A stretch of 64,000 bases of DNA from Bradyrhizobium sp. CB2312 (GTDB lineage Bacteria > Pseudomonadota > Alphaproteobacteria > Rhizobiales > Xanthobacteraceae). The stretch covers positions 2,439,501 through 2,503,500 of the forward strand of contig NZ_CP121668.1 of the NCBI RefSeq assembly GCF_029714425.1, given 5' to 3'. Each line of letters opens with the position of its first letter. Position 1 is the stretch's first letter. The notes below the pieces were generated by a model, which was given only the letters and a program-made list of their open reading frames with translations, was not told the origin of the DNA and did no database searches. Positions 1 to 64,000 of the stretch are shown piece after piece. A program made the position numbers and the translations under genes.

Positions 1-586
1 CGGAGGCTTCGTCGGCGAGATGGTCGCGGAGCATCATGACGAACAGCGCCCGCGCAAGGTCGGCCGCGACCATCTCCGCTCCAACCCGCCCGGCCTCGAG
101 CTCGTCGCGGATGTCGATCAGCAGGTGCCGAAATCTTTCCAGCAGCGGCTCTCCCGCCGTGCGCAGGACGATCTCGTCGGGAAGGGCCGCGATCAGCGGA
201 TTCTCGTCCGAGGTTTCGAACAGGAAGCGGCCGCACAGGAGTTCGGTCTCGACCTCGGCACCGATCGTTGCGCGCTGCCGGACGCCGTTCCGGAGCTCGG
301 TCGAAATCCGCCCGACAACGCCGCTCGTCTGGCTCCGGACCGCGTGACTGTCGCCGTGCGGCAGCAGGAGGATGTCGCCGGCCTCCAGCCGCTGCGGGCC
401 GAGGCCCGGCCGCTCGACCACGCAAGAGCCGCGCGTCACCATGTGGAATTGCGCCCAACCCTTGCCGTTTGGTGCGTGTAGCGACTCCCAGCTGCCGCCA
501 AACTTGCAGGAATCCTCGATCACGGGACGGATCCTGAACAGCGGCACCATCGCCTTCAACAACTCCGCCGCTTCCGCCTCCGACAT
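1..586 (-). CDS. AraC-type regulator N-terminal cupin domain (partial)
   Basis: The reading frame starts at 586 (ATG, with GGGGAGAGG just upstream) and runs off the left edge, so only about 195 residues are visible. The protein opens MSEAEAAELLKAMVPLF and then has a cupin-like stretch (FHMVTRGSCVVERPG, then LEAGDILLLPHGDSHAV). This is the layout of the sugar/effector-binding half of AraC regulators of the Cupin_6 type. The HTH half should lie outside the window, so DNA binding is inferred. It is divergent from the AhpD-like gene at 694, with about 107 bp between the starts, and may regulate it. Confidence 0.75.
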   Translation of the reverse strand, partial: MSEAEAAELLKAMVPLFRIRPVIEDSCKFGGSWESLHAPNGKGWAQFHMVTRGSCVVERPGLGPQRLEAGDILLLPHGDSHAVRSQTSGVVGRISTELRNGVRQRATIGAEVETELLCGRFLFETSDENPLIAALPDEIVLRTAGEPLLERFRHLLIDIRDELEAGRVGAEMVAADLARALFVMMLRDHLADEAS

Positions 587-693
587 TCCTCTCCCCTTGA
601 TCCGCGCGGACATGAGTCCGAGCCGCCCGGCCATTCCACGGAGCGGCAGAGCGCATCTAACTTACCCTCATCACGACGAGAAGGAAGCATCTC

Positions 694-1032
694 ATGGCCA
701 TGCTCGACTGGAACAACTATCGTCGCCAGATCGTCGCCGGTGTCGGCGAGATCGGCAAGCTGGCGCCCGACACGGTCAAGGGTTACGCAACCCTGAGCGG
801 CGCGGGCGCCAAGACAAATCACCTCGATGCGAAGACGCGCGAGCTGATCGCACTCGCGGTCGCCATCAGCCTGCGTTGTGACGGCTGTATCACCGTTCAC
901 GCGGCCGAGGCGAAAAAGCACGGCGCGAGCGAAGGCGAGATTGCCGAAGCGCTCGGCGCCGCCATCTCGGTCAATGCCGGCGCCGCGCTGGTCTACGCGA
1001 CCCGTGCGCATGAGGCTTTCAAGGAAGCGTGA
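694..1032 (+). CDS. AhpD-like carboxymuconolactone decarboxylase family protein
   Basis: A 112-residue protein of the CMD/AhpD family. The redox motif C62-D-G-C65 followed by H69 is intact, as in the small alkylhydroperoxidase-like proteins that reduce peroxides or act as disulfide relays. The C-terminal helix is rich in Ala and Glu, as usual in this fold. A good ribosome site (GAAGGAAG) precedes the ATG. The gene is divergent from a cupin/AraC-type regulator, a common arrangement in which the regulator controls the small oxidoreductase. The physiological substrate cannot be read from the sequence. Confidence 0.85.
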   Translation: MAMLDWNNYRRQIVAGVGEIGKLAPDTVKGYATLSGAGAKTNHLDAKTRELIALAVAISLRCDGCITVHAAEAKKHGASEGEIAEALGAAISVNAGAALVYATRAHEAFKEA

Positions 1033-1157
1033 GCAAACGCACCGACCTCATTCCTTCTAACACAACCTAACGCGCAATCGTCGCAGCGTCGTGTCAGTGT
1101 CGCGACGTGAGCGCGGCCGTCATTTTCGAAAAAGCACGTTTACCGAGGGGAGAGCCC

Positions 1158-2429
1158 ATGACGTCCAAGACGCCAACCGAATTGTCGCCACGGCCTGCGA
1201 ATGTGTCGCGCCGCGGCTTCGTGGGAGGCCTGTCGGCGGGGATCCTTGGCGCGGTCGCGACCGAGGCAGCCGGCGCCGAAACCCTGGCCGACGTGCCCGA
1301 CCGCGGGCCCGGTGCCGATCTCAGCGCGCACAGTGAGCGCTCCCGTTTCGCAAAACTCGATCGCATTCCCGAGGCCACGCCGGGCAAGCGCAACGTCGAT
1401 CCCGGCGATGCCATCAATTCCAAGACGCCGCACCAGAAGCTGATGGGCAACATCACGCCGACCGACCTGCACTACGAGCGCAGCCATTCCGGCGTGCCCG
1501 ACATCGATCCCGCGCAGCACCGGCTGCTGATTCACGGCATGGTCTCGAAGCCGCTGGTGTTCAGCGTCGAGGACCTGAAGCGGATGCCGTCGGTCACGCG
1601 CGTCGTGTTCATCGAGTGCACCGGCAACGGATGGGAGAATTGGGAAAAGGCCGACCCTGACATCACGGTGCAGAACACGCATGGCCTCGTCAGCACCAAT
1701 GAATGGACCGGCGTGCCGCTGAAATTCCTGATCGACCTCGTCGCCAAGGACAAGGGCTCGAGCTGGATGTTGGCCGAAGGCGGTGATGGCGCGGGCGTCG
1801 ACCGCAGCATTCCGCTCACCGACGAGATCGTGAACGAGGCTTTCGTCGCCTACGGGCAGAACGGCGAGCCGCTGCGGCCCGCGCACGGTTTTCCGATGCG
1901 GCTGGTGATGCCGGGCTTCGAGGGCAACCTCAACATCAAATGGCTGCGCCGCCTCAAGTTCGGCAACGCGCCCTGGATGACGCGCTGGGAGACCGCGCGT
2001 TACACGCAGCTTCTCGCGAACGGCAAGGCGCGGCAGTTTCAGCTGCGGATGGAGACCAACTCGGTCATCACCCAGCCCTCGGGCATGATGCAGATTCAGC
2101 CGGGCTACAACCGCATCTCCGGCCTTGCCTGGAGCGGTCACGGCAAGATCGCCAGGGTCGAGATCTCGACCGACGGCGCGAAGACATGGAAGCCGGCGCA
2201 ATTGAGCCAGCCGGTGCTGTCCAAGGCGCAGGTGCGCTTCCAGATGGATTGGGTGTGGGACGGCAAACCGACGAAAATCGTGAGCCGCTCGACCGACGAG
2301 AAGGGCAACGTGCAGCCGGACCGGCAGTCCTTCATCGCCGCGATGGGGACCAATGCGCTGTTTCACTACAACGCCCAGCAGACCTGGAGCATCGACGAGG
2401 CCGGGAGGGTCCGCAATGTCCTCGCGTAA
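1158..2429 (+). CDS. soxC: SoxC-type molybdenum sulfite/sulfane dehydrogenase subunit
   Basis: A 423-residue molybdopterin oxidoreductase of the sulfite oxidase/SoxC family. The N-terminus has a twin-arginine signal (SRRGFVGG, residues 17-24), so it should be folded in the cytoplasm and exported. The molybdenum-ligating cysteine is in FIECTGNG (C154). The C-terminal third is the Mo-co dimerisation domain. I chose the ATG at 1158 because GAGGGGAGAG precedes it and the Tat motif is then near the N-terminus; an upstream in-frame ATG at 1107 lacks support. It overlaps soxD by 14 nt, so the two are translated together. SoxC with SoxD oxidises sulfane sulfur in the Sox pathway; an isolated pair may instead oxidise sulfite. 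Confidence 0.88.
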   Translation: MTSKTPTELSPRPANVSRRGFVGGLSAGILGAVATEAAGAETLADVPDRGPGADLSAHSERSRFAKLDRIPEATPGKRNVDPGDAINSKTPHQKLMGNITPTDLHYERSHSGVPDIDPAQHRLLIHGMVSKPLVFSVEDLKRMPSVTRVVFIECTGNGWENWEKADPDITVQNTHGLVSTNEWTGVPLKFLIDLVAKDKGSSWMLAEGGDGAGVDRSIPLTDEIVNEAFVAYGQNGEPLRPAHGFPMRLVMPGFEGNLNIKWLRRLKFGNAPWMTRWETARYTQLLANGKARQFQLRMETNSVITQPSGMMQIQPGYNRISGLAWSGHGKIARVEISTDGAKTWKPAQLSQPVLSKAQVRFQMDWVWDGKPTKIVSRSTDEKGNVQPDRQSFIAAMGTNALFHYNAQQTWSIDEAGRVRNVLA

Positions 2430-2964
2430 CAAGCTGGTTTTCGTTGGCATTCTCACCGCCGGTCTGCTCGCGGCTCCCGCATTGGCGTTCGATTTCGGGC
2501 GCCCCGCGACGCCCCAGGAGATCAAGCTGTGGGACATCGATGTCGGCCCCGATGGCAAAGGCCTGCCTGACGGCAGCGGCACCGCGGTCCAGGGCAAGCA
2601 GATTTTCGCCGACAATTGCGCGGCTTGTCATGGCGACAACGGCCAGGGCGGCATCAAGGATCGTCTCGCCGGCGGCCAGGGCACGCTCGCTTCCAACATG
2701 CCGGTCAAGACGGTCGGCAGCTTCTGGCCCTATGCCACGACCTTGTTCGACTACATCCATCGCGCGATGCCCTATCCGACGCCGGGCTCGCTCAGCACCG
2801 ACGAGACTTACGCCGTCACCGCCTACATATTGAGCCTCAACGGCATCGTTCCCGCCGATGGCAAGGTCGACAAGGAGTCTTTGCCGAAGATCAAAATGCC
2901 CAATCGGGACGGCTTCGTTCCGGTGCCGGAATTCGATCCGGCCAAACTGTTCCGCAACAAGTGA
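2416..2964 (+). CDS. soxD: SoxD-like c-type cytochrome (single haem)
   Basis: A 182-residue exported cytochrome c with a signal peptide (residues 1-24, ending PALA) and one haem-binding motif, C68-A-A-C71-H72. It is the expected electron acceptor for the SoxC molybdoenzyme and starts inside the soxC coding region (14-nt overlap). Paracoccus SoxD is a longer diheme protein; here only one CxxCH is present and the protein is about half the size. It could therefore equally be the cytochrome of a SorAB-type sulfite dehydrogenase. No soxXYZAB genes are in view. Confidence 0.82.
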   Translation: MSSRNKLVFVGILTAGLLAAPALAFDFGRPATPQEIKLWDIDVGPDGKGLPDGSGTAVQGKQIFADNCAACHGDNGQGGIKDRLAGGQGTLASNMPVKTVGSFWPYATTLFDYIHRAMPYPTPGSLSTDETYAVTAYILSLNGIVPADGKVDKESLPKIKMPNRDGFVPVPEFDPAKLFRNK

Positions 2965-2971
2965 GCGGCTG

Positions 2972-3442
2972 ATGAGGGTTTCGGCACTGATCAGGATCCT
3001 CGCGCTGATCGCAGCGACATGTTCATGGGAGACGCAAGTCATGGCTGCAGACGGACTCATCACCATCAAGAGCAGTTTCGGGCCCGAAGACACCATGAAG
3101 CGGCTTGAGGCCGAGGTGAAGGCGAAGGGCCTCATTGTATTCGCCCATGTCGATCACGCCGCGGGCGCGGCTGCGGTCGGCCTGCCGCTGCGGCCGACCG
3201 ATCTCATCATCTTCGGCAACGCCAAGGGCGGCACGCCGTTGATGCAGCAGGCCCAAACCATCGGCATCGACCTGCCACTGAAGGCGCTGGTTTGGCAGGA
3301 CGAACAGGGCGCGACCTGGCTGTCTTACAACGATCCCGCCTATGTCGCGGGGCGTCATGGCGTTGGCGAGCCGGCCAAGGCTGCCATCACCGCAATGACC
3401 GGCGCGCTGCATGCAATCGCAACCAAGGCCACGGCACAGTAG
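2972..3442 (+). CDS. DUF302 family periplasmic protein
   Basis: A 156-residue protein with a signal peptide (cleavage near QVMA-ADG, residue 25) followed by a DUF302 domain. Typical features are the start IKSSFGPEDTMKRLEAEVKAKG, then FAHVDHAAGA, the LPLRPTDLIIFGNAKGGTPLM segment and the LPLKALVWQDEQG strand. DUF302 domains often occur beside sulfur and copper redox genes, but their biochemical role is not established. It starts 7 nt after the soxD stop, so it is probably cotranscribed with soxCD. The ATG at 2972 was chosen because it directly precedes the signal peptide. Confidence 0.8.
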   Translation: MRVSALIRILALIAATCSWETQVMAADGLITIKSSFGPEDTMKRLEAEVKAKGLIVFAHVDHAAGAAAVGLPLRPTDLIIFGNAKGGTPLMQQAQTIGIDLPLKALVWQDEQGATWLSYNDPAYVAGRHGVGEPAKAAITAMTGALHAIATKATAQ

Positions 3443-3484
3443 GCGTGATGCCGTGGCCCTCCTAGCGCACAAAAGGAGAGATCC

Positions 3485-3802
3485 ATGAGTGTTACACATG
3501 ACCAACCGGCACCATCCAGCCCGCAAGACGGCAAGCTCGCCCGATGGCTGGTGATCGCGGTGCTGTGCGCGTTGCTCGTCGGCGCCGGCGCGCTCGGCTA
3601 TCTCGGCTGGGTCAGCACGGATACCAAGGTGCCGGAGGCAGGCTATGTCGCGCTGGTGCTCGGCGTCGTGTTCTCGCTGATCGTCGGCGTCGGCCTGATG
3701 GCCTTGGTGTTCTACAGCAGCCGCGCGGGCTATGACGAACCCGCGGTGCTGATCCAGGAGCCGGAAAGCGATCCGGAGGATGGACGCGATCAGTCGCGCT
3801 AG
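3485..3802 (+). CDS. Small two-helix membrane protein of the sox cluster
   Basis: A 105-residue protein of unknown function. It has a polar N-terminus (about 18 residues), a hydrophobic helix (WLVIAVLCALLVGAGALGY, about 21-39), a short loop, a second helix (YVALVLGVVFSLIVGVGLMALVFY, about 54-77) and an acidic tail. A strong ribosome site (AAAGGAGAG) precedes the ATG. It lies 42 bp after the DUF302 gene on the same strand and probably belongs to the same transcript. It might anchor or assemble the periplasmic dehydrogenase; that is inference from position only. Confidence 0.6.
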   Translation: MSVTHDQPAPSSPQDGKLARWLVIAVLCALLVGAGALGYLGWVSTDTKVPEAGYVALVLGVVFSLIVGVGLMALVFYSSRAGYDEPAVLIQEPESDPEDGRDQSR

Positions 3803-3890
3803 CGGCCCGCACGGTCGTGCAGGTCAAAATCGATGATGCCATCATGCCGGTGCTTCGGCCGACGCGTTAGCGGATTGTCCGAAGTATCGC

Positions 3891-3967
3891 AGGATGGGTG
3901 GAGCGCAGCGAAACCCATCGCCGCTGTTGGGAAATGATGGGTTTCGCTTTCGCTCTACCAGCCTACG
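3891..3967. repeat. Palindromic intergenic repeat (GATGGGT / ACCCATC type)
   Basis: The segment contains AGGATGGGTGGAGCGCAGCG and AAACCCATC, a short spacer, then GATGGGTTTCGC and CGCTCTACC, so the two halves are imperfect inverted copies that could fold into a long hairpin. This type of element is dispersed between genes in bradyrhizobia (from memory). It lies downstream of the sox cluster and could act as a transcription or RNA-processing boundary. Confidence 0.6.
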
Positions 3968-4124
3968 GGCTACTGACCTGGTTCATGGAACTGGCTCGTC
4001 GGTGAAGCGCGATCTTGCTCGTACTGTGACCGCTGATGCCGCATGCCCCTATCCCCCGGGTCAACCGGCTGTTGGTCCGTAGCCTGGCGCGTCAGTCGCC
4101 CATAAAAAGTAGTCAAGCAGCAGC

Positions 4125-4138
4125 TTGATCTGAATCAA
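4125..4138. promoter_or_regulatory. FixK/FNR-type box
   Basis: TTGATCTGAATCAA is a perfect TTGA-N6-TCAA dyad. Its centre (4131.5) is 70 bp before the ATG of the small gene at 4202. If the box sits at -41.5, as for class II activation, the transcript would start near 4173. A FixK-like gene lies 1.3 kb away at 5479-6162. Confidence 0.75.
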
Positions 4139-4201
4139 GCGCGCGCATGACAATTGCACCACAACGCGACGCCAAGGGATGGTGACATGTTGGCGTGAGC
4201 G

Positions 4202-4468
4202 ATGAGTCCGACTTGGTACGTCACCTTTGAAATACATCAGCGAGGCATTCTACCGAGGAAGCGGAGCCCGCGCGAGACGAAGACTTTTGCGACCGAGCAA
4301 GAAGCCAAGCTGTTCGCGCGCGCCAAGCGCGATGAGGGATGCGCCGTCTTTGCAGGCACGATCAACCCGCACCTTCCAAGGCGATTAATCCCGTCCTCCG
4401 GCATCAATGCGTGGCTTGCCGACGAACAGGATGGCGCCGCGACTACCGGCACTTCGAACACCGACTAA
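4202..4468 (+). CDS. Hypothetical protein, putative FixK target
   Basis: An 88-residue soluble protein with no domain I recognise. It opens MSPTWYVTFEIHQRG and is rich in basic residues in the first half (PRKRSPRETKTFATEQEAK), which resembles a short beta-alpha domain of the kind annotated only as hypothetical in bradyrhizobia. The ribosome site is weak. The best clue to its role is the perfect TTGA-N6-TCAA box 70 bp upstream, which predicts induction under low oxygen by a FixK/FNR protein. It is monocistronic as far as I can see. Confidence 0.6.
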   Translation: MSPTWYVTFEIHQRGILPRKRSPRETKTFATEQEAKLFARAKRDEGCAVFAGTINPHLPRRLIPSSGINAWLADEQDGAATTGTSNTD

Positions 4469-4630
4469 GCACTTTTCCATGCATAGCGATGGCGCTTAGG
4501 TGTTGCCATTTTGTTACGGGGCAACACTCCCCGCGCGCGTAAACTTCAGGCTGTTCGCAGAGTTTATGCACGCCAGCCTGCATAAGGCTTTGCGTCTGAC
4601 GTAAGAAATTTGAGCAAAGGGGACGAAACG

Positions 4631-5386
4631 ATGAAAAAGCTTTCGATCGCGGCGATCGGCTTCGCGGCGCTGAGCATGGCGGCTCCGGCCTTGGCGGCCG
4701 ATATGGCCGTCAAGGCGCCGCCGCCCGCGCCGGTGGTGGCGGTTTACAACTGGACCGGATTTTACATTGGCGCCAACGGAGGCTGGGGGCAGAGCCACGG
4801 TTGCGTGGATTTCATAACGCCCGCAGGAACCGTCGCAAGCGGTTGCGCCGATCGCTCCGGCGGCCTCGCCGGCGGACAGATCGGGTACCGCTGGCAAACC
4901 AATCAGTTCGTGCTCGGCCTGGAAGCCCAGGGCGATTGGGCCGAGATCAAGAACACGCGCGTCAGCCTGATCGATCCGTTCATCTCGACCACGGGCAAGA
5001 TCGACGGGATCGGGCTGTTCACGGCCCAGCTCGGTTGGGCATGGAACGCCTCGCTGCTCTACGTGAAGGGCGGCGCCGCAGTGACGCGCAATCGCTTTGA
5101 CATCTTCAACAATGTCACCGGCGTCGGCCTCGCTTCGGCAGGCCACACGCGCTGGGGCGGAGCGCTGGGCGTCGGCTGGGAATACGGCTTCACGCCGAAC
5201 TGGACGTTCGGCATCGAGTACGACCACCTCTGGATGGGACGTGACAACACGGCCTTTGCAGGTGTGGTCACGCCCGGCGGGTTCACGCTGACCGGCAGCG
5301 GGGTCAGCCAGGATGTGGACATGGTCACGCTTCGGTTGAACTACCGCTTCGGCGGGTACGGTGCGCCGATCGCGGCGCGCTATTGA
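4631..5386 (+). CDS. Outer-membrane beta-barrel protein (Omp25/RopB-like)
   Basis: A 251-residue outer-membrane protein. The signal peptide spans residues 1-22 (ends PALA) and is followed by the ADMAVKAPP segment typical of rhizobial Omp25/RopB/porin-family proteins. The first beta strand is YNWTGFYIGANGGWG, and the chain alternates aromatic strands with loops (VLGLEAQGDWAEI, WTFGIEYDHLWMG) and ends in an aromatic strand with terminal Tyr. GGGGACG precedes the ATG at 4631. A clear intrinsic terminator follows at 5411, so it is transcribed alone. Function is structural or adhesive in the envelope. Confidence 0.88.
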   Translation: MKKLSIAAIGFAALSMAAPALAADMAVKAPPPAPVVAVYNWTGFYIGANGGWGQSHGCVDFITPAGTVASGCADRSGGLAGGQIGYRWQTNQFVLGLEAQGDWAEIKNTRVSLIDPFISTTGKIDGIGLFTAQLGWAWNASLLYVKGGAAVTRNRFDIFNNVTGVGLASAGHTRWGGALGVGWEYGFTPNWTFGIEYDHLWMGRDNTAFAGVVTPGGFTLTGSGVSQDVDMVTLRLNYRFGGYGAPIAARY

Positions 5387-5410
5387 TCTGAAGTCTTCCC
5401 AGTGAACTCA

Positions 5411-5437
5411 GGCCCCGGCATCGACCGGGGCCTTTTT
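5411..5437 (+). terminator. Intrinsic terminator after the outer-membrane protein gene
   Basis: GGCCCCGG and CCGGGGCC form an 8-bp stem with a six-base loop, followed by TTTTT. It starts 24 bp after the stop codon at 5386. Confidence 0.9.
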
Positions 5438-5478
5438 CATGGGAGGTCGAAGAAGCAGGGATGCCTGTTGCTGCAGAG

Positions 5479-6162
5479 TCAGTTCTGGCGGTCGAGCCCG
5501 GCAAGTTGCTGCCTGTCCACGAGAACGATGTGACGCTGGCTTTTGTCGATGAAACGAAGGATGCCGAGCTCGCGCAGGTGCGACAGAGATCGTGAGATGG
5601 TCTCGATCGTCAGGCCGAGATAGTCGGCTATGTCGCGCCTGGTCATCGGCAGCGCGAGAACGCCTGCGGCGGTGAGCCGCTTGTCCATTTCGATCAGGAA
5701 GGCGGCGACCCGCTCCATCGACGTCTTGCGTCCGAGCAGCAGCACATGATCTTCCGCATGCCCAAGATTCGTAGCCGCCATGCGGAGAAGACTCCTGGTC
5801 AAGGTGCCGTCATTCTCGGCGGCGGCGTCGAGGCTCTCGCGCCTGACGAGATGCACGATCGTGTCGACCATGGCTTCCGTGCTGAAGCGGTGGACATCGC
5901 CGTTCTCCAGCCCGAAGAAGTCGCCGGGAACGTGGAAGGCACCGACGTGGCGACGTCCGCCGGACAGCAGTTTGTAGCTTCGTACCGCGCCCGACTTGAC
6001 TTGGTAGACAAATTCGATCGGCTCTTTCTCGCCGTAGATCTCGCTGCCACGTGTGTAGGTGAACTCGCTCAGGCTGATCGTCGGATTTGAGGCGGAGAGC
6101 ATTCCGAACTCTATGAGCGTATGTGGGCGGGGAAGCGAGGCCGAGGTCTGGTGCATCGGCAT
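5479..6162 (-). CDS. FixK-like Crp/Fnr family transcription regulator
   Basis: A 227-residue Crp/Fnr regulator. Residues about 25-140 form the cyclic-nucleotide-binding-like beta barrel and 173-196 the helix-turn-helix (TRRDIADYLGLTIETISRSL). E187, S190 and R191 in the recognition helix are the E-xx-SR set that reads TTGA half-sites. There is no cysteine anywhere, so it has no Fe-S cluster (unlike FNR) and lacks the redox-sensitive cysteine of B. diazoefficiens FixK2. It should therefore depend on expression level rather than sense oxygen itself. Two matching boxes lie nearby at 4125 and 7103, each before an orphan gene. Confidence 0.88.
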   Translation of the reverse strand: MPMHQTSASLPRPHTLIEFGMLSASNPTISLSEFTYTRGSEIYGEKEPIEFVYQVKSGAVRSYKLLSGGRRHVGAFHVPGDFFGLENGDVHRFSTEAMVDTIVHLVRRESLDAAAENDGTLTRSLLRMAATNLGHAEDHVLLLGRKTSMERVAAFLIEMDKRLTAAGVLALPMTRRDIADYLGLTIETISRSLSHLRELGILRFIDKSQRHIVLVDRQQLAGLDRQN

Positions 6163-6311
6163 TTGTCCAACTCCTCAATCAGGCGACGATCGGATTTGTC
6201 AGCCACGGCGCATGTGACACCGGCCAGTGTCGTGCCGCACGAGTTCCTCGCAAAATTCGAGCTTGTTCTAACGCGGAACTGGTGACTATCGTCATAAGGT
6301 TCATTGTACCA

Positions 6312-6512
6312 ATGGACAGCACGATGCTGCTCTTCGACGGCGCGTCGTCGGTCGACGCGCCGTTCTGCTCGTCGGGCTCGAACGTGACGAGCCTTGCAGG
6401 AAGCCTGGCCGGACAAATCTTTCCAATCACAGCTTCCGCCTTGCAGAGCTTCTCGCCGTGGATGGAGCAGTGGCGATATCGGATCGACGGCGAGAAAAAA
6501 GACCGCAGCTAG
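6312..6512 (+). CDS. Hypothetical small protein
   Basis: A possible 66-residue protein (MDSTMLLFDGASSVDAPFCS at the N-terminus). The frame has mostly G/C third positions like its neighbours (TCG, GTC, GAC, GCG, GGC), which supports coding. No domain is recognised, and the ribosome site is poor. It diverges from the FixK-like gene at 5479-6162, with a 149-bp gap. A longer version of this frame from 6123 would overlap the start of that gene and is less likely. Confidence 0.35.
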   Translation: MDSTMLLFDGASSVDAPFCSSGSNVTSLAGSLAGQIFPITASALQSFSPWMEQWRYRIDGEKKDRS

Positions 6513-6569
6513 CGCAACGTGGGTGCTTGAAGGCTTCCGATGCTTTGGATGCTGGTTTTACCAGCTCAA

Positions 6570-7022
6570 TTACCAGTATCTGTACCCGAACCATCCGAAT
6601 GGCCCCTGCCGAGCCGCCAGGACCATTTGGGGCGGCGTGTGTCGCTTCGACCGCACAGAGGCGTGTTGGGACTTGCGCGATCGCTTGTGACCGACCGCCT
6701 CGCTTGGCGGCGAGTTCGGGCGCGTCATGGCGAGTGCGTTGGCAACCGCCGGAGTTTGGGCCCGGATCATCGGCGGTTCTGCGCGGTCAAGAGGAGCAGT
6801 GGCTTGCGCGACCGGCACCTCGGGGGCCGCTGCGACGATGACCGGCATGCTGGTATCGAGGATCACGCGTTCAGGCAATTTGCGATCCGAGTGAATGCGT
6901 ATCGCCGGCCGGTCTGCGGCGCCCTTCTCGGCGATCGGGGCTTTCGGGAGACAAAAGTCCACAAGGAAGAGGAGGACGAGCAACGCTGCACCGACCTTCC
7001 AGAAGTACGCCAGCAACGACAT
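6570..7022 (-). CDS. Hypothetical single-pass membrane protein, putative FixK target
   Basis: A 150-residue protein with one N-terminal hydrophobic helix (AYFWKVGAALLVLLFLVDFC, about 5-24), a Pro/Ala-rich central linker and a strongly basic tail (KRSRKSQHASVRSKRH) ending in aromatic residues (GWFGYRYW). It is likely anchored in the inner membrane with the tail binding something acidic. I do not recognise the family. GGAG lies 7-8 nt before the start. A perfect TTGA-N6-TCAA box centred 87 bp upstream predicts FixK/FNR-dependent, microaerobic expression. Confidence 0.65.
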   Translation of the reverse strand: MSLLAYFWKVGAALLVLLFLVDFCLPKAPIAEKGAADRPAIRIHSDRKLPERVILDTSMPVIVAAAPEVPVAQATAPLDRAEPPMIRAQTPAVANALAMTRPNSPPSEAVGHKRSRKSQHASVRSKRHTPPQMVLAARQGPFGWFGYRYW

Positions 7023-7102
7023 CTCGCTCGCTCCGTGCCCCCCACAATGGGCCCAGCTTGCGACGACGTTGCGCGATTTTCCAATGCGCTGTGAGAACGG
7101 GC

Positions 7103-7116
7103 TTGATTCAAATCAA
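7103..7116. promoter_or_regulatory. FixK/FNR-type box
   Basis: TTGATTCAAATCAA is a perfect TTGA-N6-TCAA dyad, centred 87 bp before the start codon of the minus-strand gene at 6570-7022. With the box at -41.5, transcription would start near 7068. Confidence 0.75.
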
Positions 7117-7217
7117 GCGCGCGAAGAAATCTCCGATGCGGTTACGAAGTTCCTTCGACAATGCCATCGTGCCAGTGGCTTTGCCGGGCGAAGTAATACG
7201 GCCGGTATGGCACTTTC

Positions 7218-7326
7218 GATGATGCCATTATGCCGGTGTTTTGCCCGACGTGTCAAACGCATTTCGGATAATGCGCAAATCCTTGATATCGCAACCCCTG
7301 TCTACTGTGCATGGGGTTGTTTTCGA
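7218..7326 (+). repeat. Dispersed repeat, copy A
   Basis: This copy starts GATGATGCCATTATGCCGG, continues TGTTTTGCCCGACGTGTCAA and ends CTACTGTGCATGGGGTTGTT. The same pieces, in the same order, occur on the minus strand at 53947-54077, with a longer and diverged centre. Fragments are also found near 3833 and 7157. It has no recognisable transposase and looks like a miniature dispersed element. Confidence 0.7.
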
Positions 7327-7343
7327 AGTTTGGGTTACGAGGG

Positions 7344-9215
7344 CTATCCGGCGCCGAGCGCCACCGCGACGTTGTAGGTCACGAGGCTCGCGGCATAGGC
7401 CAGCACCAGCATGTAGGCGAAGGTCGCAGCCATCCACCCCCAGCTGCCGGTCTCGCGCCGGATCACGGCGAGCGTGGAGGCGCATTGCGGGGCGAAGATG
7501 TACCAGGCCAGCATCGACAGGGCGGTTGCGAGCGACCATTTCGTCGCCAGCACCTGGCCGATCTGCTCGGCCGCTTCCTTGCCGCCTTCGATCGCATAGA
7601 CGGTGCCGAGCGCCGCGACCGCGACCTCGCGCGCCGCCATGCCCGGGATCAGGGCGACCGCGATCTGCCAGTTGAAGCCGACAGGGGCGAGCAGCGGCTC
7701 CAGCGCCTTGCCGATGATGGCGGCAAGGCTGAAGTCGATCGCGGGCTCGGTGGCGCCAGCGGGCGGCTGCGGGAACGAGGCCAGGAACCAGATCAGCACC
7801 ATCATCGAGAAGATCGTGGTGCCGGCGCGTTGCAGGAACATCTTGGCGCGGGTGTAGATGCCGATCGCGATCGATTTCAGCCTGGGCATCTTGTAGTCCG
7901 GCAGCTCCAGCATGAACGGCGCCGGCGCGTAGTCGCGGATCATGAAGAACTTGATCACGAACGAGACGGCGAGCGCGCTGATGATGCCGGTGGCATAGAG
8001 GCCGAACATCACGAGGCCTTGCAGGTTGATGAAGTCCCAGACGTCCTTTGCCGGAATGAAGGCGGAGATGATCAGCGTGTAGACCGGAATGCGCGCCGAG
8101 CAGGTCATCAGCGGCGCGATCAGGATCGTGGTCAGCCGGTCGCGCTTGTTGTCGATCACGCGCGTCGCCATGATGCCGGGGATGGCGCAGGCAAAGCTCG
8201 ACAGCAGCGGAATGAAGGCGCGGCCGTGCAGCCCCGCGCCGCCCATGATGCGGTCCATCAGGAACGCGGCGCGCGCCATGTAGCCGAAATCTTCCAGCAG
8301 CAGGATAAACAGGAAGATGAGGATGATCTGCGGCAGGAACACGATCACGCTGCCGACGCCCGCGATCACGCCGTTCTGCAGGAAGCTCTGCAGCAGGCCG
8401 TCGGGCAGGGTGGCCTGCACGAACTCCCCGAGCGTGTCGAAGCCGGACTTGAGCAGGTCCATCGCCGGCTGCGCCCAGGCGAACACCGCCTGGAACATCA
8501 CGAACAGGATCAGCGCGAGCACGATCAGCCCGCCGACCGGATGCAACACCACGGCGTCGATCCGCGCGGTCCAGGTATCGGGCCTAGCAGGCAGGCTGAC
8601 GCAGTCGGCGATGATGCGGTCGGCCTCGCGCTGGGTGGCACGCAGCTCGGAGACGCTGAGCGCGCGCCAGCTGTTCTCGGCGGGCTCGGCCGAGAGCTTG
8701 GCCGAGATCTCGTCGGTCAGCGCCAGCAGGTCGGCGGTGCCGCCCTTGCGCACCGCGATCGAGGTGACCACGGGCACGCCGAGCTCCTTGGCGAGCCGTT
8801 CGACGTCGACGGTGATGCCGCGGCGGCTCGCGATGTCGAACATGTTGAGCACGAGGACCATCGGCCGTCCGGTGCGCTTCAGCTCCAGCAGCAGGCGGAT
8901 GGTCAGGCGCAGATTGGTGGAGTCGGCGACGCATAGCACGAGGTCGGGCACGATCTCGCCGGAGGCCTTGCCGAGCACGAAATCACGGGTGATCTCCTCG
9001 TCCGGGCTACGGCCGCGCAGCGAATAGGTGCCGGGCAGGTCGACCACGGAGACCTGGCGGCCCAAGGGCGTGACGAAGAAGCCTTCCTTACGCTCGACGG
9101 TGACACCCGGATAGTTCGCGACCTTCTGCCGGCTGCCGGTCAGCGCGTTGAACAGCGAGGTCTTGCCGCTGTTGGGCGTGCCGACCAGGGCGAGATGCAG
9201 CAGGGGTAATTCCAT
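7344..9215 (-). CDS. feoB: Ferrous iron transporter FeoB
   Basis: A 623-residue inner-membrane Fe(II) transporter. The N-terminal GTPase domain shows G1 (GTPNSGKTS, residues 12-20), G3 (DLPGTY, with SVVDLPG) and G4 (NMFD). The C-terminal part has the multi-helix permease with two gate regions; the LSSFACAIPGIMATR and MTCSARIPVY segments carry the conserved cysteines. It is shorter than E. coli FeoB (773 residues), mainly at the C-terminus, as in many alphaproteobacteria. It follows feoA by 23 bp, so feoAB is one operon, with an Irr-like box upstream of feoA. Confidence 0.95.
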   Translation of the reverse strand: MELPLLHLALVGTPNSGKTSLFNALTGSRQKVANYPGVTVERKEGFFVTPLGRQVSVVDLPGTYSLRGRSPDEEITRDFVLGKASGEIVPDLVLCVADSTNLRLTIRLLLELKRTGRPMVLVLNMFDIASRRGITVDVERLAKELGVPVVTSIAVRKGGTADLLALTDEISAKLSAEPAENSWRALSVSELRATQREADRIIADCVSLPARPDTWTARIDAVVLHPVGGLIVLALILFVMFQAVFAWAQPAMDLLKSGFDTLGEFVQATLPDGLLQSFLQNGVIAGVGSVIVFLPQIILIFLFILLLEDFGYMARAAFLMDRIMGGAGLHGRAFIPLLSSFACAIPGIMATRVIDNKRDRLTTILIAPLMTCSARIPVYTLIISAFIPAKDVWDFINLQGLVMFGLYATGIISALAVSFVIKFFMIRDYAPAPFMLELPDYKMPRLKSIAIGIYTRAKMFLQRAGTTIFSMMVLIWFLASFPQPPAGATEPAIDFSLAAIIGKALEPLLAPVGFNWQIAVALIPGMAAREVAVAALGTVYAIEGGKEAAEQIGQVLATKWSLATALSMLAWYIFAPQCASTLAVIRRETGSWGWMAATFAYMLVLAYAASLVTYNVAVALGAG

Positions 9216-9238
9216 GGGAGCAGATATCCGGTCGCTGC

Positions 9239-9514
9239 TTACGCGACGATGATGGCCATGGCTTCGCGACGGCGCACCGCGATCGTGATGTTGTCGACCC
9301 GTACGGCGATCGGATCGCGCCCGACCAGCCCCTCGTGCAGGACCTCGACCCGGGCGCCCTCGACGAAGCCGAGCTCGATCAGCCGGCTCTCCAGCTCGAT
9401 GTCCGAGAGAGCCGAGCCTGCGTCCTTGGCGGAGAGGTGCTGGATGACGCCGGTATAGCCGCGCTGGGCCAGGCCCAGCGGCATCTCGCGGCGCGTATCA
9501 TGGGTGTCGGTCAT
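9239..9514 (-). CDS. feoA: FeoA ferrous iron transport accessory protein
   Basis: A small SH3-like FeoA protein of about 91 residues. The core is LAQRGYTGVIQHLSAKD, then SRLIELGFVEGARVEVLHEG, then DPIAVRVDNITIAVRRREA, which matches FeoA throughout. It is thought to interact with the FeoB GTPase at the inner membrane. The ATG at 9514 was preferred; a TTG at 9529 (starting MKIQG if used) would add five residues, and neither has a strong ribosome site. It is first in the feoAB operon. Confidence 0.9.
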   Translation of the reverse strand: MTDTHDTRREMPLGLAQRGYTGVIQHLSAKDAGSALSDIELESRLIELGFVEGARVEVLHEGLVGRDPIAVRVDNITIAVRRREAMAIIVA

Positions 9515-9573
9515 GCCCTGTATTTTCAACGCAGGGCATTGAGGTCAAGCGCGCTTGCCCACGGAAGCTGCAC

Positions 9574-9590
9574 CTTAGAGTGATTTTAAA
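9574..9590 (-). promoter_or_regulatory. Irr-type (ICE-like) operator upstream of feoAB
   Basis: Read on the minus strand, the site is TTTAAAATCACTCTAAG. Compared with the rhizobial iron-control element TTTAGAA-N3-TTCTAAA (consensus from memory), it matches 6 of 7 bases in the left arm and 5 of 7 in the right. It is enclosed by a CTGCAC/GTGCAG inverted repeat (9568-9596) and lies about 60 bp before feoA. This fits repression or activation by Irr according to iron or haem status. The assignment is by eye. Confidence 0.5.
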
Positions 9591-9628
9591 GTGCAGATCA
9601 CGAAGGCGTGGGGAAAGGAGCCTCGGCC

Positions 9629-9883
9629 CTACTGCGCCGGGACCTTGTCCGCCTGGATGGCGGCCATGGCGCGGCTCTTGAAGTAGTCGAGCACGAACAG
9701 GCGGATCGCCGAGGACAGGTTGCCCTGCTGGCGGGCGCCGTCGATTTCGCCGACGAGCTCGGACAGGGTCATGTTGCGCAGGCCCGAGATCTCCTTCATG
9801 CCGTTCCAGAACGCCTCTTCCAGGCTGACGCTGGTCTTGTGGCCGGCGACCACGATCGACCGTTTCACGACGGGCGACTTCAT
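9629..9883 (-). CDS. Ribbon-helix-helix domain protein
   Basis: An 84-residue protein of the RHH_4 type, starting MKSPVVKRSIVVAGHKTSVS. The first strand (KRSIVVAGHKTSVSLE) and the helices EAFWNGMKEISGLRNMTLSELVGEIDG and LSSAIRLFVLDYFKSR make up the ribbon-helix-helix fold, which binds DNA as a dimer. Proteins of this type in alphaproteobacteria are small predicted regulators with unknown targets. The ATG overlaps the stop of the DUF4169 gene at 9880 by 4 nt, so they are translationally coupled. Confidence 0.8.
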   Translation of the reverse strand: MKSPVVKRSIVVAGHKTSVSLEEAFWNGMKEISGLRNMTLSELVGEIDGARQQGNLSSAIRLFVLDYFKSRAMAAIQADKVPAQ

Positions 9884-10068
9884 GGCTGCTCCTCGCGATC
9901 GATCTGATGCCGGTCCAGATCCGCCTTCGCCTTGTCCGCGCGCGTCTCCTCCGCCGACCGCTCCGCCTTCGTGCGGCCGAACTTCGCCCGGTTGGCGTCC
10001 GCCTGCTTCGCCGAGGCTTCCCGCTCGGCGCGCTTCCTGAAACGATTCAGGTTGATGACGTTCCCCAT
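9880..10068 (-). CDS. DUF4169 family protein
   Basis: A 62-residue, highly charged protein (MGNVINLNRFRKRAERE at the N-terminus, FGRTKAERSAEE in the middle, then LDRHQID). This is the DUF4169 pattern: an N-terminal NLNRFRK segment, a long Ala/Lys/Glu helix with FGRTKAE, and a short tail. Function is unknown. It is translationally coupled (4-nt overlap) with the downstream RHH gene, and the pair is probably conserved, which suggests that the charged peptide partners the DNA-binding protein. Confidence 0.75.
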   Translation of the reverse strand: MGNVINLNRFRKRAEREASAKQADANRAKFGRTKAERSAEETRADKAKADLDRHQIDREEQP

Positions 10069-10343
10069 GCCGCGTCTCCATCATCCGATCCTCATCAGGC
10101 AGGATGAAACATTCAGAAACAGGGTGGCGCGCTGCGCCCCGTAAGACTTGATCTTCATTCGCTCATCCTCGTCAATCGGCCCTTCGGGCCATCAAACGAT
10201 GAATTTCGCCCGTCAAGGCATACGGCGGCGTAACACGCCGCTCGGCCATTTCATTGACGGTAATCAAATCCCGCCTCTAAAGCCGCATATTTCTGAGCGC
10301 CGAGTGCCCGTATCATTACGGATGACTATCGGAATTCGGAATT

Positions 10344-11768
10344 TTATCCCGGGCTGGTCATCTTTTCGGGGCGCACCAGGCGGTCGAACTCGTCCGCCGA
10401 GACGAAGCCGAGCCGCAGCGCCTCCTCCTTCAGCGTGGTGCCGTTGGCATGCGCCGTCTTGGCCACCTTGGCGGCGTTGTCGTAGCCGATCTTCGGGGCC
10501 AGCGCCGTGACCAGCATCAGCGAGCGCTGCATCAGCTCCCTGATGCGCTTTTCGTCGGCGCGGATGCCGCTGACGCAATGCTCGGTGAAGGAGCGCGCCG
10601 CATCCGCCATCAGGCGGATCGAGTGCAGCATGTTGTAGGCCAGCACCGGCTTGTAGACGTTGAGCTCGAAATGGCCCTGGCTGCCGGCGACCGTGATGGC
10701 GGTGTGATTGCCGAACACCTGGCAGCACACCATGGTCATCGCCTCGCACTGCGTCGGGTTGACCTTGCCCGGCATGATCGAGGAGCCCGGCTCGTTTTCC
10801 GGCAGGATCAATTCGCCGAGCCCCGAGCGCGGGCCGGATCCGAGCAGGCGGATGTCGTTGGCGATCTTGAACAGGCCGGTCGCGACGGAATTGATGGCGC
10901 CGTGCGCCAATACATAGGCGTCGTTCGAGGCCAGCGCCTCGAATTTGTTGGCGGCGCTGGTGAAGGGGAGCTTCGTAATCCCGGTAACGTGCTTTGCGAA
11001 GAGCTTTGCAAAGCGCGGTTTCGAGTTGAGGCCGGTGCCGACGGCTGTGCCGCCCTGCGCCAGCGGATAGAGGTCCTTCACCGCGACCTTCAGTCGCGCG
11101 ATGCCGCTCTCGACCTGCGCGGCATAGCCGGAGAATTCCTGGCCGAGCGTCAGCGGCGTCGCATCCTGGGTATGGGTGCGGCCGATCTTGACGATCTTGC
11201 CGAACTCTTTCTCCTTCTTGCGGAGTGCCCCGAGCAGCTCACCGAGGGCAGGAACGAGGTCGGCGTTGATGCGGCGCGCCGCCGCGATGTGCATCGCGGT
11301 CGGGAAGGAGTCGTTTGACGACTGGCTCATGTTGACGTGGTCGTTGGGATGCACCGGCTTCTTGGCGCCGAGCTCGCCGCCGAGCAGCTCGTTGGCGCGG
11401 TTGGCGATCACCTCGTTGAGGTTCATGTTGCTCTGGGTGCCCGACCCGGTCTGCCACACAACAAGCGGGAAATGGTCGTCCAGCTTGCCCTCGATCACCT
11501 CGCGCGCGGCGCGGATGATGGCATTGGCCCGGCGCTCGTCGAGCAGGCCGAGCTCGAGGTTGGACTGCGCCGCGGCGAGCTTGACGATGCCGAGCGCGTG
11601 CACGAGCGCGATCGGCATGCGATCGGTGCCGATGCGGAAATTCTGGCGCGAGCGCTCGGTCTGTGCCCCCCAATAGCGATCGGCGGGGACCTCGATCGGA
11701 CCGAAGCTGTCGGTCTCGGTGCGGGTTGCGGCGTTGCGTGCGGGGCGGGTCGTCTTGGCCATGAGCAT
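10344..11768 (-). CDS. fumC: Fumarate hydratase class II
   Basis: A fumarase C of 474 residues (fumarate to malate, TCA cycle, cytoplasmic homotetramer, no Fe-S cluster). The superfamily signature [10 protein letters not shown] is present, as are the active-site region [18 protein letters not shown] and the [19 protein letters not shown] segment with its histidines. Three ATGs lie close together (11774, 11768, 11762). The one at 11768 has AGGA five bases upstream and was chosen. The gene is monocistronic, with a 275-bp gap to the DUF4169 gene. Confidence 0.95.
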
Positions 11769-11863
11769 ATCCATCCTGTCGCGCGAAACGCCGCGCGGCC
11801 TTCCGATATGCTTCTCTATATAGACAGTTTGGGCGAACGCGACGGCCGCGCGCGCACCCTAGA

Positions 11864-12382
11864 TCATTTCTTGCGGAAACGATCGAGCCGCACGACCTCG
11901 GCGCCGCCCTGGCTCGGCGGGGTCGGCTCATCCGCGGCTTCCGCGTTCTCGACGGCAGGCGCGGGCACCGACACGGCGGAAGGAGCGGGGGCTGCCGGCA
12001 ATGTTTCCGGCGCGACCTCGGCAACGTCGGAGGTGTCGAACTGCAGGCCGAACTTCACCGACGGATCGAGGAAGCTCTTGATGGCGCTGAACGGCACCAC
12101 CAGCCGCTCCGGAATGCCGCCGAAGGACAGGCCGACCTCGAAACGGTCCTCGAGCACGGTCAGGTCCCAGAACTGGTGCTGGAGGATGATCGTCATCTCT
12201 TCCGGATATTGCGCAAGCAGCCGCGACGACAGCTTCACGCCCTCGGCCTTCGACACGAAGGTGATGAAGAAATGGTGCTCGCCCGGCAGGCCATGGGCGG
12301 CGGCATCGGTCAGCACCTTCCGCAGCACGCCGCGCAGCGCGTCGCGGGCCAGCACATCGTATCGGATATGATCGGTCGCCAT
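11864..12382 (-). CDS. sspB: SspB-type ClpXP adaptor protein
   Basis: A 172-residue protein of the alphaproteobacterial SspB family. The N-terminal two thirds form the substrate-binding domain (IRYDVLARDALRGVLRKVL; HFFITFVSKAEGVKLSSRLL; YPEEMTIILQHQFWDLTV; FSVGLSFGG-like strand; RLVVPFSAIKSFLDPSVKF). A Pro/Ala linker follows, then a short basic end (VVRLDRFRKK) that fits the ClpX-binding peptide. SspB tethers ssrA-tagged proteins to ClpXP. The tmRNA gene that makes the tag lies immediately upstream on the same strand. I started at 12382 because the MATDHIRYD core begins there. Confidence 0.85.
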   Translation of the reverse strand: MATDHIRYDVLARDALRGVLRKVLTDAAAHGLPGEHHFFITFVSKAEGVKLSSRLLAQYPEEMTIILQHQFWDLTVLEDRFEVGLSFGGIPERLVVPFSAIKSFLDPSVKFGLQFDTSDVAEVAPETLPAAPAPSAVSVPAPAVENAEAADEPTPPSQGGAEVVRLDRFRKK

Positions 12383-12497
12383 GGTGGTCCTGTTGCATCC
12401 CCGGAGCCAGACCCCGCCGGCCCGACTCGCCAAGCCGCAATAGTACCGCGCCTGACGGGTCAGCAGGAGTCCCCGCCGGAGAGGAAATCAAAGAGTA

Positions 12498-12826
12498 AAG
12501 TGGAGGCTTCTGTTGCCAGGTGCCTCCGAACCCCGCCTAGCGGAGCTTAACCCGCTAGGACTTTAGAGTGGTCTTTCAAACTGCGTTACGCAGCCTGAGC
12601 AACCGGAGCAAAGTTGTCGTTGGCAACTATTGCAGTAGCCCGATAACGGCGGAACAATACCGGGAAAAAGCACGCCCTTTACGCCCTCGTCGATCCTATT
12701 TCGCCCCCGCCAAAGCCCGCTCTGGCAACAGCCCAAGGGTGGGCTTTGGTGGAGGCGCCGGGTACCGCCCCCGGGTCCGAATGGTTTATTACGACGACCG
12801 TTTATTTCCATAGCCGGCGAACCGGC
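12498..12826 (-). ncRNA. ssrA: Two-piece (circularly permuted) tmRNA
   Basis: On the minus strand the acceptor piece comes first and ends CGCCTCC-A-CCA (12757-12747, CCA encoded). A removable linker follows (12746-12709) whose ends pair (CCAAAGCCC with GGGCTTTGG). The coding piece begins GGGGGCG (12708-12702), which pairs with CGCCTCC to make the acceptor stem, and has GGATCGACGAG nearby. The tag reading frame at 12624-12589 encodes ANDNFAPVAQAA followed by TAA (12588-12586). The coding piece probably ends at the GGAGGC/GCCTCC hairpin near 12500. A TATATT-like -10 lies at about 12833-12838. The ends are approximate. It rescues stalled ribosomes and tags the peptides for ClpXP. Confidence 0.9.
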
Positions 12827-12960
12827 ACCCCCAATATAGGGGGCAAAGGTTTCAAAAAACAGAGGTTTCGAGCGGCGATCGCGCGGTTCCCTTTGGATAG
12901 GTTCCGGAAGGTCCGCCTATCACCTTGGCCGCGCCGCTGCGCCCGTTCTAAGCTCCTGAC

Positions 12961-13566
12961 ATGCCCCCGGATTCCGTACCGGCCGTTCAAGAGCCGGATA
13001 TCCCCGTCGCCCACGCCCCGCCGCCCGGCTTGCTGGCGCTGTTCCTGGCCTTCGCCCGGATGTCGCTGGCCGGTTTCGGCGGGGTCTTGGTGTTCGCCCG
13101 GCACGCCATCGTCGATCAGCACCGCTGGATGACGGCGGACGAGTTCAACGAGACTTTTGCGCTCTGCCATTTCCTGCCCGGGCCCAACATCGTCAATCTG
13201 TCGATGGTGTTCGGCTCGCGGCTGCGCGGGATCGCCGGCGGCATTGCCGCCTTCAGCGGGCTGTTGCTGCCGCCGACACTGATCATGACCGTGCTCGCGA
13301 TCATCTATGCCCGGTTCGGCGACGTCGAGGTGCTGCGCCGAATCCTCGCCGGGATTTCCTGCTCCGCGGTCGGCCTCCTGATCGCGGTGGTCTTCCGCAT
13401 GATGACGCCGCTGCTGAAGCGGATGGATGTCGTGGTGCTCCTCCTGATGCTCGGCGTGTTCGTCGCCATCGGCGTGCTCCGCCTGCCGCTCCAGGCGGTG
13501 CTGCTGGTCGCGATCCCCGTCAGCATCGGCGTCACATATCTGATGCGGCGGAAGGTAGCAGCATGA
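12961..13566 (+). CDS. Chromate transporter, first half (CHR family)
   Basis: A 201-residue membrane protein with a single CHR domain. Diagnostic segments are FARMSLAGFGGVLVFARHAIVD, HRWMTADEFNETFALCHFLPGPNIVNLS and the following hydrophobic helices. It belongs to the short-chain CHR proteins that act as pairs, the two genes together matching one long ChrA. The next gene overlaps it by 4 nt (ATGA). The family exports chromate or related anions; the true substrate here is not shown by sequence. The ribosome site before 12961 is weak. Confidence 0.88.
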   Translation: MPPDSVPAVQEPDIPVAHAPPPGLLALFLAFARMSLAGFGGVLVFARHAIVDQHRWMTADEFNETFALCHFLPGPNIVNLSMVFGSRLRGIAGGIAAFSGLLLPPTLIMTVLAIIYARFGDVEVLRRILAGISCSAVGLLIAVVFRMMTPLLKRMDVVVLLLMLGVFVAIGVLRLPLQAVLLVAIPVSIGVTYLMRRKVAA

Positions 13567-14093
13567 CCAACGAAAACCCGATCTGGGCGCTGATCTCCAC
13601 CTTTGGTCTAATGTCGCTGTTTGCGGTCGGCGGCGCCGCGGCGGCGGTGCCGGAGATGCACCGCATCGCGGTCGACGTGCATCACTGGATGACCGAGAAA
13701 CAGTTCACGGATGCCTTTGCGATCGCGCAGCTCTCGCCAGGTCCGAACGTGCTTATCGTCACGTTAATCGGCTATGCCGTTGCCGGCATTCCCGGGGCCT
13801 TGGCGGCGACGCTGGCGATGTGCCTGCCGACCGCGTTGCTTGCCTATTATGTCAGCGGTCTGCTGAGCCGGCCCAGCCAGTCGCGCTGGCCCGGCCTGAT
13901 CCAGGCTGCACTGGTTCCGCTGTCGATCGGATTGATGGCAGCGAGCGCCCTGATCCTGGCCCAGTCGACCGATCGCACGCTTGTTGCACTGCTTCTGACC
14001 GCGATGGTTGCGGTGATCGCGTCGGTCTCGCGCATCAACCCGCTCTGGCTCCTGCTCGCCGGAGGAGCGTTGGGTTTTGCTGGCATTGTGTGA
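13563..14093 (+). CDS. Chromate transporter, second half (CHR family)
   Basis: A 176-residue single-CHR-domain protein, partner of the preceding gene. It repeats the family pattern (LMSLFAVGGAAAAVPEMHRIAVD, HHWMTEKQFTDAFAIAQLSPGPNVLIVTL) with the PGPN motif and about five or six helices. The ATG lies within the upstream stop (4-nt overlap), so a balanced heterodimer is likely. The two halves are in antiparallel topology in characterised short-chain systems. Confidence 0.88.
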   Translation: MTNENPIWALISTFGLMSLFAVGGAAAAVPEMHRIAVDVHHWMTEKQFTDAFAIAQLSPGPNVLIVTLIGYAVAGIPGALAATLAMCLPTALLAYYVSGLLSRPSQSRWPGLIQAALVPLSIGLMAASALILAQSTDRTLVALLLTAMVAVIASVSRINPLWLLLAGGALGFAGIV

Positions 14094-14188
14094 TGAAAAT
14101 CGCTAGGCAGTGATGCGGCCCGGGGATCCCTTTCCAGCCGATTTAGAACAACAGTGCTCGTGACTTACGGGTCGCGGAGGAGACATGC

Positions 14189-14950
14189 ATGGCCGATACG
14201 ATGGGCCACTCGGCGACAGCCACCCGAAACACCGCGGTGGCGCTCGGCTTTTGTCTGCTGGCGCTTGCGCCGCAGATTTTCGAATTCATCTGGTCGATCG
14301 GGACGATCTTCGGCTGGGGTGCGGGACGTGGCCCGGCCACCGTGCTGATCAGCCACGCCACCGCGCTGGTGGCGGGTGCGCCCGCAGCCCTGATCGCAGC
14401 GGCCGGCGGTGAGACCAAGAAGGCGTCCTCCGATGTGCTGCTGGCGCTGATCTATTCCTATCCGATCTTCGCGGTGGCGATCGTCACGCTGTTCATGACC
14501 ATCCGCTCGGCGCAGGACTATGTCGGCGGCGTCATTCTGATGGCGGTCGCCCTGTTTGCGCTGTGGGCTTCGAGCGATTTGCAGGGCATGCGCGGTTTCT
14601 CCTTCGGCGCAGGCACCGCGCCGCGGATGTTCGGCGGGCTTCTGGTCGCGCTGTCCGCCGGCATCGCCCTGACCGGCCTTCTGACCGACGGGCCGGGAAT
14701 GTCCCATTATTCCTGGCGCGGGCCGCTGTTCGTGATGGTTGCGATCCTGTTCTTCGCGCTCTCGATCCGCCCGCTCGGCCTCGTCGTCACGGCCTTCGCA
14801 AGCTTCATGATCGCCGCAACCGGGTCGCATGAGACGCGGTGGCTGGAGGCCGCCATCGTCGGCGCCTGCCTGACGCTCGGCTGCGCGATCCTATTCCCCT
14901 ACGTGCTCGGCCTGCCGATGCCGATGTTTCCGCGTTTCCTGATCCAGTGA
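14189..14950 (+). CDS. Tripartite tricarboxylate transporter, TctB-like small membrane subunit
   Basis: A 253-residue protein with six to seven hydrophobic helices, immediately before tctA (7 nt between stop and start). TctB subunits are poorly conserved, so the call rests on size (this one is longer than the usual about 150-180 residues), topology and position. The C-terminal half (GLLVALSAGIALTGLLTDG; FFALSIRPLGLVVTAFASFM; GCAILFPYVLGLPMPMFP) matches TctB best; the FPYVLGLPMP end is typical. GGAGGAGA precedes the ATG. Confidence 0.8.
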   Translation: MADTMGHSATATRNTAVALGFCLLALAPQIFEFIWSIGTIFGWGAGRGPATVLISHATALVAGAPAALIAAAGGETKKASSDVLLALIYSYPIFAVAIVTLFMTIRSAQDYVGGVILMAVALFALWASSDLQGMRGFSFGAGTAPRMFGGLLVALSAGIALTGLLTDGPGMSHYSWRGPLFVMVAILFFALSIRPLGLVVTAFASFMIAATGSHETRWLEAAIVGACLTLGCAILFPYVLGLPMPMFPRFLIQ

Positions 14951-14957
14951 GGGCGTG

Positions 14958-16472
14958 ATGGATATTTTTGCCAACCTCGCTCACGGCTTCGCCGTCGCGC
15001 TCTCTCCGATCAACCTCCTGATGTGCCTGATCGGTGCCCTCGTCGGCACGCTGGTCGGCGTTCTCCCCGGTATCGGCACCATCGCGACCGTCGCGATGCT
15101 GCTGCCGATCACCTTCGGTCTGCCGCCGGTCGGCGCGCTGATCATGCTCGCCGGCATCTATTACGGCGCGCAATATGGCGGCTCGACCACGTCGATCCTG
15201 GTCAATATTCCAGGTGAGGCGACATCGGTCGTCACCGCCATCGACGGCCACCAGATGGCCAAGCAGGGCCGTGCCGGCCCGGCGCTGGCGATCGCGGCGA
15301 TCGGCTCGTTTTTTGCCGGCTGCGTCGCGACCGTCTTGATCGCCGTCCTCGGCGCGCCGCTCACGAAGCTCGCGCTGGCGTTCGGTCCGGCCGAATATTT
15401 CTCGCTGATGGTGCTCGGCCTGATCTTCGCGGTCGTGCTGGCCAAGGGCTCGGTGCTGAAGGCGATCGCGATGATCGTGTTCGGCCTCTTGCTCTCGATA
15501 GTCGGCTCGGACATCGAGACCGGCGCCTCGCGCATGGCCTTCAACATTCCGGAGCTCGCCGACGGTCTCGGCTTTGCGACGGTGGCGATGGGTGTATTCG
15601 GCTTCGCCGAGATCATCCGCAATCTCGACGCCGGCGCCGAGATGAACCGCGACCTCGTGCAGCAGAAGATCACCGGCCTGATGCCGACCAGGAAGGACCT
15701 GATCGACTCGACGCCACCGATCCTGCGCGGCACCGTGCTCGGCTCGATCCTCGGCATCCTTCCGGGCGGCGGCGCGGTGATCGCCTCGTTCGCGGCCTAC
15801 ACGCTCGAGAAGAAGCTCGCGAAGGATCCGAAGCGGTTCGGCCGCGGCGCGATCGAGGGCGTGGCGGCGCCGGAAAGCGCCAACAATGCCGCAGCGCAGA
15901 CCTCCTTCATCCCGCTGCTCACCCTCGGCATCCCGCCGAACGCGGTGATGGCGCTGATGGTCGGCGCGATGACGATCCACGGCATCGTGCCGGGTCCGCA
16001 GGTGATGCAGAAGCAGCCGGATCTCGTCTGGGGCATGATCGCCTCGATGTGGATCGGCAACCTGATGCTGATCATCATCAACCTGCCGCTGGTCGGCATC
16101 TGGGTCCGCCTGCTGCGTGTGCCTTACCGGCTGATGTTCCCCTCGATCGTGATCTTCTGCGCGATCGGCATCTACTCGGTGAACAACGCCCCGGTCGACG
16201 TCATCCTCGCAGGCGTGTTCGGCCTGGTCGGCTACTGGCTGATCAAGCACGATTTCGAGCCGGCGCCGCTGCTGCTCGGCATGGTGCTGGGACCGCTGAT
16301 GGAAGAGAACCTGCGCCGTGCGCTGCTGATCTCGCGCGGCGACTGGAGCGTGTTCCTGACGCGGCCGCTGTCGGCGGTGCTGCTGGCGATCTCGTTCGGC
16401 CTGTTGGTGCTCACGGTGTTGCCGACGCTGCGTGCCAAGCGCGACGAGGTGTTCACCGAGTCCGAGAACTGA
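14958..16472 (+). CDS. tctA: Tripartite tricarboxylate transporter, TctA large membrane subunit
   Basis: A 504-residue membrane protein with about 11-12 helices. The conserved TctA N-terminal region is clear (LIGALVGTLVGVLPGIGTIATVAMLLP; GGSTTSILVNIPGEATSVVT; DGHQMAKQGRAGPAL), as is PESANNAAAQTSFIPLLTLGIPPNAVMALM. TctA is the channel of a secondary transporter that works with a periplasmic TctC-type protein, using ion gradients to take up carboxylates. The start at 14958 (ATG) was preferred to the GTG at 14955. A terminator at 16566 separates it from the TctC-type gene. Confidence 0.93.
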   Translation: MDIFANLAHGFAVALSPINLLMCLIGALVGTLVGVLPGIGTIATVAMLLPITFGLPPVGALIMLAGIYYGAQYGGSTTSILVNIPGEATSVVTAIDGHQMAKQGRAGPALAIAAIGSFFAGCVATVLIAVLGAPLTKLALAFGPAEYFSLMVLGLIFAVVLAKGSVLKAIAMIVFGLLLSIVGSDIETGASRMAFNIPELADGLGFATVAMGVFGFAEIIRNLDAGAEMNRDLVQQKITGLMPTRKDLIDSTPPILRGTVLGSILGILPGGGAVIASFAAYTLEKKLAKDPKRFGRGAIEGVAAPESANNAAAQTSFIPLLTLGIPPNAVMALMVGAMTIHGIVPGPQVMQKQPDLVWGMIASMWIGNLMLIIINLPLVGIWVRLLRVPYRLMFPSIVIFCAIGIYSVNNAPVDVILAGVFGLVGYWLIKHDFEPAPLLLGMVLGPLMEENLRRALLISRGDWSVFLTRPLSAVLLAISFGLLVLTVLPTLRAKRDEVFTESEN

Positions 16473-16565
16473 TCGCGTCCGCGCGGCCCTGCGTCCGCGC
16501 TGCGCCCTGCGTCCGCGCGCCGCATTCGGAAGTCGAATCGACGTGTGTGATGTCTTCGTGACATG

Positions 16566-16595
16566 AAAATGCCGGCCCTTGTGGCCGGCATTTTT
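16566..16595 (+). terminator. Intrinsic terminator after tctA
   Basis: AAAATGCCGGCC and GGCCGGCATTTTT form a long stem around a CTTGT loop with a T-run, between tctA (ends 16472) and the Bug-type gene that starts at 16619. The tail (TTTTTGTTTG) supports efficient termination. Confidence 0.88.
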
Positions 16596-16618
16596 GTTTG
16601 TGTCCCGGGGAAAACGAT

Positions 16619-17602
16619 ATGACCTCTCTTCGCGTGCTTGCTACGGGCGCATGTGCTGCCGCGCTCGCATCGCTGTGCGCCTTTGTCGCACCGGTGAAAG
16701 CGCAAAACTATCCGACGCGCAGCATCACCATGATCGTGCCGTTCGCAGCGGGCGGGCCGACCGATGTCATCTCGCGCATCGTTACCGCGCATATGGCTCA
16801 GACGCTGGGGCAGAGCATCATCATCGAGAACGTGGTCGGCGCCGGCGGCACCACCGCGACCACGCGCGCCGCACGCGCGGCCAATGACGGCTATACGCTC
16901 ATCACCGGGCATATGGGCACGCACGCGGCATCCGTGCCGCTCTATCCCAAGCTCGCCTATCATCCCGAAAAGGATTTTGAGCCGATCGCGTTGCTCGCGG
17001 GCACGCCGATCCTGATCCTCGCGCGCAAGGACTTTCCGCCGAAGGATCTCAAGGAGTTCGTGACTTACGTGAAGGCGAATGCCGAGAAGGTGAATGCGGC
17101 GCATGCCGGCGTCGGCTCGGTCTCGCATGTCTCCTGCGAGCTCCTGCACTCGATCCTCGACGTCAAGCCGGTCGGCGTGCCCTTCAACGGCACGGGTCCG
17201 GCGATGAACGCGCTGGTGGCGGGCCAGGTCGACTACATGTGCGACCAGATCGTCAACGCGGTTCCGCAGATCAACGCCGGCACCATCAAGGCCTATGCGA
17301 TCGCAACGCCCGAGCGCAATCCATCGCTGCCGAACGTGCCGACCACGGCGGAAGCCGGCCTGCCGAACTTCCAGGCCCAGGCCTGGAACGCGATGTTCGC
17401 GCCCAAGGGAACGTCGCCCGCGATCATCGCGAGCCTGAACGCGGCCGCCATCAAGGCGCTCGACGACGAGACCGTGAAGAAGCGCCTGCTCGAGCTCGGC
17501 AGCGTCATCCCGGCCGCCAAGGACCGGACGCCGGAAGCCCTGGCGACCCTCGTCAAGAACGAGATCGCGAAGTGGAGCCCGGTGCTCAAGCCGGCGACTT
17601 AG
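16619..17602 (+). CDS. TctC/Bug-family periplasmic solute-binding protein
   Basis: A 328-residue periplasmic protein with a signal peptide (cleavage after VKAQ, near residue 26). The mature protein begins NYPTRSITMIVPFAAGGPTDV, the family hallmark, and has the GAGGTTATTRAARAANDGYT segment and the TAEAGLPNFQAQAWNAMFAPKGT segment. It likely captures a carboxylate for the TctBA permease directly upstream. A strong terminator lies between tctA and this gene, so it must have its own promoter or be made by read-through. GGGGAAAA precedes the ATG. Confidence 0.9.
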   Translation: MTSLRVLATGACAAALASLCAFVAPVKAQNYPTRSITMIVPFAAGGPTDVISRIVTAHMAQTLGQSIIIENVVGAGGTTATTRAARAANDGYTLITGHMGTHAASVPLYPKLAYHPEKDFEPIALLAGTPILILARKDFPPKDLKEFVTYVKANAEKVNAAHAGVGSVSHVSCELLHSILDVKPVGVPFNGTGPAMNALVAGQVDYMCDQIVNAVPQINAGTIKAYAIATPERNPSLPNVPTTAEAGLPNFQAQAWNAMFAPKGTSPAIIASLNAAAIKALDDETVKKRLLELGSVIPAAKDRTPEALATLVKNEIAKWSPVLKPAT

Positions 17603-17622
17603 CCAGCACTTTCAAGCCGATA

Positions 17623-17660
17623 GGCAAGGGGCGGGATGCAAGTTCCGCCCCTTGTCGTTT
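17623..17660 (+). terminator. Intrinsic terminator after the tctC-type gene
   Basis: GGCAAGGGGCGG pairs with CCGCCCCTTGTC (one G-U pair) around a 10-base loop and is followed by GTTT. It lies 21 bp after the stop. Confidence 0.75.
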
Positions 17661-17773
17661 GCCCCGGGAACGCTCACCTTTTCCGGGTATAATCTGTGGG
17701 AGCAGCGAATCGCCGCTGTCGCAGCGCGGGGGCGGCCGTTAAGTTCGCCGCCTCCCCAAAGGCTCTATCGCAC

Positions 17774-18568
17774 ATGCACCAATATCAGGACCTGCTCGAG
17801 CGGATTCTTTCAGACGGCGCCGAGAAGACCGACCGGACCGGCACCGGCACGCTGTCGGTGTTCGGCCATCAGATGCGCTTCAACCTGTCGGCCGGCTTCC
17901 CGATGCTGACCACCAAGCGGCTGCCGCTGAAGGCGATCGTGCATGAGCTGCTGTGGTTCCTGAAGGGCGACACCAACATCAAATACCTCAAGGACAACGG
18001 CGTCACCATCTGGGACGAATGGGCCGATGCCAACGGCGATCTCGGTCCGGTCTATGGCCATCAATGGCGTTCCTGGCCCACGGCCGACGGGCGCAGCATC
18101 GACCAGATCGCCAATGTCATCGACATGATCAAGCGGACCCCGGATTCGCGCCGGCTGATCGTCACCGCCTGGAATCCGGCCGACGTCGAGAAGATGGCGT
18201 TGCCGCCCTGCCACCTGCTGTTCCAGTTCTATGTCGCCAACGGCAAGCTATCGTGCCAGCTCTATCAGCGCTCGGCCGACGTGTTCCTCGGCGTGCCCTT
18301 CAACATCGCCTCCTACGCGCTGCTCACCATGATGATGGCGCAGGTCACGGGCCTGAAGCCCGGCGACTTCGTGCACTCGCTCGGCGACACCCACCTCTAT
18401 TCCAATCATCTGGAGCAGGCGCGGCTTCAGCTCACGCGCGCGCCGCGCGCGCTGCCGGTGATGCGGATCAATCCTGACGTGAAGGATATCTTCTCCTTCC
18501 GCTATGAGGACTTTGAACTCGTCGGCTATGACCCGCATCCGCACATCAAGGCGGAAGTCGCGGTCTGA
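17774..18568 (+). CDS. thyA: Thymidylate synthase
   Basis: A 264-residue ThyA, the same length as the E. coli enzyme. It makes dTMP from dUMP with methylene-tetrahydrofolate. The catalytic cysteine is C146 in [11 protein letters not shown], and the dUMP-binding stretch [21 protein letters not shown] is intact. The dihydrofolate it produces is recycled by FolA, encoded two genes downstream. The N-acetyltransferase gene begins 5 nt after the stop. No other start is plausible, since family proteins begin MxQYxxLL. Confidence 0.97.
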
Positions 18569-18573
18569 CGCGG

Positions 18574-19059
18574 ATGTCTCTCAACATCCGCCGCGCGCGC
18601 GCGGACGAGGCCGGGCTCGTTCTTGCCTTCATCCGCGAGCTTGCCGAATACGAGAAGCTCTCGCACGAGGTCGAAGCAACCGAAGAGATGATTGCTGACG
18701 CCCTGTTCGGCAGCGATCCGCGGCTTTACTGCGCGATTGCCGAGTGGAACAGCGAGCCGGTCGGCTTCGCGGTCTGGTTTACGAATTTCTCCACCTTTAG
18801 CGGCCGCCACGGCATCTATCTCGAAGATCTCTACGTGCGGCCGTCGCATCGGGGCAGGGGCCTCGGCGAGGCGCTGCTGGTCTATCTCGCCAAGGAATGC
18901 GTCGACAATGGCTGGTCGCGCCTGCAATGGGCGGTGCTCGACTGGAATGCGCCGTCGATCGCGTTCTACAAATCGCTCGGCGCGGTGATGATGGACGACT
19001 GGACGCTGTGCCGCGTCAGCGGTCCCGCCTTGAGGCGGCTTGCCGGGAGCTCCAACTGA
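18574..19059 (+). CDS. GNAT family N-acetyltransferase
   Basis: A 161-residue acetyltransferase of the diamine/spermidine N-acetyltransferase-like group. The acetyl-CoA-binding site is LYVRPSHRGRGLGEALLVYLAKEC (the RGxGxG/A motif), preceded by the GFAVWFTNFSTFSGRHGIYLEDLYV strands. The end contains the conserved NAPSIAFYKSLGAVMMDDW segment. It starts 5 nt after thyA and its stop overlaps the folA start (TGATG), so the three are one operon. The substrate is unknown; the linkage with thyA/folA does not by itself imply a folate-related role. Confidence 0.9.
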   Translation: MSLNIRRARADEAGLVLAFIRELAEYEKLSHEVEATEEMIADALFGSDPRLYCAIAEWNSEPVGFAVWFTNFSTFSGRHGIYLEDLYVRPSHRGRGLGEALLVYLAKECVDNGWSRLQWAVLDWNAPSIAFYKSLGAVMMDDWTLCRVSGPALRRLAGSSN

Positions 19060-19568
19060 TGGAGATCTTCTTCGTCGTCGCGATTGCGGAGAACGGCGTC
19101 ATCGGCGCGGGCAACGCGATCCCGTGGCGATTGAAATCCGACATGGCGCGCTTCAAGGCGCTCACCATCGGCAAGCCCGTGATCATGGGCCGCAAGACGT
19201 TCGAGTCGCTGCGCAGGCCGCTGCCGGGGCGTACCAACATCGTGATCACGCGCGATGCGGATTATCGCGCCGCGGGTGCCATCGTCACGACATCGGCGGC
19301 GGCTGCGGGCGACGTCGCGCGCGGCGATGCCCTGCGGCGTTCGGTCGCCGAGATCGTAATCATCGGCGGTGCCGAGATCTATCGGCAATGGCTCGATCGC
19401 GCCGATCGCCTCGAAATCACCGAGGTGCATGCGCGCCCCGACGGCGATACCCATTTCGACATCGACAAGGCGGAATGGGGCGAGGTGGCGCGTGTCCGCC
19501 ATCCGGCCGGCCCTGATGACAGCGCCGACTACTCCTATGTGACATATCGTCGGCGGTCGTCCCATTAA
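19059..19568 (+). CDS. folA: Dihydrofolate reductase
   Basis: A 169-residue DHFR. The N-terminal MEIFFVVAIAENGVIGAGNA leads into IPWRLKSDMARFK (W23, catalytic D28), then the NADPH site VIMGRKTFESLRRPLPGRTNIVIT and the IIGGAEIYRQWLDRADRLEIT strand. It regenerates tetrahydrofolate after ThyA and is the target of trimethoprim. The start overlaps the stop of the acetyltransferase gene by one base. The C-terminal stretch is typical length. Confidence 0.95.
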   Translation: MEIFFVVAIAENGVIGAGNAIPWRLKSDMARFKALTIGKPVIMGRKTFESLRRPLPGRTNIVITRDADYRAAGAIVTTSAAAAGDVARGDALRRSVAEIVIIGGAEIYRQWLDRADRLEITEVHARPDGDTHFDIDKAEWGEVARVRHPAGPDDSADYSYVTYRRRSSH

Positions 19569-19727
19569 CCGCTTTCGCCAATGTTTACATTGACTTTTTC
19601 GTGCCCGAGCATAGCTCGGAAGACGGCGAGGGCTGCGTTGTAAGGGACCTGCCGGTCCCCTATAAAGCCGGACCGGACAATGCGGGCCGGGTTAGTTTTA
19701 GTCCCGGTCTGCCGAGGAGAGCGTCGA

Positions 19728-20864
19728 ATGCCGTGGAAGAATCAGGGCGGTGGCCCTTGGGGCTCTGGTCCAAAAGGACCATGGGGCACGGGCCCGCAAC
19801 CGGTCGGGCCGAGGCCGCCGGATCTGGAAGACCTTCTGCGGCGCGGCCAGGACCGTCTCCAGCAGATCATGCCGGGCGGTTATTTCTCCGGCATCGGCAT
19901 CACGCTGATCATCCTGATCATCGTCGCGTTCTGGCTGCTGTCGGGCTTCTTCCGTGTGCAGTCCGAAGAGCTCGGCGTCGTGCTGCGCTTCGGCAAGCAC
20001 GTTCGCACCGTGCAGCCGGGCCTGAACTATCATCTGCCCTATCCGATCGAGACCGTGCTGCTGCCGAAGGCATTGCGCGTCAACACCATCTCGATCGGCA
20101 TGACGCTGATCGACGATCCGGCGCGGCGAGGCCGCTCCATTCGTGACGTGCCGGAAGAGAGCCTGATGCTGACCGGCGACGAGAACATCGTCGACGTCGA
20201 CTTCACCGTGCTCTGGCGCATCAAGCCGGACGGCGTCGGTGACTTCCTCTTCAACATCCAGAATCCCGAAGGCACCGTGAAGGCGGTCGCCGAGAGCGCG
20301 ATGCGCGAGGTGATCGGCCGATCGCAGATCCAGCCGATCCTGACCGGCGCGCGCAACGTTACCGAGCAGGGCGTGCAGGAACTGATCCAGAGGACCCTGG
20401 ACGGTTACGGCTCCGGCATTCTCATCACCCAGGTGCAGATGCAGAAGGTCGACCCGCCGGGCGAGGTCATCGCTGCCTTCCGCGACGTGCAGGCGGCACG
20501 CGCCAATCTCGAGCAGCTGCAGAACGAAGCCCAGACCTACGCCAACCAGGTGGTGCCGCAGGCGCGCGGACGCGCGGCGCAGATCCTCCAGGCCGCCGAA
20601 GGCTACCGGGAGCAGGCGATCGCCGAGGCCAAGGGCCAGAGCGCGCGCTTCCTGAAGGTTTACGAGGAATACAAGAAGGCGCCCGACGTGACGCGTGAAC
20701 GGATCTATCTGGAGACCATGGAGCGGGTGCTCGGCGGTGCGGACAAGCTCGTCTATGACGGCGGTCCGGGCGGCCAGGGCGTCGTGCCCTATCTGCCGCT
20801 GAACGAATTGACGACCAAGCGGCCGCCGACCAGCGGTCAGCAGTCGGGCGGAGGCAACCGATGA
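19728..20864 (+). CDS. hflK: HflK, FtsH-modulating SPFH protein
   Basis: A 378-residue membrane protein. The N-terminus is Gly/Pro/Trp-rich (PWKNQGGGPWGSGPKGPWG), a transmembrane helix follows (GIGITLIILIIVAFWLLSGFF, about 62-82), then the SPFH/band 7 domain (VQSEELGVVLRFGKHVRTVQPGLNYHLP) and a coiled-coil region (about 265-330). HflK and HflC form a complex that surrounds and modulates the FtsH protease. I used the ATG at 19728, which has GAGGAGA upstream and gives the family N-terminus. It overlaps hflC by 4 nt. Confidence 0.95.
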   Translation: MPWKNQGGGPWGSGPKGPWGTGPQPVGPRPPDLEDLLRRGQDRLQQIMPGGYFSGIGITLIILIIVAFWLLSGFFRVQSEELGVVLRFGKHVRTVQPGLNYHLPYPIETVLLPKALRVNTISIGMTLIDDPARRGRSIRDVPEESLMLTGDENIVDVDFTVLWRIKPDGVGDFLFNIQNPEGTVKAVAESAMREVIGRSQIQPILTGARNVTEQGVQELIQRTLDGYGSGILITQVQMQKVDPPGEVIAAFRDVQAARANLEQLQNEAQTYANQVVPQARGRAAQILQAAEGYREQAIAEAKGQSARFLKVYEEYKKAPDVTRERIYLETMERVLGGADKLVYDGGPGGQGVVPYLPLNELTTKRPPTSGQQSGGGNR

Positions 20865-21757
20865 GGTCTCCGGTCACAGGTATCGTCACGCTGCTCGCAC
20901 TCCTGCTCGTCGTGATCGTCGGCTACATGTCGTTGTTCACGGTGCAGCAGACCGAGCAGACCATCGTGCTGCAGTTTGGCCGGCCCGTCGACGTCGTCAC
21001 CGCTCCCGGCCTGCACTTCAAGGCGCCGTGGAATTCGGTGATCAACATCGACAAGCGCATTCTCGACCTCGAGAACCCGTCGCAGGAAGCGATCGCGTCC
21101 GACCAGAAGCGGCTCGTGGTCGACGCCTTCGCGCGCTACCGCATCAAGGACGCGCTGCGCTTCTACCAGAGCGTCGGCTCGATCCAGGCCGCCAACATCC
21201 AGCTCACCACGCTCCTCAACGCGGCGCTGCGCCGCGTGCTCGGTGAGGTCACCTTCATCAACGTGGTCCGCGATGACCGCGAGAAGCTGATGCTGCGCAT
21301 CCGCGATCAGCTCGATCGCGAGGCCGACGGCTACGGCATCCAGGTGGTCGACGTCCGGATCCGCCGCGCCGATCTGCCGGAGCAGAACAGCCAGGCGGTC
21401 TATCTGCGCATGAAGACCGAGCGCGAGCGCGAAGCCGCCGAGTTCCGCGCCCAGGGCGGCCAGAAGGCACAGGAGATCAAGTCGAAGGCCGATCGCGAGG
21501 CGACCGTCATTGTCGCGGAAGCCAATTCGCAGGCCGATCAGACCCGCGGTGCCGGCGATGCCGAGCGCAACCGCCTGTTCGCCGAGGCCTATAGCAAGGA
21601 TGCCGACTTCTTCGCCTTCTACCGGTCAATGACCGCCTATGAGAACGGGCTGAAGTCGAGCGACACCCGCTTCCTGTTGCGGCCGGACTCGGATTTCTTC
21701 CGGTATTTCGGTAGCCCGTCCGGCAGGGCGGCGACCGAGACGCCGGCGAAGCCGTAA
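20861..21757 (+). CDS. hflC: HflC, FtsH-modulating SPFH protein
   Basis: A 298-residue partner of HflK with one N-terminal helix (VTLLALLLVVIVGYMSLFTV) followed by the SPFH domain (QQTEQTIVLQFGRPVDVVTAPGLHFKAP) and an Ala/Glu/Arg-rich helix (REREAAEFRAQGGQKAQEIKSKADREATV). The ATG lies in the hflK stop. Together they cap FtsH on the periplasmic side of the inner membrane. A hairpin without a T-run lies at 21768-21787 just after it. Confidence 0.95.
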   Translation: MRSPVTGIVTLLALLLVVIVGYMSLFTVQQTEQTIVLQFGRPVDVVTAPGLHFKAPWNSVINIDKRILDLENPSQEAIASDQKRLVVDAFARYRIKDALRFYQSVGSIQAANIQLTTLLNAALRRVLGEVTFINVVRDDREKLMLRIRDQLDREADGYGIQVVDVRIRRADLPEQNSQAVYLRMKTEREREAAEFRAQGGQKAQEIKSKADREATVIVAEANSQADQTRGAGDAERNRLFAEAYSKDADFFAFYRSMTAYENGLKSSDTRFLLRPDSDFFRYFGSPSGRAATETPAKP

Positions 21758-21767
21758 GCTAGACAAG

Positions 21768-21787
21768 GGGCGGCAAGTGTGCCGCCC
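21768..21787 (+). other. Hairpin between hflC and the DUF2065 gene
   Basis: GGGCGGCA and TGCCGCCC form a perfect 8-bp stem with an AGTG loop. No T-run follows, so it is more likely an mRNA-stability or partial-attenuation structure than a full terminator. Confidence 0.5.
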
Positions 21788-21828
21788 TGCGTCCACACAA
21801 GAACAGCATAACGGAAGGTTCCAATCCG

Positions 21829-22035
21829 ATGAGGTCCATTGCGTTCGCCGACTTCCTCATCGGCTTGGGCATCCTGTTCGTGCTGGAAGGCTTGATGTTC
21901 GCGGCAAGTCCGAACTGGATGCGCAAGGCCATGAAAAGCGCCATCGCCACGCCGGACAATATCCTGCGGGCGGTCGGGATCGGCTCGGCTGTGGCCGGTC
22001 TGATCCTGATCTGGGTTATGCGCCGCCCGATTTGA
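21829..22035 (+). CDS. DUF2065 family small membrane protein
   Basis: A 68-residue protein with two hydrophobic helices (FADFLIGLGILFVLEGLMFA and GIGSAVAGLILIWVMRRPI) joined by a short basic loop (SPNWMRKAMK). This pattern is DUF2065, a family that is typically found directly after hflC and near htrA/degP in proteobacteria. A role with HflKC/FtsH is likely but undemonstrated. It lies 71 bp after hflC and may be expressed from the same transcript, despite the intervening hairpin. Confidence 0.85.
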   Translation: MRSIAFADFLIGLGILFVLEGLMFAASPNWMRKAMKSAIATPDNILRAVGIGSAVAGLILIWVMRRPI

Positions 22036-22193
22036 GCGTCACGACAACGCCAAAGTGAAGGCGAAGGACCGGTTTTCGCCGTATTATCCGGGTCCTGAGG
22101 CCCCGTTAAGCTCCGCGCTTGCGCGCTCCCCCCGTTCGAGCGCAGTCTTGGAACCGAATCCTTGGCGCCGAATCCTTTTCTCTGGAGAAACCA

Positions 22194-23690
22194 ATGACCG
22201 CTGCCACCATTGCCCCAACCCGCTTGCGCTTAGGGCTGGCCGCGCTCGCCGTCAGTGCATTCAGCGCGTTCGGCACGCCGGCTCATGCGCGAGGACCGGA
22301 GGGCATTGCCGACGTCGCCGAGAAGGTGATCGACGCGGTCGTCAACATCTCGACCTCGCAGACCGTCGAGGCCAAGGGCGGCGCCAACACCATGCCGCAA
22401 CTGCCGCCCGGCTCGCCCTTCGAGGAGTTCTTCGACGACTTCTTCAAGAACCGCAAAGGCCCCGGTGGTGGCAGCAAGGGCGGCGATAATGGCAGCGGGC
22501 CGCCGCGCAAGACCAACTCGCTCGGGTCCGGCTTCATCATCGACACGGCAGGCGTCGTCGTCACCAACAACCACGTCATTGCCGACGCCGACGAGATCAA
22601 CGTCATCCTCAACGACGGCACCAAGATCAAGGCCGATCTGGTCGGCGTCGACAAGAAGACCGACCTTGCCGTGCTCAAGTTCAAGCCGCCGAAGCCGCTG
22701 GTCGCGGTGAAGTTCGGCGACAGCGACAAGCTGCGCCTCGGCGATTGGGTGGTCGCGATCGGCAATCCGTTCAGCCTGGGCGGCACGGTGACGGCCGGCA
22801 TCGTCTCGGCCAAGAACCGCGACATCTCCTCGGGGCCCTATGACAGCTACATCCAGACCGACGCCGCCATCAACCGCGGCAATTCCGGCGGTCCGCTGTT
22901 CAACCTCGAAGGCGACGTCATCGGCGTCAACACCCTGATCATCTCGCCGTCCGGCGGCTCGATCGGCATCGGCTTCGCGGTGCCGTCGAAGACGGTCGCG
23001 GGTGTCGTCGACCAGCTCCGCCAGTTCGGCGAGCTGCGCCGCGGCTGGCTCGGAGTGCGCATCCAGGGCGTCACCGACGAGATCGCCGAGAGCCTCAACA
23101 TCAAGCCCGCGCGCGGCGCGCTGGTGGCGGGCGTCGACGACAAGGGCCCGGCCAAGCCCGCCGGCATCGAGCCCGGCGACGTCGTGGTCAAGTTCGACGG
23201 CAAGGACGTCAAGGACCCCAAGGACCTCTCTCGCGTCGTCGCCGACACCGCGGTCGGCAAGGAGGTCGACGTCGTCATCATCCGCAAGGGCGAGGAGCAG
23301 ACCAAGAAGGTCACGCTCGGCCGCTTGCAGGATCCCGACAAGGTGCAGGCCGCGGTGAAGACCGACGAGCCCCCGCCCGAGAAGCTGGTGACGCAGAAAG
23401 CGCTCGGCCTCGATCTCGCCGCGCTGAGCAAGGACCTGCGCTCGCGCTACAAGATCAAAGACAGCGTCAAGGGCGTGGTCGTCACCAATGTCGACGCCAA
23501 TTCGGATGCGGCCGAGAAGCGCCTCTCCGCCGGCGACGTCATCGTCGAAGTCGCGCAGGAGGCCGTCTCCAGCGGCGCCGACATCCAGAAGCGCGTCGAC
23601 CAGCTCAAGAAGGACGGCAAGAAGTCGGTGTTGTTGCTGGTCTCGAACGGTGACGGCGAATTGCGGTTCGTCGCGCTGAGCGTGCAGTAG
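22194..23690 (+). CDS. degP: Periplasmic Do/HtrA serine protease
   Basis: A 498-residue DegP/HtrA protease-chaperone of the periplasm. A signal peptide ends near AHA (residue 32). The trypsin-like domain has H127 (TNNHVI), D157 (KKTDLAVLK) and S231 (GNSGGPLF). The Gly-rich loop about 88-105 is the flexible LA loop. Two PDZ domains follow at about 265-370 and 395-495. It degrades misfolded envelope proteins and follows hflKC and DUF2065, giving a membrane protein quality-control cluster. TGGAGA precedes the ATG at 22194. The symbol denotes the family; DegQ/MucD naming would also fit. Confidence 0.93.
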   Translation: MTAATIAPTRLRLGLAALAVSAFSAFGTPAHARGPEGIADVAEKVIDAVVNISTSQTVEAKGGANTMPQLPPGSPFEEFFDDFFKNRKGPGGGSKGGDNGSGPPRKTNSLGSGFIIDTAGVVVTNNHVIADADEINVILNDGTKIKADLVGVDKKTDLAVLKFKPPKPLVAVKFGDSDKLRLGDWVVAIGNPFSLGGTVTAGIVSAKNRDISSGPYDSYIQTDAAINRGNSGGPLFNLEGDVIGVNTLIISPSGGSIGIGFAVPSKTVAGVVDQLRQFGELRRGWLGVRIQGVTDEIAESLNIKPARGALVAGVDDKGPAKPAGIEPGDVVVKFDGKDVKDPKDLSRVVADTAVGKEVDVVIIRKGEEQTKKVTLGRLQDPDKVQAAVKTDEPPPEKLVTQKALGLDLAALSKDLRSRYKIKDSVKGVVVTNVDANSDAAEKRLSAGDVIVEVAQEAVSSGADIQKRVDQLKKDGKKSVLLLVSNGDGELRFVALSVQ

Positions 23691-23704
23691 TCGCCGCACA
23701 GTCT

Positions 23705-23798
23705 CGTAGGGTGGGCAAAGCGAAGCGTGCCCACCAACTTTCTTCCCTTGCATCAAGAGTGGTGGGCACGGCGCTGACGCGCTTTTGCCCACCCTACG
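23705..23798. repeat. GTGGGC palindromic repeat, copy 1
   Basis: CGTAGGGTGGGCAAAGCG on the left and GCCCACCCTACG on the right are inverted copies, with an inner inverted pair GCGTGCCCACCA / GGTGGGCACGGCGC. It lies between convergent degP and serB, in a position where a bidirectional terminator or RNA-processing site would be useful. Other copies are at 38008 and 54135. Confidence 0.85.
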
Positions 23799-23821
23799 GG
23801 TGCTTGGCGTGCAGCTAGAAG

Positions 23822-24727
23822 CTACGCTTCCACAAACTCGTCGCGCCGGTAGCCCTGCGCATACAGCAGCGCGGTGAGATCACCGTGATCGATCCGTGCC
23901 GCCGCAGCCGCGGCGACCGCCGGCTTGGCGTGATACGCAACGCCCAGGCCCGCCGCCTGGATCATCGCGAGGTCATTGGCACCGTCGCCGACCACGACGG
24001 AGTCGATGTCGTCGAGGTCGAACGATTCCATCAGATCCACCAGCGTCGCGAGTTTTGCCGCGCGGCCGAGGATCGGCTCCTTGACCTCGCCGGTGAACTT
24101 GCCGTCGCGCACGACGAGCTCGTTGGCGCGGTTCTCCTGGAAGCCGATCTTGGCGGCGACCGCGCTGGTGAACAGGGTGAAGCCGCCGGAGACCAGGCAG
24201 GTGTAGGCGCCATGTTTACGCATGGTCGCGACCAGCGCGCGGCCGCCTGGGGTCAGCGTGATGCGCTTATCCAGCACCTCGTCGACCACGCTGGCGGGAA
24301 GACCCTTCAGCAGCGCGACGCGTTCGCGCAGCGCCGGCTCGAACTCGATCTCGCCGCGCATCGCCCGTTCCGTGATGGCGGCGACATGGGCCTTCATCCC
24401 GACGAGATCGGCGAGCTCGTCGATGCATTCCTGGCCGATCATGGTGGAATCCATGTCGGCGAGAAAAAGTTTCTTGCGCCGGAAGCCGACAGGCTGCACC
24501 ACGATGTCGATGGGCAGGTCGCCGCGCAGCTCGCGGAGCCGCTGCTCGATGGCGTGACGGTCGCCTTCGAGGTTATCCTGCGCGCCGAACGGAATATCGA
24601 CCGCAACCCCGTCGAACAGCCAGTGCGCCGGTTGCGCCTTCGGCAGCACGGCGCGGGCGCCGTCGACGATGGTAGAGTCGAGCGCGGGATTGTCGGGGTG
24701 GCAGATCAGCGTGGCGACGAGGGACAT
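23822..24727 (-). CDS. serB: Phosphoserine phosphatase
   Basis: A 301-residue SerB of the HAD superfamily, the last step of serine synthesis. The catalytic motif is ADMDST (D91 nucleophile, D93 acid/base). Motif II is SGGFTLFT, and motif III/IV is [11 protein letters not shown] with the preceding K in RAAKLATL. The first about 80 residues form an ACT-like regulatory domain. The start (24727) is only 11 bp from the divergent miaA start (24739), so the two promoters overlap each other's coding start. Confidence 0.94.
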
Positions 24728-24738
24728 TTGAGGTTTTC

Positions 24739-25680
24739 GTGAGCGAGGGGCATACGAGCAAGGCCGTGCTTATCGCAGGCCCGACCGCCAGCGGCAAGTC
24801 GGCGCTGGCGCTGGAGCTTGCCCTCAGCGCCGGCGGCACCGTCATCAATGCCGATTCCATGCAGGTCTACCGCGACCTCCGCATCATCACGGCACGCCCC
24901 ACCCATGGCGAGGAGGCGCGCGCGCCGCACCGGCTCTACGGCCATGTCGATGCGGCCGTGAATTTCTCGGCCGGTGCCTGGGTGAGCGATGCAGCCAAGG
25001 CGCTCGAAGAGACGCAAGTGGAAGGCCGCCTGCCGATCTTCATCGGCGGCACCGGGCTCTATTTCAAGGCGCTGACGGCGGGCCTCTCCGTGGTGCCTCC
25101 GATCCCTGCTGATGTGCGCGAGGACGTGCGCGCCCGGCTGGAGCGGAACGGCGTCGAGGCGCTGCATGCGGAACTCGCGCGCCGCGATCCGCGTGCGGCC
25201 GAGCGATTGAACCTGCGCGACCGGACCCGGATCGCGCGCGCGCTCGAAGTGATCGAGGCGACCGGCCGCTCGTTGCTGGATTGGCACCATGAGGGCCAGC
25301 CGCCGCTCTTGCCCAGGGACAGTTATCGCGCGGTGTTCCTCGCGCCCGAGCGCGACGAGCTCTATGCCCGCATCGATGCGCGTTTCGACGCGATGCTGGG
25401 TGCCGGTGCGCTGAAGGAGGTCGAGCGACTGGCCGCCCGCCAGCTCGATCCGCTGCTCCCGGCGATGAAGGCCCATGGCGTGCCGGCGCTGATCCGGCAT
25501 CTGCGCGGCGAGCTTAGCCTGGAGGACGCCGCCACGATCGGACGCGCCGACACCCGCCACTATGCGAAGCGGCAATTCACCTGGTTTCGGCATCAGCTCC
25601 CCGAATTCGAGTGGGTGAAGCTCGAGGAGGCGAGGGGATGGCTCGCCGCCGCCGTGAACGCGGCCCGGGACGAGAATTAA
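24739..25680 (+). CDS. miaA: tRNA dimethylallyltransferase
   Basis: A 313-residue MiaA that adds the dimethylallyl group to A37 of tRNAs reading UNN codons. The P-loop is [12 protein letters not shown] (residues 13-24), followed by [11 protein letters not shown] and the [16 protein letters not shown] and [13 protein letters not shown] motifs. The start is GTG at 24739, preceded by GAGG at the right spacing, and no ATG lies before the conserved P-loop. Divergent from serB with an 11-bp gap. Confidence 0.95.
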
Positions 25681-25688
25681 GAGACGGT

Positions 25689-25838
25689 CGTCGTTCCGGG
25701 GCGCGCGCAGTGCGAGCCCGGAACCCATAACCACAGGCGGTTATGTGGCCGCGGCTGCTGGCTACCGTCTCGTGCCCGATGTTGGCCTGGGGTTATGGAT
25801 TCCGGGCTCGACGCTTCGCATCGCCCCGGAATGACGAG
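25689..25838. repeat. CATTCCGGGGCGCG palindromic repeat, copy 1
   Basis: TCGTTCCGGGGCGCGC at the left end is inverted as CGCCCCGGAATGACGAG at the right, with inner inverted pairs GAGCCCGGAACCCATAACC / GGTTATGGATTCCGGGCTC. It follows miaA and precedes the ilvB promoter. A second copy is at 58392, a minimal hairpin at 54669 and a fragment near 45812. Confidence 0.8.
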
Positions 25839-25942
25839 CGGGACTTGACGCGCTTTTGTGCTCGGGTTCCCGCATTTACCTCTCGCCGAACCCCGGGAAC
25901 ACCGCTACACTCCCTAAATCGCGCGGGAACGGCCGCTTTGCC

Positions 25943-25970
25943 TTGACATCCAGGCTTTGGCCGTTATGTT
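25943..25970 (+). promoter_or_regulatory. Promoter of the ilv leader and ilvB
   Basis: TTGACA (25943-25948) and TATGTT (25965-25970) are separated by 16 bp. This would start transcription near 25977, 26 bp before the leader ATG. The -35 hexamer is perfect and the spacing is close to optimal. Confidence 0.65.
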
Positions 25971-26002
25971 TCGCGCAACCTTTGGGAAGCCGGGCACCTG
26001 CC

Positions 26003-26068
26003 ATGCGTAACATTATTACCAAACTCCTTATCGCCGTCGTACCCAGGCACACCGCCGGGGGTGGCTAG
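26003..26068 (+). CDS. ilv operon leader peptide
   Basis: A 21-codon reading frame ending TAG. Codons 4-13 are Ile-Ile-Thr-Lys-Leu-Leu-Ile-Ala-Val-Val, so seven of ten are the branched-chain residues Ile, Leu or Val (26012-26041). That composition is the signature of a leader peptide that makes ribosomes stall when charged branched-chain tRNAs are low. The end of the frame overlaps one arm of an RNA hairpin, and a terminator lies 30 bp after the stop. Direct evidence of translation cannot come from sequence alone. Confidence 0.88.
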   Translation: MRNIITKLLIAVVPRHTAGGG

Positions 26069-26120
26069 CTGCCATCCACAAGACAGGCGGTGTGCATGGG
26101 CCCTCTTCGGGGCCTTTTTT
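26047..26120 (+). promoter_or_regulatory. ilv transcription attenuator
   Basis: Three pairings compete. (1) GCACACCGCC (26047-26056), inside the leader frame, pairs perfectly with GGCGGTGTGC (26086-26095). (2) CCATCCACA (26072-26080) pairs with TGTGCATGG (26091-26099), 8 of 9 bases; this excludes pairing (1) and removes a base of the terminator stem. (3) The terminator GGCCC-TCTTCG-GGGCC (26099-26114) is followed by TTTTTT. A ribosome stalled at the Ile/Leu/Val codons would cover arm 1 and favour (2), giving read-through into ilvB. A ribosome at the stop codon would cover arm 26072-26080 and favour termination. Confidence 0.8.
26098..26120 (+). terminator. Attenuator terminator before ilvB
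   Basis: GGCCC and GGGCC stem with a TCTTCG loop, followed by six T. It lies between the leader stop (26068) and the ilvB start (26175). Confidence 0.85.
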
Positions 26121-26174
26121 ATTTCCCGAACCCAGAACGAAAGCCGCTGACAACAGCGCATCCGGAGCAAGCCA

Positions 26175-27950
26175 ATGAGCGACAAGAGCCACGATCCGAA
26201 CCAGATGACCGGCGCCGCGATGATCGTCCGCGCGCTCATCGATCACGGCGTGACCGACATCTTCGGCTATCCCGGCGGCGCGGTGCTTCCGATCTATGAC
26301 GAGATCTTCCAGCAGAGCGAGGTCCAGCACATCCTGGTCCGCCACGAGCAGGGCGCGGGCCACGCCGCCGAGGGCTATGCGCGCTCGACCGGCAAGCCGG
26401 GCGTTGCGCTGGTGACCTCCGGCCCCGGCGCCACCAACATGGTGACGCCGCTGACCGACGCGTTGATGGACTCGATCCCGCTGGTCTGCATCTCCGGCCA
26501 GGTGCCGACGCATTTGATCGGCAACGACGCCTTCCAGGAATGCGACACGGTCGGCATCACGCGGCCCTGCACCAAGCACAACTGGCTGGTCCGCGACGTC
26601 AACGATCTCGCCAAGGTGCTGCACGAGGCGTTCTATGTCGCCACCTCGGGCCGTCCCGGCCCGGTGCTGGTCGACGTGCCCAAGGACGTGCAGTTCGCGA
26701 CCGGCACCTATCATCCGCCGCGCAAATCCGACGTGCACCGCTCTTACGCCCCGCGCGTGAAGGGCGATGCGACGCAGATCCGGAAAGCCGTTTCGCTGCT
26801 CGCGAATGCCAAGCGTCCGGTGATCTACAGCGGCGGCGGCGTCATCAATTCCGGCCCGGAGGCCACCAAGCTCTTGCGCGAGCTGGTCGAAGTCACGGGC
26901 TTCCCGATCACCTCCACGCTGATGGGGCTCGGCGCCTATCCGGCCTCGGGCAAGAACTGGCTCGGCATGCTCGGCATGCACGGCACCTACGAGGCCAACA
27001 TGACGATGCATGATTGCGACGTCATGCTGTGCGTCGGCGCGCGCTTCGACGACCGCATCACCGGCCGTGTCGATGCGTTCTCGCCCGGCTCGAAGAAGAT
27101 CCACATCGACATCGATCCGTCCTCGATCAACAAGAACATCCGTGTCGACGTGCCGATCATCGGCGACTGCGGCAACGTGCTCGGCGACATCATCCAGGTG
27201 TTCAAGGCGGAGGCGAAGAAGCCGGACATCAAGTCGTGGTGGCAGCAGATCACGCAGTGGCGCGCCCGCAATTCGCTCTATTACAAGAAGAGCAACGACG
27301 TCATCCTGCCGCAGCACGCGATCCAGAGCCTGTTCGAGGCCACGCGCGGCAAGGACACCTACATCACGACCGAGGTCGGCCAGCACCAGATGTGGGCGGC
27401 GCAGTTCTACGGTTTCGAGGAGCCGCACCGCTGGATGACGTCGGGCGGGCTCGGCACCATGGGCTACGGCCTGCCGGCCGCGGTCGGCGTGCAGGTTGCC
27501 CATCCCGATAGCCTCGTCATCGACATCGCGGGCGATGCCTCGGTGCAGATGACGATGCAGGAGATGTCGACGGCAGTTCAGTACGAGCTGCCGATCAAGA
27601 TCTTCATCCTCAACAACCAGTACATGGGCATGGTGCGGCAGTGGCAGCAGCTGCTGCACGGCAACCGGCTGTCGCATTCCTACTCGGAGGCGCTGCCGGA
27701 CTTCGTCAAGCTCGCGGAGGCCTATGGCGCCGTCGGCCTGCAGGTGCACAAGCCCGCCGATCTCGAGGGCGCCATCAAGGAGATGATCTCGGTCAAGCGC
27801 CCGGTGCTGTTCGACTGCCGTGTCGCGGCTCTCGAAAACTGCTTCCCGATGATCCCCTCCGGCAAGGCGCATAACGAGATGCTGCTGCCCGAGCAGGCCA
27901 ATGACGAGGCGACGGCGAAGGCGTTCGCCGGCGGCAAGGCGCTGGTGTGA
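26175..27950 (+). CDS. ilvB: Acetolactate synthase, large (catalytic) subunit
   Basis: A 591-residue thiamine-diphosphate enzyme, the first step of Val/Leu/Ile synthesis. E58 in VRHEQGAGHAAEGYARSTG activates the cofactor. The TPP/Mg motif is IAGDASVQMTMQEMSTAVQ with the later N in FILNNQYMG. The FAD-binding middle domain is about 200-340. It works with the regulatory subunit encoded by ilvN at 29207. Expression should be governed by the leader and terminator in front of it. GGAGCAAG precedes the ATG. Confidence 0.96.
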   Translation: MSDKSHDPNQMTGAAMIVRALIDHGVTDIFGYPGGAVLPIYDEIFQQSEVQHILVRHEQGAGHAAEGYARSTGKPGVALVTSGPGATNMVTPLTDALMDSIPLVCISGQVPTHLIGNDAFQECDTVGITRPCTKHNWLVRDVNDLAKVLHEAFYVATSGRPGPVLVDVPKDVQFATGTYHPPRKSDVHRSYAPRVKGDATQIRKAVSLLANAKRPVIYSGGGVINSGPEATKLLRELVEVTGFPITSTLMGLGAYPASGKNWLGMLGMHGTYEANMTMHDCDVMLCVGARFDDRITGRVDAFSPGSKKIHIDIDPSSINKNIRVDVPIIGDCGNVLGDIIQVFKAEAKKPDIKSWWQQITQWRARNSLYYKKSNDVILPQHAIQSLFEATRGKDTYITTEVGQHQMWAAQFYGFEEPHRWMTSGGLGTMGYGLPAAVGVQVAHPDSLVIDIAGDASVQMTMQEMSTAVQYELPIKIFILNNQYMGMVRQWQQLLHGNRLSHSYSEALPDFVKLAEAYGAVGLQVHKPADLEGAIKEMISVKRPVLFDCRVAALENCFPMIPSGKAHNEMLLPEQANDEATAKAFAGGKALV

Positions 27951-27970
27951 GCGTGATGGTCACAAACTCC

Positions 27971-28075
27971 GCTGTCATCGCCCGGCTTGACCGGGCGATC
28001 CAGTACGCCGCGGCCTCTCGATCAATCTCAGGGGCCTCTGGAATACTGGATCCCCGCCTTCGCGGGGATGACAGC
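27971..28075 (+). repeat. GCTGTCATCG palindromic repeat, copy 1
   Basis: GCTGTCATCGCCCGGC at the left matches, inverted, GGGGATGACAGC at the right. It contains the hairpin CGCCCGG-CTTGA-CCGGGCG and the phrase GATCCAGTACGCCGCGGC. The same phrases occur in the same orientation at 29085-29187, so the two copies form a direct repeat around the dehydratase gene. It lies 20 bp after the ilvB stop. Confidence 0.85.
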
Positions 28076-28104
28076 TGCGAGAGACGGTGGATGGAAGGCC
28101 TACG

Positions 28105-29058
28105 ATGTTCGACCTGACGGAGCTCGAGCGCGCACATGCGATCGTGGGGCAGGCGGTGCCGGCGACGCCGGCGCGCGGCTGGCCGCTGCTCGCTGAGCGT
28201 CTCGGCACCGAGGTCATCGTCAAGCACGAAAACCATACGCCGATCGGCGCCTTCAAGGTGCGCGGCGGGCTGGTCTATCTCGACCGGCTGAAGCGCGAGC
28301 GGCCGAACACGCCAGGCATCATCTCGGCGACGCGCGGCAATCACGGCCAGAGTCTCGCATTCGCGGCGAGCCGACACGGCGTGCCCGCGGTGATCTACGT
28401 GCCATCAGGCAATTCGGTCGAGAAGAATCGGGCGATGAGGGCGTTCGGCGCCGAGCTGGTCGAGCACGGCGAGGATTTCCAGGCCGCCCGCGAGGAGGCC
28501 GAGCGCCGCGCGCAGTTCGCAGGGCTCCACATGGTGCCGTCGTTCCACCCGGACCTCGTGCTGGGCGTTGCGACCTACGCGCTCGAGCTGTTCCGCTCGG
28601 CGCCCGATCTCGACATCCTCTATGTGCCGATCGGGCAGGGCTCCGGCATCTGCGGCTGCATCATGGCGCGCGATCTGCTGGGCCTGAAGACCGAGATCGT
28701 CGGCGTGCAGTCGACGGAAGCGCCGTCCTATGCGCTGTCATTCGCGGCCGGCACGATCGTGACGACCGAGACGGCCAATACGCTCGCCGACGGCATGGCG
28801 ACACGTATCCCTGACGAGGATGCGCTGGCGCTGATCCGCAAGGGCGCCTCGCGCATCGTGCAGGTCACCGACGACGAGGTCGCCGCCGCCATTCGCGCCT
28901 ACTGGACCGACACGCATAATCTCGCCGAAGGCGCCGGCGCAGCCGCGCTCGCCGCGGCGTTGCAAGAAAAGAGCAAGCTGAAGGGCAAGCGCGTCGGTCT
29001 CGTGCTGTCCGGCGGCAATATCGATTTCGATCTGTTCAAGCGATGGGTGATCGCATGA
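28105..29058 (+). CDS. Threonine/serine dehydratase-like PLP enzyme
   Basis: A 317-residue fold-type II PLP enzyme. The cofactor lysine is K51 in HTPIGAFKVRGG. The ISATRGNHGQSLAFAASRHGV and PIGQGSGICGC segments (phosphate-binding loop) and the C-terminal LSGGNID motif are intact. It lacks the C-terminal ACT-like regulatory domain of biosynthetic IlvA, so it resembles catabolic threonine/serine or hydroxyaspartate dehydratases. A GTG at 28087 is possible, but the ATG at 28105 has AAGG at good spacing. It lies between ilvB and ilvN, and could supply 2-oxobutyrate for isoleucine. Confidence 0.85.
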   Translation: MFDLTELERAHAIVGQAVPATPARGWPLLAERLGTEVIVKHENHTPIGAFKVRGGLVYLDRLKRERPNTPGIISATRGNHGQSLAFAASRHGVPAVIYVPSGNSVEKNRAMRAFGAELVEHGEDFQAAREEAERRAQFAGLHMVPSFHPDLVLGVATYALELFRSAPDLDILYVPIGQGSGICGCIMARDLLGLKTEIVGVQSTEAPSYALSFAAGTIVTTETANTLADGMATRIPDEDALALIRKGASRIVQVTDDEVAAAIRAYWTDTHNLAEGAGAAALAAALQEKSKLKGKRVGLVLSGGNIDFDLFKRWVIA

Positions 29059-29084
29059 TGACGCGAGCGCTCGCCAAATACACC

Positions 29085-29187
29085 GCTGTCATCGTCCGGC
29101 TTGACCGGACGATCCAGTACGCCGCGGCTGTCGTGGGAATCTCGACGCCGGTGATTACTGGATGCCCCGCCTTCGCGGGGCATGACG
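29085..29187 (+). repeat. GCTGTCATCG palindromic repeat, copy 2
   Basis: This copy begins GCTGTCATCGTCCGGCTTGA, followed by CCGGACGATCCAGTACGCC, and ends TTCGCGGGGCATGACGA. It matches 27971-28075 in the same direction except in the central 45 bp. It lies between the dehydratase stop (29058) and the ilvN start (29207). Confidence 0.85.
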
Positions 29188-29206
29188 AAGAACCAGGGGG
29201 ACGACA

Positions 29207-29749
29207 ATGAGCCAGCCTGCATCCGCTTACTTCATCGAGGACCGTCACGATCCCAACGAGACGCACACGCTCGCGGTGCTCGTGCAGAACGAGCCTGGCG
29301 TGCTCGCGCGCGTGATCGGCCTGTTCTCGGGGCGCGGCTACAACATCGAGAGCCTCACCGTCTCGGAGACCGAGGCCCAGAAGCACCTGTCGCGCATCAC
29401 CATCGTCACGACGGGCACGCCGATGGTGATCGAGCAGATCAAGCACCAGCTCGACCGCATGATCCCGGTCTACCGCGTCGTCGACATGACCCAGACCAAG
29501 CGCTCGATCGAGCGTGAGCTGGCGATGGTCAAGGTGCGCGGGCAGGGTGAGCATCGGGTCGAGGCGCTGCGGCTCGCGGATGCGTTCCGCGCCCGCGTGA
29601 TCGACGCCACTACCGAGAGCTTTGTGTTCGAGATCACAGGCAACACGGACAAGATCAATCAGTTTATCGACCTGATGCGCCCGCTCGGCCTTGTCGAGGT
29701 GTCGCGCACTGGCGTTGCCGCGATCGGTCGCGGGCCTGAAGGGATGTGA
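29207..29749 (+). CDS. ilvN: Acetolactate synthase, small (regulatory) subunit
   Basis: A 180-residue protein with an N-terminal ACT domain (THTLAVLVQNEPGVLARVIGLFSGRGYNIESLTVS) that binds valine for feedback inhibition, and the C-terminal domain (about 95-165; RVIDATTESFVFEITGNTDKINQFI) that stimulates the catalytic subunit. Some authors would call it ilvH. In most rhizobia it would directly follow ilvB; here a 1.1-kb repeat-flanked segment separates them. AGGGGGACGACA precedes the ATG. Confidence 0.95.
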   Translation: MSQPASAYFIEDRHDPNETHTLAVLVQNEPGVLARVIGLFSGRGYNIESLTVSETEAQKHLSRITIVTTGTPMVIEQIKHQLDRMIPVYRVVDMTQTKRSIERELAMVKVRGQGEHRVEALRLADAFRARVIDATTESFVFEITGNTDKINQFIDLMRPLGLVEVSRTGVAAIGRGPEGM

Positions 29750-29752
29750 ACC

Positions 29753-30442
29753 ATGCTGGCGCGCGACTGGTATTACAACGAGCGGAACCGGATGGGGATC
29801 GAGCCCGCTGTGGCCTCGATCTACGACAACCATGACGATGCCGACCTGCGGGCGCGCGCCGCGCTGAAAATGCTCGGGGTGCAGCGCGGCTGGCGCGTCG
29901 CCGATATCGGCTGCGGCAACGGCGTGCTTGCCACCGAAGCCGCGCTGATGGGCGCCGAGGTCGACGCCATCGACATCTCGCCGGCGATGCTGGCGCTCGC
30001 CGAGATCTACGCCCGCGACCGCAAGGCGCCCGTGCGCACCCAGTCCGCCGGCTTGCTCAGCTTCGCCTACCGGCCGGAATCCTATGACCTCATCGTCAGC
30101 GAGTTCACGCTGCACCATCTGCCGGATTTCTGGAAGGCGGTGGCGATGTCGCGGATCTATCGTGCGCTCAAGCCCGGTGGCAGCTTCTATTTGCGCGACA
30201 TCGTCTACGCCTCGATGCCCGATGCGATCGAGCGCGACGTCGAGCAATGGGCTGACTTCCACATCAAGAACCACGATTTTTCCCGCGGGGGCGTGGTGAC
30301 GCATATGCGGGACGAGTATTCCACCTTCGGCTGGGTGATGGAGCGGATGCTGACCGATGTCGGCTTCACACTGGTCTCGGCCGATTACCACGCGCCGATG
30401 CACGGCACGTATCTGCTGCGGAAACCCAATTCTTCCACGTAA
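29753..30442 (+). CDS. SAM-dependent class I methyltransferase
   Basis: A 229-residue methyltransferase. Motif I is VADIGCGNGVLATEAA (about 49-64), motif II covers VDAIDISPAMLALAE, and motif IV is YDLIVSEFTLHHL. An alanine-rich approach and a GG-containing SFYLRDIVY strand complete a Methyltransf_11/25-type fold. It begins 3 bp after ilvN, so it should be cotranscribed. The substrate is unknown; nothing in the neighbours points to one. Confidence 0.88.
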   Translation: MLARDWYYNERNRMGIEPAVASIYDNHDDADLRARAALKMLGVQRGWRVADIGCGNGVLATEAALMGAEVDAIDISPAMLALAEIYARDRKAPVRTQSAGLLSFAYRPESYDLIVSEFTLHHLPDFWKAVAMSRIYRALKPGGSFYLRDIVYASMPDAIERDVEQWADFHIKNHDFSRGGVVTHMRDEYSTFGWVMERMLTDVGFTLVSADYHAPMHGTYLLRKPNSST

Positions 30443-30511
30443 AGGCCGGCGAGCAAGGCTAGACCAGAACAAAAAACAGGGCTGCACGACAAGGCAGAAC
30501 CGGAAACAACA

Positions 30512-31387
30512 ATGAAGCCGGCCGACATCCTCATCGCCCTCCTGGTGGCGATCATCTGGGGGCTTGCCTTCGTGGCGAGCCGTATCGCGCTCGACGAGTT
30601 ATCGCCGGAGCTGATGACGGCGATGCGTTTCACCATCGCCGCGGCGCCGTGCCTGTTCATTCCCAAACCGAAGGTCGCCTGGTCGCTGCTGATCGCGATC
30701 AGCTTCACGCTGTTCCTCGGCCAATTCCTGTCGCAGGCCTACGGCATCGCCCACGGCGTGCCGGTGGGGCTGACCTCCGTCGTCGTGCAGAGCCAGGCGC
30801 TATTCACCATCGGGCTCGCCGCGATCGTCTTCGGCGAGCGCCCGACGCCGCTACAGACGCTCGGCATTGTCATCGCCGCGGCCGGTCTTCTGATGATCTG
30901 TGGCACCGTCGGCTATGATTTCAGCGTCGGCGCATTCGCGGTGCTGATGATCTCGCCGGTCAGCTTTGCCGTCGGCAATCTGCTGCTGCGCGGCGCCCGC
31001 GGCGCGCCGATGTTCGATCTGTTCGCCTGGCTGTGCCTCGCCTCGGCCGTGCCGCTGTTCGCGCTGGCGCTGATCGCCAACGGGCCGGCGACGACCTGGG
31101 CCTCGCTGACGCACATGTCGCTGACGTCGGCCCTTTGCATGCTGATGCTCGGCGCCATCTCGACCAGCATCGCCTATTGGCTGTGGGGCCGCCTCTTGCG
31201 CGACTATCCGGCTGCACAAGTGGTGCCGTTCGCACTGCTGGTGCCGTTCGTCGGCTCCGCCGCCTCCAGCATCGTGTTCGGCGAACGGTTCGGCCCGCTG
31301 CGCCTCGCCGGCATGCTGACCGTGATCGGCGGCATCGCGGTGATGGTGCTGGCCAGGCGCCCGCAAGCGCTGCAGAAAACCGCGTGA
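30512..31387 (+). CDS. EamA/DMT family transporter
   Basis: A 291-residue inner-membrane protein with ten hydrophobic segments in two EamA repeats (ILIALLVAIIWGLAFVASRIALDELSPELMTAMRF and GAFAVLMISPVSFAVGNLLLRGARGAP). This family exports amino acids and other metabolites. The LysE-type gene begins 7 bp after the stop, so two exporters lie side by side in the branched-chain amino acid region, suggesting overflow export. The substrate is not identifiable. Confidence 0.9.
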   Translation: MKPADILIALLVAIIWGLAFVASRIALDELSPELMTAMRFTIAAAPCLFIPKPKVAWSLLIAISFTLFLGQFLSQAYGIAHGVPVGLTSVVVQSQALFTIGLAAIVFGERPTPLQTLGIVIAAAGLLMICGTVGYDFSVGAFAVLMISPVSFAVGNLLLRGARGAPMFDLFAWLCLASAVPLFALALIANGPATTWASLTHMSLTSALCMLMLGAISTSIAYWLWGRLLRDYPAAQVVPFALLVPFVGSAASSIVFGERFGPLRLAGMLTVIGGIAVMVLARRPQALQKTA

Positions 31388-31394
31388 GGTGATG

Positions 31395-31997
31395 ATGACC
31401 TATTCGCTGTTCTACGCCTTCCTCGCCTTCATGGCCGTGATGTACTTCACGCCCGGGCCGAACAACATCATGCTGCTGTCGTCGGGCCTCACCTACGGCT
31501 TCCGCCGCACCATCCCGCACATCGTCGGCATCGTTCTCGGCTTTGCTTTCATGGTCGCCACCGTCGGCCTTGGGCTTGGCACCGTCTTCCTGGCCTATCC
31601 GATCCTCCAGACCATCCTGAAATATGCCGGCGCCGCCTACCTGATCTACCTCGCCGTCGTGATCGCCATGTCGGGTCCGGCCAAGCCGGGCGAGGAGGAT
31701 GGTCGCGGCCCGATGACCTTCTGGGGCGCGGCCATGTTCCAGTGGATCAACGCCAAGGGCTGGGTGATCGTGATCGGCACCATCACCGCCTATGCGGCGA
31801 TCGCCCAATTCCCCCTCAACATCGCGATCCAGACCCTGATCAGCCTGCTGGTCGGCACCGTCTCGACCGTGGTCTGGGCCTTGTTCGGCACTGCCCTGCG
31901 GCCCGTCCTGACCTCCGAGCGGCTGGTCCGCGCCTTCAATATCCTGATGGCAATCCTGCTGCTCGCCTCCCTCTACCCCGTTTTCATGGATGCATGA
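31395..31997 (+). CDS. LysE/RhtB family amino acid exporter
   Basis: A 200-residue exporter with six hydrophobic segments. The hallmark PGPNNIMLLSSGLTYGFRRT follows the first helix. ATGs occur at 31392 and 31395; the GAGG at 31386-31389 is best placed for 31395. It follows the EamA gene by 7 bp. Members export Lys, Thr, homoserine, Leu or others. Placed 133 bp before ilvC, export of branched-chain amino acids is possible but is inference. Confidence 0.9.
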   Translation: MTYSLFYAFLAFMAVMYFTPGPNNIMLLSSGLTYGFRRTIPHIVGIVLGFAFMVATVGLGLGTVFLAYPILQTILKYAGAAYLIYLAVVIAMSGPAKPGEEDGRGPMTFWGAAMFQWINAKGWVIVIGTITAYAAIAQFPLNIAIQTLISLLVGTVSTVVWALFGTALRPVLTSERLVRAFNILMAILLLASLYPVFMDA

Positions 31998-32051
31998 TGT
32001 CGCGGATTTCCATGCAGAAACGGGTTTCCCTAAGGGGCCGAAATGCTCTAG

Positions 32052-33149
<1,098 letters not shown>

Positions 33150-33663
33150 GCCGTCGTCGAGACGCGGCGCATCGCTTACGCCGCGTCGGACACGAGAGCG
33201 AAAACACAAGCTTCGCTCGCCAAACCAAATCTTAAACCTTCGCCACTACCTTGGAGCGAGATCGCAAATGGCGGTCTCGCTCTTCCATCTCGCGCGAAGC
33301 ATTGCTGCTTCATTCAAATTCTTCGCGAGTTGAATTGCTCTCCGAGCAGCAAGAACTGACGCTTAAACCACATTCTTGATCTCGCGTCGCTTCTCAGAAT
33401 TTCTTGGGACGTCCGCGATCGCCAAAAGCTCAGTGTCTTCAGAGTCAAAGATTCGGCTCTTCATTCACTGTCTCATCGCGCGCTTCGTCTCGCTGTGCGC
33501 CGTTCGCGTGCCACTTCATCCTAAGATTCCGCATCCGCTGCACCTTCTTGCGGCGCCTCGCTTGCGTGGAAAGCGCCGTCGCTGCGCGGCCTGAGACCCC
33601 CCGTCCATTGCGCTCGTGCGCCCTTCTCCTGCATGATCCCGGGAACTAGAGGGGGAGGGGACC
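33150..33663. other. Gene-free region after ilvC with hairpins
   Basis: About 510 bp, less GC-rich than the flanking genes, without a credible gene. GACGCGGCG (33161-33169) pairs with CGCCGCGTC (33179-33187), 9 bp, just after ilvC and likely terminates or protects its mRNA. GAGCGAGA (33254-33261) pairs with TCTCGCTC (33275-33282). Short frames across 33376-33649 lack start signals and codon bias. A small RNA cannot be excluded. Confidence 0.55.
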
Positions 33664-34512
33664 ATGCGATCCGTCGTCATCACCGGCGTGTCTACCGGCA
33701 TCGGCTGGGCCGTTGCGAAATTCCTGATCGGCCGCGGCTATCGCGTTTTCGGCAGCGTTCGCAAGCAGGCCGATGCCGAGCGGCTCCAGGGTGAGTTCGG
33801 CCCAAACTTCACGGCGCTTCTGTTCGACGTCACCGACGAGGCAGCAGTCCTCGCTGCTGCGCGAAGAGTTCGCGAGGCGCTCGGCGGCGAGACCCTGGCC
33901 GGCCTCGTCAACAATGCCGGCGTCGCGGTCGCCGGCCCCGTGCTCGAATTGTCGGCGGATGATTTCCGCCGTCAGATGGACGTCAACGTCATCGGCCCCG
34001 TGATCGCGACGCAGGCTTTCGGGCCGCTGCTCGGCGCCGACCCGTCGCTGAAGGGACCAAAGGGGCGGATCGTAATGATCAGCTCGGTCGCCGGCAGGAA
34101 CGGCAATCCGTTGTCGGCGCCTTACTGTACCTCCAAGCATGCCATCGAGGGATTGTCGGAAAGCCTCCGCCGCGAGCTGATGCTGTTCGGCATCGACGTC
34201 ATCATCGTCGCCCCCGGTGCGGTCAAGACGCCGATCTGGAGCAAGGCGGAAGAGATCGATCTGTCCGTCTACCAGAACTCGCCCTATCTGCCGGCGCTGA
34301 ACAAGGTCATGGCGTTCATGATGGAGCTCGGCGCTAAGGGTCTGCCGGCCGAGCGCATCGCCGAAATCGTGTTCGAGGCGCTGACCGCGGCAAGCCCCAA
34401 GGTGCGCTACCAGATCACGCCGGACCCGCTGCGCCATCTGATCGGCGCCGTGCTGCCGAAACGGACGCTCGATCGCATCATCGCCAAGCGGCTCGGGTTG
34501 CTGCCGCAGTGA
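33664..34512 (+). CDS. SDR family oxidoreductase
   Basis: A 282-residue short-chain dehydrogenase. The NAD(P)-binding motif is VITGVSTGIGWAVAKFL (about 5-21), followed by VNNAGVAV and the catalytic set S in MISSVAGRNGNP with Y-C-T-S-K in PYCTSKHAIEG. The C-terminal extension with LPAERIAEIVFEALTA resembles retinol/steroid-like SDRs. GGGGGAGGGGACC lies before the ATG. The substrate is unknown. Confidence 0.92.
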   Translation: MRSVVITGVSTGIGWAVAKFLIGRGYRVFGSVRKQADAERLQGEFGPNFTALLFDVTDEAAVLAAARRVREALGGETLAGLVNNAGVAVAGPVLELSADDFRRQMDVNVIGPVIATQAFGPLLGADPSLKGPKGRIVMISSVAGRNGNPLSAPYCTSKHAIEGLSESLRRELMLFGIDVIIVAPGAVKTPIWSKAEEIDLSVYQNSPYLPALNKVMAFMMELGAKGLPAERIAEIVFEALTAASPKVRYQITPDPLRHLIGAVLPKRTLDRIIAKRLGLLPQ

Positions 34513-34522
34513 GGCAGGCTCG

Positions 34523-35143
34523 TCAGCCCGCCGCCACGGTTTGCCCGCGCGGGCGCGCGGCCATTGCGATCAGCCGCAGCGCCATCACGACGAGCAGCGG
34601 AACGAGGAACGCGGCATAGAGCGGCATCGCCGGCACGCGCTTGCCGAACGACACCATGAACTGGAACCAGAGGTAATAGCCGCCGGCAAGGTGCAGCGCG
34701 CGCCAGGCGCGCGGCCCGATCAGCGCCGCGGTGCGGTCGAACGAGGTCGCGCTCATCGCGATGATGAAGCCATAGCCGATGCCGCCGAAGATGAAGGAGG
34801 CGGCTGAGGTGGCCTCGGCAAAGCCGGCCGGATCCATGCTGGCAAAGGCGACGATCGCGACCGCGTGGATGGCGTGAGAGGCGGCGAAGCTGAGGCCCAG
34901 ATAACGGCGGTTGCGGCGCTGCCATCGCGTCCAGCCGTTGGGCCACAGCCGGGCCAAAGCCGCGGCGCTGAACGCGAGGCAGAACAGCAGCAGCGAGCTG
35001 CGCGCCGTGAAACGGATCACCATGCGCACGCCCTCGACCTCGAACTGCCGCATCGAGGCGATCCACAGGCTGAGCGCGATCAGACTCAGGGTGAATACGA
35101 CGAGCAGCCGCCAGCCTTCGAACCAGCCTTGACGTCGTGACAT
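34523..35143 (-). CDS. Ferric-reductase-like transmembrane protein
   Basis: A 206-residue protein with six hydrophobic helices. The pattern resembles the ferric reductase-like membrane domain (haem b binding): helix 3-4 region FAASHAIHAVAIVAF carries two histidines and LHLAGGYYLWFQFMV carries another. No flavin or NAD domain is attached, so it may be an MsrQ-like or cytochrome b561-like subunit. GGAGGAG precedes the start at 35143. It is divergent from a TetR gene, with two matching operators between them, and is probably its target. Confidence 0.7.
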   Translation of the reverse strand: MSRRQGWFEGWRLLVVFTLSLIALSLWIASMRQFEVEGVRMVIRFTARSSLLLFCLAFSAAALARLWPNGWTRWQRRNRRYLGLSFAASHAIHAVAIVAFASMDPAGFAEATSAASFIFGGIGYGFIIAMSATSFDRTAALIGPRAWRALHLAGGYYLWFQFMVSFGKRVPAMPLYAAFLVPLLVVMALRLIAMAARPRGQTVAAG

Positions 35144-35160
35144 GGCAATCTCCTCCGTTA

Positions 35161-35177
35161 TGTAACCATCGATTACA
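35161..35177. promoter_or_regulatory. TetR-type operator, site 1
   Basis: TGTAACCATCGATTACA is an inverted repeat TGTAA-N7-TTACA lying 18 bp before the start codon of the minus-strand membrane protein gene. Confidence 0.75.
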
Positions 35178-35203
35178 TTTCGCTGCCGCGAAGCCGTCAA
35201 CGG

Positions 35204-35220
35204 TGTAATCGCTGCTTACA
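35204..35220. promoter_or_regulatory. TetR-type operator, site 2
   Basis: TGTAATCGCTGCTTACA has the same TGTAA-N7-TTACA arms as site 1, with centres 43 bp apart (four helical turns). The spacing would place two dimers on the same face of the DNA. Confidence 0.75.
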
Positions 35221-35237
35221 TTCCCGTTCAGGTGATG

Positions 35238-35342
35238 CTAAAGCGCGATGAGATCAGGATGATTCGTCATCGCGCTTTAGGTTATTGTTTGAGCATGACC
35301 TTTTCGGAAAACCGCTGCGCACTTTTCCGGATCATGCTCTAG
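35238..35342. repeat. CTAAAGCGCGATGA palindromic repeat, copy 1
   Basis: CTAAAGCGCGATGA and TCATCGCGCTTTAG are perfect 14-base inverted arms (35238-35280). They are followed by a conserved tail: AGCATGACCTTTTCGGAAAA, CCGCTGCGCAC and GGATCATGCT. The tail is itself partly inverted. It lies between the operators and the tetR start, so the tetR promoter may be inside or just upstream. A second copy is at 63486. Confidence 0.85.
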
Positions 35343-35350
35343 GAAGCGCC

Positions 35351-36004
35351 ATGCCCGCCCGACAGCCGTCCAAACCGCGTGCCCGCCGCAACAGCGCTGA
35401 AGCCCGGCCCTATCATCACGGCGACCTCCGCCGCGTACTGATCGATGCCGCGTTGCAACTGGCAGAAGAGGGGGCCGAGGTCTCGGTGCGCGAGGCTGCG
35501 CGCCGTGCCGCGGTGTCGCCGGGGGCGCCATTCCGGCACTTCCCGAACCGCGATGCCCTCATGGCGGCGGTGGCCGAGGAGGCGCAGCGGCGCTTTCGCG
35601 CCGAGATCGAGGTGGCGCTGGGCGAGGCGCCGGCCGCCGATCCGCTCGGCCGCTTCCGCGCCTTCGGCCTTGCCTATCTGCGCTGGGCGATGCGCAACCC
35701 CGCGCATTTCGAGATCATCTCCACCGGGCGCTATTTCGCCCATGGCAGCTCCAAGGAGCTGACCCGCGACAATGCCGAGCTGATCGCGCTGACCGAGCAG
35801 ATGCTGGCTGACGCCGCTAGCCAAGGCCTCCTGCGGTCGGCCGACCTCAAGCGCATCCAGATCGCCGGCCGCGCCCTGGTCTATGGCTTCGCCCGCATGA
35901 ATCTGGACGGCCACTTTCCGCGCTGGGGCGTGGCGGCGGGCGAGGTCGACCGGATGGCGGAAGCGGTGATCGACCTGTTCATCGCCGGGATCGCGAAGGC
36001 CTAG
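35351..36004 (+). CDS. TetR/AcrR family transcription regulator
   Basis: A 217-residue repressor. The basic N-terminus (ARPYHHGDLRRVLIDAALQLAEE) leads into the HTH (VSVREAARRAAVSPGAPFRHFPNRDALMAAV, about 44-74), followed by a helical ligand domain of the WHG/TetR_C type (LRWAMRNPAHFEIISTGRYF). The ATG at 35351 (after AGGAAG) was selected. It faces the ferric-reductase-like gene, and two TGTAA-N7-TTACA sites in the gap are its likely operators. The inducer is unknown. Confidence 0.9.
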   Translation: MPARQPSKPRARRNSAEARPYHHGDLRRVLIDAALQLAEEGAEVSVREAARRAAVSPGAPFRHFPNRDALMAAVAEEAQRRFRAEIEVALGEAPAADPLGRFRAFGLAYLRWAMRNPAHFEIISTGRYFAHGSSKELTRDNAELIALTEQMLADAASQGLLRSADLKRIQIAGRALVYGFARMNLDGHFPRWGVAAGEVDRMAEAVIDLFIAGIAKA

Positions 36005-36008
36005 CCAT

Positions 36009-36056
36009 CCGACCCTCATGGTGGAGGAGGCGCGCGGGCTCCTCAGGGTGAGGGCG
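36009..36056. repeat. Short CCCTCATGG / CAGGGTGAGGG repeat
   Basis: GACCCTCATGGTGGAGGAGG and CTCCTCAGGGTGAGGGC are an imperfect inverted pair around GCGCGCGGG. It lies 5 bp after the tetR stop and may end its transcript. It belongs to a type of short intergenic repeat common in bradyrhizobia (from memory). Confidence 0.5.
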
Positions 36057-36268
36057 GTGTTGAATGAGATGCGCCGAAGCGTGCGGCACATTCGCGCGTT
36101 GCTAACATTAAGCGAAGGTCGGACGCCGGATCGCGTTGCCTGCCCGTGACGGTTCCGTTACAGTTTTGTGACACGGTGCAGGCTTCCGGCTGCGCCGGAC
36201 GCCGCAGCCGTTGGGGCCGGCTCGACGGCTTGGCATCACCGCACCGGACCAGAAGTTGCGTGTCGTCG

Positions 36269-37981
36269 ATGGCGTCCGCGCCCAATCCAGGTCCTTCTGC
36301 CGCCACCGCCGTGCTGGCGAGCGTCGCCGCGCTCGGCATCTGGCGGCTGCTCGCGGTCGCGGTGCCGCATCTCGCCGCGCTGGCGCTGATGTACGAGACC
36401 GAGACCGATTTCGGCTCGCGTCTCTCCTTCGCGCTGGCCTGGGGCATCCTCAACTTCTTCTGGATCACGCTGCTGCGGCGGCCGGCGCTGTCGGGCGCGC
36501 TGTCGCTGACCATGGTCGTCGTGCTGGTGCTACTGTCGCGCCTCAAGCACGACGTGGTGCAGATGACGGTCAACTTCATCGACCTGATGATGATCGACCG
36601 CGACACCGTCGCGTTCCTGTTCACGATCTTCCCGAACCTGCGCTGGTCGGTGATCGGGGCCGGCCTCGTCACGCTGCCGCTGATGTACGCGCTGTGGTGG
36701 CTCGATCCGTTCCGGATCCGGCGCCTGCCCGCGCTCGCCTGCAAGCTCGCCTGTCTTGCCGCGCTGGTCGGCTATTCGCTCTATCATCCTGATGAGGCCT
36801 GGCGCGGCTATTACGACGACGGCTATCTCTCGAAGTTCTTCCGCTCCGGCGTCGCCGCGGTCTCCGATTTCGCGCAATACGGCTTCATGGAGTCGGCGGC
36901 CTCGACCAATGAGCGGCTCAACATGCCGCTGGTCGATGCCTGCCATCCCGCCGGCCGCCGGCCGAACATCATCATGATCCATGATGAATCGAGCTTCGAC
37001 ATCCGCGCCGCTGATGGCATCAAGGTGCCGGTAGGTTATGGCAGCCATTTCAAGTCCTGGGACGGCAGGCAGCGCACCTTCCTAGCGGAAAGCAATGGCG
37101 GGCCGAGCTGGTTCACCGAATACAACGTGCTCGCGGGACTCTCCTCGCGTTCGTTCGGCCGCTTCGCCTATTTCGTGACGCGCATCGCCTCGAACCGCGT
37201 CGAGCGCGGCCTGCCGCTGGCGCTGCGCCGCTGCGGCTACGATACGATGTCGCTCTATCCCGCCCATGGCGGCTTCATGGGCGCGCGCAGCTTTCAGCTG
37301 ACGACCGGCGTCGAGCGCTTCCTCGACGCGAAGGACCTCGGCGCCAGGGATGTCGAGCCCGACAGCTTCTTCTATGACAAGGCGCTGCAGCTGATGGGCC
37401 AGCAGCCGCCGAACAAGCCGCTGTTCACCTTCATCTATCTCGGCGCCAATCATTTCCCCTGGGAGACGCGCTACCGTCCGGACCTGCTGCCGAGCTGGCG
37501 TGCGCCGGGCAATGTGCCGTCCATCGACGAATATCTGCGCCGCCAGGCGATGAGCGCCGAGCAGTACAAGGCGTTCGTCGCGGGGCTGAAGAAGAACTTT
37601 CCGGGCGAGCCGTTCCTGATCGTGCGCTATGGCGATCATCAGCCGGAATTCGCGCCGAACCTGCTCGAGCCCGGGCTCGACGAGGGCGCGATCGGCAAGA
37701 AGCTCGACGCCTACGATCCGCGCCTCTACGCGACTTATTACGCGATCGATGCCGTCAATTTCGCGCCGGTCAAAACCGAGGCCGTGATGGACACGGTCGA
37801 CGGCCCCTATCTGCCGCTGGTGATCCAGGAGGCCGCCGGCATCCCGCTCGATCCGTCCTTCGCCGAACAGAAGCAGATCATGCTCCGCTGCAAGGGCATC
37901 TTCTACGGCTGCAAGGACGGCGCTGAGGCGCGGCGGTTGAATCGGCTGCTGATCAATGCCGGGATGATCCGGGGGCTGTGA
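36269..37981 (+). CDS. Membrane-anchored alkaline phosphatase superfamily enzyme (LTA-synthase/sulfatase-like)
   Basis: A 570-residue protein. Five hydrophobic helices lie in the first about 190 residues. The extracytoplasmic domain follows, with the first metal site in NIIMIHDESSFDIR, a nucleophile region GGPSWFTEYNVLAGLSSRSFG, LFTFIYLGANHFPWETRY and the late metal site VRYGDHQPEF. This is the LTA-synthase/phosphoglycerol-transferase layout. The usual threonine nucleophile position appears to be Ser or is shifted. The reaction may be transfer of a phospho-group to an envelope lipid or glycan. A GTG at 36260 is an alternative start. Confidence 0.75.
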   Translation: MASAPNPGPSAATAVLASVAALGIWRLLAVAVPHLAALALMYETETDFGSRLSFALAWGILNFFWITLLRRPALSGALSLTMVVVLVLLSRLKHDVVQMTVNFIDLMMIDRDTVAFLFTIFPNLRWSVIGAGLVTLPLMYALWWLDPFRIRRLPALACKLACLAALVGYSLYHPDEAWRGYYDDGYLSKFFRSGVAAVSDFAQYGFMESAASTNERLNMPLVDACHPAGRRPNIIMIHDESSFDIRAADGIKVPVGYGSHFKSWDGRQRTFLAESNGGPSWFTEYNVLAGLSSRSFGRFAYFVTRIASNRVERGLPLALRRCGYDTMSLYPAHGGFMGARSFQLTTGVERFLDAKDLGARDVEPDSFFYDKALQLMGQQPPNKPLFTFIYLGANHFPWETRYRPDLLPSWRAPGNVPSIDEYLRRQAMSAEQYKAFVAGLKKNFPGEPFLIVRYGDHQPEFAPNLLEPGLDEGAIGKKLDAYDPRLYATYYAIDAVNFAPVKTEAVMDTVDGPYLPLVIQEAAGIPLDPSFAEQKQIMLRCKGIFYGCKDGAEARRLNRLLINAGMIRGL

Positions 37982-38007
37982 GGACCGGCATCCAGAATCG
38001 TAGAGAT

Positions 38008-38119
38008 CGTAGGGTGGGCAAAGCGACTTGTCCGCCGTAGCTCGGAGAGCGAAGGCGGAAGCGTGCCCACCATTCCGTTGTGGTGGGCACGGCGCTTACG
38101 CGCCTTTGCCCACCCTACG
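38008..38119. repeat. GTGGGC palindromic repeat, copy 2 (with nested insert)
   Basis: The outer arms are CGTAGGGTGGGCAAAGCG and TTTGCCCACCCTACG, as at 23705 and 54135. This copy has about 30 extra bases in its left half (TTGTCCGCCGTAGCTCGGAG followed by AGCGAAGGCGGAAG), which is itself a small inverted element (TCCGCC / GGCGGA). It lies between convergent genes. Confidence 0.85.
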
Positions 38120-38129
38120 AAATGCTAGC

Positions 38130-39689
38130 TTAACGTTCACCCACCTTCCCCCACAGCCACTTCGCCACCGCATCCGGCGATGAATTCGCATCATTGCCGC
38201 TGGCGCGCAGGTTTGCCTCGCGCATGGTGGCGATGTCGATCTTGCCGAGCAACGGCTTGAGCGCGGCCTGCAATTTCTCATCGCCGGCGCGCTTTGGCGC
38301 CAGCAGCAGGATCGCGTCGTAAGGCGGGATCGCGTGCCGGGGATCGTCGAGCACGACAAGATCGTATTTCGCGATCAGCCCGTCGCTGGTGTAGCCGGCG
38401 ATCACGTCGACCTCGCCGCTGGCGACCGCCGCATACATGAAGTCCGGCTGCATCTGGCGCTGGGCGCGGAACGAGAGGCCATAGGCCTTTTGCAGGGCGG
38501 CCCATTCGGGCCGTGAGAAGAACTCGTAGTCGCCGGCCATCGACATCGCCGGCGCGTGTGCGGCGAGATCGGCGATGCTGCGGATGTGAAGCGCCTCGGC
38601 GCGCTTCCTCGGCATCACCAGCGCATAGGCATTCTCGAAGCCGAGCTCGCCGAGCAGGGTGATGTTGTGCTTGGCGAGCGCCGTCTTCAGGTCAGCCAGC
38701 AGTTCCGCGCGGGGCTTGATGTCGGTGCGGTGCAGCTGATTGGCCCAGAGCGTCCCGGAATAGTCGACATAGAGGTCGATGTCGCCGGCCTTCAGCGCCT
38801 CGAAGATTACGCTGGAGCCGAGGCCCGACCGCGCAGTGGCGGAGAGACCTGCCGCCTGGAGGCGGTCGCGGAGCAGGGCCGACAGCACATATTGCTCGGC
38901 AAAGGTCTTGGCGCCGACGACATAGTTTTGCGGCGAGCGCGCCATCGTCGGCACCAGCGTCGTGGCGACCAGCGCCGCAATTCCAATACCGCCGAGCGCG
39001 GTGCGCACGCGGCGGCGCCGGCGCAAGCCGCTTTCGATCAGGCCGAGCAGCTGATCGACGGCGAGCGCCAGCAGTGCCGAGGCAAGGCAGCCGAACAGCA
39101 CGAACACCCAGTTTTGGGTCTGAAGCCCGGCAAAGATGAAATTGCCGAGGCTGGTCTGCCCGATCGGTGTCGAGAGCGTCGCGGTGCCGATCACCCACAC
39201 CGCGGCGGTGCGGATGCCCGCCATCATCACCGGCAGTGCCAGCGGCAGTTCGACCATGACGAGCGACTGCCGCGCGGTCATGCCGACACCCTTGGCAGCC
39301 TCGATCAGCGCCGGATCGATACCGTTGAGGCCGGTGATGCCGTTGCGCAGCACCGGCAGCATCGAATAGAGCGCCAGCGCCAGCATCGCCGGCAGGAAGC
39401 CGAACGCGGAGAAGGAGACGCCGAACCAGGAGAGCGTGACCGAGGCAGCTAGCAGCAGCAGCGGATAGAACAGTGCAAGCAGCGCCAGCCCCGGTACCGT
39501 CTGCACGACGCTGGCGAGCGCGAGCAGGACCGCGCGCGGCGCCGGGCTGTTGCGCGTGAGAATCGCCAGCGGCAGACTGACCGCGAGACCGAGCGCCAGC
39601 GCGGCGAGGCTCACCCGCACATGGTTGCCGAGATAGTCGGGCAAATGCGCCAGCGCCTCGCCCCAGCGCGGATCATTGAGGAGGCTCAT
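38130..39689 (-). CDS. Osmoprotectant-type ABC transporter permease fused to binding domain
   Basis: A 519-residue fusion. Residues 1-215 form the permease with the conserved EAAKGVGMTARQSLVMVELPLALPVMMAG loop. Residues 235-519 are an OpuAC-type substrate-binding domain (YVVGAKTFAEQYVLSALLRDRLQ; GDIDLYVDYSGTLW; DVIAGYTSDGLIAKYDLVVLDD). Such fusions carry glycine betaine, choline or other quaternary amines; the binding half is tethered on the periplasmic side. The ATP-binding gene overlaps it by 4 nt. The start in 39689 is well supported by length and by the overlap. Confidence 0.9.
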   Translation of the reverse strand: MSLLNDPRWGEALAHLPDYLGNHVRVSLAALALGLAVSLPLAILTRNSPAPRAVLLALASVVQTVPGLALLALFYPLLLLAASVTLSWFGVSFSAFGFLPAMLALALYSMLPVLRNGITGLNGIDPALIEAAKGVGMTARQSLVMVELPLALPVMMAGIRTAAVWVIGTATLSTPIGQTSLGNFIFAGLQTQNWVFVLFGCLASALLALAVDQLLGLIESGLRRRRRVRTALGGIGIAALVATTLVPTMARSPQNYVVGAKTFAEQYVLSALLRDRLQAAGLSATARSGLGSSVIFEALKAGDIDLYVDYSGTLWANQLHRTDIKPRAELLADLKTALAKHNITLLGELGFENAYALVMPRKRAEALHIRSIADLAAHAPAMSMAGDYEFFSRPEWAALQKAYGLSFRAQRQMQPDFMYAAVASGEVDVIAGYTSDGLIAKYDLVVLDDPRHAIPPYDAILLLAPKRAGDEKLQAALKPLLGKIDIATMREANLRASGNDANSSPDAVAKWLWGKVGER

Positions 39690-40468
39690 GCCGCACCGCT
39701 CTGCGGCAGCAGCGCGTTCAGCCGCTCGACCTGGCGCCGCGGCGTGCGCAGCAGCTCCAGCACATAGGCGTCGCTGCTCTTGGACAGCTCCGCCGGTGTG
39801 CCCTGCGCCAGCAGCTTGCCGCCGCGCATCACCGCGATGCGGTCGGCCAGCAGGATGGCCTCGGTCATGTCGTGCGTGATCATGACGGTGGTCAGGCCGA
39901 GCTTCTTGTGCAGCGCGCGATAGTCGTCACCGAGCGCATCGCGGGTGAGGGGATCGAGCGCGCCGAACGGCTCGTCCATCAACACGATGCGCGGGCGCGC
40001 CGCCAGCGCCCGCGCCACTCCGACGCGCTGCCGCTGACCGCCCGAGAGCGCTTCGGGGAGGCGGTCGCGATGGGCGCTGCGGTCGAGCTGCACGAGCTCG
40101 AGCAGCTCGTCGACCCGCACCGCGATATCCGCCGCTGGCGCGCCCAGCAATCTTGGCGTGATCCCGATATTGTCGGCGACGCTCAAATGCGGGAATAGCC
40201 CGCCGCTCTGGAAGACATAGCCGATCCGTCGCCGCAGTGCGACCGGATCGACGTTTAGCACGTCCTCGCCTTCGACCGTGATGGTGCCGGCATCGGCCTC
40301 GATCAGCCGGTTGGCGAGCCGCAGCAACGTGGTCTTGCCCGAGCCCGAGCCGCCGACGATGGCCACGAACTCGCCCTCGTCAATGTCGAGCGAGACGTCA
40401 TCCACGGCCTTGAGCAGGCCAAAGCTCTTGGTGACGTGGGCGTAGCTGATGGCCAGCTTGGAAGGCAT
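39686..40468 (-). CDS. Osmoprotectant-type ABC transporter ATP-binding protein
   Basis: A 260-residue ABC ATPase of the glycine betaine/quaternary amine type. Walker A is GGSGSGKTTLLR (about 38-49), the signature is LSGGQRQRVGVARAL, and Walker B is RIVLMDEPFGALDPLTR. It ends without the CBS domains found in OpuAA/ProV, so it is not controlled by that route. Its stop overlaps the fused permease/binding gene by 4 nt. A repeat-rich gap separates it from the divergent ABC operon at 40744. Confidence 0.92.
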   Translation of the reverse strand: MPSKLAISYAHVTKSFGLLKAVDDVSLDIDEGEFVAIVGGSGSGKTTLLRLANRLIEADAGTITVEGEDVLNVDPVALRRRIGYVFQSGGLFPHLSVADNIGITPRLLGAPAADIAVRVDELLELVQLDRSAHRDRLPEALSGGQRQRVGVARALAARPRIVLMDEPFGALDPLTRDALGDDYRALHKKLGLTTVMITHDMTEAILLADRIAVMRGGKLLAQGTPAELSKSSDAYVLELLRTPRRQVERLNALLPQSGAA

Positions 40469-40487
40469 TCGACGCGGCTCGCTCTTC

Positions 40488-40649
40488 CTTACCCTCCCCT
40501 GGAGGGGGAGGGTCGCTCGCGCGCAGCGCGGGCGGGGTGGGGTGATCTCTCAACGCGGGCGGTGTTGGACGTGGAGGGACCGTCACCCCACCCCGGTCCG
40601 CATTCCGCTTCGCTTCATGCGCACCGACCCCCCTCCAGGGGAGGGTAAG
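40488..40649. repeat. CTTACCCTCCCCTGGAGGGG palindromic repeat
   Basis: The outer arms CTTACCCTCCCCTGGAGGGG (40488) and CCCCTCCAGGGGAGGGTAAG (ending 40649) are perfect inverted copies of 20 bases. Inner inverted segments (GGGGTGGGGTGATC / GTCACCCCACCCC) extend the palindrome. It fills most of the gap between divergent ABC genes, so both promoters must lie within it or at its edges. Confidence 0.9.
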
Positions 40650-40743
40650 AGCACGGCAAGAGCCCATGCGTAGCACGCTTGGCGGCTTGATTGAACTTGG
40701 CGGCGCGAGCGGCTAAGGCATCGGATCAAGTTGGAGGGAACAC

Positions 40744-41562
40744 ATGACAACGCCCACGGCAGTGGCGCTGGAAGATGCCAAGGTTGCGTTCCGGCTCGGG
40801 GACGGGCGGGTCTATACGGCGGTGGAGAAGGCGCATCTTACGGTGGCACAGGGCGAGTTCGTTGCCATCGTCGGCCCGACCGGCTGCGGGAAATCGACGC
40901 TGCTCAACGTCGCGGCCGGTCTGCTCAAGCCTGCCGCCGGCAACGTCAAGATTTTCGACCGGCCGCTGGCAGGGCTGAACCGGGATGCCGGCTACCTGTT
41001 CCAGGCCGATGCGCTGTTCCCCTGGAAGACCGCGCTCGACAATGTCGCGATTGGGCTCGAGATCAAAGGCACGCCGCGTGCCGAGGCGCTGCCGCGGGCG
41101 CAGAAATGGCTGACCTCGGTTGGTCTTGGCGCCTTCGCCGGCCGCTATCCGCACATGCTCTCCGGCGGCCAGCGCAAGCGCGTGGCACTGGCCCAGGTGC
41201 TGATCCGCGATCCAAAGATCCTGCTGATGGACGAGCCGTTCGGGCCGCTCGATGCGCAGACCCGCCAGGTGATGGGCAATCTGCTGCTCGACCTCTGGAA
41301 CGCCGACCGCAAGGCCGTGCTGTTCGTCACCCATGATCTCGAAGAGGCGATCGCGCTCGCCGATCGCGTGGTGATCATGTCGGCCGGGCCGTCCTCGCGG
41401 ATCATCGGCGACTGGCGCGTGAGCCTGCCGCGCCCGCGTGATATCTTCGAGGTGCGGCTCGACAAGGAGTTCCACGCCCTCCATCGCGAGATCTGGAGCG
41501 TGCTGAAGGACGAGGTGATGAAGGGTTACGCGCAATCCACTCACGCGGCGGAGGCGGTCTGA
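40744..41562 (+). CDS. NitT/TauT-type ABC transporter ATP-binding protein
   Basis: A 272-residue ATPase of the SsuB/TauB/NrtD family. Walker A is GPTGCGKSTLLN (about 43-54), the signature is LSGGQRKRVALAQ, Walker B is ILLMDEPFGPLDAQTR, and the switch His is in LFVTHDLEEAI. It likely drives uptake of nitrate, sulfonate, taurine or a thiamine-precursor-like solute together with the permease that overlaps its stop by 1 nt. The likely binding protein is 4 kb further on (46454). TTGGAGGGAACAC precedes the ATG. Confidence 0.92.
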   Translation: MTTPTAVALEDAKVAFRLGDGRVYTAVEKAHLTVAQGEFVAIVGPTGCGKSTLLNVAAGLLKPAAGNVKIFDRPLAGLNRDAGYLFQADALFPWKTALDNVAIGLEIKGTPRAEALPRAQKWLTSVGLGAFAGRYPHMLSGGQRKRVALAQVLIRDPKILLMDEPFGPLDAQTRQVMGNLLLDLWNADRKAVLFVTHDLEEAIALADRVVIMSAGPSSRIIGDWRVSLPRPRDIFEVRLDKEFHALHREIWSVLKDEVMKGYAQSTHAAEAV

Positions 41563-42347
41563 TGTCGCGCCCGACGCTGTTTGCGCTGCAAGTCCTGGTC
41601 GCGGTCGTCTGCATCGTGCTGTGGCAGGTGCTGTCGACCGTTCCCGTGTTCGGCAAGATCCTGCTGCCGCCGTTCTTCTTCTCCAACCCGTTCGACGTCT
41701 TCAGCCAGATCGTGAAATGGTTCGCCTCCGGCGTGATATGGAAGCATCTCGGCATCACGCTCGCCGAGTCCATCCTCGCCTTCGTGATCGGATCGCTCGG
41801 TGGCGTTCTTGTCGGCTTCTGGTTCGCGCGCCAGCCGATCGTCGCCGCGGTGTTCGATCCCTACGTGAAGATGGTCAACGCGTTGCCGCGCGTCGTGCTC
41901 GCGCCGATCTTCGCGCTGTGGCTCGGCCTCGGCATCTGGTCCAAGGTCGCGCTCGGCGTGACGCTGGTGTTCTTCATCGTCTTCTTCAACGTCTATCAGG
42001 GCGTCAAGGAGGTCAGCCGCACCGTCCTCGATAACGGCCGCATGCTCGGCATGAGCGAGCGGCAGCTGATGCAGCACGTCTATTGGCCCTCGGCACTGTC
42101 CTGGATGTTCTCCTCGCTGCACACCTCGGTCGGCTTCGCCGTGGTCGGCGCTGTCGTCGGCGAATATCTGGGATCGGCGGCGGGGCTCGGCTATCTCATC
42201 CAGCAGGCCGAGGGCGTGTTCGACGTCGCCGGCGTCTTCGCCGGCATGTTCGTGCTGTCGGTCTTCGTCATCCTGATCGATTTCGGGGTGACGCTGGTTG
42301 AGCGCAGGCTGCTGGTGTGGCGGCCGACGGTGGACGGGCGCGGCTGA
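41562..42347 (+). CDS. NitT/TauT-type ABC transporter permease
   Basis: A 261-residue permease with six helices. The conserved loop for ATPase contact is EVSRTVLDNGRMLGMSERQLMQHVYWPSAL, and the NALPRVVLAPIFALWLGLG segment is diagnostic of the SsuC/TauC family. The start codon overlaps the last base of the ATPase gene (TGATG). No binding-protein gene follows directly, which is unusual for this family. A possible partner lies at 46454. Confidence 0.92.
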   Translation: MSRPTLFALQVLVAVVCIVLWQVLSTVPVFGKILLPPFFFSNPFDVFSQIVKWFASGVIWKHLGITLAESILAFVIGSLGGVLVGFWFARQPIVAAVFDPYVKMVNALPRVVLAPIFALWLGLGIWSKVALGVTLVFFIVFFNVYQGVKEVSRTVLDNGRMLGMSERQLMQHVYWPSALSWMFSSLHTSVGFAVVGAVVGEYLGSAAGLGYLIQQAEGVFDVAGVFAGMFVLSVFVILIDFGVTLVERRLLVWRPTVDGRG

Positions 42348-42449
42348 ACCGCCTCGTTTGGCCGCTGACATTTATGTGATTGGCCGGCCGGAATAGAACG
42401 CGCGCCCACGCGTCAAACCCCCATGCAACCACCCGCATGGGAGTTTTCG

Positions 42450-42986
42450 ATGCCATCCTCACAGTTTCGCCGCGCCTTAGCAACGCTCGCAGGCAGATGT
42501 CGATGGCCCCGGCCGGGCCTCGGCACGGCGTTGCTTGCCGCGCGCATTTTGGTCGCATTCGCGATGCCTCCGCTCGCGTTCGCGCATGAAGCCCATCCAG
42601 CCGCCCCGCCGGCCGCGCAAAGTGCGGAAGAACGGGCGTTCCTGGAAGAAAACGAAGCCGCCATGACCAAGATGATGAACGACATGGCGGTCAAGCCGAC
42701 CGGTGATGTCGACCGCGACTTCGTCGCGATGATGAACCCGCATCATCAGGGCGCGATCGACATGGCGGTGATCGAACTGCGCTACGGCAAGAACGAGCAG
42801 TTGCGGCGCATCGCCCAGGAAATCATCGTCGACCAGATGCAGGAGATCGCGGCCATGAAGCTCGCCATTGGCGAGCCTGCCACGGACACCACACCTGCTC
42901 CGACCCAGTCGGCACCCGTTCCCGTCGCTGCCGGCCATCATCATCCGGGCATGCAGATGGACATGTCCAATGGAATGAAGAAGTAG
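42450..42986 (+). CDS. DUF305 family exported protein
   Basis: A 178-residue protein with an N-terminal signal-like segment (about 18-48), followed by a DUF305 domain: FVAMMNPHHQGAIDMAVIELRYGKNEQLRRIAQEIIVDQMQEIAAMK. The motif NPHHQGA and the QEI helix are intact. The C-terminal tail is His/Met-rich (GHHHPGMQMDMSNGM), fitting metal (copper) binding. DUF305 proteins are often copper-resistance associated. GGGAG precedes the ATG at 42450; an ATG at 42423 adds nine residues. It is first in a cluster with a beta-propeller protein, an ECF sigma factor and its anti-sigma factor. Confidence 0.88.
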   Translation: MPSSQFRRALATLAGRCRWPRPGLGTALLAARILVAFAMPPLAFAHEAHPAAPPAAQSAEERAFLEENEAAMTKMMNDMAVKPTGDVDRDFVAMMNPHHQGAIDMAVIELRYGKNEQLRRIAQEIIVDQMQEIAAMKLAIGEPATDTTPAPTQSAPVPVAAGHHHPGMQMDMSNGMKK

Positions 42987-42995
42987 GAGCCGCAG

Positions 42996-44465
42996 ATGTC
43001 CATGTCACGAAGCAATATGATGAAGAGCATCTTCCTGGCCGCCACCATGCTCGCCACGGACTCTGCCGCATGGGCAGGGCAGGCGCCCGGCGCACTGTCC
43101 GCCCCCGATATTCCGGTCAGCCACCACGACCGCGTCTACGCCGCGGAACAGTTCTCGAACACCGTCTCAGTCACCGACCCCGTCGACAACAAGCTGCTTG
43201 GCGTGATCCGGCTGGGCGACCCGCAGCCCGGCAGTTTCAGCCCGCTCTACAAGGGGCAGGTGCTGGTGCACGGCATGGGCTTCTCGCCCGATCACAAGAC
43301 GCTCGCCGTCGTGTCGATCGGCTCGAATTCGGTGACGTTCATCGACACCGCGACCAACGGGGTCAAGCACATCACCTATGTCGGACGATCGCCGCACGAG
43401 GCGTTCTTCACCCCCGACGGCAAGGAGGTCTGGGTCACCGTGCGCGGCGAGAACTATATCTCCGTCATCGACCCCGTCAGCTTCAAGGAGAAGACCCGCA
43501 TCACGACGCCGAACGGGCCGGGCATGCAGATCTTCTCACCAGACGGCAAGTACGGCTACATCTGCTCGTCGTTCAATCCCGAGACCGACGTCGTCGCGGT
43601 GGCCGAGCACAAGATCATCGCCAAGGTGAAGCAGGAAAGCCCGTTCTGCCCGAACATCGCGGCGACGCCGGATGGAAGCCAGGTCTGGTTCACGCTGAAG
43701 GACGTCGGCCGTACGCAGGTGTTCAATGCCAAGCCCCCGTTCAACGCGATCAAGACGATCGACACCGGTCCGATCACCAATCACGTCAACTTCGCGCATA
43801 CCGCCAAGGGAACGTTCGCCTATGTCACCATCGGCGGCCTGAACGAAGTGAAGGTGTTCCGCACCGACGACTTCTCGCTTGTCGCCACGATCCCGGTTGG
43901 CAATCTGCCGCACGGTGTCTGGCCGTCCGGCGACGGCACCAGGATCTATGTGGGACTTGAGAACGCCGATGCGCTGGTGGCCATCGACACGGCGACCAAC
44001 ACGGTGGTCGGGAACGTTCCGATCGGCCAGGCGCCGCAGGCGATCGCGTATGTTCCAAATGCTGCGCCCAACCCCGATGACCGCGAGAATCTTCAGGCAC
44101 TCGGCGTTGCCGGCCAGGTGGCTCACCTGTCGCTCGCCTCGAAAGATGGTACAAAGGACGGCAAGGCGCCGACCAGCGTGTCGCTGTTCGACCAAGGCCT
44201 GATTCAGATCTTGCAGGCGTCGGTGACGGGACTGCAGCCCAAGCAGAAATATGTGCTCGCGCTGGCGGAGCATGGCGACGGAAGTGGACCGTTGCAGCCG
44301 CTGGCGGCGTTCATGACCAATCCGGCCGGATCCGCTATCGTCAATGCGGCCGGCCCGATCCGACAGATCGTCGATCAGTCTGCCGCAGCCGCAAAGCGCT
44401 ACCTGGTGATTGCTGCGGGCGATGCGGCCGCGCCCGGCGAGGCCGTTCAGATCGAGGTGCAATGA
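42996..44465 (+). CDS. Exported YncE-type beta-propeller protein
   Basis: A 489-residue secreted protein with a signal peptide (residues 1-28, ending AWAG). Seven-blade YVTN-type repeats follow: VYAAEQFSNTVSVTDPVDNKLLGVIRLG; MGFSPDHKTLAVVSIGSNSVTFIDTATN; AFFTPDGKEVWVTVRGENYISVIDPVS; later DDFSLVATIPVGNLPHGVWPSGDGTRIYVGLENADALVAIDT. The last about 110 residues form a separate beta domain. It starts 9 bp after the DUF305 gene and precedes the ECF sigma gene. The role is unknown; it may bind a metal, ligand or partner at the cell surface. Confidence 0.88.
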   Translation: MSMSRSNMMKSIFLAATMLATDSAAWAGQAPGALSAPDIPVSHHDRVYAAEQFSNTVSVTDPVDNKLLGVIRLGDPQPGSFSPLYKGQVLVHGMGFSPDHKTLAVVSIGSNSVTFIDTATNGVKHITYVGRSPHEAFFTPDGKEVWVTVRGENYISVIDPVSFKEKTRITTPNGPGMQIFSPDGKYGYICSSFNPETDVVAVAEHKIIAKVKQESPFCPNIAATPDGSQVWFTLKDVGRTQVFNAKPPFNAIKTIDTGPITNHVNFAHTAKGTFAYVTIGGLNEVKVFRTDDFSLVATIPVGNLPHGVWPSGDGTRIYVGLENADALVAIDTATNTVVGNVPIGQAPQAIAYVPNAAPNPDDRENLQALGVAGQVAHLSLASKDGTKDGKAPTSVSLFDQGLIQILQASVTGLQPKQKYVLALAEHGDGSGPLQPLAAFMTNPAGSAIVNAAGPIRQIVDQSAAAAKRYLVIAAGDAAAPGEAVQIEVQ

Positions 44466-44505
44466 CCTCGGCCAAAGCAGCAACGAAGAGGTGACGGAGC
44501 GCGTC

Positions 44506-45024
44506 ATGAAGGACATGCTGGTTCAGGTCGAACCGCTGATCCCTGCGCTTCGTCGCTATGCGCGTGCGCTCGTGCGCGAGCGCGCGGCGGCTGACGATCT
44601 GGTCCAGGATTGCCTGGAGCGTGCCGTCAGCCGCTGGCATCAACGGCGCGACGGCAGCGTGCGTGCCTGGCTGTTCACCATCCTCCACAATCTGGCGGTC
44701 AGCCAATTTCGCCAGGCCACAGCACGAGGCAGGCATATGCCGATCGACGATGCAGGCGAGCAGGAGCTCGTCAGTGCGGCGGCGCAGGAGCAGAGGCTGA
44801 TCTATCAGGATGTCCTGAGCAAGCTTGCAAAGCTCCCGGACGAGCAGCGGGCCGTGCTGTTGCTCGTCGCGGTCGAAGATCTCTCCTATGCGGCCGCTGC
44901 GGCAGTTCTCAACGTCCCGGTCGGTACGGTAATGTCACGCCTGTCGCGCGCGCGGGAGAGGCTGCAGCAGGAGATGGATGGCGTTGCACCGGGGAATGTC
45001 GTGGCATTGCGGAGCTTGAAATGA
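44506..45024 (+). CDS. ECF-type RNA polymerase sigma factor
   Basis: A 172-residue sigma-70 family protein with region 2 (LRRYARALVRERAAADDLVQDCLERA and RAWLFTILHNLAVSQFRQ) and region 4 (LSKLAKLPDEQRAVLLLVAVEDLSYAAAAAVLNVPVGTVMSRLSRARERL). It ends with the anti-sigma start inside its stop (ATGA at 45021). The upstream gap is only 40 bp, so it is likely cotranscribed with DUF305 and the propeller gene, and may activate that transcript. An in-frame GTG at 44491 is a less likely start. Confidence 0.92.
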   Translation: MKDMLVQVEPLIPALRRYARALVRERAAADDLVQDCLERAVSRWHQRRDGSVRAWLFTILHNLAVSQFRQATARGRHMPIDDAGEQELVSAAAQEQRLIYQDVLSKLAKLPDEQRAVLLLVAVEDLSYAAAAAVLNVPVGTVMSRLSRARERLQQEMDGVAPGNVVALRSLK

Positions 45025-45794
45025 ACCAGCGGCCGATCACGGAAGACGATCTGCACGCCTATGTGGACCAGGTGCTCGAGCCCGAGCGTCGCGCGGAGGT
45101 CGTATCCTATCTCGATGATCATCCGGATGTCGCCAGTCGCGTTGCCGCCTTCGCCACCCAGCGCGAGCAGTTGCGTGGCGCGCTGGCGTCGATCGCCGAC
45201 GAGCCGCTGCCGGCGGAGTTGAACCTGTCGCACATCATCGAGGGCCGGAAGCGGCGTCCGCTCCGGCTATGGGGCGCGATCGCGGCGATGTTGCTGCTCG
45301 GCATCGGCGGTCTCGGCGGATGGACCATGCGCAGCGTGTTGCAGGATGGTTCGAGCGGACTGTCCGCATTGGCGCAGGAGGCAGCCTATACTTATGGCGT
45401 TTACGCACCGGATCGCGTACGGCCGGTCGAGATACGTGCGTCCGACAGCGCCGAGCTCGTACGATGGGCGTCCAACAGGCTGAAGCAGCCGGTCAAGGTG
45501 CCGGACCTCTCCGTCTCCGGTTATCGGCTGATGGGTGGCCGCGTCGTCGCGACCTCGCATGGCCCGGCTGCGATGTTCATGTACGACGACGATCGCGGCG
45601 ACCGTCTCGTCGTGCTGACGCGCCCGATGAGCAACCGCAATCTGGATACGCCGATGATGCCGCAATCAACCGGCGATGTTGCGGGCTTCGTGTGGGCGGA
45701 GAGCGGCATGGGTTACACGCTCGTCGGCCAGCTTCCGGGGGACACCCTCAAGCCAATCGCGAGCGAGATCCGCAAGCAGGCGCGCCCGATCTAG
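45021..45794 (+). CDS. Transmembrane anti-sigma factor
   Basis: A 257-residue protein. The cytoplasmic part (MNQRPITEDDLHAYVDQVLEPERRAEV, HPDVASRVAAFATQREQLRGAL) is typical of ECF anti-sigma domains, but no zinc-ligand His/Cys cluster is present. One helix (LWGAIAAMLLLGIGGLGGWTM, about 76-96) is followed by a periplasmic domain (about 100-257). It overlaps the sigma gene by 4 nt, as expected for a sigma/anti-sigma pair. The periplasmic domain, next to exported DUF305 and propeller proteins, is a plausible input module. Confidence 0.88.
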   Translation: MNQRPITEDDLHAYVDQVLEPERRAEVVSYLDDHPDVASRVAAFATQREQLRGALASIADEPLPAELNLSHIIEGRKRRPLRLWGAIAAMLLLGIGGLGGWTMRSVLQDGSSGLSALAQEAAYTYGVYAPDRVRPVEIRASDSAELVRWASNRLKQPVKVPDLSVSGYRLMGGRVVATSHGPAAMFMYDDDRGDRLVVLTRPMSNRNLDTPMMPQSTGDVAGFVWAESGMGYTLVGQLPGDTLKPIASEIRKQARPI

Positions 45795-45867
45795 CACCGG
45801 ACTTGACGAAACGGGCCCGCACGGCAGTGCGAGCCCGGACACTCAACCACGCTCCGTTTTCGCGGCA

Positions 45868-46317
45868 TCAATCCAGCAGCTTGGTATCATCGGGCGCCTG
45901 CGGCGGCGTCTTGATCGCGATGGCCTTGACCTGGCCGCTGATCGGCTTGGTGCCGCCATGCGCGGTTCCCTTCGGGATGATGACGAGGTCGCCGGGCTTC
46001 ACCGTGACCTCCTTGTCGCCGAGCCAGATCGTCCCAGTGCCGTCCAGGATGTACTGGATCTCGTTGGTGTTGGGATGCATGTGCTTGGGCACGTTGCCGA
46101 CCTGGATCGAGATCGTGGCGCCGTCGGCGCTCGCGAACATCTTCGAGCGGAAGCCGACATTGTTGGCGGGCCCGAGCGCATCGCCCTCCATCTCGCCGGT
46201 ATGGATGATCTGCGCGGTGACGTTGTCGGCGGCGAGCGCCGGCCGGAGCAGCTGGTTTGCGCCGCATCCGGCGGCAAAGGCGGCGGCGAGCGACAGGCCG
46301 GCAGCAAGACGATTCAT
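45868..46317 (-). CDS. Exported cupin-domain protein
   Basis: A 149-residue protein with an N-terminal signal or lipoprotein-like segment (LAAGLSLAAAFAAGCGANQ, Cys about 18) followed by one cupin barrel. Cupin motif 1 is KHMHPNTNEIQYILDGTG and motif 2 is KPGDLVIIPKGTAHGG, so the metal-ligand His/Glu set is present. GGGGAGGATCACC precedes the ATG. It runs opposite to its neighbours and may be a periplasmic dioxygenase-like or sensing protein. The possible lipobox (AAGC) is seen but not proven. Confidence 0.85.
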   Translation of the reverse strand: MNRLAAGLSLAAAFAAGCGANQLLRPALAADNVTAQIIHTGEMEGDALGPANNVGFRSKMFASADGATISIQVGNVPKHMHPNTNEIQYILDGTGTIWLGDKEVTVKPGDLVIIPKGTAHGGTKPISGQVKAIAIKTPPQAPDDTKLLD

Positions 46318-46453
46318 GGTGATCCTCCCCATCAAGACTTGTTGTTGTGGGCGCATGCTATTGCGCCGAAAGGCCGATGGCCAGAGCCCTGAGTTGCGCT
46401 TCTCAAGCCGGGTGCACTGCATTATGGTGCCGCCAGCCGAACGGAGGAAACCA

Positions 46454-47479
46454 ATGAAGAATACGATTGCCAGGCTGGCCGGCGCGCTGCTCGCGCTGAC
46501 GCTCACCACCGGATTTGCCGCGGCGCAAAGCAAGGTCACTATCGCGGTCGGCGGCGGCGCCTGCCTGTGCTATCTGCCGACGGTGCTGGCCAAGCAGCTT
46601 GGCGAATACGAGAAGGCCGGCCTCAATGTCGAACTGGTCGACCTCAAGGGCGGCTCGGACGCGCTCAAGGCCGTGCTCGGCGGCAGCGCCGACGTGGTCT
46701 CCGGCTATTTCGACCATTGCGTCAACCTCGCCGCCAAGAAGCAGGAGCTTCTGTCTTTCGTGGTCTATGACCGCTATCCCGGCCTCGTGCTGGTGGTCGC
46801 GCCGTCGCGTACCAATGACATCAAGTCGGTCAAGGACCTCGCCGGCAAGAAGGTCGGCGTCAGCGCGCCCGGCTCCTCCACCGACTTCTTCCTGAAATAC
46901 ATGCTCAAGAAAAACGGGCTCGATCCCACCAGCGCCGCCGTGATCGGCGTCGGCCTCGGCGCCACCGCGGTCGCCGCGATGGAGCAGGGCCAGATCGACG
47001 CGGCCGTGATGCTCGATCCCTCCGTCACCGTGCTCCAGGGCAGCCACAAGGATCTGCGCATCCTCTCCGACACCCGCACCCAGAAGGACACGCTCGAGAC
47101 GTTCGGCGGCGAATATCCGGGCGGCGCGCTGTACTCGACCGCGGCCTGGGTCAACGGCCACGAGAAGGAGACGCAGGCGCTCACCAATGCGATGCTGGCG
47201 ACGCTCGCCTGGATCCATTCGCATTCGCCCGAGGAAATCATGGCGAAGATGCCGGACGAGATGGTCGGCAAGAACAAGGACCTCTATCTCGCCGCGCTGA
47301 AGAACACGATCCCGATGTTCTCCGAAACCGGCAAGATGGACCCGAAGGGCGCCGACGCCGTGCTCGCGGTGTTCAGCGTCGGCTCGCCGGAAGTCGCCAA
47401 TGCCAAGATCGACGTCAGCAAGACCTTTACCAACAAGTTCGTGGACCAGGCCAAGAAGACCACGGGGAGTGCCAAATAA
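46454..47479 (+). CDS. NitT/TauT-type ABC transporter substrate-binding protein
   Basis: A 341-residue periplasmic protein with a signal peptide (residues 1-23, ending AAA). The mature part starts KVTIAVGGGACLCYLPTVLAKQLGEYEKAGLNVELVDLKGG, the layout of the SsuA/NMT1 family. AVLGGSADVVSGYFDH and KKVGVSAPGSSTDFFLKYML are typical ligand-site segments. It is the missing partner of the ATPase and permease at 40744-42347, from which it is separated by a regulatory module and a cupin gene. ACGGAGGAAACC precedes the ATG. The ligand is unknown. Confidence 0.9.
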   Translation: MKNTIARLAGALLALTLTTGFAAAQSKVTIAVGGGACLCYLPTVLAKQLGEYEKAGLNVELVDLKGGSDALKAVLGGSADVVSGYFDHCVNLAAKKQELLSFVVYDRYPGLVLVVAPSRTNDIKSVKDLAGKKVGVSAPGSSTDFFLKYMLKKNGLDPTSAAVIGVGLGATAVAAMEQGQIDAAVMLDPSVTVLQGSHKDLRILSDTRTQKDTLETFGGEYPGGALYSTAAWVNGHEKETQALTNAMLATLAWIHSHSPEEIMAKMPDEMVGKNKDLYLAALKNTIPMFSETGKMDPKGADAVLAVFSVGSPEVANAKIDVSKTFTNKFVDQAKKTTGSAK

Positions 47480-47508
47480 CTGACGCGAACGCGCTGTAAT
47501 CAGCTGTC

Positions 47509-48213
47509 ATGACGTCACCAGCCATTCATCGCGTCGCGACGCTCGATCTTGCCGTGCGGCCCGTGGTCTGGCCGTTCGCGGAGGAGCGCCGCGTCGAGAT
47601 CGCGGCGCATTTCGCCGAGAAGCAGCGCGAGCGCCCGAAGATCTGGAACGGCCGCATCCTGCTCGGCCGCGATCCCGTGTTCTCGGACGGCGGTTTCGCC
47701 GCGACCTATTCCGAAGTGGATTTCGCAAGCTTCCTCGCCTGGCGCGACTGGGGATTTCCCGACCCTACCGTGTTCAACGGTTTCGGCATGGGGGCGCTGC
47801 GCGCATCCGACGGCGCTTTCATCATGGGCGAAATGGCGCCCCACACCGCCAATGCAGGCCGCATCTATTTCCCCTCGGGCACACCCGATCCGGGCGACGT
47901 CAGGGACGGCAGGCTCGATATTCCCGGCAGCGTCGTCCGCGAGCTCAAGGAGGAGACCGGGCTCACGGCCGACGACTATCGGGCCGAAGCGGATTGGCAC
48001 TGTGTCGTCTCCGGTCGCGCGATTGCAATGATCAAGGTGCTCAACCTGGATATGCCGGGCGACGTCGCCCGGGCCCGGATCGAAGCCAATCTCGCGCGCG
48101 AGGCCGAGCCGGAGCTGTCGGCAATCCATCTCGTGCGCGGGATGGATGATCTCACGCCGACCATGCCGCGATTTGTCACGGCCTTTGTCGCGCAGCAGTT
48201 CGCATCGCGCTGA
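47509..48213 (+). CDS. NUDIX hydrolase
   Basis: A 234-residue protein. The NUDIX region starts at GRIYFPSGTPDPGDV and the core is the sequence S-V-V-R-E-L-K-E-E-T-G-L (about 144-155), with the RELxEExG catalytic pattern for Mg and hydrolysis of a diphosphate bond. A long N-terminal domain precedes (RILLGRDPVFSDGGFAATYSEVDFASFLAW). The spacing to the loop is slightly extended relative to the standard GX5EX7REUXEEXGU box. It lies 29 bp after the binding-protein gene, perhaps the same transcript. The substrate is unknown. Confidence 0.85.
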   Translation: MTSPAIHRVATLDLAVRPVVWPFAEERRVEIAAHFAEKQRERPKIWNGRILLGRDPVFSDGGFAATYSEVDFASFLAWRDWGFPDPTVFNGFGMGALRASDGAFIMGEMAPHTANAGRIYFPSGTPDPGDVRDGRLDIPGSVVRELKEETGLTADDYRAEADWHCVVSGRAIAMIKVLNLDMPGDVARARIEANLAREAEPELSAIHLVRGMDDLTPTMPRFVTAFVAQQFASR

Positions 48214-48308
48214 TGCGCGAGGCTTGACATCGCTGCGCGCAGCCCATGTGATGGGCCAAAAAGCAAAAGCAACAAGAATGCAATGCACAATCGTCCAGGG
48301 AGGTTTAG

Positions 48309-49619
48309 ATGCGCCTGCGCATGGCTGCCCGCTTGGTACGTGGGCTGTTGGTCGCGATAGCAGCGACGGGCTTGGCGGCGTCCGCTGAGGCTCAAGAGAA
48401 GAAGATCAAGATCGGCGTGATTTTCGACCTGACCGGGCCTCTCGCGGGTGGCGGGTCCGAGCTCGAATATATCGGCACCAAGATCATTCTGGACCAGTTC
48501 GGCAAGACCGGCGTCGAGGGCTACAAGATCGAGGCGGTCTATGCCGACGCGCAGAGCAAGCCCGACGTCGCCATCAACGAATCCGTCCGCCTGCTCGAGC
48601 AGGAGAAGGTCGACCTGGTGCTTGGCTTCTTCTCTTCGGCGCAATGCGTGCCGGTGGCCGCCCGCGTCGAGCAGCTCAAGAAGTTCATGTGGATGACGAC
48701 CTGCATCTCGTCCGCCGTGTTCAACGAGAAGAACTACAAATACGTGTTCCGCCCGCAGGCGAGCGGCGACCAGTTCGGCATGATGACGATGGACTTCGTC
48801 GCGCAGAACGCCAAGGAGAAGTTCGGCAAGGAGCCGAAGGATCTGCGCGTCGCCATCATCCACGAGGACGGCTCCTATGGCGTCGATGTCTCCAAAGGCA
48901 ACGAGGCCGGCGCGAAGAAGGCCGGTTTCAACGTCGTGCTGAAGGAAGGCTATTCGGCGACCGCACCCGATCTCTCCGCGCTGGTGACCAAGCTCAAGCG
49001 CGCCAAGCCGGACGTGATCTTCCACACCGGCTACAACCCCGACATCACGCTGCTGCTGCGCCAGGCCCGCGAGCAGGGCCTGAAATTCGGCGCCCTGGTC
49101 GGGCATGGCGCCGGCTACGGCGTCTATGAGAAGCTCAAGGAGGGCATGGGCGCGGACGCCAACTACATCTTCAACACCGACCCGATCTCGATCTGGCTCG
49201 CCAACCAGAAGACGATGGACCCGAAGCTCGCGCCCGTCATCAAGATGGTCGGTGAGGAATTCGACAAGATCAAGCCCGGCGTCGCAATCCGCTCCGCCCA
49301 TGTCGGCATCGGCGCGTCCAACACCTACGTCTTCATGAACGACGTGCTGCCGCGTGCGATCAAGAAATATGGCGGGGTCGATCCGGAAGCGTTGCGCAAG
49401 GCCGCGCTCGACACCGACATCCCCGAGGGCGGCACCATGCTCGGCTTCGGCGTCAAGTTCTACGGCGAGGGCACGCCGATGGCGGGGCAGAACGAGCGCT
49501 CCTTCCCGGTCGTGATCCAGTACATCGACGACAAATCCTCAGTGGTGTGGCCCAAGAGCCAGGCGCAGCGCGACGCCGTGCTGCCGCTGCCGAAGGGCAC
49601 CACCTACAGCAACCAGTAG
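48309..49619 (+). CDS. Branched-chain amino acid-type ABC transporter substrate-binding protein
   Basis: A 436-residue periplasmic binding protein of the LivJ/K family with a signal peptide (cleavage near AEAQ, residue 28). It begins KKIKIGVIFDLTGPLAGGGSELEYIGTKI and continues DAQSKPDVAINESVRLLEQEKVDLVLG, family hallmarks. It is larger than E. coli LivK (about 370). The ligand might be a urea, amide or other small solute rather than an amino acid. AGGGAGGTTT precedes the ATG. The four other transporter genes follow on the same strand. Confidence 0.92.
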   Translation: MRLRMAARLVRGLLVAIAATGLAASAEAQEKKIKIGVIFDLTGPLAGGGSELEYIGTKIILDQFGKTGVEGYKIEAVYADAQSKPDVAINESVRLLEQEKVDLVLGFFSSAQCVPVAARVEQLKKFMWMTTCISSAVFNEKNYKYVFRPQASGDQFGMMTMDFVAQNAKEKFGKEPKDLRVAIIHEDGSYGVDVSKGNEAGAKKAGFNVVLKEGYSATAPDLSALVTKLKRAKPDVIFHTGYNPDITLLLRQAREQGLKFGALVGHGAGYGVYEKLKEGMGADANYIFNTDPISIWLANQKTMDPKLAPVIKMVGEEFDKIKPGVAIRSAHVGIGASNTYVFMNDVLPRAIKKYGGVDPEALRKAALDTDIPEGGTMLGFGVKFYGEGTPMAGQNERSFPVVIQYIDDKSSVVWPKSQAQRDAVLPLPKGTTYSNQ

Positions 49620-49649
49620 CGCAATACTTTTGACAAGGAGAGCGGGGCG

Positions 49650-50420
49650 GTGCTGGAGGTCAACGGACTGGTGAAGCGGTTCGGCGGCTTCACCGCCGTC
49701 AACAACGTGTCGTTCAAGGTCGAGCAGGGCGAGATCCTCGGCCTGATCGGCCCCAACGGCTCGGGCAAGAGCACGATCTTCAACATGCTCTCCGGCACGC
49801 TGGCGCCGACCTCAGGCTCGATCCTGTTCGGCGGTTCCGAGATCGCGGGCCTCGCGCCGCACCGGATCATCAACAGCGGCATCGGCCGCACCTTCCAGAT
49901 TCCGCGCCCGTTCCGCCGCCTGACCATTTTCGAGAATGTCGCGCTCGCCGGTTTCTACGGCCAGGGCCGCCATAGCCGCGCCAGGGCGGAGGAGGCGGCC
50001 GAGCGATCACTCGCCATGGTCGGCCTGCCGACCGATCGACACGCCAGCGTCGATGGCCTCGGCGCCGCCGGCCTCAAGAAGCTCGAGCTCGCAAAAGCAC
50101 TCGCCACCGCGCCAAAGCTGCTGCTCGCCGACGAGAGCCTCGGCGGTCTCGACGAGGCCGAGATGGACCAGGCCGCCGACATGCTGCGCAACATCCGCGA
50201 CGAGCTCGGCATCACAATCATCTGGGTCGAGCACATCATGGGCGTCCTGATGCGCGTCGTCGACCGCGTCATGGTGCTCGACCACGGCGAGAAGATCTCG
50301 GAAGGCCTGCCGAGCGCGGTCGCCGGCGATCCGCGCGTCATCGAGGTCTATCTCGGCACCGATGCCGAGACCACGCAGGCCGCGGCCGCCGAAGCGCGCC
50401 GCCGCGCGGGAGGGCAGTGA
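49650..50420 (+). CDS. livG: LivG-type ABC transporter ATP-binding protein
   Basis: A 256-residue ATPase. Walker A is GPNGSGKSTIFNML (about 34-47), the family-specific RTFQIPRPFRRLTIFENVALAG region follows, and Walker B is PKLLLADESLGGLDEAEM. The start is GTG (49650), preceded by AAGGAGAGCGG. The signature motif is degenerate (LGAAGLKKLELAKAL), an LGAAGLK replacement for LSGGxQ. It overlaps the next gene by 1 nt. Confidence 0.9.
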   Translation: MLEVNGLVKRFGGFTAVNNVSFKVEQGEILGLIGPNGSGKSTIFNMLSGTLAPTSGSILFGGSEIAGLAPHRIINSGIGRTFQIPRPFRRLTIFENVALAGFYGQGRHSRARAEEAAERSLAMVGLPTDRHASVDGLGAAGLKKLELAKALATAPKLLLADESLGGLDEAEMDQAADMLRNIRDELGITIIWVEHIMGVLMRVVDRVMVLDHGEKISEGLPSAVAGDPRVIEVYLGTDAETTQAAAAEARRRAGGQ

Positions 50421-51124
50421 TGCTGGAACTCCGCGGCGTCAATGCCGGCTATGGCACGTTCCAGGCGCTGTTCGACGTCGATCTCGACGTCAGGGCAGGC
50501 GAGGCCGTCGGCGTCATCGGCCCCAACGGGGCCGGCAAGACGACGTTGATGCGCGTCATCTCCGGGCTGATCCGTCCCACGCGCGGATCGATCAGGATGG
50601 AGGGTGTCGACGTCGTCGCAACGCCGCCGCACAAGATCGTCAGCCTCGGCATTGCGCATGTGCCGGAGAACCGGCGGCTGTTTCCCCAGCTCACGGTCGA
50701 TGACAACCTCAAGATGGGCGCCTTCATGAAGGAGGCGCGCGGCCATTATGCCGAGCGGCTCGAGGTCGTGTTCGACCTGTTTCCGCGCCTCAAGGAGCGC
50801 CGCCATCAGATGGCCGGCACCATGTCCGGCGGCGAGCAGCAGATGTGTGCGATCGGCCGCGCGATGATGTCCAATCCAAAGCTGCTGCTGCTCGACGAGC
50901 CGTCGGCGGGCCTGGCACCGGTCGTGGTGCAGCAGGTGTTCGAGCTGGTGAAGCGGATCCGCGCCAGCGGGCTGACGGTGCTGATCGTGGAGCAGAACGT
51001 GCAGCAGGTGCTGAAGGTGGTCGATCGCGCCTATCTGATCGAGGCGGGCACGATCAGGGCCTCCGGCACCTCGGCCGAGATGCTGGCGAGCGACACGGTC
51101 AAGGAAGCGTATCTCGGGGTGTGA
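50420..51124 (+). CDS. livF: LivF-type ABC transporter ATP-binding protein
   Basis: A 234-residue ATPase, second of the pair. Walker A is GPNGAGKTTLMRVIS, the signature is MSGGEQQMCAIGRAM and Walker B is PKLLLLDEPSAGLAPV. The start overlaps the livG stop (TGATG) and the stop overlaps the permease start. Together with livG it energises the permease pair that follows. Confidence 0.93.
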   Translation: MLELRGVNAGYGTFQALFDVDLDVRAGEAVGVIGPNGAGKTTLMRVISGLIRPTRGSIRMEGVDVVATPPHKIVSLGIAHVPENRRLFPQLTVDDNLKMGAFMKEARGHYAERLEVVFDLFPRLKERRHQMAGTMSGGEQQMCAIGRAMMSNPKLLLLDEPSAGLAPVVVQQVFELVKRIRASGLTVLIVEQNVQQVLKVVDRAYLIEAGTIRASGTSAEMLASDTVKEAYLGV

Positions 51125-52011
51125 TGGGCATGCAGGCGTTCCTCGATATTTTCGACATCTACCTGCTGGAGGCCGTGATCAACGGCATCCTGCTCGGCGG
51201 CGTGCTGGCGCTGCTCGCGCTCGGGCTCAATTTGATCTTCGGCGTCATCGACGTGACCTGGATCTGCTACGCTGAGCTCGTGATGATCGGCATGTACGCC
51301 ATGTACTTCATGGTGCAGTATTACGGCGTCAGCTATTTCGTCGCGGCGCCGCTCACGATCCTCTTGGTCGCGCTGCTCGGCGCCGCGCTGCATTACCTCG
51401 TGATCGCGCCGCTGCTCACGGCGCCACCGATCAACCAGCTGCTCGCGACCGGCGGCGTGCTGTTCGTGCTGCAGAGCTTTGCCACCGTTGCCTTCGGCAT
51501 CGACTTCCGCAATCTCGGCATCCGCCTGCCGGTGCTCGCCTTCGGCGACATGAACTTCAGCTACGCACGGCTGCTCTCGTTCCTCGCGGCGCTGGTCGGC
51601 ATGGTCGCGGTCTATCTGTTCATGACGCGCACCTTCACCGGCACCGCGATCCGCGCCATCTCGCAGGATCGGCAGATCATGGCGCTGATGGGCGTCGACA
51701 CCAGGCGGATCTATCTCATCACCTCCGCGCTCGGCGGCGCACTGGCTGGGCTCGCCGCCTGCCTGCTGGTGCTGCAGTATGACGTGCATCCCTTCGTCGG
51801 CCTCTCCTTTGGGCCGATCACCTTCCTGATCTGCGTGCTCGGGGGCCTCGGCAATTTCATCGGCGGCTTCATCGCCGCCTTCCTGTTCGCCGAGATCATC
51901 TCGCTCGGCGGCCTGTTCTCCGATCTCGAATGGGGCTATGTGCTCGCCTTCGCCTTCTTCATCGTCATGATGTTCATCCGGCCCGCGGGCCTGCTGGCGA
52001 GGCGCCGATGA
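51124..52011 (+). CDS. livH: LivH-type ABC transporter permease
   Basis: A 295-residue permease with eight or nine helices, beginning MGMQAFLDIFDIYLLEAVINGILLGGVLALLALGLNLIFGVI, typical of LivH. The conserved ATPase-contact loop is RAISQDRQIMALMGVDTRRIYLITSALGGALAG. The start at 51124 overlaps the livF stop; an ATG at 51130 is also possible. The livM start lies in its stop (ATGA). Confidence 0.93.
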   Translation: MGMQAFLDIFDIYLLEAVINGILLGGVLALLALGLNLIFGVIDVTWICYAELVMIGMYAMYFMVQYYGVSYFVAAPLTILLVALLGAALHYLVIAPLLTAPPINQLLATGGVLFVLQSFATVAFGIDFRNLGIRLPVLAFGDMNFSYARLLSFLAALVGMVAVYLFMTRTFTGTAIRAISQDRQIMALMGVDTRRIYLITSALGGALAGLAACLLVLQYDVHPFVGLSFGPITFLICVLGGLGNFIGGFIAAFLFAEIISLGGLFSDLEWGYVLAFAFFIVMMFIRPAGLLARRR

Positions 52012-53027
52012 CGCGGCAGGGGCGTCTCGCCGCGTGGGGGATCGGACTGGCGGCGCTGGTCGCGCTGCCGTTCGTCTATCGCGATCCCTATCATCTGCAC
52101 ATCCTGGTGCTGATCCTCATCTGGTCGTTCGCCTACACCTCCTGGTCGATGATGGGGCGGTTCGGCCTCGTCTCGCTCGGCCATGGCGGCTTCATGGGCA
52201 TCGGCGCCTATGTCACCGCGCTCCTGTGGAATCATCTGGGACTGTCGCCCTGGATCGGCATTCCCATCAGCATGGTCGCGGCCGGCGCGCTGGCGCTGGT
52301 CGTCGGCTATCCCTGTTTCCGCTTCCGCATCACCGGGCACTATTTCGTGCTGGTGACGCTGGCGCTGTCGGGCATCGTGCTCCAGGTCATCACCGCGACG
52401 CGTGACTATACCGGCGGCTCGCTCGGCTATACGCCGAACCGGGCCTCCGGCAACAAGCTGCTGGCGCTGCAATTCGACGACAAGACCACCTGGTACCTGA
52501 TCGCGCTCGCGGTCTGGCTGTTCGGCATCGTGGCCTGGCACTGGATCGACCGCAGCATGGCGCGCTATGCGCTGGAGGCGATCTCGGAGGACGAGGACGC
52601 CGCGGCCGCGGCCGGCGTCAACGTCACCGCGGAGAAGCTGAAGATCACGTTGCTCAGCGCGCTGATGACCGCGCTCGCCGGCGCGATCTACTGCCAGTAC
52701 CAGATGTTCATCACGCCCGACACGGTCAGCGGCATCGCGGTGTCGCTCCAGATGGTGTTCGCCGCCATCGTCGGCGGCCTGTTCGTCTCGCTCGGCCCGA
52801 CCTTCGGCGCGATCATCACGATCCTGCTGGCCGAGACCCTGCGGATCGGCTTCGGCACCAAGGCGGTCGGCTGGGACAATCTCGTCTACGGCGTGCTGCT
52901 CGTGCTCTTCATCATATTCCTTCCCAAGGGTATCCTTGGTAGCTTGCTCGACCGATTGAAGCCCCAACGCAAGGTGCCCCGCGCTCATGAGCAAGAAGCC
53001 GTCCAGATCGCTCGCCCAGGAACTTGA
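52008..53027 (+). CDS. livM: LivM-type ABC transporter permease
   Basis: A 339-residue permease with about ten helices. MMGRFGLVSLGHGGFMGIGAYVTALLW and the loop EAISEDEDAAAAAGVNVTAEKLKITLLSALMTALAGAIY are the LivM hallmarks. The last about 14 codons overlap the start of the downstream polyphosphate kinase gene in another frame (41-nt overlap). The protein ends RPGT. Confidence 0.93.
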   Translation: MTRQGRLAAWGIGLAALVALPFVYRDPYHLHILVLILIWSFAYTSWSMMGRFGLVSLGHGGFMGIGAYVTALLWNHLGLSPWIGIPISMVAAGALALVVGYPCFRFRITGHYFVLVTLALSGIVLQVITATRDYTGGSLGYTPNRASGNKLLALQFDDKTTWYLIALAVWLFGIVAWHWIDRSMARYALEAISEDEDAAAAAGVNVTAEKLKITLLSALMTALAGAIYCQYQMFITPDTVSGIAVSLQMVFAAIVGGLFVSLGPTFGAIITILLAETLRIGFGTKAVGWDNLVYGVLLVLFIIFLPKGILGSLLDRLKPQRKVPRAHEQEAVQIARPGT

Positions 53028-53907
53028 CCGCTACATCACGCCCTTCCGTTACGACGGATCGGGCAAGTTTCACCTCAAGGACTACAAGACCAACGAGAGG
53101 GGCGATCTCGACAAGGAGAAGGCGCAGGAGATCCTCGACGCCAACAAGAAGCGGCTGGTCGAATTCCAGGAGAAGCTCTACGCCCAGGACCGCTGGTCGC
53201 TGCTGATCGTGTTCCAGGCCATGGACGCGGCCGGCAAGGACAGCGCGATCAAGGCGATCTTCGAGGGCATCAATCCGCAAGGTTGCGAGGTCACGGCCTT
53301 CAAGGCGCCGAGCAGCAAGGAGCTCGACCACGATTTCCTCTGGCGCCACGCCGTCGCGCTGCCCGAGCGTGGCCATATCGGCATCTTCAATCGCTCGCAT
53401 TACGAGGAATGCCTGGTGACGCGCGTGCACCCGGAGATTCTCGCCAAGGAGAAGCTGCCTCCCAAGCTCGTCACCAAGAACATCTGGAAGGAGCGGTTCG
53501 AGGACATCTCCGCCTTCGAGCGTTATCTCGCGCGCAACGGCACCGTGGTGCTGAAGTTCTTCCTCAACCTCTCCAAGGAGGAGCAGCGCGACCGTTTTCT
53601 CGACCGGTTGGAGATTCCGTCCAAGCAGTGGAAGTTCTCCATGGACGACATCAAGGAGCGCGCGCTGTGGCCGCGTTACCAGGCGGTCTATCAGGACATC
53701 GTCCGCCACACGTCGACGCCGCACGCGCCCTGGTACGTCGTACCGGCCGACCACAAATGGTTCGCGCGCGTCGTGATCGGCTCGGTGATCAATGCCGCGC
53801 TCGAAAAGCTCGACCTGCGCTTCCCTCGCGCCGACAAGGCCTCGCTCGAGGAGTTCGAGGCCGTACGCAAGGCGCTGGAGAAGGAGGGGAAGGGAGGAAA
53901 GAAGTGA
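52987..53907 (+). CDS. ppk2: Polyphosphate kinase 2 family protein
   Basis: A 306-residue PPK2, a P-loop enzyme that phosphorylates NDP or NMP with polyphosphate. The Walker A motif lies in LIVFQAMDAAGKDSAIKAI (about 76-94). The lid and Walker B regions are GHIGIFNRSHYEECLVTRVHP and LKFFLNLSKEEQRDRFLDRL. Single-domain PPK2 of this length is class I-like. The start lies inside livM (41-nt overlap), so it should be translated from the Liv transcript. No strong ribosome site is seen; AAGG is at about 10 nt. Confidence 0.93.
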   Translation: MSKKPSRSLAQELDRYITPFRYDGSGKFHLKDYKTNERGDLDKEKAQEILDANKKRLVEFQEKLYAQDRWSLLIVFQAMDAAGKDSAIKAIFEGINPQGCEVTAFKAPSSKELDHDFLWRHAVALPERGHIGIFNRSHYEECLVTRVHPEILAKEKLPPKLVTKNIWKERFEDISAFERYLARNGTVVLKFFLNLSKEEQRDRFLDRLEIPSKQWKFSMDDIKERALWPRYQAVYQDIVRHTSTPHAPWYVVPADHKWFARVVIGSVINAALEKLDLRFPRADKASLEEFEAVRKALEKEGKGGKK

Positions 53908-53946
53908 CAGTGAACCGGCGGCGCCAGCGCATGCGAGAACAAAAAA

Positions 53947-54077
53947 TCGAAAACAACCCCATGCACAGTAGCCGGTGAGAGTGGAATCAATGGCTTGGCC
54001 GACCCTTACGACGTCATTGCTGATTTTACGAAATGAGGTTGACGCGTCGGGCAAAACAGGGGCATGATGTCATCATC
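53947..54077 (-). repeat. Dispersed repeat, copy B
   Basis: Read on the minus strand, it runs GATGATGACATCATGCC, CTGTTTTGCCCGACGCGTCAA, then a diverged centre, then CTACTGTGCATGGGGTTGTT, the same order as 7218-7326. Both ends are well conserved and the middle is not, as expected for a decaying mobile miniature element or a selected two-end structure. Confidence 0.7.
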
Positions 54078-54134
54078 GCGCCGCGTGCTTCTCGTTGCAG
54101 GCGGCCCCGCTCGTAGCAGTCAGATTCCCGATTT

Positions 54135-54223
54135 CGTAGGGTGGGCAAAGCGAAAGCGTGCCCGCCGTTCTTCATGGCGAGAGGTGGTGGGCACGGCGCG
54201 AGTGCGCCTTTGCCCACCCTACG
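54135..54223. repeat. GTGGGC palindromic repeat, copy 3
   Basis: CGTAGGGTGGGCAAAGCG at the left and TTTGCCCACCCTACG at the right, with inner arms GCGTGCCCGCC / GGTGGGCACGG. Same family as 23705 and 38008. Located between ppk2 and the MscS gene. Confidence 0.85.
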
Positions 54224-54367
54224 ATTGCGGTGCAAGCCGATCGTTCGTCGCCTCGCTCTCGCAGTAGCGCTCGCCGCTAATGTTGCGGCCAAGGAACTCG
54301 CGCTAAAAGTGATCCCTTGCGTCATTGATCCTGCTTGACAGTTTTGTGGCACGGGAGGAGCATCCTC

Positions 54368-54484
54368 ATGGTCGCAAACAAGCGACGCCCAACGTCCACA
54401 TCAGAGCAAGGGGAGGTCTATGACACCACCTCCGCAAATCCAGCCGCGTTAATTGCGATGGAGCTCGTTCGGACTATCGCATAG
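54368..54484 (+). CDS. Possible 38-residue peptide gene
   Basis: An ATG at 54368 with GGGAGGAG 8-9 nt upstream opens a 38-codon frame (MVANKRRPTSTSEQGEVYDT at the start) ending TAG. The codons are less G/C-rich at third position than those of neighbouring genes. A TTGACA at 54337 could be part of a promoter. The good ribosome site is the main support. No family is recognised. Confidence 0.25.
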   Translation: MVANKRRPTSTSEQGEVYDTTSANPAALIAMELVRTIA

Positions 54485-54668
54485 CGGCGAAAACCGCGAA
54501 CGGCACGCCGGGACAAGGTTTAGCGGGCTGCATCAGTGAGGCAAGGCCCCTACCGTCCCGGCGCTGTATTCGATAGCGCCTTGATAGCATAGCGCGCTGA
54601 ACGCAGCGGATGGCCGACGAGGCCGACCGGCAAGTTTGACATCCTGTTTTCTCTCTCCTCCTCCTCGC

Positions 54669-54698
54669 CGTCATTCCGGGCCGACTCCCGGAATGACG
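54669..54698. repeat. Minimal CATTCCGGG hairpin repeat
   Basis: CGTCATTCCGGG (54669-54680) and CCCGGAATGACG (54687-54698) are 12-base perfect inverted arms with a 6-base loop. It looks like the outer ends of the longer elements at 25689 and 58392 with the centre missing. Confidence 0.7.
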
Positions 54699-54919
54699 GA
54701 AGAGGTTTGGCGCGTCTCTCAGAGCGATGCCGGCCCACAGCCCGCGCGGAAGCTCGCAGTTCCCATTCCTGCACTGCGGCAAATGCCAAGAGAATGTCGC
54801 CACATTGGCCAACTTCCGACACAGGGCCGGGGCGAATAACGGTGATCCGACATGACGCAGTGCTTCGGCGGTGACGATGCCGACTCCGCCGGCGCATTCA
54901 TTTTTTCCAGGGAATCATC

Positions 54920-57253
54920 GTGTCGCATAAGCTTGCCCCGGCGCTCCTTGCCGCTCTGTTCCTCGCGATCTCGTCTTTCTCCGCCGCCCGCGCCGAGCCG
55001 GCCGCTCCAGCCGCGAATCATGCGGCCACCGCGCTGTCGCCTGACGAAGCGAAGCGCGCGCTGGACACGCTCCAGGACGACAAGAAGCGCGCCCAGATGA
55101 TCGACACGTTGCGCGCGATCGCGAATGCATCCGGCCCGCAGCAGCCCAAGCCCGAGCAGACATCGCCGATCCCGCTCTCGGCGGACGGTCTCGGCGCGCA
55201 GCTCCTGCTCACGGTGTCGGAGCAGATCGGCGACATCTCGCGCGAGATCGCCAGCGTGGCGCGGACGCTGACGCATTTCCCGGCGTTCTATTACTGGATC
55301 GTCCGCACCGCCAACGATCCCGCCGCCTACAATCTCCTGATCGAGATCGCCTGGAAGCTCGCGCTGGTGCTCGGCTGCGCGCTCGCGGCCGAATGGGTGA
55401 TCTGCCGCCTGATCCGGCGTCCGGTGGCGTTTCTCGAGGGCCGCGTGCCGCAAACCGCGCGCGTGCCGGTGCAGGCGTTGCCGATCGCCGATCCGCCATC
55501 CTCGGTGGCCGATGTGACGCCGGCGCCCGAGTTGCAGAAGCGGCGCCATAGCCTCGCGCGGGTCTGGCAATTGCTGCTGCGGCTGCCCTTCGTGCTCGGC
55601 CGGCTTCTGCTCGAGCTGCTGCCGGTGTTCGTCTTCATCGGCGTCGCGACCGCCTTGCTCGGCACCGAGATCGGCGATCCCGTCACCGTCCGCTTCGTGA
55701 TCCTCGCGGTCGTCAACGCCTATGCGTTCTCGCGTGGGATCATCTGCGTCGTCCGCGCGCTGGCAGGGCCGTTCGGCCTGTTTCCGGTGCGCGCCGAGAC
55801 TGCGGCCTATATCGAGATCTGGGCGCGCCGCATCGTCGGCGTCGGCGTCTCCGGCATCGCCTTTGCCAATGTGGCGCTGCTGCTCGGCCTGCATCGGGCC
55901 GGCTACGCGGCACTGCTGCGCATGGTGATGCTGGTCGTGCATCTCTTCGTCGTCGTGATCATCCTGCAATGCCGCCGCCAGGTCGCCGAAGCCATTCGCG
56001 CGCCGGCCGAACGTCAGGGTATCGCCGCGCGCCTGCGCAACCGCATCGCCGCTGGTTGGCACTATCTTGCCATCGCGCTCGATCTCGCATTGTGGGCGGT
56101 GTGGGCGCTCAACATCCGCAACGGCTATTCGCTGCTGCTGCAGTATTTCGTCGGCACCATCGTGGTGGCGCTGATCACCCGCGTCGCCATCATGGTGACC
56201 TTGAGCCTGATCGATCGCGGCTTCCGCATCAGGCCGGAGATCCTCCAGCGCTTCCCGGGCCTGGAGGTTCGCGCCAACCGCTATTTGCCGCTGCTGCGCA
56301 GGATCGTCTCCGGCGTGATCGCCTTCATCGGCTTCGTCGCCGTGCTCGAAGTCTGGGGCGTCGATGCCATCGTCTGGTTCTATGGCGGCCAGATCGGCGG
56401 CCGCCTGATCTCGGCCGTGGTGACGATCGGGCTGGCCGTGTTCATCGCGGCGGCAATCTGGGAAGCCAGCAACGCGCTCCTGGACCGCCAGATCAACACG
56501 CTGTCCCGCGACGGGCATTATGCCCGCGCGGCGCGGCTGCGCACCTTCCAGCCGATGCTGCGCACCGCGCTGCTGTGCCTGATCGCAACCGTCGTCGGGC
56601 TCACCGCGCTGAGCGAGATCGGCGTCAATGTCGCGCCGCTGCTGGCCGGCGCCGGCATCGTCGGCATCGCCATCGGCTTCGGCTCGCAGAAGCTGGTGCA
56701 GGATCTCATCACCGGCCTGTTCCTGCTGCTGGAGAACACGGTCCAGGTCGGCGATACCGTGAGCGTCTCGGGTCTCTCGGGCGTCGTCGAGAACGTCTCG
56801 ATCCGCACCATCCGCCTGCGCGCCGGCGACGGCGCCGTGCACATCGTGCCGTTCAGCGCGGTCACCACCATCACCAATGCCAGTCGCGGCGCCGGCAATG
56901 CGTCGGTCAGCGTCAACGTCGCCTACAAGGAGGACACCGACCGCGCCGGCCAGATCCTCAAGGACATCGTCGACGAGATGCGGCGCGAGCCGGAGTTTCG
57001 CGCCGCGATCCGCGGCGATCTCGACCTGTGGGGCATCGACAAGGTCGATGGCGCCATGGTGTCGATCGTCGGCCAGATCCGCTGCACCGAGGCCGGCCGC
57101 TGGCCGGTCCAGCGCGAGTTCAATCGCCGCATGAAGCTGCGCTTCCAGCAGCACGGCGTCGAGATTGCATCGCCGGTCCAGACCATCTTGATGCAGATCG
57201 CGCCGCCGGCGGATAGTGCCGCCAATCTGACGCCGCGGCGGGCGGCTGGATAA
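54920..57253 (+). CDS. MscS family mechanosensitive ion channel
   Basis: A 777-residue channel of the large MscK/YbiO-like type. It has a signal peptide (about 1-26), a periplasmic Ala/Gln-rich segment (28-95), several helices, and the MscS core near 560-760: LLAGAGIVGIAIGFGSQKLVQDLITGLFLLLENTVQVGD (pore helix, then beta domain) and VENVSIRTIRLRAGDGAVHIVPFS. Such channels release solutes on osmotic downshock. The start is GTG at 54920 (AGGGAA upstream), placed just before the signal peptide. Neighbour links are not informative. Confidence 0.92.
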   Translation: MSHKLAPALLAALFLAISSFSAARAEPAAPAANHAATALSPDEAKRALDTLQDDKKRAQMIDTLRAIANASGPQQPKPEQTSPIPLSADGLGAQLLLTVSEQIGDISREIASVARTLTHFPAFYYWIVRTANDPAAYNLLIEIAWKLALVLGCALAAEWVICRLIRRPVAFLEGRVPQTARVPVQALPIADPPSSVADVTPAPELQKRRHSLARVWQLLLRLPFVLGRLLLELLPVFVFIGVATALLGTEIGDPVTVRFVILAVVNAYAFSRGIICVVRALAGPFGLFPVRAETAAYIEIWARRIVGVGVSGIAFANVALLLGLHRAGYAALLRMVMLVVHLFVVVIILQCRRQVAEAIRAPAERQGIAARLRNRIAAGWHYLAIALDLALWAVWALNIRNGYSLLLQYFVGTIVVALITRVAIMVTLSLIDRGFRIRPEILQRFPGLEVRANRYLPLLRRIVSGVIAFIGFVAVLEVWGVDAIVWFYGGQIGGRLISAVVTIGLAVFIAAAIWEASNALLDRQINTLSRDGHYARAARLRTFQPMLRTALLCLIATVVGLTALSEIGVNVAPLLAGAGIVGIAIGFGSQKLVQDLITGLFLLLENTVQVGDTVSVSGLSGVVENVSIRTIRLRAGDGAVHIVPFSAVTTITNASRGAGNASVSVNVAYKEDTDRAGQILKDIVDEMRREPEFRAAIRGDLDLWGIDKVDGAMVSIVGQIRCTEAGRWPVQREFNRRMKLRFQQHGVEIASPVQTILMQIAPPADSAANLTPRRAAG

Positions 57254-57344
57254 TTTCTGGGCTTGCCTCGGCCTGCGCGGCAGCGTTCACTCCGGCTCCA
57301 GCCCGCTGACAACATGCGGGCGGCAAAAAGAGTGGGAGAGACTG

Positions 57345-58343
57345 ATGCGGGGGCTGTGGGCCGGATTACGCGGTCATGTGATTGTCATCTGCGCGCTGAT
57401 CGGATGTGCGGCATGGACCGCGCCGGCGCGTGCGCAGCCATTCCCATCGCGTCCCATCACCCTCATCGTGCCGTTCGCGGCGGGCGGCCCGACCGACACA
57501 CTGGCGCGGATCCTGTCCGAGCGGATCGCGGCCGAGCTGCATACAACGGTCGTGGTCGAAAACGTCGCCGGCGCCTCCGGCAGCATCGCCGGCGCTCGCG
57601 TCGCGCGCGCCACGCCTGACGGCACGACCATCACCATCGGCCATTGGGGCACGCATGTGCTCAACGGCGCGATCTTCAAGCTGCCGTACGATCTGCTCGC
57701 CGATTTCGAACCAGTCGCGACGATCGCGATGGGCACGCAGCTGATCGTCGGCCGCAAGTCGCTCGAGGCCAACAATCTGAAAGAGATGATCGCGTGGCTG
57801 AAAGCCAATCCCGGCAAGGCCACCGCCGGCACGGCCGGCGCGGGCACGGGCGCGCATGTCGCCGGCGTCTTCTTCAAGGACAAGACCGGCACCGACTTCC
57901 AGTTCGTGCCCTATCGCGGCGCGGGACCTGCCATGATCGATCTCGTCGCCGGCCAGATCGACATCATGTTCGACCAGGCCTCGAACTCGCTGCCGCAATA
58001 CAAGAACGGCGCGATCAAGGCTTTTGCGGTGACCTCGCCGACGCGGCTTGCCTCCGCGCCCGATATCCCGACCGTCGACGAGGCGGGCCTGCCCGGTCTC
58101 TACATCTCCTACTGGCACGGCATCTGGGCACCGAAGAACACGCCGAAAGATATTGTCACAAAGCTCAACGCGGCGATCGTCACGGTTCTTGCGGAGCCCG
58201 CCGTCAAGCAGCGCTTCACTGAGCTCGGGCAGGAGATTCCTCCGCCCGATCAGCAGACGCCCGCGGCGCTCGCAGCCTTCCAGAAGGCCGAGATTGAGAA
58301 ATGGTGGCCGATCGTGAAGGCCGCCGACATCAAGCCGGAGTAG
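57345..58343 (+). CDS. TctC/Bug-family periplasmic solute-binding protein (orphan)
   Basis: A 332-residue Bug-type binding protein with a signal peptide (ending ARAQ, about residue 31) and the hallmark FPSRPITLIVPFAAGGPTDTL. The ENVAGASGSIAGARVARATPDG segment and EAGLPGLYISYWHGIWAPKNT complete the fold. No TctA/TctB genes are nearby, so it would share a permease (such as that at 14189-16472) or act in signalling, as is common for this expanded family. GAGTGGGAGAG lies before the ATG. Confidence 0.9.
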   Translation: MRGLWAGLRGHVIVICALIGCAAWTAPARAQPFPSRPITLIVPFAAGGPTDTLARILSERIAAELHTTVVVENVAGASGSIAGARVARATPDGTTITIGHWGTHVLNGAIFKLPYDLLADFEPVATIAMGTQLIVGRKSLEANNLKEMIAWLKANPGKATAGTAGAGTGAHVAGVFFKDKTGTDFQFVPYRGAGPAMIDLVAGQIDIMFDQASNSLPQYKNGAIKAFAVTSPTRLASAPDIPTVDEAGLPGLYISYWHGIWAPKNTPKDIVTKLNAAIVTVLAEPAVKQRFTELGQEIPPPDQQTPAALAAFQKAEIEKWWPIVKAADIKPE

Positions 58344-58391
58344 CGCGGTTGCCGTAAAGTCCTTCGTCTTCCTGATCGTTTGTGAGGTTTT

Positions 58392-58502
58392 CTCGTCATT
58401 CCGGGGCGCGCGTCAGCGCGAGCCCGGAATCCATTGTGCGGCGGTATCTGCGGCTCGATTGATTCCGGGTTCGCGACTTCGTCGCGCCCCGGAATGACGA
58501 GA
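58392..58502. repeat. CATTCCGGGGCGCG palindromic repeat, copy 2
   Basis: CTCGTCATTCCGGGGCGCG and CGCGCCCCGGAATGACGAG are 19-base perfect inverted outer arms; GAGCCCGGAATC / GATTCCGGGTTC are inner arms. It follows the Bug-type gene. The remainder of the 353-bp gap (58344-58696) holds no gene that I can see. Confidence 0.9.
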
Positions 58503-58696
58503 GGAGTGAGCAGGCGTGCCCTCTCAATCCCCTCATAAGGCGCAAGAGCGTCGCCGCCCTAACACCGCGGATCGTTCTCGAAAACCTCGCTGCGGTGCGA
58601 GATCACAATCGATGCCGGGATGCCTGCGTCCTTGATCTCGGGTGAGCACTGGCCGACAATGGCCGCCCTTCAATAAGAAACTCCCTGGGGGAATTC

Positions 58697-60349
58697 GTGA
58701 ATAGACCTGCTCGGGTCAGCGCCCATTCGACATCATCCGACACCGCGCACGGCATGACGCTTCTGCGCGATCCCTTGCTCAACAAGGGCACCGCCTTCAC
58801 CGAAGCGGAGCGCGCTGCGCTCGGCCTGCGCGGCCTGTTGCCGCCTTGCGTACTGACGATGGAGACGCAAGCCGAGCGCGTGCTCACCAACCTCCGCACC
58901 CTGCCGACGGATCTGGAAAAATACGTCGCGCTGAATGCGCTGCATGACCGCAACGAGGCGCTGTTCTTCCGCGTCGTCGTCGACAATATCGACGAGATCC
59001 AGCCGATCATCTACACGCCGACGGTCGGGCTCGCCTGCCAGAAATACGGCCTGATCTTCCAGCGGCCGCGCGGCATGTTCATCTCCTCGCGCGATCGCGG
59101 CCAGATCGCGGAGATTCTGAAGAACTGGCCCTATCCCGCAAAACTGATCGTCGTCACCGACGGCGAACGCATCCTCGGCCTCGGCGATCTCGGCGCCAAC
59201 GGCATGGGCATTCCGGTCGGAAAGCTCTCGCTCTATTCGGCCTGCGCCGGCGTTCACCCCGAGCAATGCCTGCCCATCGTGCTCGACGTCGGCACCAACA
59301 ACGAAGAGCTCTTGAACGATCCCTATTATATCGGCTTGCGCGAGCGCCGGCTCACGGGCGAGGCCTATGACAGCTTCGTCGACGAGTTCATGCAGGCGGC
59401 GCGCAAGACCTTCCCGGGCGTGCTGATCCAGTTCGAGGATTTCGCCAATCACTCGGCGTTCAAGCTGCTGCACAAATACCGGGATGAGGCCTGCGTCTTC
59501 AACGACGACATCCAGGGCACCGCGGCGGTGGCGCTCGCGGGCCTGTTCTCGGCGCTGCGCGTCTCCGGCGGCAAGTTGAAGGACCAGCGGATCCTGTTCC
59601 TCGGCGCGGGCGAAGCGGCGACCGGCATCGCCGATCTCGTGGTCTCCGCCATGATGGCGGAGGGCGCGTCGGAAGCCGAAGCGCTCCGTCGCAACTGGCT
59701 GGTGGATTCCCGCGGCCTGGTCGTTGGCGGTCGTGACGGCTTGCACGGCCACAAGCTGCGCTACGCCCATACGGGCCAAGCGCCGATCGTCGACTTCCTC
59801 ACCGCGATCAAGACGCTGAAGCCGACGGCGATCATCGGCGTCGCCGCGGTCGGCGGCGCGTTCACGCCCGACGTGCTCAAGGCGATGGCCGCGCTCAACG
59901 AGCAGCCGATCGTGTTCGCACTCTCCAACCCGACCTCGAAGGCGGAATGCTCGGCGGAGGATGCCTACCGCTACACCGAGGGCCGCGCGCTGTTCGCCTG
60001 CGGCAGTCCGTATGATCCGGTGAAGCTGAGCGGCCGCACCTTCGTGCCGCGTCAGGGCAACAACTCCTACATCTTCCCCGGCGTCGGTCTCGGCGTCATC
60101 GCCAGCCGCTCGCGCCTCGTCACCGACGAGATGTTCATGGCCGCCGCCCATACGCTCGCCGACTGCGTCGGCAAGGACGACCTCGCGCAAGGCAGCCTCT
60201 ACCCGGCGCTGCCCCGCATCCGCGAGGTCTCGGCGCGGATTGCGGCGGCTGTGGCCGATGTCGCCTATCAGCGCGGGCTCGCGGATGGCCCGGCGCCGAA
60301 CGACGTGAAAGAGCTCGTGCAGTCGCAGATGTACGAGCCGGCGTACTGA
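58697..60349 (+). CDS. NAD-type malic enzyme
   Basis: A 550-residue malic enzyme (malate to pyruvate plus CO2) of the large SfcA/MaeA type. Conserved regions are IYTPTVGLACQKYGLIFQRPRGMFIS, GLGDLGANGMGIPVGKLSLY, FEDFANHSAFKLLHKYRDEACVFNDDIQGTAAV and the cofactor loop FLGAGEAATGIADL. It is not the maeB/DME-type with a phosphotransacetylase domain that rhizobia also carry. The start is GTG at 58697 (CTGGGGG upstream); an ATG at 58754 is a shorter alternative. Confidence 0.94.
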   Translation: MNRPARVSAHSTSSDTAHGMTLLRDPLLNKGTAFTEAERAALGLRGLLPPCVLTMETQAERVLTNLRTLPTDLEKYVALNALHDRNEALFFRVVVDNIDEIQPIIYTPTVGLACQKYGLIFQRPRGMFISSRDRGQIAEILKNWPYPAKLIVVTDGERILGLGDLGANGMGIPVGKLSLYSACAGVHPEQCLPIVLDVGTNNEELLNDPYYIGLRERRLTGEAYDSFVDEFMQAARKTFPGVLIQFEDFANHSAFKLLHKYRDEACVFNDDIQGTAAVALAGLFSALRVSGGKLKDQRILFLGAGEAATGIADLVVSAMMAEGASEAEALRRNWLVDSRGLVVGGRDGLHGHKLRYAHTGQAPIVDFLTAIKTLKPTAIIGVAAVGGAFTPDVLKAMAALNEQPIVFALSNPTSKAECSAEDAYRYTEGRALFACGSPYDPVKLSGRTFVPRQGNNSYIFPGVGLGVIASRSRLVTDEMFMAAAHTLADCVGKDDLAQGSLYPALPRIREVSARIAAAVADVAYQRGLADGPAPNDVKELVQSQMYEPAY

Positions 60350-60398
60350 ACCGCATGCTGCGCCAAGAACGGCGCGGTTAGCGCGGACGTCCCCACAT

Positions 60399-60484
60399 CG
60401 TCATGGCCGGGCTTGTCCCGGCCATCCACGCCTTGCCGGGTGGTACGAAGAACGTGGATGCCCGGGACAAGCCCGGGAATGACG
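60399..60484. repeat. CGTCATGGCCGGGC palindromic repeat
   Basis: CGTCATGGCCGGGCTTGTCC is mirrored by GGACAAGCCCGGGAATGACG, with inner pairs CATCCACG / CGTGGATG. It separates the malic enzyme gene from the BlaI-type gene and ends about 97 bp before the latter. Confidence 0.85.
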
Positions 60485-60523
60485 GGGCGGCATTCCAGGT
60501 GGAATCGCCGTTGTGCCGCGCGG

Positions 60524-60552
60524 TCGCATATGCGACAATCTGTAGCGTTACA
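60524..60552. promoter_or_regulatory. Putative BlaI-type operator region
   Basis: A perfect 12-base palindrome TCGCATATGCGA (60524-60535) and, at 60541-60552, TGTAGCGTTACA with TGTA/TACA arms of the kind that BlaI/MecI proteins bind. They lie 29-57 bp before the BlaI-type start. One of them may be the autoregulatory operator; assignment is by eye. Confidence 0.45.
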
Positions 60553-60580
60553 AGAAACTCAAGCCGCAAGGTAAGCCGCC

Positions 60581-60973
60581 ATGGACGATCGTTTGCCCGA
60601 ACTGGGAGACCTCGAGCGCGAGGTCATGCAATTGGTTTGGGCCCATGGTCCCGTCACGGCCGAAATCGTGCGTGAGCGGCTGTCGCGGCGCCTGAAGGAG
60701 TCGACCGTGCGCACCGTGCTGCGCCGGCTCGAAGAAAAAGGCTATGCTAACCACACCGTGGACGGACGGACCTATGTCTACACCGCCGCCGAACCACGCG
60801 CGAAGGTCGCCGCCAAGGCGGTGCAGCGCATCGTCGACTGGTTCTGCAACGGCTCGATCGAGGAAGTCCTCGTCGGCATGGTGGACAATGCGATGCTCGA
60901 CCAGCAGCAGCTGCGCACGCTGGCCGATCAGGTGGCCAAGGCGAAGAAGGCGAGGGGAGTGAAGAAAGAATGA
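60581..60973 (+). CDS. BlaI/MecI/CopY family repressor
   Basis: A 130-residue winged-helix repressor. MDDRLPELGDLEREVMQLVWAHGPVTAEIVRERL and LKESTVRTVLRRLEEKGYANHTVDGRTYVYTAA form the DNA-binding domain; the C-terminal helices dimerise and contain the region cleaved by the partner peptidase in other systems. The stop overlaps the M56 peptidase start (ATGA). The pair should act as a signal-relieved repressor of its own operon. In alphaproteobacteria such pairs are usually not linked to beta-lactamases. Confidence 0.92.
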   Translation: MDDRLPELGDLEREVMQLVWAHGPVTAEIVRERLSRRLKESTVRTVLRRLEEKGYANHTVDGRTYVYTAAEPRAKVAAKAVQRIVDWFCNGSIEEVLVGMVDNAMLDQQQLRTLADQVAKAKKARGVKKE

Positions 60974-63489
60974 TCGCAACTCTGGCGGAGGCGGCGCTGC
61001 GCTCCCTTGTGCTGGGAGGCGTCGTCTGGTTCGGTCTTTATCTTTTTCGCGTGCGAAATCCACACGTCCACATGACGGCGTGGATCGTCGTGCTGCTGGC
61101 GTCGCTGGCGATGCCTTTCGTGATGCATTGGCCGACGCTGACCATCACGCGGCTGCCTCTGCCGATGCCCATGCCGGACGATGTCGTTCCGGCCGACATC
61201 TCGATGCTGGAGACGCCGCAGCCAGCCCTGGCGATGCCGCCGGGCGCCGCCGTCGTGGCGCCGGCGAGGGGCGGGTTCTCGATCAATTGGTGGCTGGTCG
61301 CCACCATCGTCTATGCCGGCGTCGCCGGGCTGCTCTTGCTGCGGCTCGCCATCGGCCTCTGCCTGACCTGGCGCCTGGCGCGGGCGGCGCAGCCCGTGAG
61401 CGGCGCGACCATGATCGGAGCCGACGTGCGCGTCAGCCGCGACGTCGGCGGTCCGGTCACCTTCGGCTCGACCATCCTGGTGCCGCCGCAATTTGCCGGC
61501 TGGGACGCGAAGAAGCGCCTCGCGGTGCTCGCGCATGAAGGCGCGCATGTCGCCAATGGCGATTTCTACATCCTGCTGCTGGCCTCGCTCAACCGCGCGG
61601 TGTTCTGGTTCAGCCCGTTCTCGTGGTGGCAGCTCGCGCGCCTCGCCGAGCTCGCCGAGATCATCAGCGACGCCGAGGCGATCGAGGTGATCGACGACCG
61701 GCTGTCCTATGCCGAAATCCTGCTGGATTTCGCCAGCACCGTGAAACCGCGGCCGGTGGAGCTCGCGATGGCGCGCGCCTCGACCGTGCGCGCCCGTGTC
61801 GAGCGCATCATCGCGGCGGCCGCGATGCCCGTCGCGGTCGGCTGGCGCAAGCGGCTGTGGATCGCGGCCGCGATCGTTCCAGCCGTGATCGTGTCCGCCG
61901 GCATGATCGCCTATCGCACACCCGAGCCCGCGCCCGTCGCCGCCGAGACCGGCGAGGTGCCGGCCCAGCATTATCGCCCCTTCGTCAATTTCTATGCCAT
62001 GGGGCCGTCTTCCGTGTTCGCCATCTTCCGCGAGGGCGACGAGCTCTATGGCCAGCTCACCGGGCAGCGCAGGCTGCGCCTGACGGTCGGCAGCGACGGC
62101 ACCGCGTCCTACGCGGCCTCGTCCGGCGAGATCACGTTCTCGGCTGAGGCGGAGCGCCGCTCCTCCGAGCTGATGCTGCGCATGAACGGCCGCGACATTC
62201 GCGCGGTTCGCGTCGCCGAGATGCCGACGGCGGCGGCCGAGCCCGCAGCGCTTGATCAATATGTCGGCTGGTACAGGGTCGCGCCGAACCGCGTGCTCAC
62301 CGTGCGCCGCGACGGCGATCGTCTCCAGGTGCAGGAAACCGTGCAGGGCCAGGCGGCGCTCCTCACCGAGGGGACCGACGTCTTCTCGATCCATGGCGAC
62401 AATCTCTTGATCTTCCTGCGCGACGCGCAGGCCAAGGTCTCGCGGGTTCTCGTCCAGAACGCGGTGTTCGGCGCGCGGCTTGCGCCGCGGATCGACGCGG
62501 CGGTGGCGCAGGCGATCGAGGCCGATTTCGCGCGCCGTGTCGCGGAAGTTCCGGATCGCTTCCGGGAGCAGGTCCCGGTCGCCGGCGGCAAGGACTTGAT
62601 CTTGCGCGGGATCGAGGACTTACGGCGCGGTACGCCGAACTACGATCGCATGAGCGCCCCGCTGGCTGCCAAGATCCATCGTCAGCTCAATGAAACGCAG
62701 GCGACGTTCGCGGCGCTCGGCGCAGTCGAGTGGCTCTTCTTCCGCGGCGTCGGCCCCGGCGGCTACGACATCTATGGCGCGAAGTTCGAGAACGGCACGG
62801 CGGAATTCCGCCTGCTGCTCGAGCCCGACGGCAAGGTTGGCGACGTGCTGTTCCGGGCCGACGGCAACGACGAACTCGGCGGCATTGTGCTTTGCGCGGA
62901 GGAGGCGAATGTGCGCGGCTACGCCGGGACGTCGCCGATCAGGATCATGGTCTATAACGAGATGGGCGAGGACATCCAGGTCTTCAATCTCGATGCCGGC
63001 GGCAATCGCAGGATGCAGAGCCTCGTCAGGCCCAACGCGACCTGGGCCGCGACCACCACCGTGAACAATCCGTGGGTGATCGCCGACAAGTCGGGGCGGT
63101 GCATGGAGATCCTGGTGCCGGGCCGGCAGACCCGCTTTCACAATGTGGAAGCCTCGAATATCGGTGCCAAGCCGGGACGCGCGGCACGCCGCGCCGTTCC
63201 GATCGCCAATGGCGAGGAGATGCTGCGCCGTTACATCGAGAGCGTCGGCAAGGGCCGGCCGGACTACGAGCACATGACGCCGGAGGTGGCCGACCTCACG
63301 CGCCAGCAGCTTCCGTTCGACCAGGCGATCCTGGCGCGGTTAGGTGCGCTGCGCGCGGTCTCCTTCCGCGGCGTCACCGCGCTCGACAGCGACATCTACG
63401 TCGCCCAGTTCGCCAACGGCTCGGCGGAGTGGCGCATCGGCGTCAGGAACGGCACGATCACGAAAATCGCGCTCGGGCCGAATTTCTAA
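60970..63489 (+). CDS. M56 family sensor peptidase with VHL-like segment
   Basis: An 839-residue BlaR1-like integral membrane metallopeptidase. Helices lie at about 8-26, 36-53, 106-133 and 296-315. The zinc motif H189-E-G-A-H193 is in LAVLAHEGAHVANGD. After the last helix comes an extracytoplasmic region without a penicillin-binding domain: two DUF3471-like beta units (about 335-495), a duplicated unit (539-628 and 747-836, both ending in an FRG-x-n-DIY strand and a NGTAEFR/NGSAEWR strand), and between them a segment (654-718) resembling the VHL beta domain. The stop codon lies in a repeat (63486). It probably cleaves the BlaI-type repressor on signal. Confidence 0.88.
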   Translation: MIATLAEAALRSLVLGGVVWFGLYLFRVRNPHVHMTAWIVVLLASLAMPFVMHWPTLTITRLPLPMPMPDDVVPADISMLETPQPALAMPPGAAVVAPARGGFSINWWLVATIVYAGVAGLLLLRLAIGLCLTWRLARAAQPVSGATMIGADVRVSRDVGGPVTFGSTILVPPQFAGWDAKKRLAVLAHEGAHVANGDFYILLLASLNRAVFWFSPFSWWQLARLAELAEIISDAEAIEVIDDRLSYAEILLDFASTVKPRPVELAMARASTVRARVERIIAAAAMPVAVGWRKRLWIAAAIVPAVIVSAGMIAYRTPEPAPVAAETGEVPAQHYRPFVNFYAMGPSSVFAIFREGDELYGQLTGQRRLRLTVGSDGTASYAASSGEITFSAEAERRSSELMLRMNGRDIRAVRVAEMPTAAAEPAALDQYVGWYRVAPNRVLTVRRDGDRLQVQETVQGQAALLTEGTDVFSIHGDNLLIFLRDAQAKVSRVLVQNAVFGARLAPRIDAAVAQAIEADFARRVAEVPDRFREQVPVAGGKDLILRGIEDLRRGTPNYDRMSAPLAAKIHRQLNETQATFAALGAVEWLFFRGVGPGGYDIYGAKFENGTAEFRLLLEPDGKVGDVLFRADGNDELGGIVLCAEEANVRGYAGTSPIRIMVYNEMGEDIQVFNLDAGGNRRMQSLVRPNATWAATTTVNNPWVIADKSGRCMEILVPGRQTRFHNVEASNIGAKPGRAARRAVPIANGEEMLRRYIESVGKGRPDYEHMTPEVADLTRQQLPFDQAILARLGALRAVSFRGVTALDSDIYVAQFANGSAEWRIGVRNGTITKIALGPNF

Positions 63490-63611
63490 AGCGCGATGAG
63501 ATCAGGGTGAATCGTCATCGCGCTTTAGCTTGTTGTTCGCGCATGACCTTTTCGGAAAACCGCTGCGCACTTTGCGCTAACGCGGCCCTTCGGGTCCGGA
63601 TCATGCTTTAG
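63486..63611. repeat. CTAAAGCGCGATGA palindromic repeat, copy 2
   Basis: CTAAAGCGCGATGA and TCATCGCGCTTTAG are the same perfect arms as at 35238. The tail (GCATGACCTTTTCGGAAAAC, then GGATCATGCTTTAG) is also shared, with an extra segment (GCGCTAACGCGGCCCTTCGG) in this copy. The TAA stop of the M56 gene (63487-63489) lies inside the left arm. Confidence 0.85.
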
Positions 63612-63780
63612 GACGACTCTCGCCGCCGGCCAGACAGGCCGGCGGCTTCCGATGTCTTGATGGCGGTCGCTCAATCTCTGCTTGCGCGCTCATCTTGCGA
63701 ATGTTACGATCGGTAGCATTACGGTTCGTAGCTTCGTGCGACATGCCGTCGGGCGGCGCGAAAAGATCTGGGCGTTCGCC

Positions 63781-64000
63781 ATGAGCAATTCCGCAAAGGC
63801 CGAAGCTGTGCTGGCGCTTCATCGCTTCGGGATGGGGCCGCGACCGGGATCGATTGCCGCTGTCGGGACGGACCCGCGCGGTGCGCTGATCGCAGAGCTC
63901 GAGCGGCCGCTCACGCTGACCGGAGCGGCCAGTCTTCCGACGAGTGCGAAGGCCTATCGCACTGTGGCCGACGCCAATGCGCGGCGCACCGCGCGCGCCA
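63781..64000 (+). CDS. DUF1800 family protein (partial, N-terminus)
   Basis: The frame opens at ATG 63781 and runs off the right edge; 73 residues are visible. ALHRFGMGPRPGSIAAVG, then DPRGALIAELERP, is the standard DUF1800 N-terminal pattern. These proteins are usually exported and paired with a DUF1501 protein, which would lie outside the window. No export signal is visible, as is common in alphaproteobacterial members. The ribosome site before 63781 is weak. The 170 bp before it hold no gene that I can see. Confidence 0.85.
   Translation, partial: MSNSAKAEAVLALHRFGMGPRPGSIAAVGTDPRGALIAELERPLTLTGAASLPTSAKAYRTVADANARRTARA

Follow-up and report, generated by a model that had tools for sequence, protein, structure and literature searches.

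What does a BlaR1-like protease sense, and which genes does it control, when its sensor belongs to another kind? This question is raised by an 839-aa M56 protease encoded on the + strand (60970-63489) of the window, the whole 64,000-nucleotide stretch of Bradyrhizobium sp. CB2312 DNA that we analyzed. A BlaI-type gene (60581-60973, + strand) lies directly upstream and overlaps the protease reading frame by 4 nt. The preliminary description had named the protein a BlaR1-like M56 peptidase, and database searches agree: PF05569 (M56) matches residues 8-278 (60991-61803) in Pfam at E = 2.2e-13, and the sequence of the BlaR1 cryo-EM structure 8exs is matched at 3.7e-9 over profile positions 19-255, with the HExxH and ExxxD motifs aligned. 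In a nine-row alignment (A2), H189, E190, and H193 of the HExxH zinc motif (residues 189-193; 61534-61548) are all invariant, as are E230 and D234 of the ExxxD motif (residues 230-234; 61657-61671), the counterpart of BlaR1 E242xxxD. The match to the NCBIfam model blaR1_generic reached 29.9 bits against a cut-off of 400 and covered only residues 154-283. The 130-aa product of the upstream gene is a BlaI/MecI/CopY-type repressor (PF03965, 5.1e-29) with a winged-helix repressor domain by sequence, and it matches the BlaI/MecI structures 1p6r (1.9e-10) and 1sd6 (1.5e-7). A membrane-anchored M56 protease carrying HExxH and ExxxD, with a BlaI/MecI repressor gene beside it, is the arrangement of the BlaR1-BlaI and MecR1-MecI systems of S. 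aureus and B. licheniformis. Asn101-Phe102, the site at which BlaR1 cuts BlaI in S. aureus, aligns with Gly-Met in this repressor.

The sensor departs from these systems. Known BlaR1 and MecR1 proteins sense through a penicillin-binding domain, as had been stated earlier and in agreement with PMC9834060 and PMC7593790, whereas a Pfam search of this protease up to E 10 gave three families, with no penicillin-binding, class D beta-lactamase-like, or transpeptidase domain in the sensor. As in BlaR1 and MecR1, the sensor is C-terminal and is taken to lie outside the cytoplasm, a placement predicted by hydropathy from the last hydrophobic stretch (residues 296-314; 61855-61911) and the WRKR that precedes it. 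It consists of DUF3471-like, N, and VHL-like modules. A beta module (residues 338-404; 61981-62181) is related to the neighboring DUF3471 (repeat score of 63 vs 24.5 +/- 4.5), which itself occupies residues 422-493 (62233-62448; PF11954, E = 7e-9 in Pfam). In the C-terminal half of the protease, two copies of an approximately 100-residue repeat, N1 (residues 530-632; 62557-62865) and N2 (residues 738-839; 63181-63486), flank the VHL-like segment. Residues 521-615 and 728-823 align with a score of 163, compared to 28.6 +/- 4.8 and a maximum of 54 in 2000 shuffles (z ≈ 28); therefore, the repeat is not due to chance. The preliminary description was right about the duplicated modules around the VHL-like segment, but it lacked the DUF3471 and beta modules, so the sensor has five modules rather than three. 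N appears to be a previously undescribed module, and its profile found nothing convincing in the PDB (best E = 0.037).

Residues 640-728 (62887-63153) are a divergent homologue of the beta domain of the tumor suppressor VHL and may share its fold. This relationship is reached through linking segments. Direct Pfam, NCBIfam, and PDB searches with the protein returned no VHL match, including none to PF01847 up to E 10; the PF01847 profile found zero matches in the organism's own genome; and VHL entries of the PDB were likewise missed by a profile of six M56-VHL segments. In a small database, residues 638-740 hit nine proteins with different architectures (E = 2e-7 to 4e-11), three of which (L014-L016) are related to each other. 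PF01847 is above its cut-off in seven of the eight linking proteins scanned (L015 was left out) and falls just below it in L025 (19.4 vs 21 bits). When the six M56-VHL segments were compared to 12 other bacterial VHL segments, hhalign gave a probability of 99.4% (E = 3.2e-21), and the 12 linking segments, all chosen for resemblance to P0001, are by themselves sufficient to retrieve human VHL from the PDB (E = 1.4e-10). Through these intermediates, Leu63-Ala122 of human VHL, in residue numbering that we partly assume, aligns with residues 648-707 ungapped and collinearly over about 60 residues, and the positions of Ser/Thr111 and Trp117 are kept. Thus, a reading originally made by eye holds as homology: a significant profile match is missing when the protein or the M56-VHL group is used alone and is obtained once linking segments are included. 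The segment does lie between the repeats, but it spans approximately residues 640-728, not 654-718. Unlike the members of PF01847, which include human pVHL and bacterial proteins, it scores below the Pfam cut-off, matches over the beta domain only, and is built into a membrane protease.

Convergent resemblance to VHL by an unrelated Ig-like or lectin-like sandwich could also account for a profile made from M56-VHL segments only, which finds fused fucose-lectin repeats and no VHL in the PDB (summed E = 1.5e-6). We rejected that match as inflated by repeats, because it is made up of three stretches of ≤12 bits each. Given also the ungapped, collinear alignment to VHL with the intermediates, we regard convergence as highly improbable.

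A survey of BlaI-M56 pairs, which the preliminary description had proposed, found the VHL segment in 57 of the 58 closest genome-contig loci (L128-L185), with the sole exception, L183, cut by a contig end. The VHL-type M56 proteases form one group (support 90/86). The N and DUF3471 modules also occur without VHL, following a MerR-type DNA-binding domain in L005 and in the M56-BlaI relatives L034 (= L111) and L107-L109, the last three of which are shorter (542-544 aa). This distribution would suit a VHL-like segment that is a structural spacer, with the ligand bound by the DUF3471 or N modules. In a relative with 56% identity, conservation is lowest in the VHL segment (44%, compared to 65% for N1/N2 and 58% for M56), and pocket residues have been lost, also as expected of a spacer; the low conservation fits weak constraint as well as a change of ligand. 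By contrast, near-universal presence in the closest loci, two cysteines found in 141 of 141 M56-type segments, and fairly constant residues at the replaced pocket positions (Asn in 130/141, Gln in 124/141) speak against a spacer, although kinship accounts for some of this constancy, and we consider that explanation possible but doubtful.

The pocket bears on what the domain might bind. The hydroxyproline pocket of VHL is formed by Trp88, Tyr98, Ser111, His115, and Trp117, according to PMC9528729. Trp88, Tyr98, and His115 are lost in all 141 M56-type segments examined, unlike in human pVHL, whereas 37 other bacterial VHL segments mostly keep them (36, 29, and 36, respectively). Since three of the five scored pocket residues are replaced, the ligand of this sensor is probably not a hydroxyprolyl peptide. 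We favor another peptide or a glycan, bound on a VHL sandwich predicted to be stabilized by a disulfide. The putative partners, Cys642 (62893-62895) and Cys711 (63100-63102), are absent from human pVHL. Their invariance among the M56-type segments would also fit a redox or envelope-stress switch, in which breakage of the disulfide signals without any ligand. However, the same pair occurs in bacterial VHL proteins of other types (33/37 and 37/37, respectively) and so looks structural, which makes such a switch very unlikely.

Two sets of operator-like sites indicate which genes the repressor may control. A promoter-like element (60511-60539, + strand; TTGTGC, 17-nt spacer, GACAAT), kept in the window and 56 loci, and in most of 38 loci, precedes blaI. 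It is overlapped by motif 1 (60532-60552; GCGACAATCTGTAGCGTTACA, containing the palindrome TGTAGCGTTACA), which precedes blaI in 56 of 57 VHL-type loci. Behind the protease, a second promoter-like element (63682-63710, + strand; TTGCGC, 17-nt spacer, TACGAT; window and 39 loci aligned) is overlapped by cluster 2 of the same motif (63700-63732; AATGTTACGATCGGTAGCATTACGGTTCGTAGC). The promoter layout is common to both operons, and a site follows the protease or precedes the next gene in 54/57 loci. In the window, this next gene encodes a DUF1800 protein; it starts at 63781, is cut by the window end at 64000 (+ strand), and is followed in the genome by a DUF1501 gene. Pfam identified both in locus L103 (PF08811, DUF1800, 4.7e-115; PF07394, DUF1501, 6.4e-28). 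Across 15 loci, the motif gave 60 matches compared to 7.95 for permuted patterns, and only five other matches occurred elsewhere in 687 kb, although overlapping species served to derive the motif and these counts take no account of kinship. As in BlaR1-BlaI systems, operator-like sites thus occur at more than one place. The motif (GCKACN5GTARCGYTA) holds TGTA and TACA half-sites, arranged unlike those of the TACA/TGTA-type BlaI operator TACANNTGTA.

We found no wide BlaI regulon in the organism's own genome, where the exact palindrome occurs at two places compared to six for the control, and the wider motif, with one mismatch, gives eight matches per strand compared to 106 and 95. Genome-wide, the motif is therefore rarer than the control, without enrichment, and no second blaI or M56 gene turned up in 16 loci (3 kb each) around wider-motif sites. 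M56-BlaI pairs without the VHL segment (L111 = L034, L107-L109, L186-L188) share the repressor type and a related motif before blaI, but DUF1800 was not found in the stretches of them examined. The matching subtype, DUF1800-A, is present in 45 of 146 genomes of the genus, and all 45 encode the VHL protease, a co-occurrence that again does not allow for kinship. The literature searched, as far as its text was available, gave no function for DUF1800 or DUF1501.

The operator and gene-neighborhood data, including a blaI gene that adjoins the protease in 56/57 loci (L180, the exception, is cut by a contig end), support a link of the protease to BlaI at the level of sequence. The protease appears to regulate its own genes together with a putative target, the neighboring DUF1800-DUF1501 operon. 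We consider it likely that the locus encodes a BlaR1-BlaI-type relay with a different, VHL-containing sensor. In this relay, both promoters would be repressed by BlaI; binding of an extracellular or envelope ligand to the VHL/N part of the sensor would change the membrane protease; and the activated protease would cleave BlaI, as BlaR1 does, so that both operons are switched on. The BlaR1-BlaI relay would thereby gain a sensor of another kind together with a predicted target operon, which makes the trigger of DUF1800-DUF1501 testable.

The relay would also place a VHL-type domain in a bacterial signaling protein. In the accessible text of the literature searched, which excluded most subscription papers and all preprints, we found no report of an M56 sensor containing a VHL domain. 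The pattern of kept and lost pocket residues means that ligand binding by bacterial VHL domains can be tested directly. A broader idea, speculative and rather improbable, is that bacterial VHL beta domains are old extracellular readers. Secreted ones, their hydroxyproline pocket intact, might then recognize hydroxyprolyl or similar peptides, candidates in a plant-associated genus being the hydroxyproline-rich glycoproteins of the cell wall. In Bradyrhizobium, one reader would have become part of a BlaR1-type sensor protease and changed its ligand, forming a VHL-fold switch for DUF1800-DUF1501. If so, VHL-type recognition would predate the HIF pathway.

The genes near the protease also bear on whether the system is a functional analogue of BlaR1, responding to beta-lactams or muropeptides and regulating hydrolases that act on the envelope. 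The relay type fits this explanation, DUF3471 often accompanies beta-lactamase-family hydrolases, and an RlpA-like gene, named by eye, lies downstream in 12/57 loci. However, the sensor has no penicillin-binding or transpeptidase domain in Pfam; DUF1800-DUF1501, not a beta-lactamase, lies behind the operator in the window; and the RlpA-like gene seems simply to be next in line once DUF1800-DUF1501, whose DUF1800 gene is missing from 16/57 loci, is absent. We therefore judge such an analogue unlikely. Its remaining support comes from beta-lactamase-family (PF00144) genes that adjoin the protease in some relatives, identified by Pfam in L096 and present as a remnant in L102; the PF00144-type neighbors in L057 and L059 are 53-55% identical to that of L096.

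The open reading frame at 60970-63489 (+ strand) is intact and encodes an 839-aa BlaR1-like protein (P0001). P0001 has one match in its own 9.78-Mb genome, and the most similar database protein (98% across residues 500-839) carries the name Bradyrhizobium sp. B117. Pfam places an M56 domain at residues 8-278 (2.2e-13) and DUF3471 at residues 422-493 (7e-9). A 35-row profile matched the cryo-EM BlaR1 sequence at 3.7e-9 (profile positions 19-255), and its HExxH and ExxxD motifs aligned with those of BlaR1. The gene upstream, which overlaps the protease gene by 4 nt, encodes a BlaI-type repressor (PF03965, 5.1e-29) that matches the BlaI and MecI structures by sequence. Hydropathy puts the last membrane stretch at residues 296-314, just after WRKR, and the remainder of P0001 is therefore taken as extracytoplasmic, like the sensor part of BlaR1 (described in PMC9834060). 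Although P0001 shares with BlaR1 the M56 domain, HExxH, ExxxD, and an adjoining BlaI-type gene, the BlaR1 sensor domain was not found in it, and it is therefore not filed as BlaR1.

We propose a relay that would work like BlaR1-BlaI, with a different sensor and, mostly, a different output. The steps readable at the level of sequence are the domains, the repressor neighbor, operator-like motifs at two promoter-like places, and co-inheritance. The VHL/N part, described below, would bind a ligand, the protease would cleave by analogy with BlaR1-BlaI, and the repressor would bind the operator-like motifs. In our reading, the residues between which S. aureus BlaI is cut (Asn101-Phe102) correspond to Gly99-Met100 of the repressor, so cleavage at that position is not assured.

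The duplicated sensor modules claimed in the preliminary description were borne out: residues 521-615 and 728-823 aligned with a score of 163, compared to 28.6 +/- 4.8 (maximum 54) in 2000 shuffles. A weaker repeat pair lies at residues 338-404 and 431-496 (score 63 compared to 24.5 +/- 4.5). In none of the scanned proteins did Pfam assign a name to the ~100-residue module of the stronger pair (N). The module is found behind DUF3471 in proteins whose N-terminal parts are quite different as well, such as a MerR-type regulator. In that protein (L005:1492-2592), a MerR-type DNA-binding domain is fused to DUF3471 and an N module, which places the module in a regulator expected to be cytoplasmic.

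The segment between the two N modules had been read as a VHL beta domain. P0001 alone gave no Pfam VHL match at E up to 10. However, among 297 genomes of the order, residues ~638-740 matched segments in differently built proteins; nine of these matched at E 2e-7 to 4e-11 (small database), and seven of the eight of the nine that were scanned exceeded the PF01847 cut-off, the eighth (L025) scoring 19.4 compared to 21 bits. To lessen circularity, the segments were split into six from M56-VHL proteases and twelve others, all twelve of which had originally been fetched by likeness to P0001. The two sets aligned over 101 columns (hhalign probability 99.4, E 3.2e-21), and the twelve alone found human VHL in the PDB (1.4e-10, 44 bits, 60 residues ungapped). 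By contrast, a PDB search with the six alone, up to E 10, did not recover VHL; they picked fused fucose-lectin repeats, which we counted against the VHL reading. The VHL reading stands through intermediates and not by direct match, and sequence homology indicates that the P0001 segment is a VHL beta-domain homologue within a BlaR1-like protease. VHL segments are uncommon: of 337 genomes drawn from the whole class, 8 (own genome included) had one by a profile of all 18.

With human VHL residue numbering that is in part presumed, the ungapped alignment maps the human pocket positions to P0001 residues 673, 683, 695, 696, 700, and 702. The human hydroxyproline pocket comprises Trp88, Tyr98, His110, Ser111, His115, and Trp117 (as given in PMC9528729). 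Among nonidentical segments (120 of 948 homologues included, from the matches listed; many rows are close kin), none of 141 M56-type segments had Trp at position 88 (Asn in 130), Tyr at 98 (Gln in 124), or His at 115 (Asn in 105, Ser in 28), and Thr111 and Trp117 were present in 141 and 140, respectively. In contrast, 37 other bacterial segments showed Trp88 (36), Tyr98 (29), Ser/Thr111 (37), His115 (36), and Trp117 (37); His110 was retained in neither group. Cys642 and Cys711 occur in 141/141 M56-type segments, and in 33/37 and 37/37 of the others, respectively. Together, these pocket residues and cysteines imply that the ancestral domain was probably pocket-bearing, disulfide-held, and secreted, and that its binding site was probably altered within the protease. 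Since P0001 alone does not reach the family cut-off and does not keep the hydroxyproline pocket intact, we do not class it as a full member of PF01847.

Bacterial VHL domains are already known, as PMC9002001 describes a hypothetical bacterial protein, predicted to be secreted, with a predicted VHL beta domain; the literature searched yielded no account of an M56 sensor that contains one. In a 1288-aa protein resembling a TPR/CHAT protein by eye (L106:917-4783), a VHL segment with an intact pocket lies at the C-terminal end. In a small protein (L085:1444-1935), VHL (7e-10) precedes a mannan-binding MVL domain (6e-7); L091 has a similar VHL gene, and at both loci this gene is directly 3' of a gene ~40% identical to a PF00144 hydrolase.

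Full-length matches (identity at least 53%) were found in 55 of 146 sampled genus genomes, counting G571 (split in pieces) and leaving out G516, and in two further genera (G386 and G360) in a family sample of 198. G516 has two short N-terminal fragments only (G516:C83:415703-415992; 74% and 58% to the M56 gene), perhaps a decayed copy. When genome_contigs (84,980 species) was scanned with two peptide patterns, 71 loci were recovered, of which 57 contain the VHL part; these are from Bradyrhizobium, a Tardiphaga MAG, a Hyphomicrobiales MAG, and a record under the title Frankia sp. RB7. The locus in the last record (L164) is 82% identical and has blaI and RlpA-like neighbors, and the record may be mislabelled. 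VHL-type proteins form one group in a 35-row M56 tree, recovered in 92% of bootstrap trees and with support (90/86) that falls short of the starred level, which makes a single acquisition of the VHL part likely, if not firmly so.

Comparison of upstream regions from 38 loci revealed a conserved palindrome of type TGTARCGYTACA before blaI. With up to 2 mismatches allowed, the wider motif GCKACN5GTARCGYTA precedes blaI in 56/57 VHL-type loci, many of them close kin. It also lies within 130 nt downstream of the protease or upstream of DUF1800 in 54/57 (not L149, L153, or L169), with 5 other matches elsewhere in 687 kb. The first 15 loci contain 60 matches compared to 7.95 for permuted patterns. 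A second set of 43 loci, some of them shared with the first, has 103 matches in the 340 nt that follow the protease compared to 1.8 in shuffles, with at least one match in 36/43; in L002, L096, L097, and L102, a site lies at or past the 340-nt limit. In both promoter-like elements, TTG is followed after ~17 nt by the motif, which overlies the -10 region, a layout that rests on the window plus 56 loci for blaI and the window plus 39 of 41 DUF1800 loci. The motif likewise precedes blaI in M56-BlaI relatives that have no VHL segment (L186-L188, as well as L192 of a Bryobacteraceae MAG). Genome-wide enrichment was not found in the own genome, where the motif count was below control. Two one-mismatch copies 26 nt apart (G000:C1:3879051-3879095, own genome; L118, L119), ~1.1 kb before a gene reading by eye as recA, may be a further repressor site, or chance.

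The second motif is followed by DUF1800 (4.7e-115) and then DUF1501 (6.4e-28) genes, families predicted in a common operon, with a twin-arginine export motif on a DUF1501 protein (both in PMC5122149); no function was found for either. DUF1800 of the same subtype (71-100% identical; next listed matches 49% or less) occurs in 45/146 genus genomes, each of which also carries the M56-VHL gene; M56-VHL stands without it in ten genomes (at E up to 1e-100, a limit that would miss fragments), and the reverse occurs in none (Fisher 2.8e-28, kinship ignored). In the genome_contigs set, DUF1800 is present in 41/57 VHL-type loci compared to 0/14 others, although these include L183, a VHL-type locus on a cut contig. 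In 12 of the 16 VHL-type loci without DUF1800 (L153, a short contig, is among the 16), the next gene is RlpA-like by eye. Because this gene follows DUF1501 in most loci that have DUF1800, these 12 look like loss of both DUF1800 and DUF1501.

Other genes occur in or near the DUF1800 slot: PF00144 hydrolases in L096 (Pfam), L057 and L059 (similarity), and L066 (by eye), and an S9 prolyl oligopeptidase-family gene in L105. In the Tardiphaga MAG (L174), the second motif cluster precedes genes resembling an RND efflux pair by eye. The hydrolase-like ORF after the protease in L066 (G574) starts MSNSAKA, as does the DUF1800 gene of the window, as if it had replaced DUF1800 behind the same promoter. 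A PF00144 gene remnant (L102:6781-7254; 1.4e-7), with the protease on one side and DUF1800 on the other, suggests an older hydrolase neighbor.
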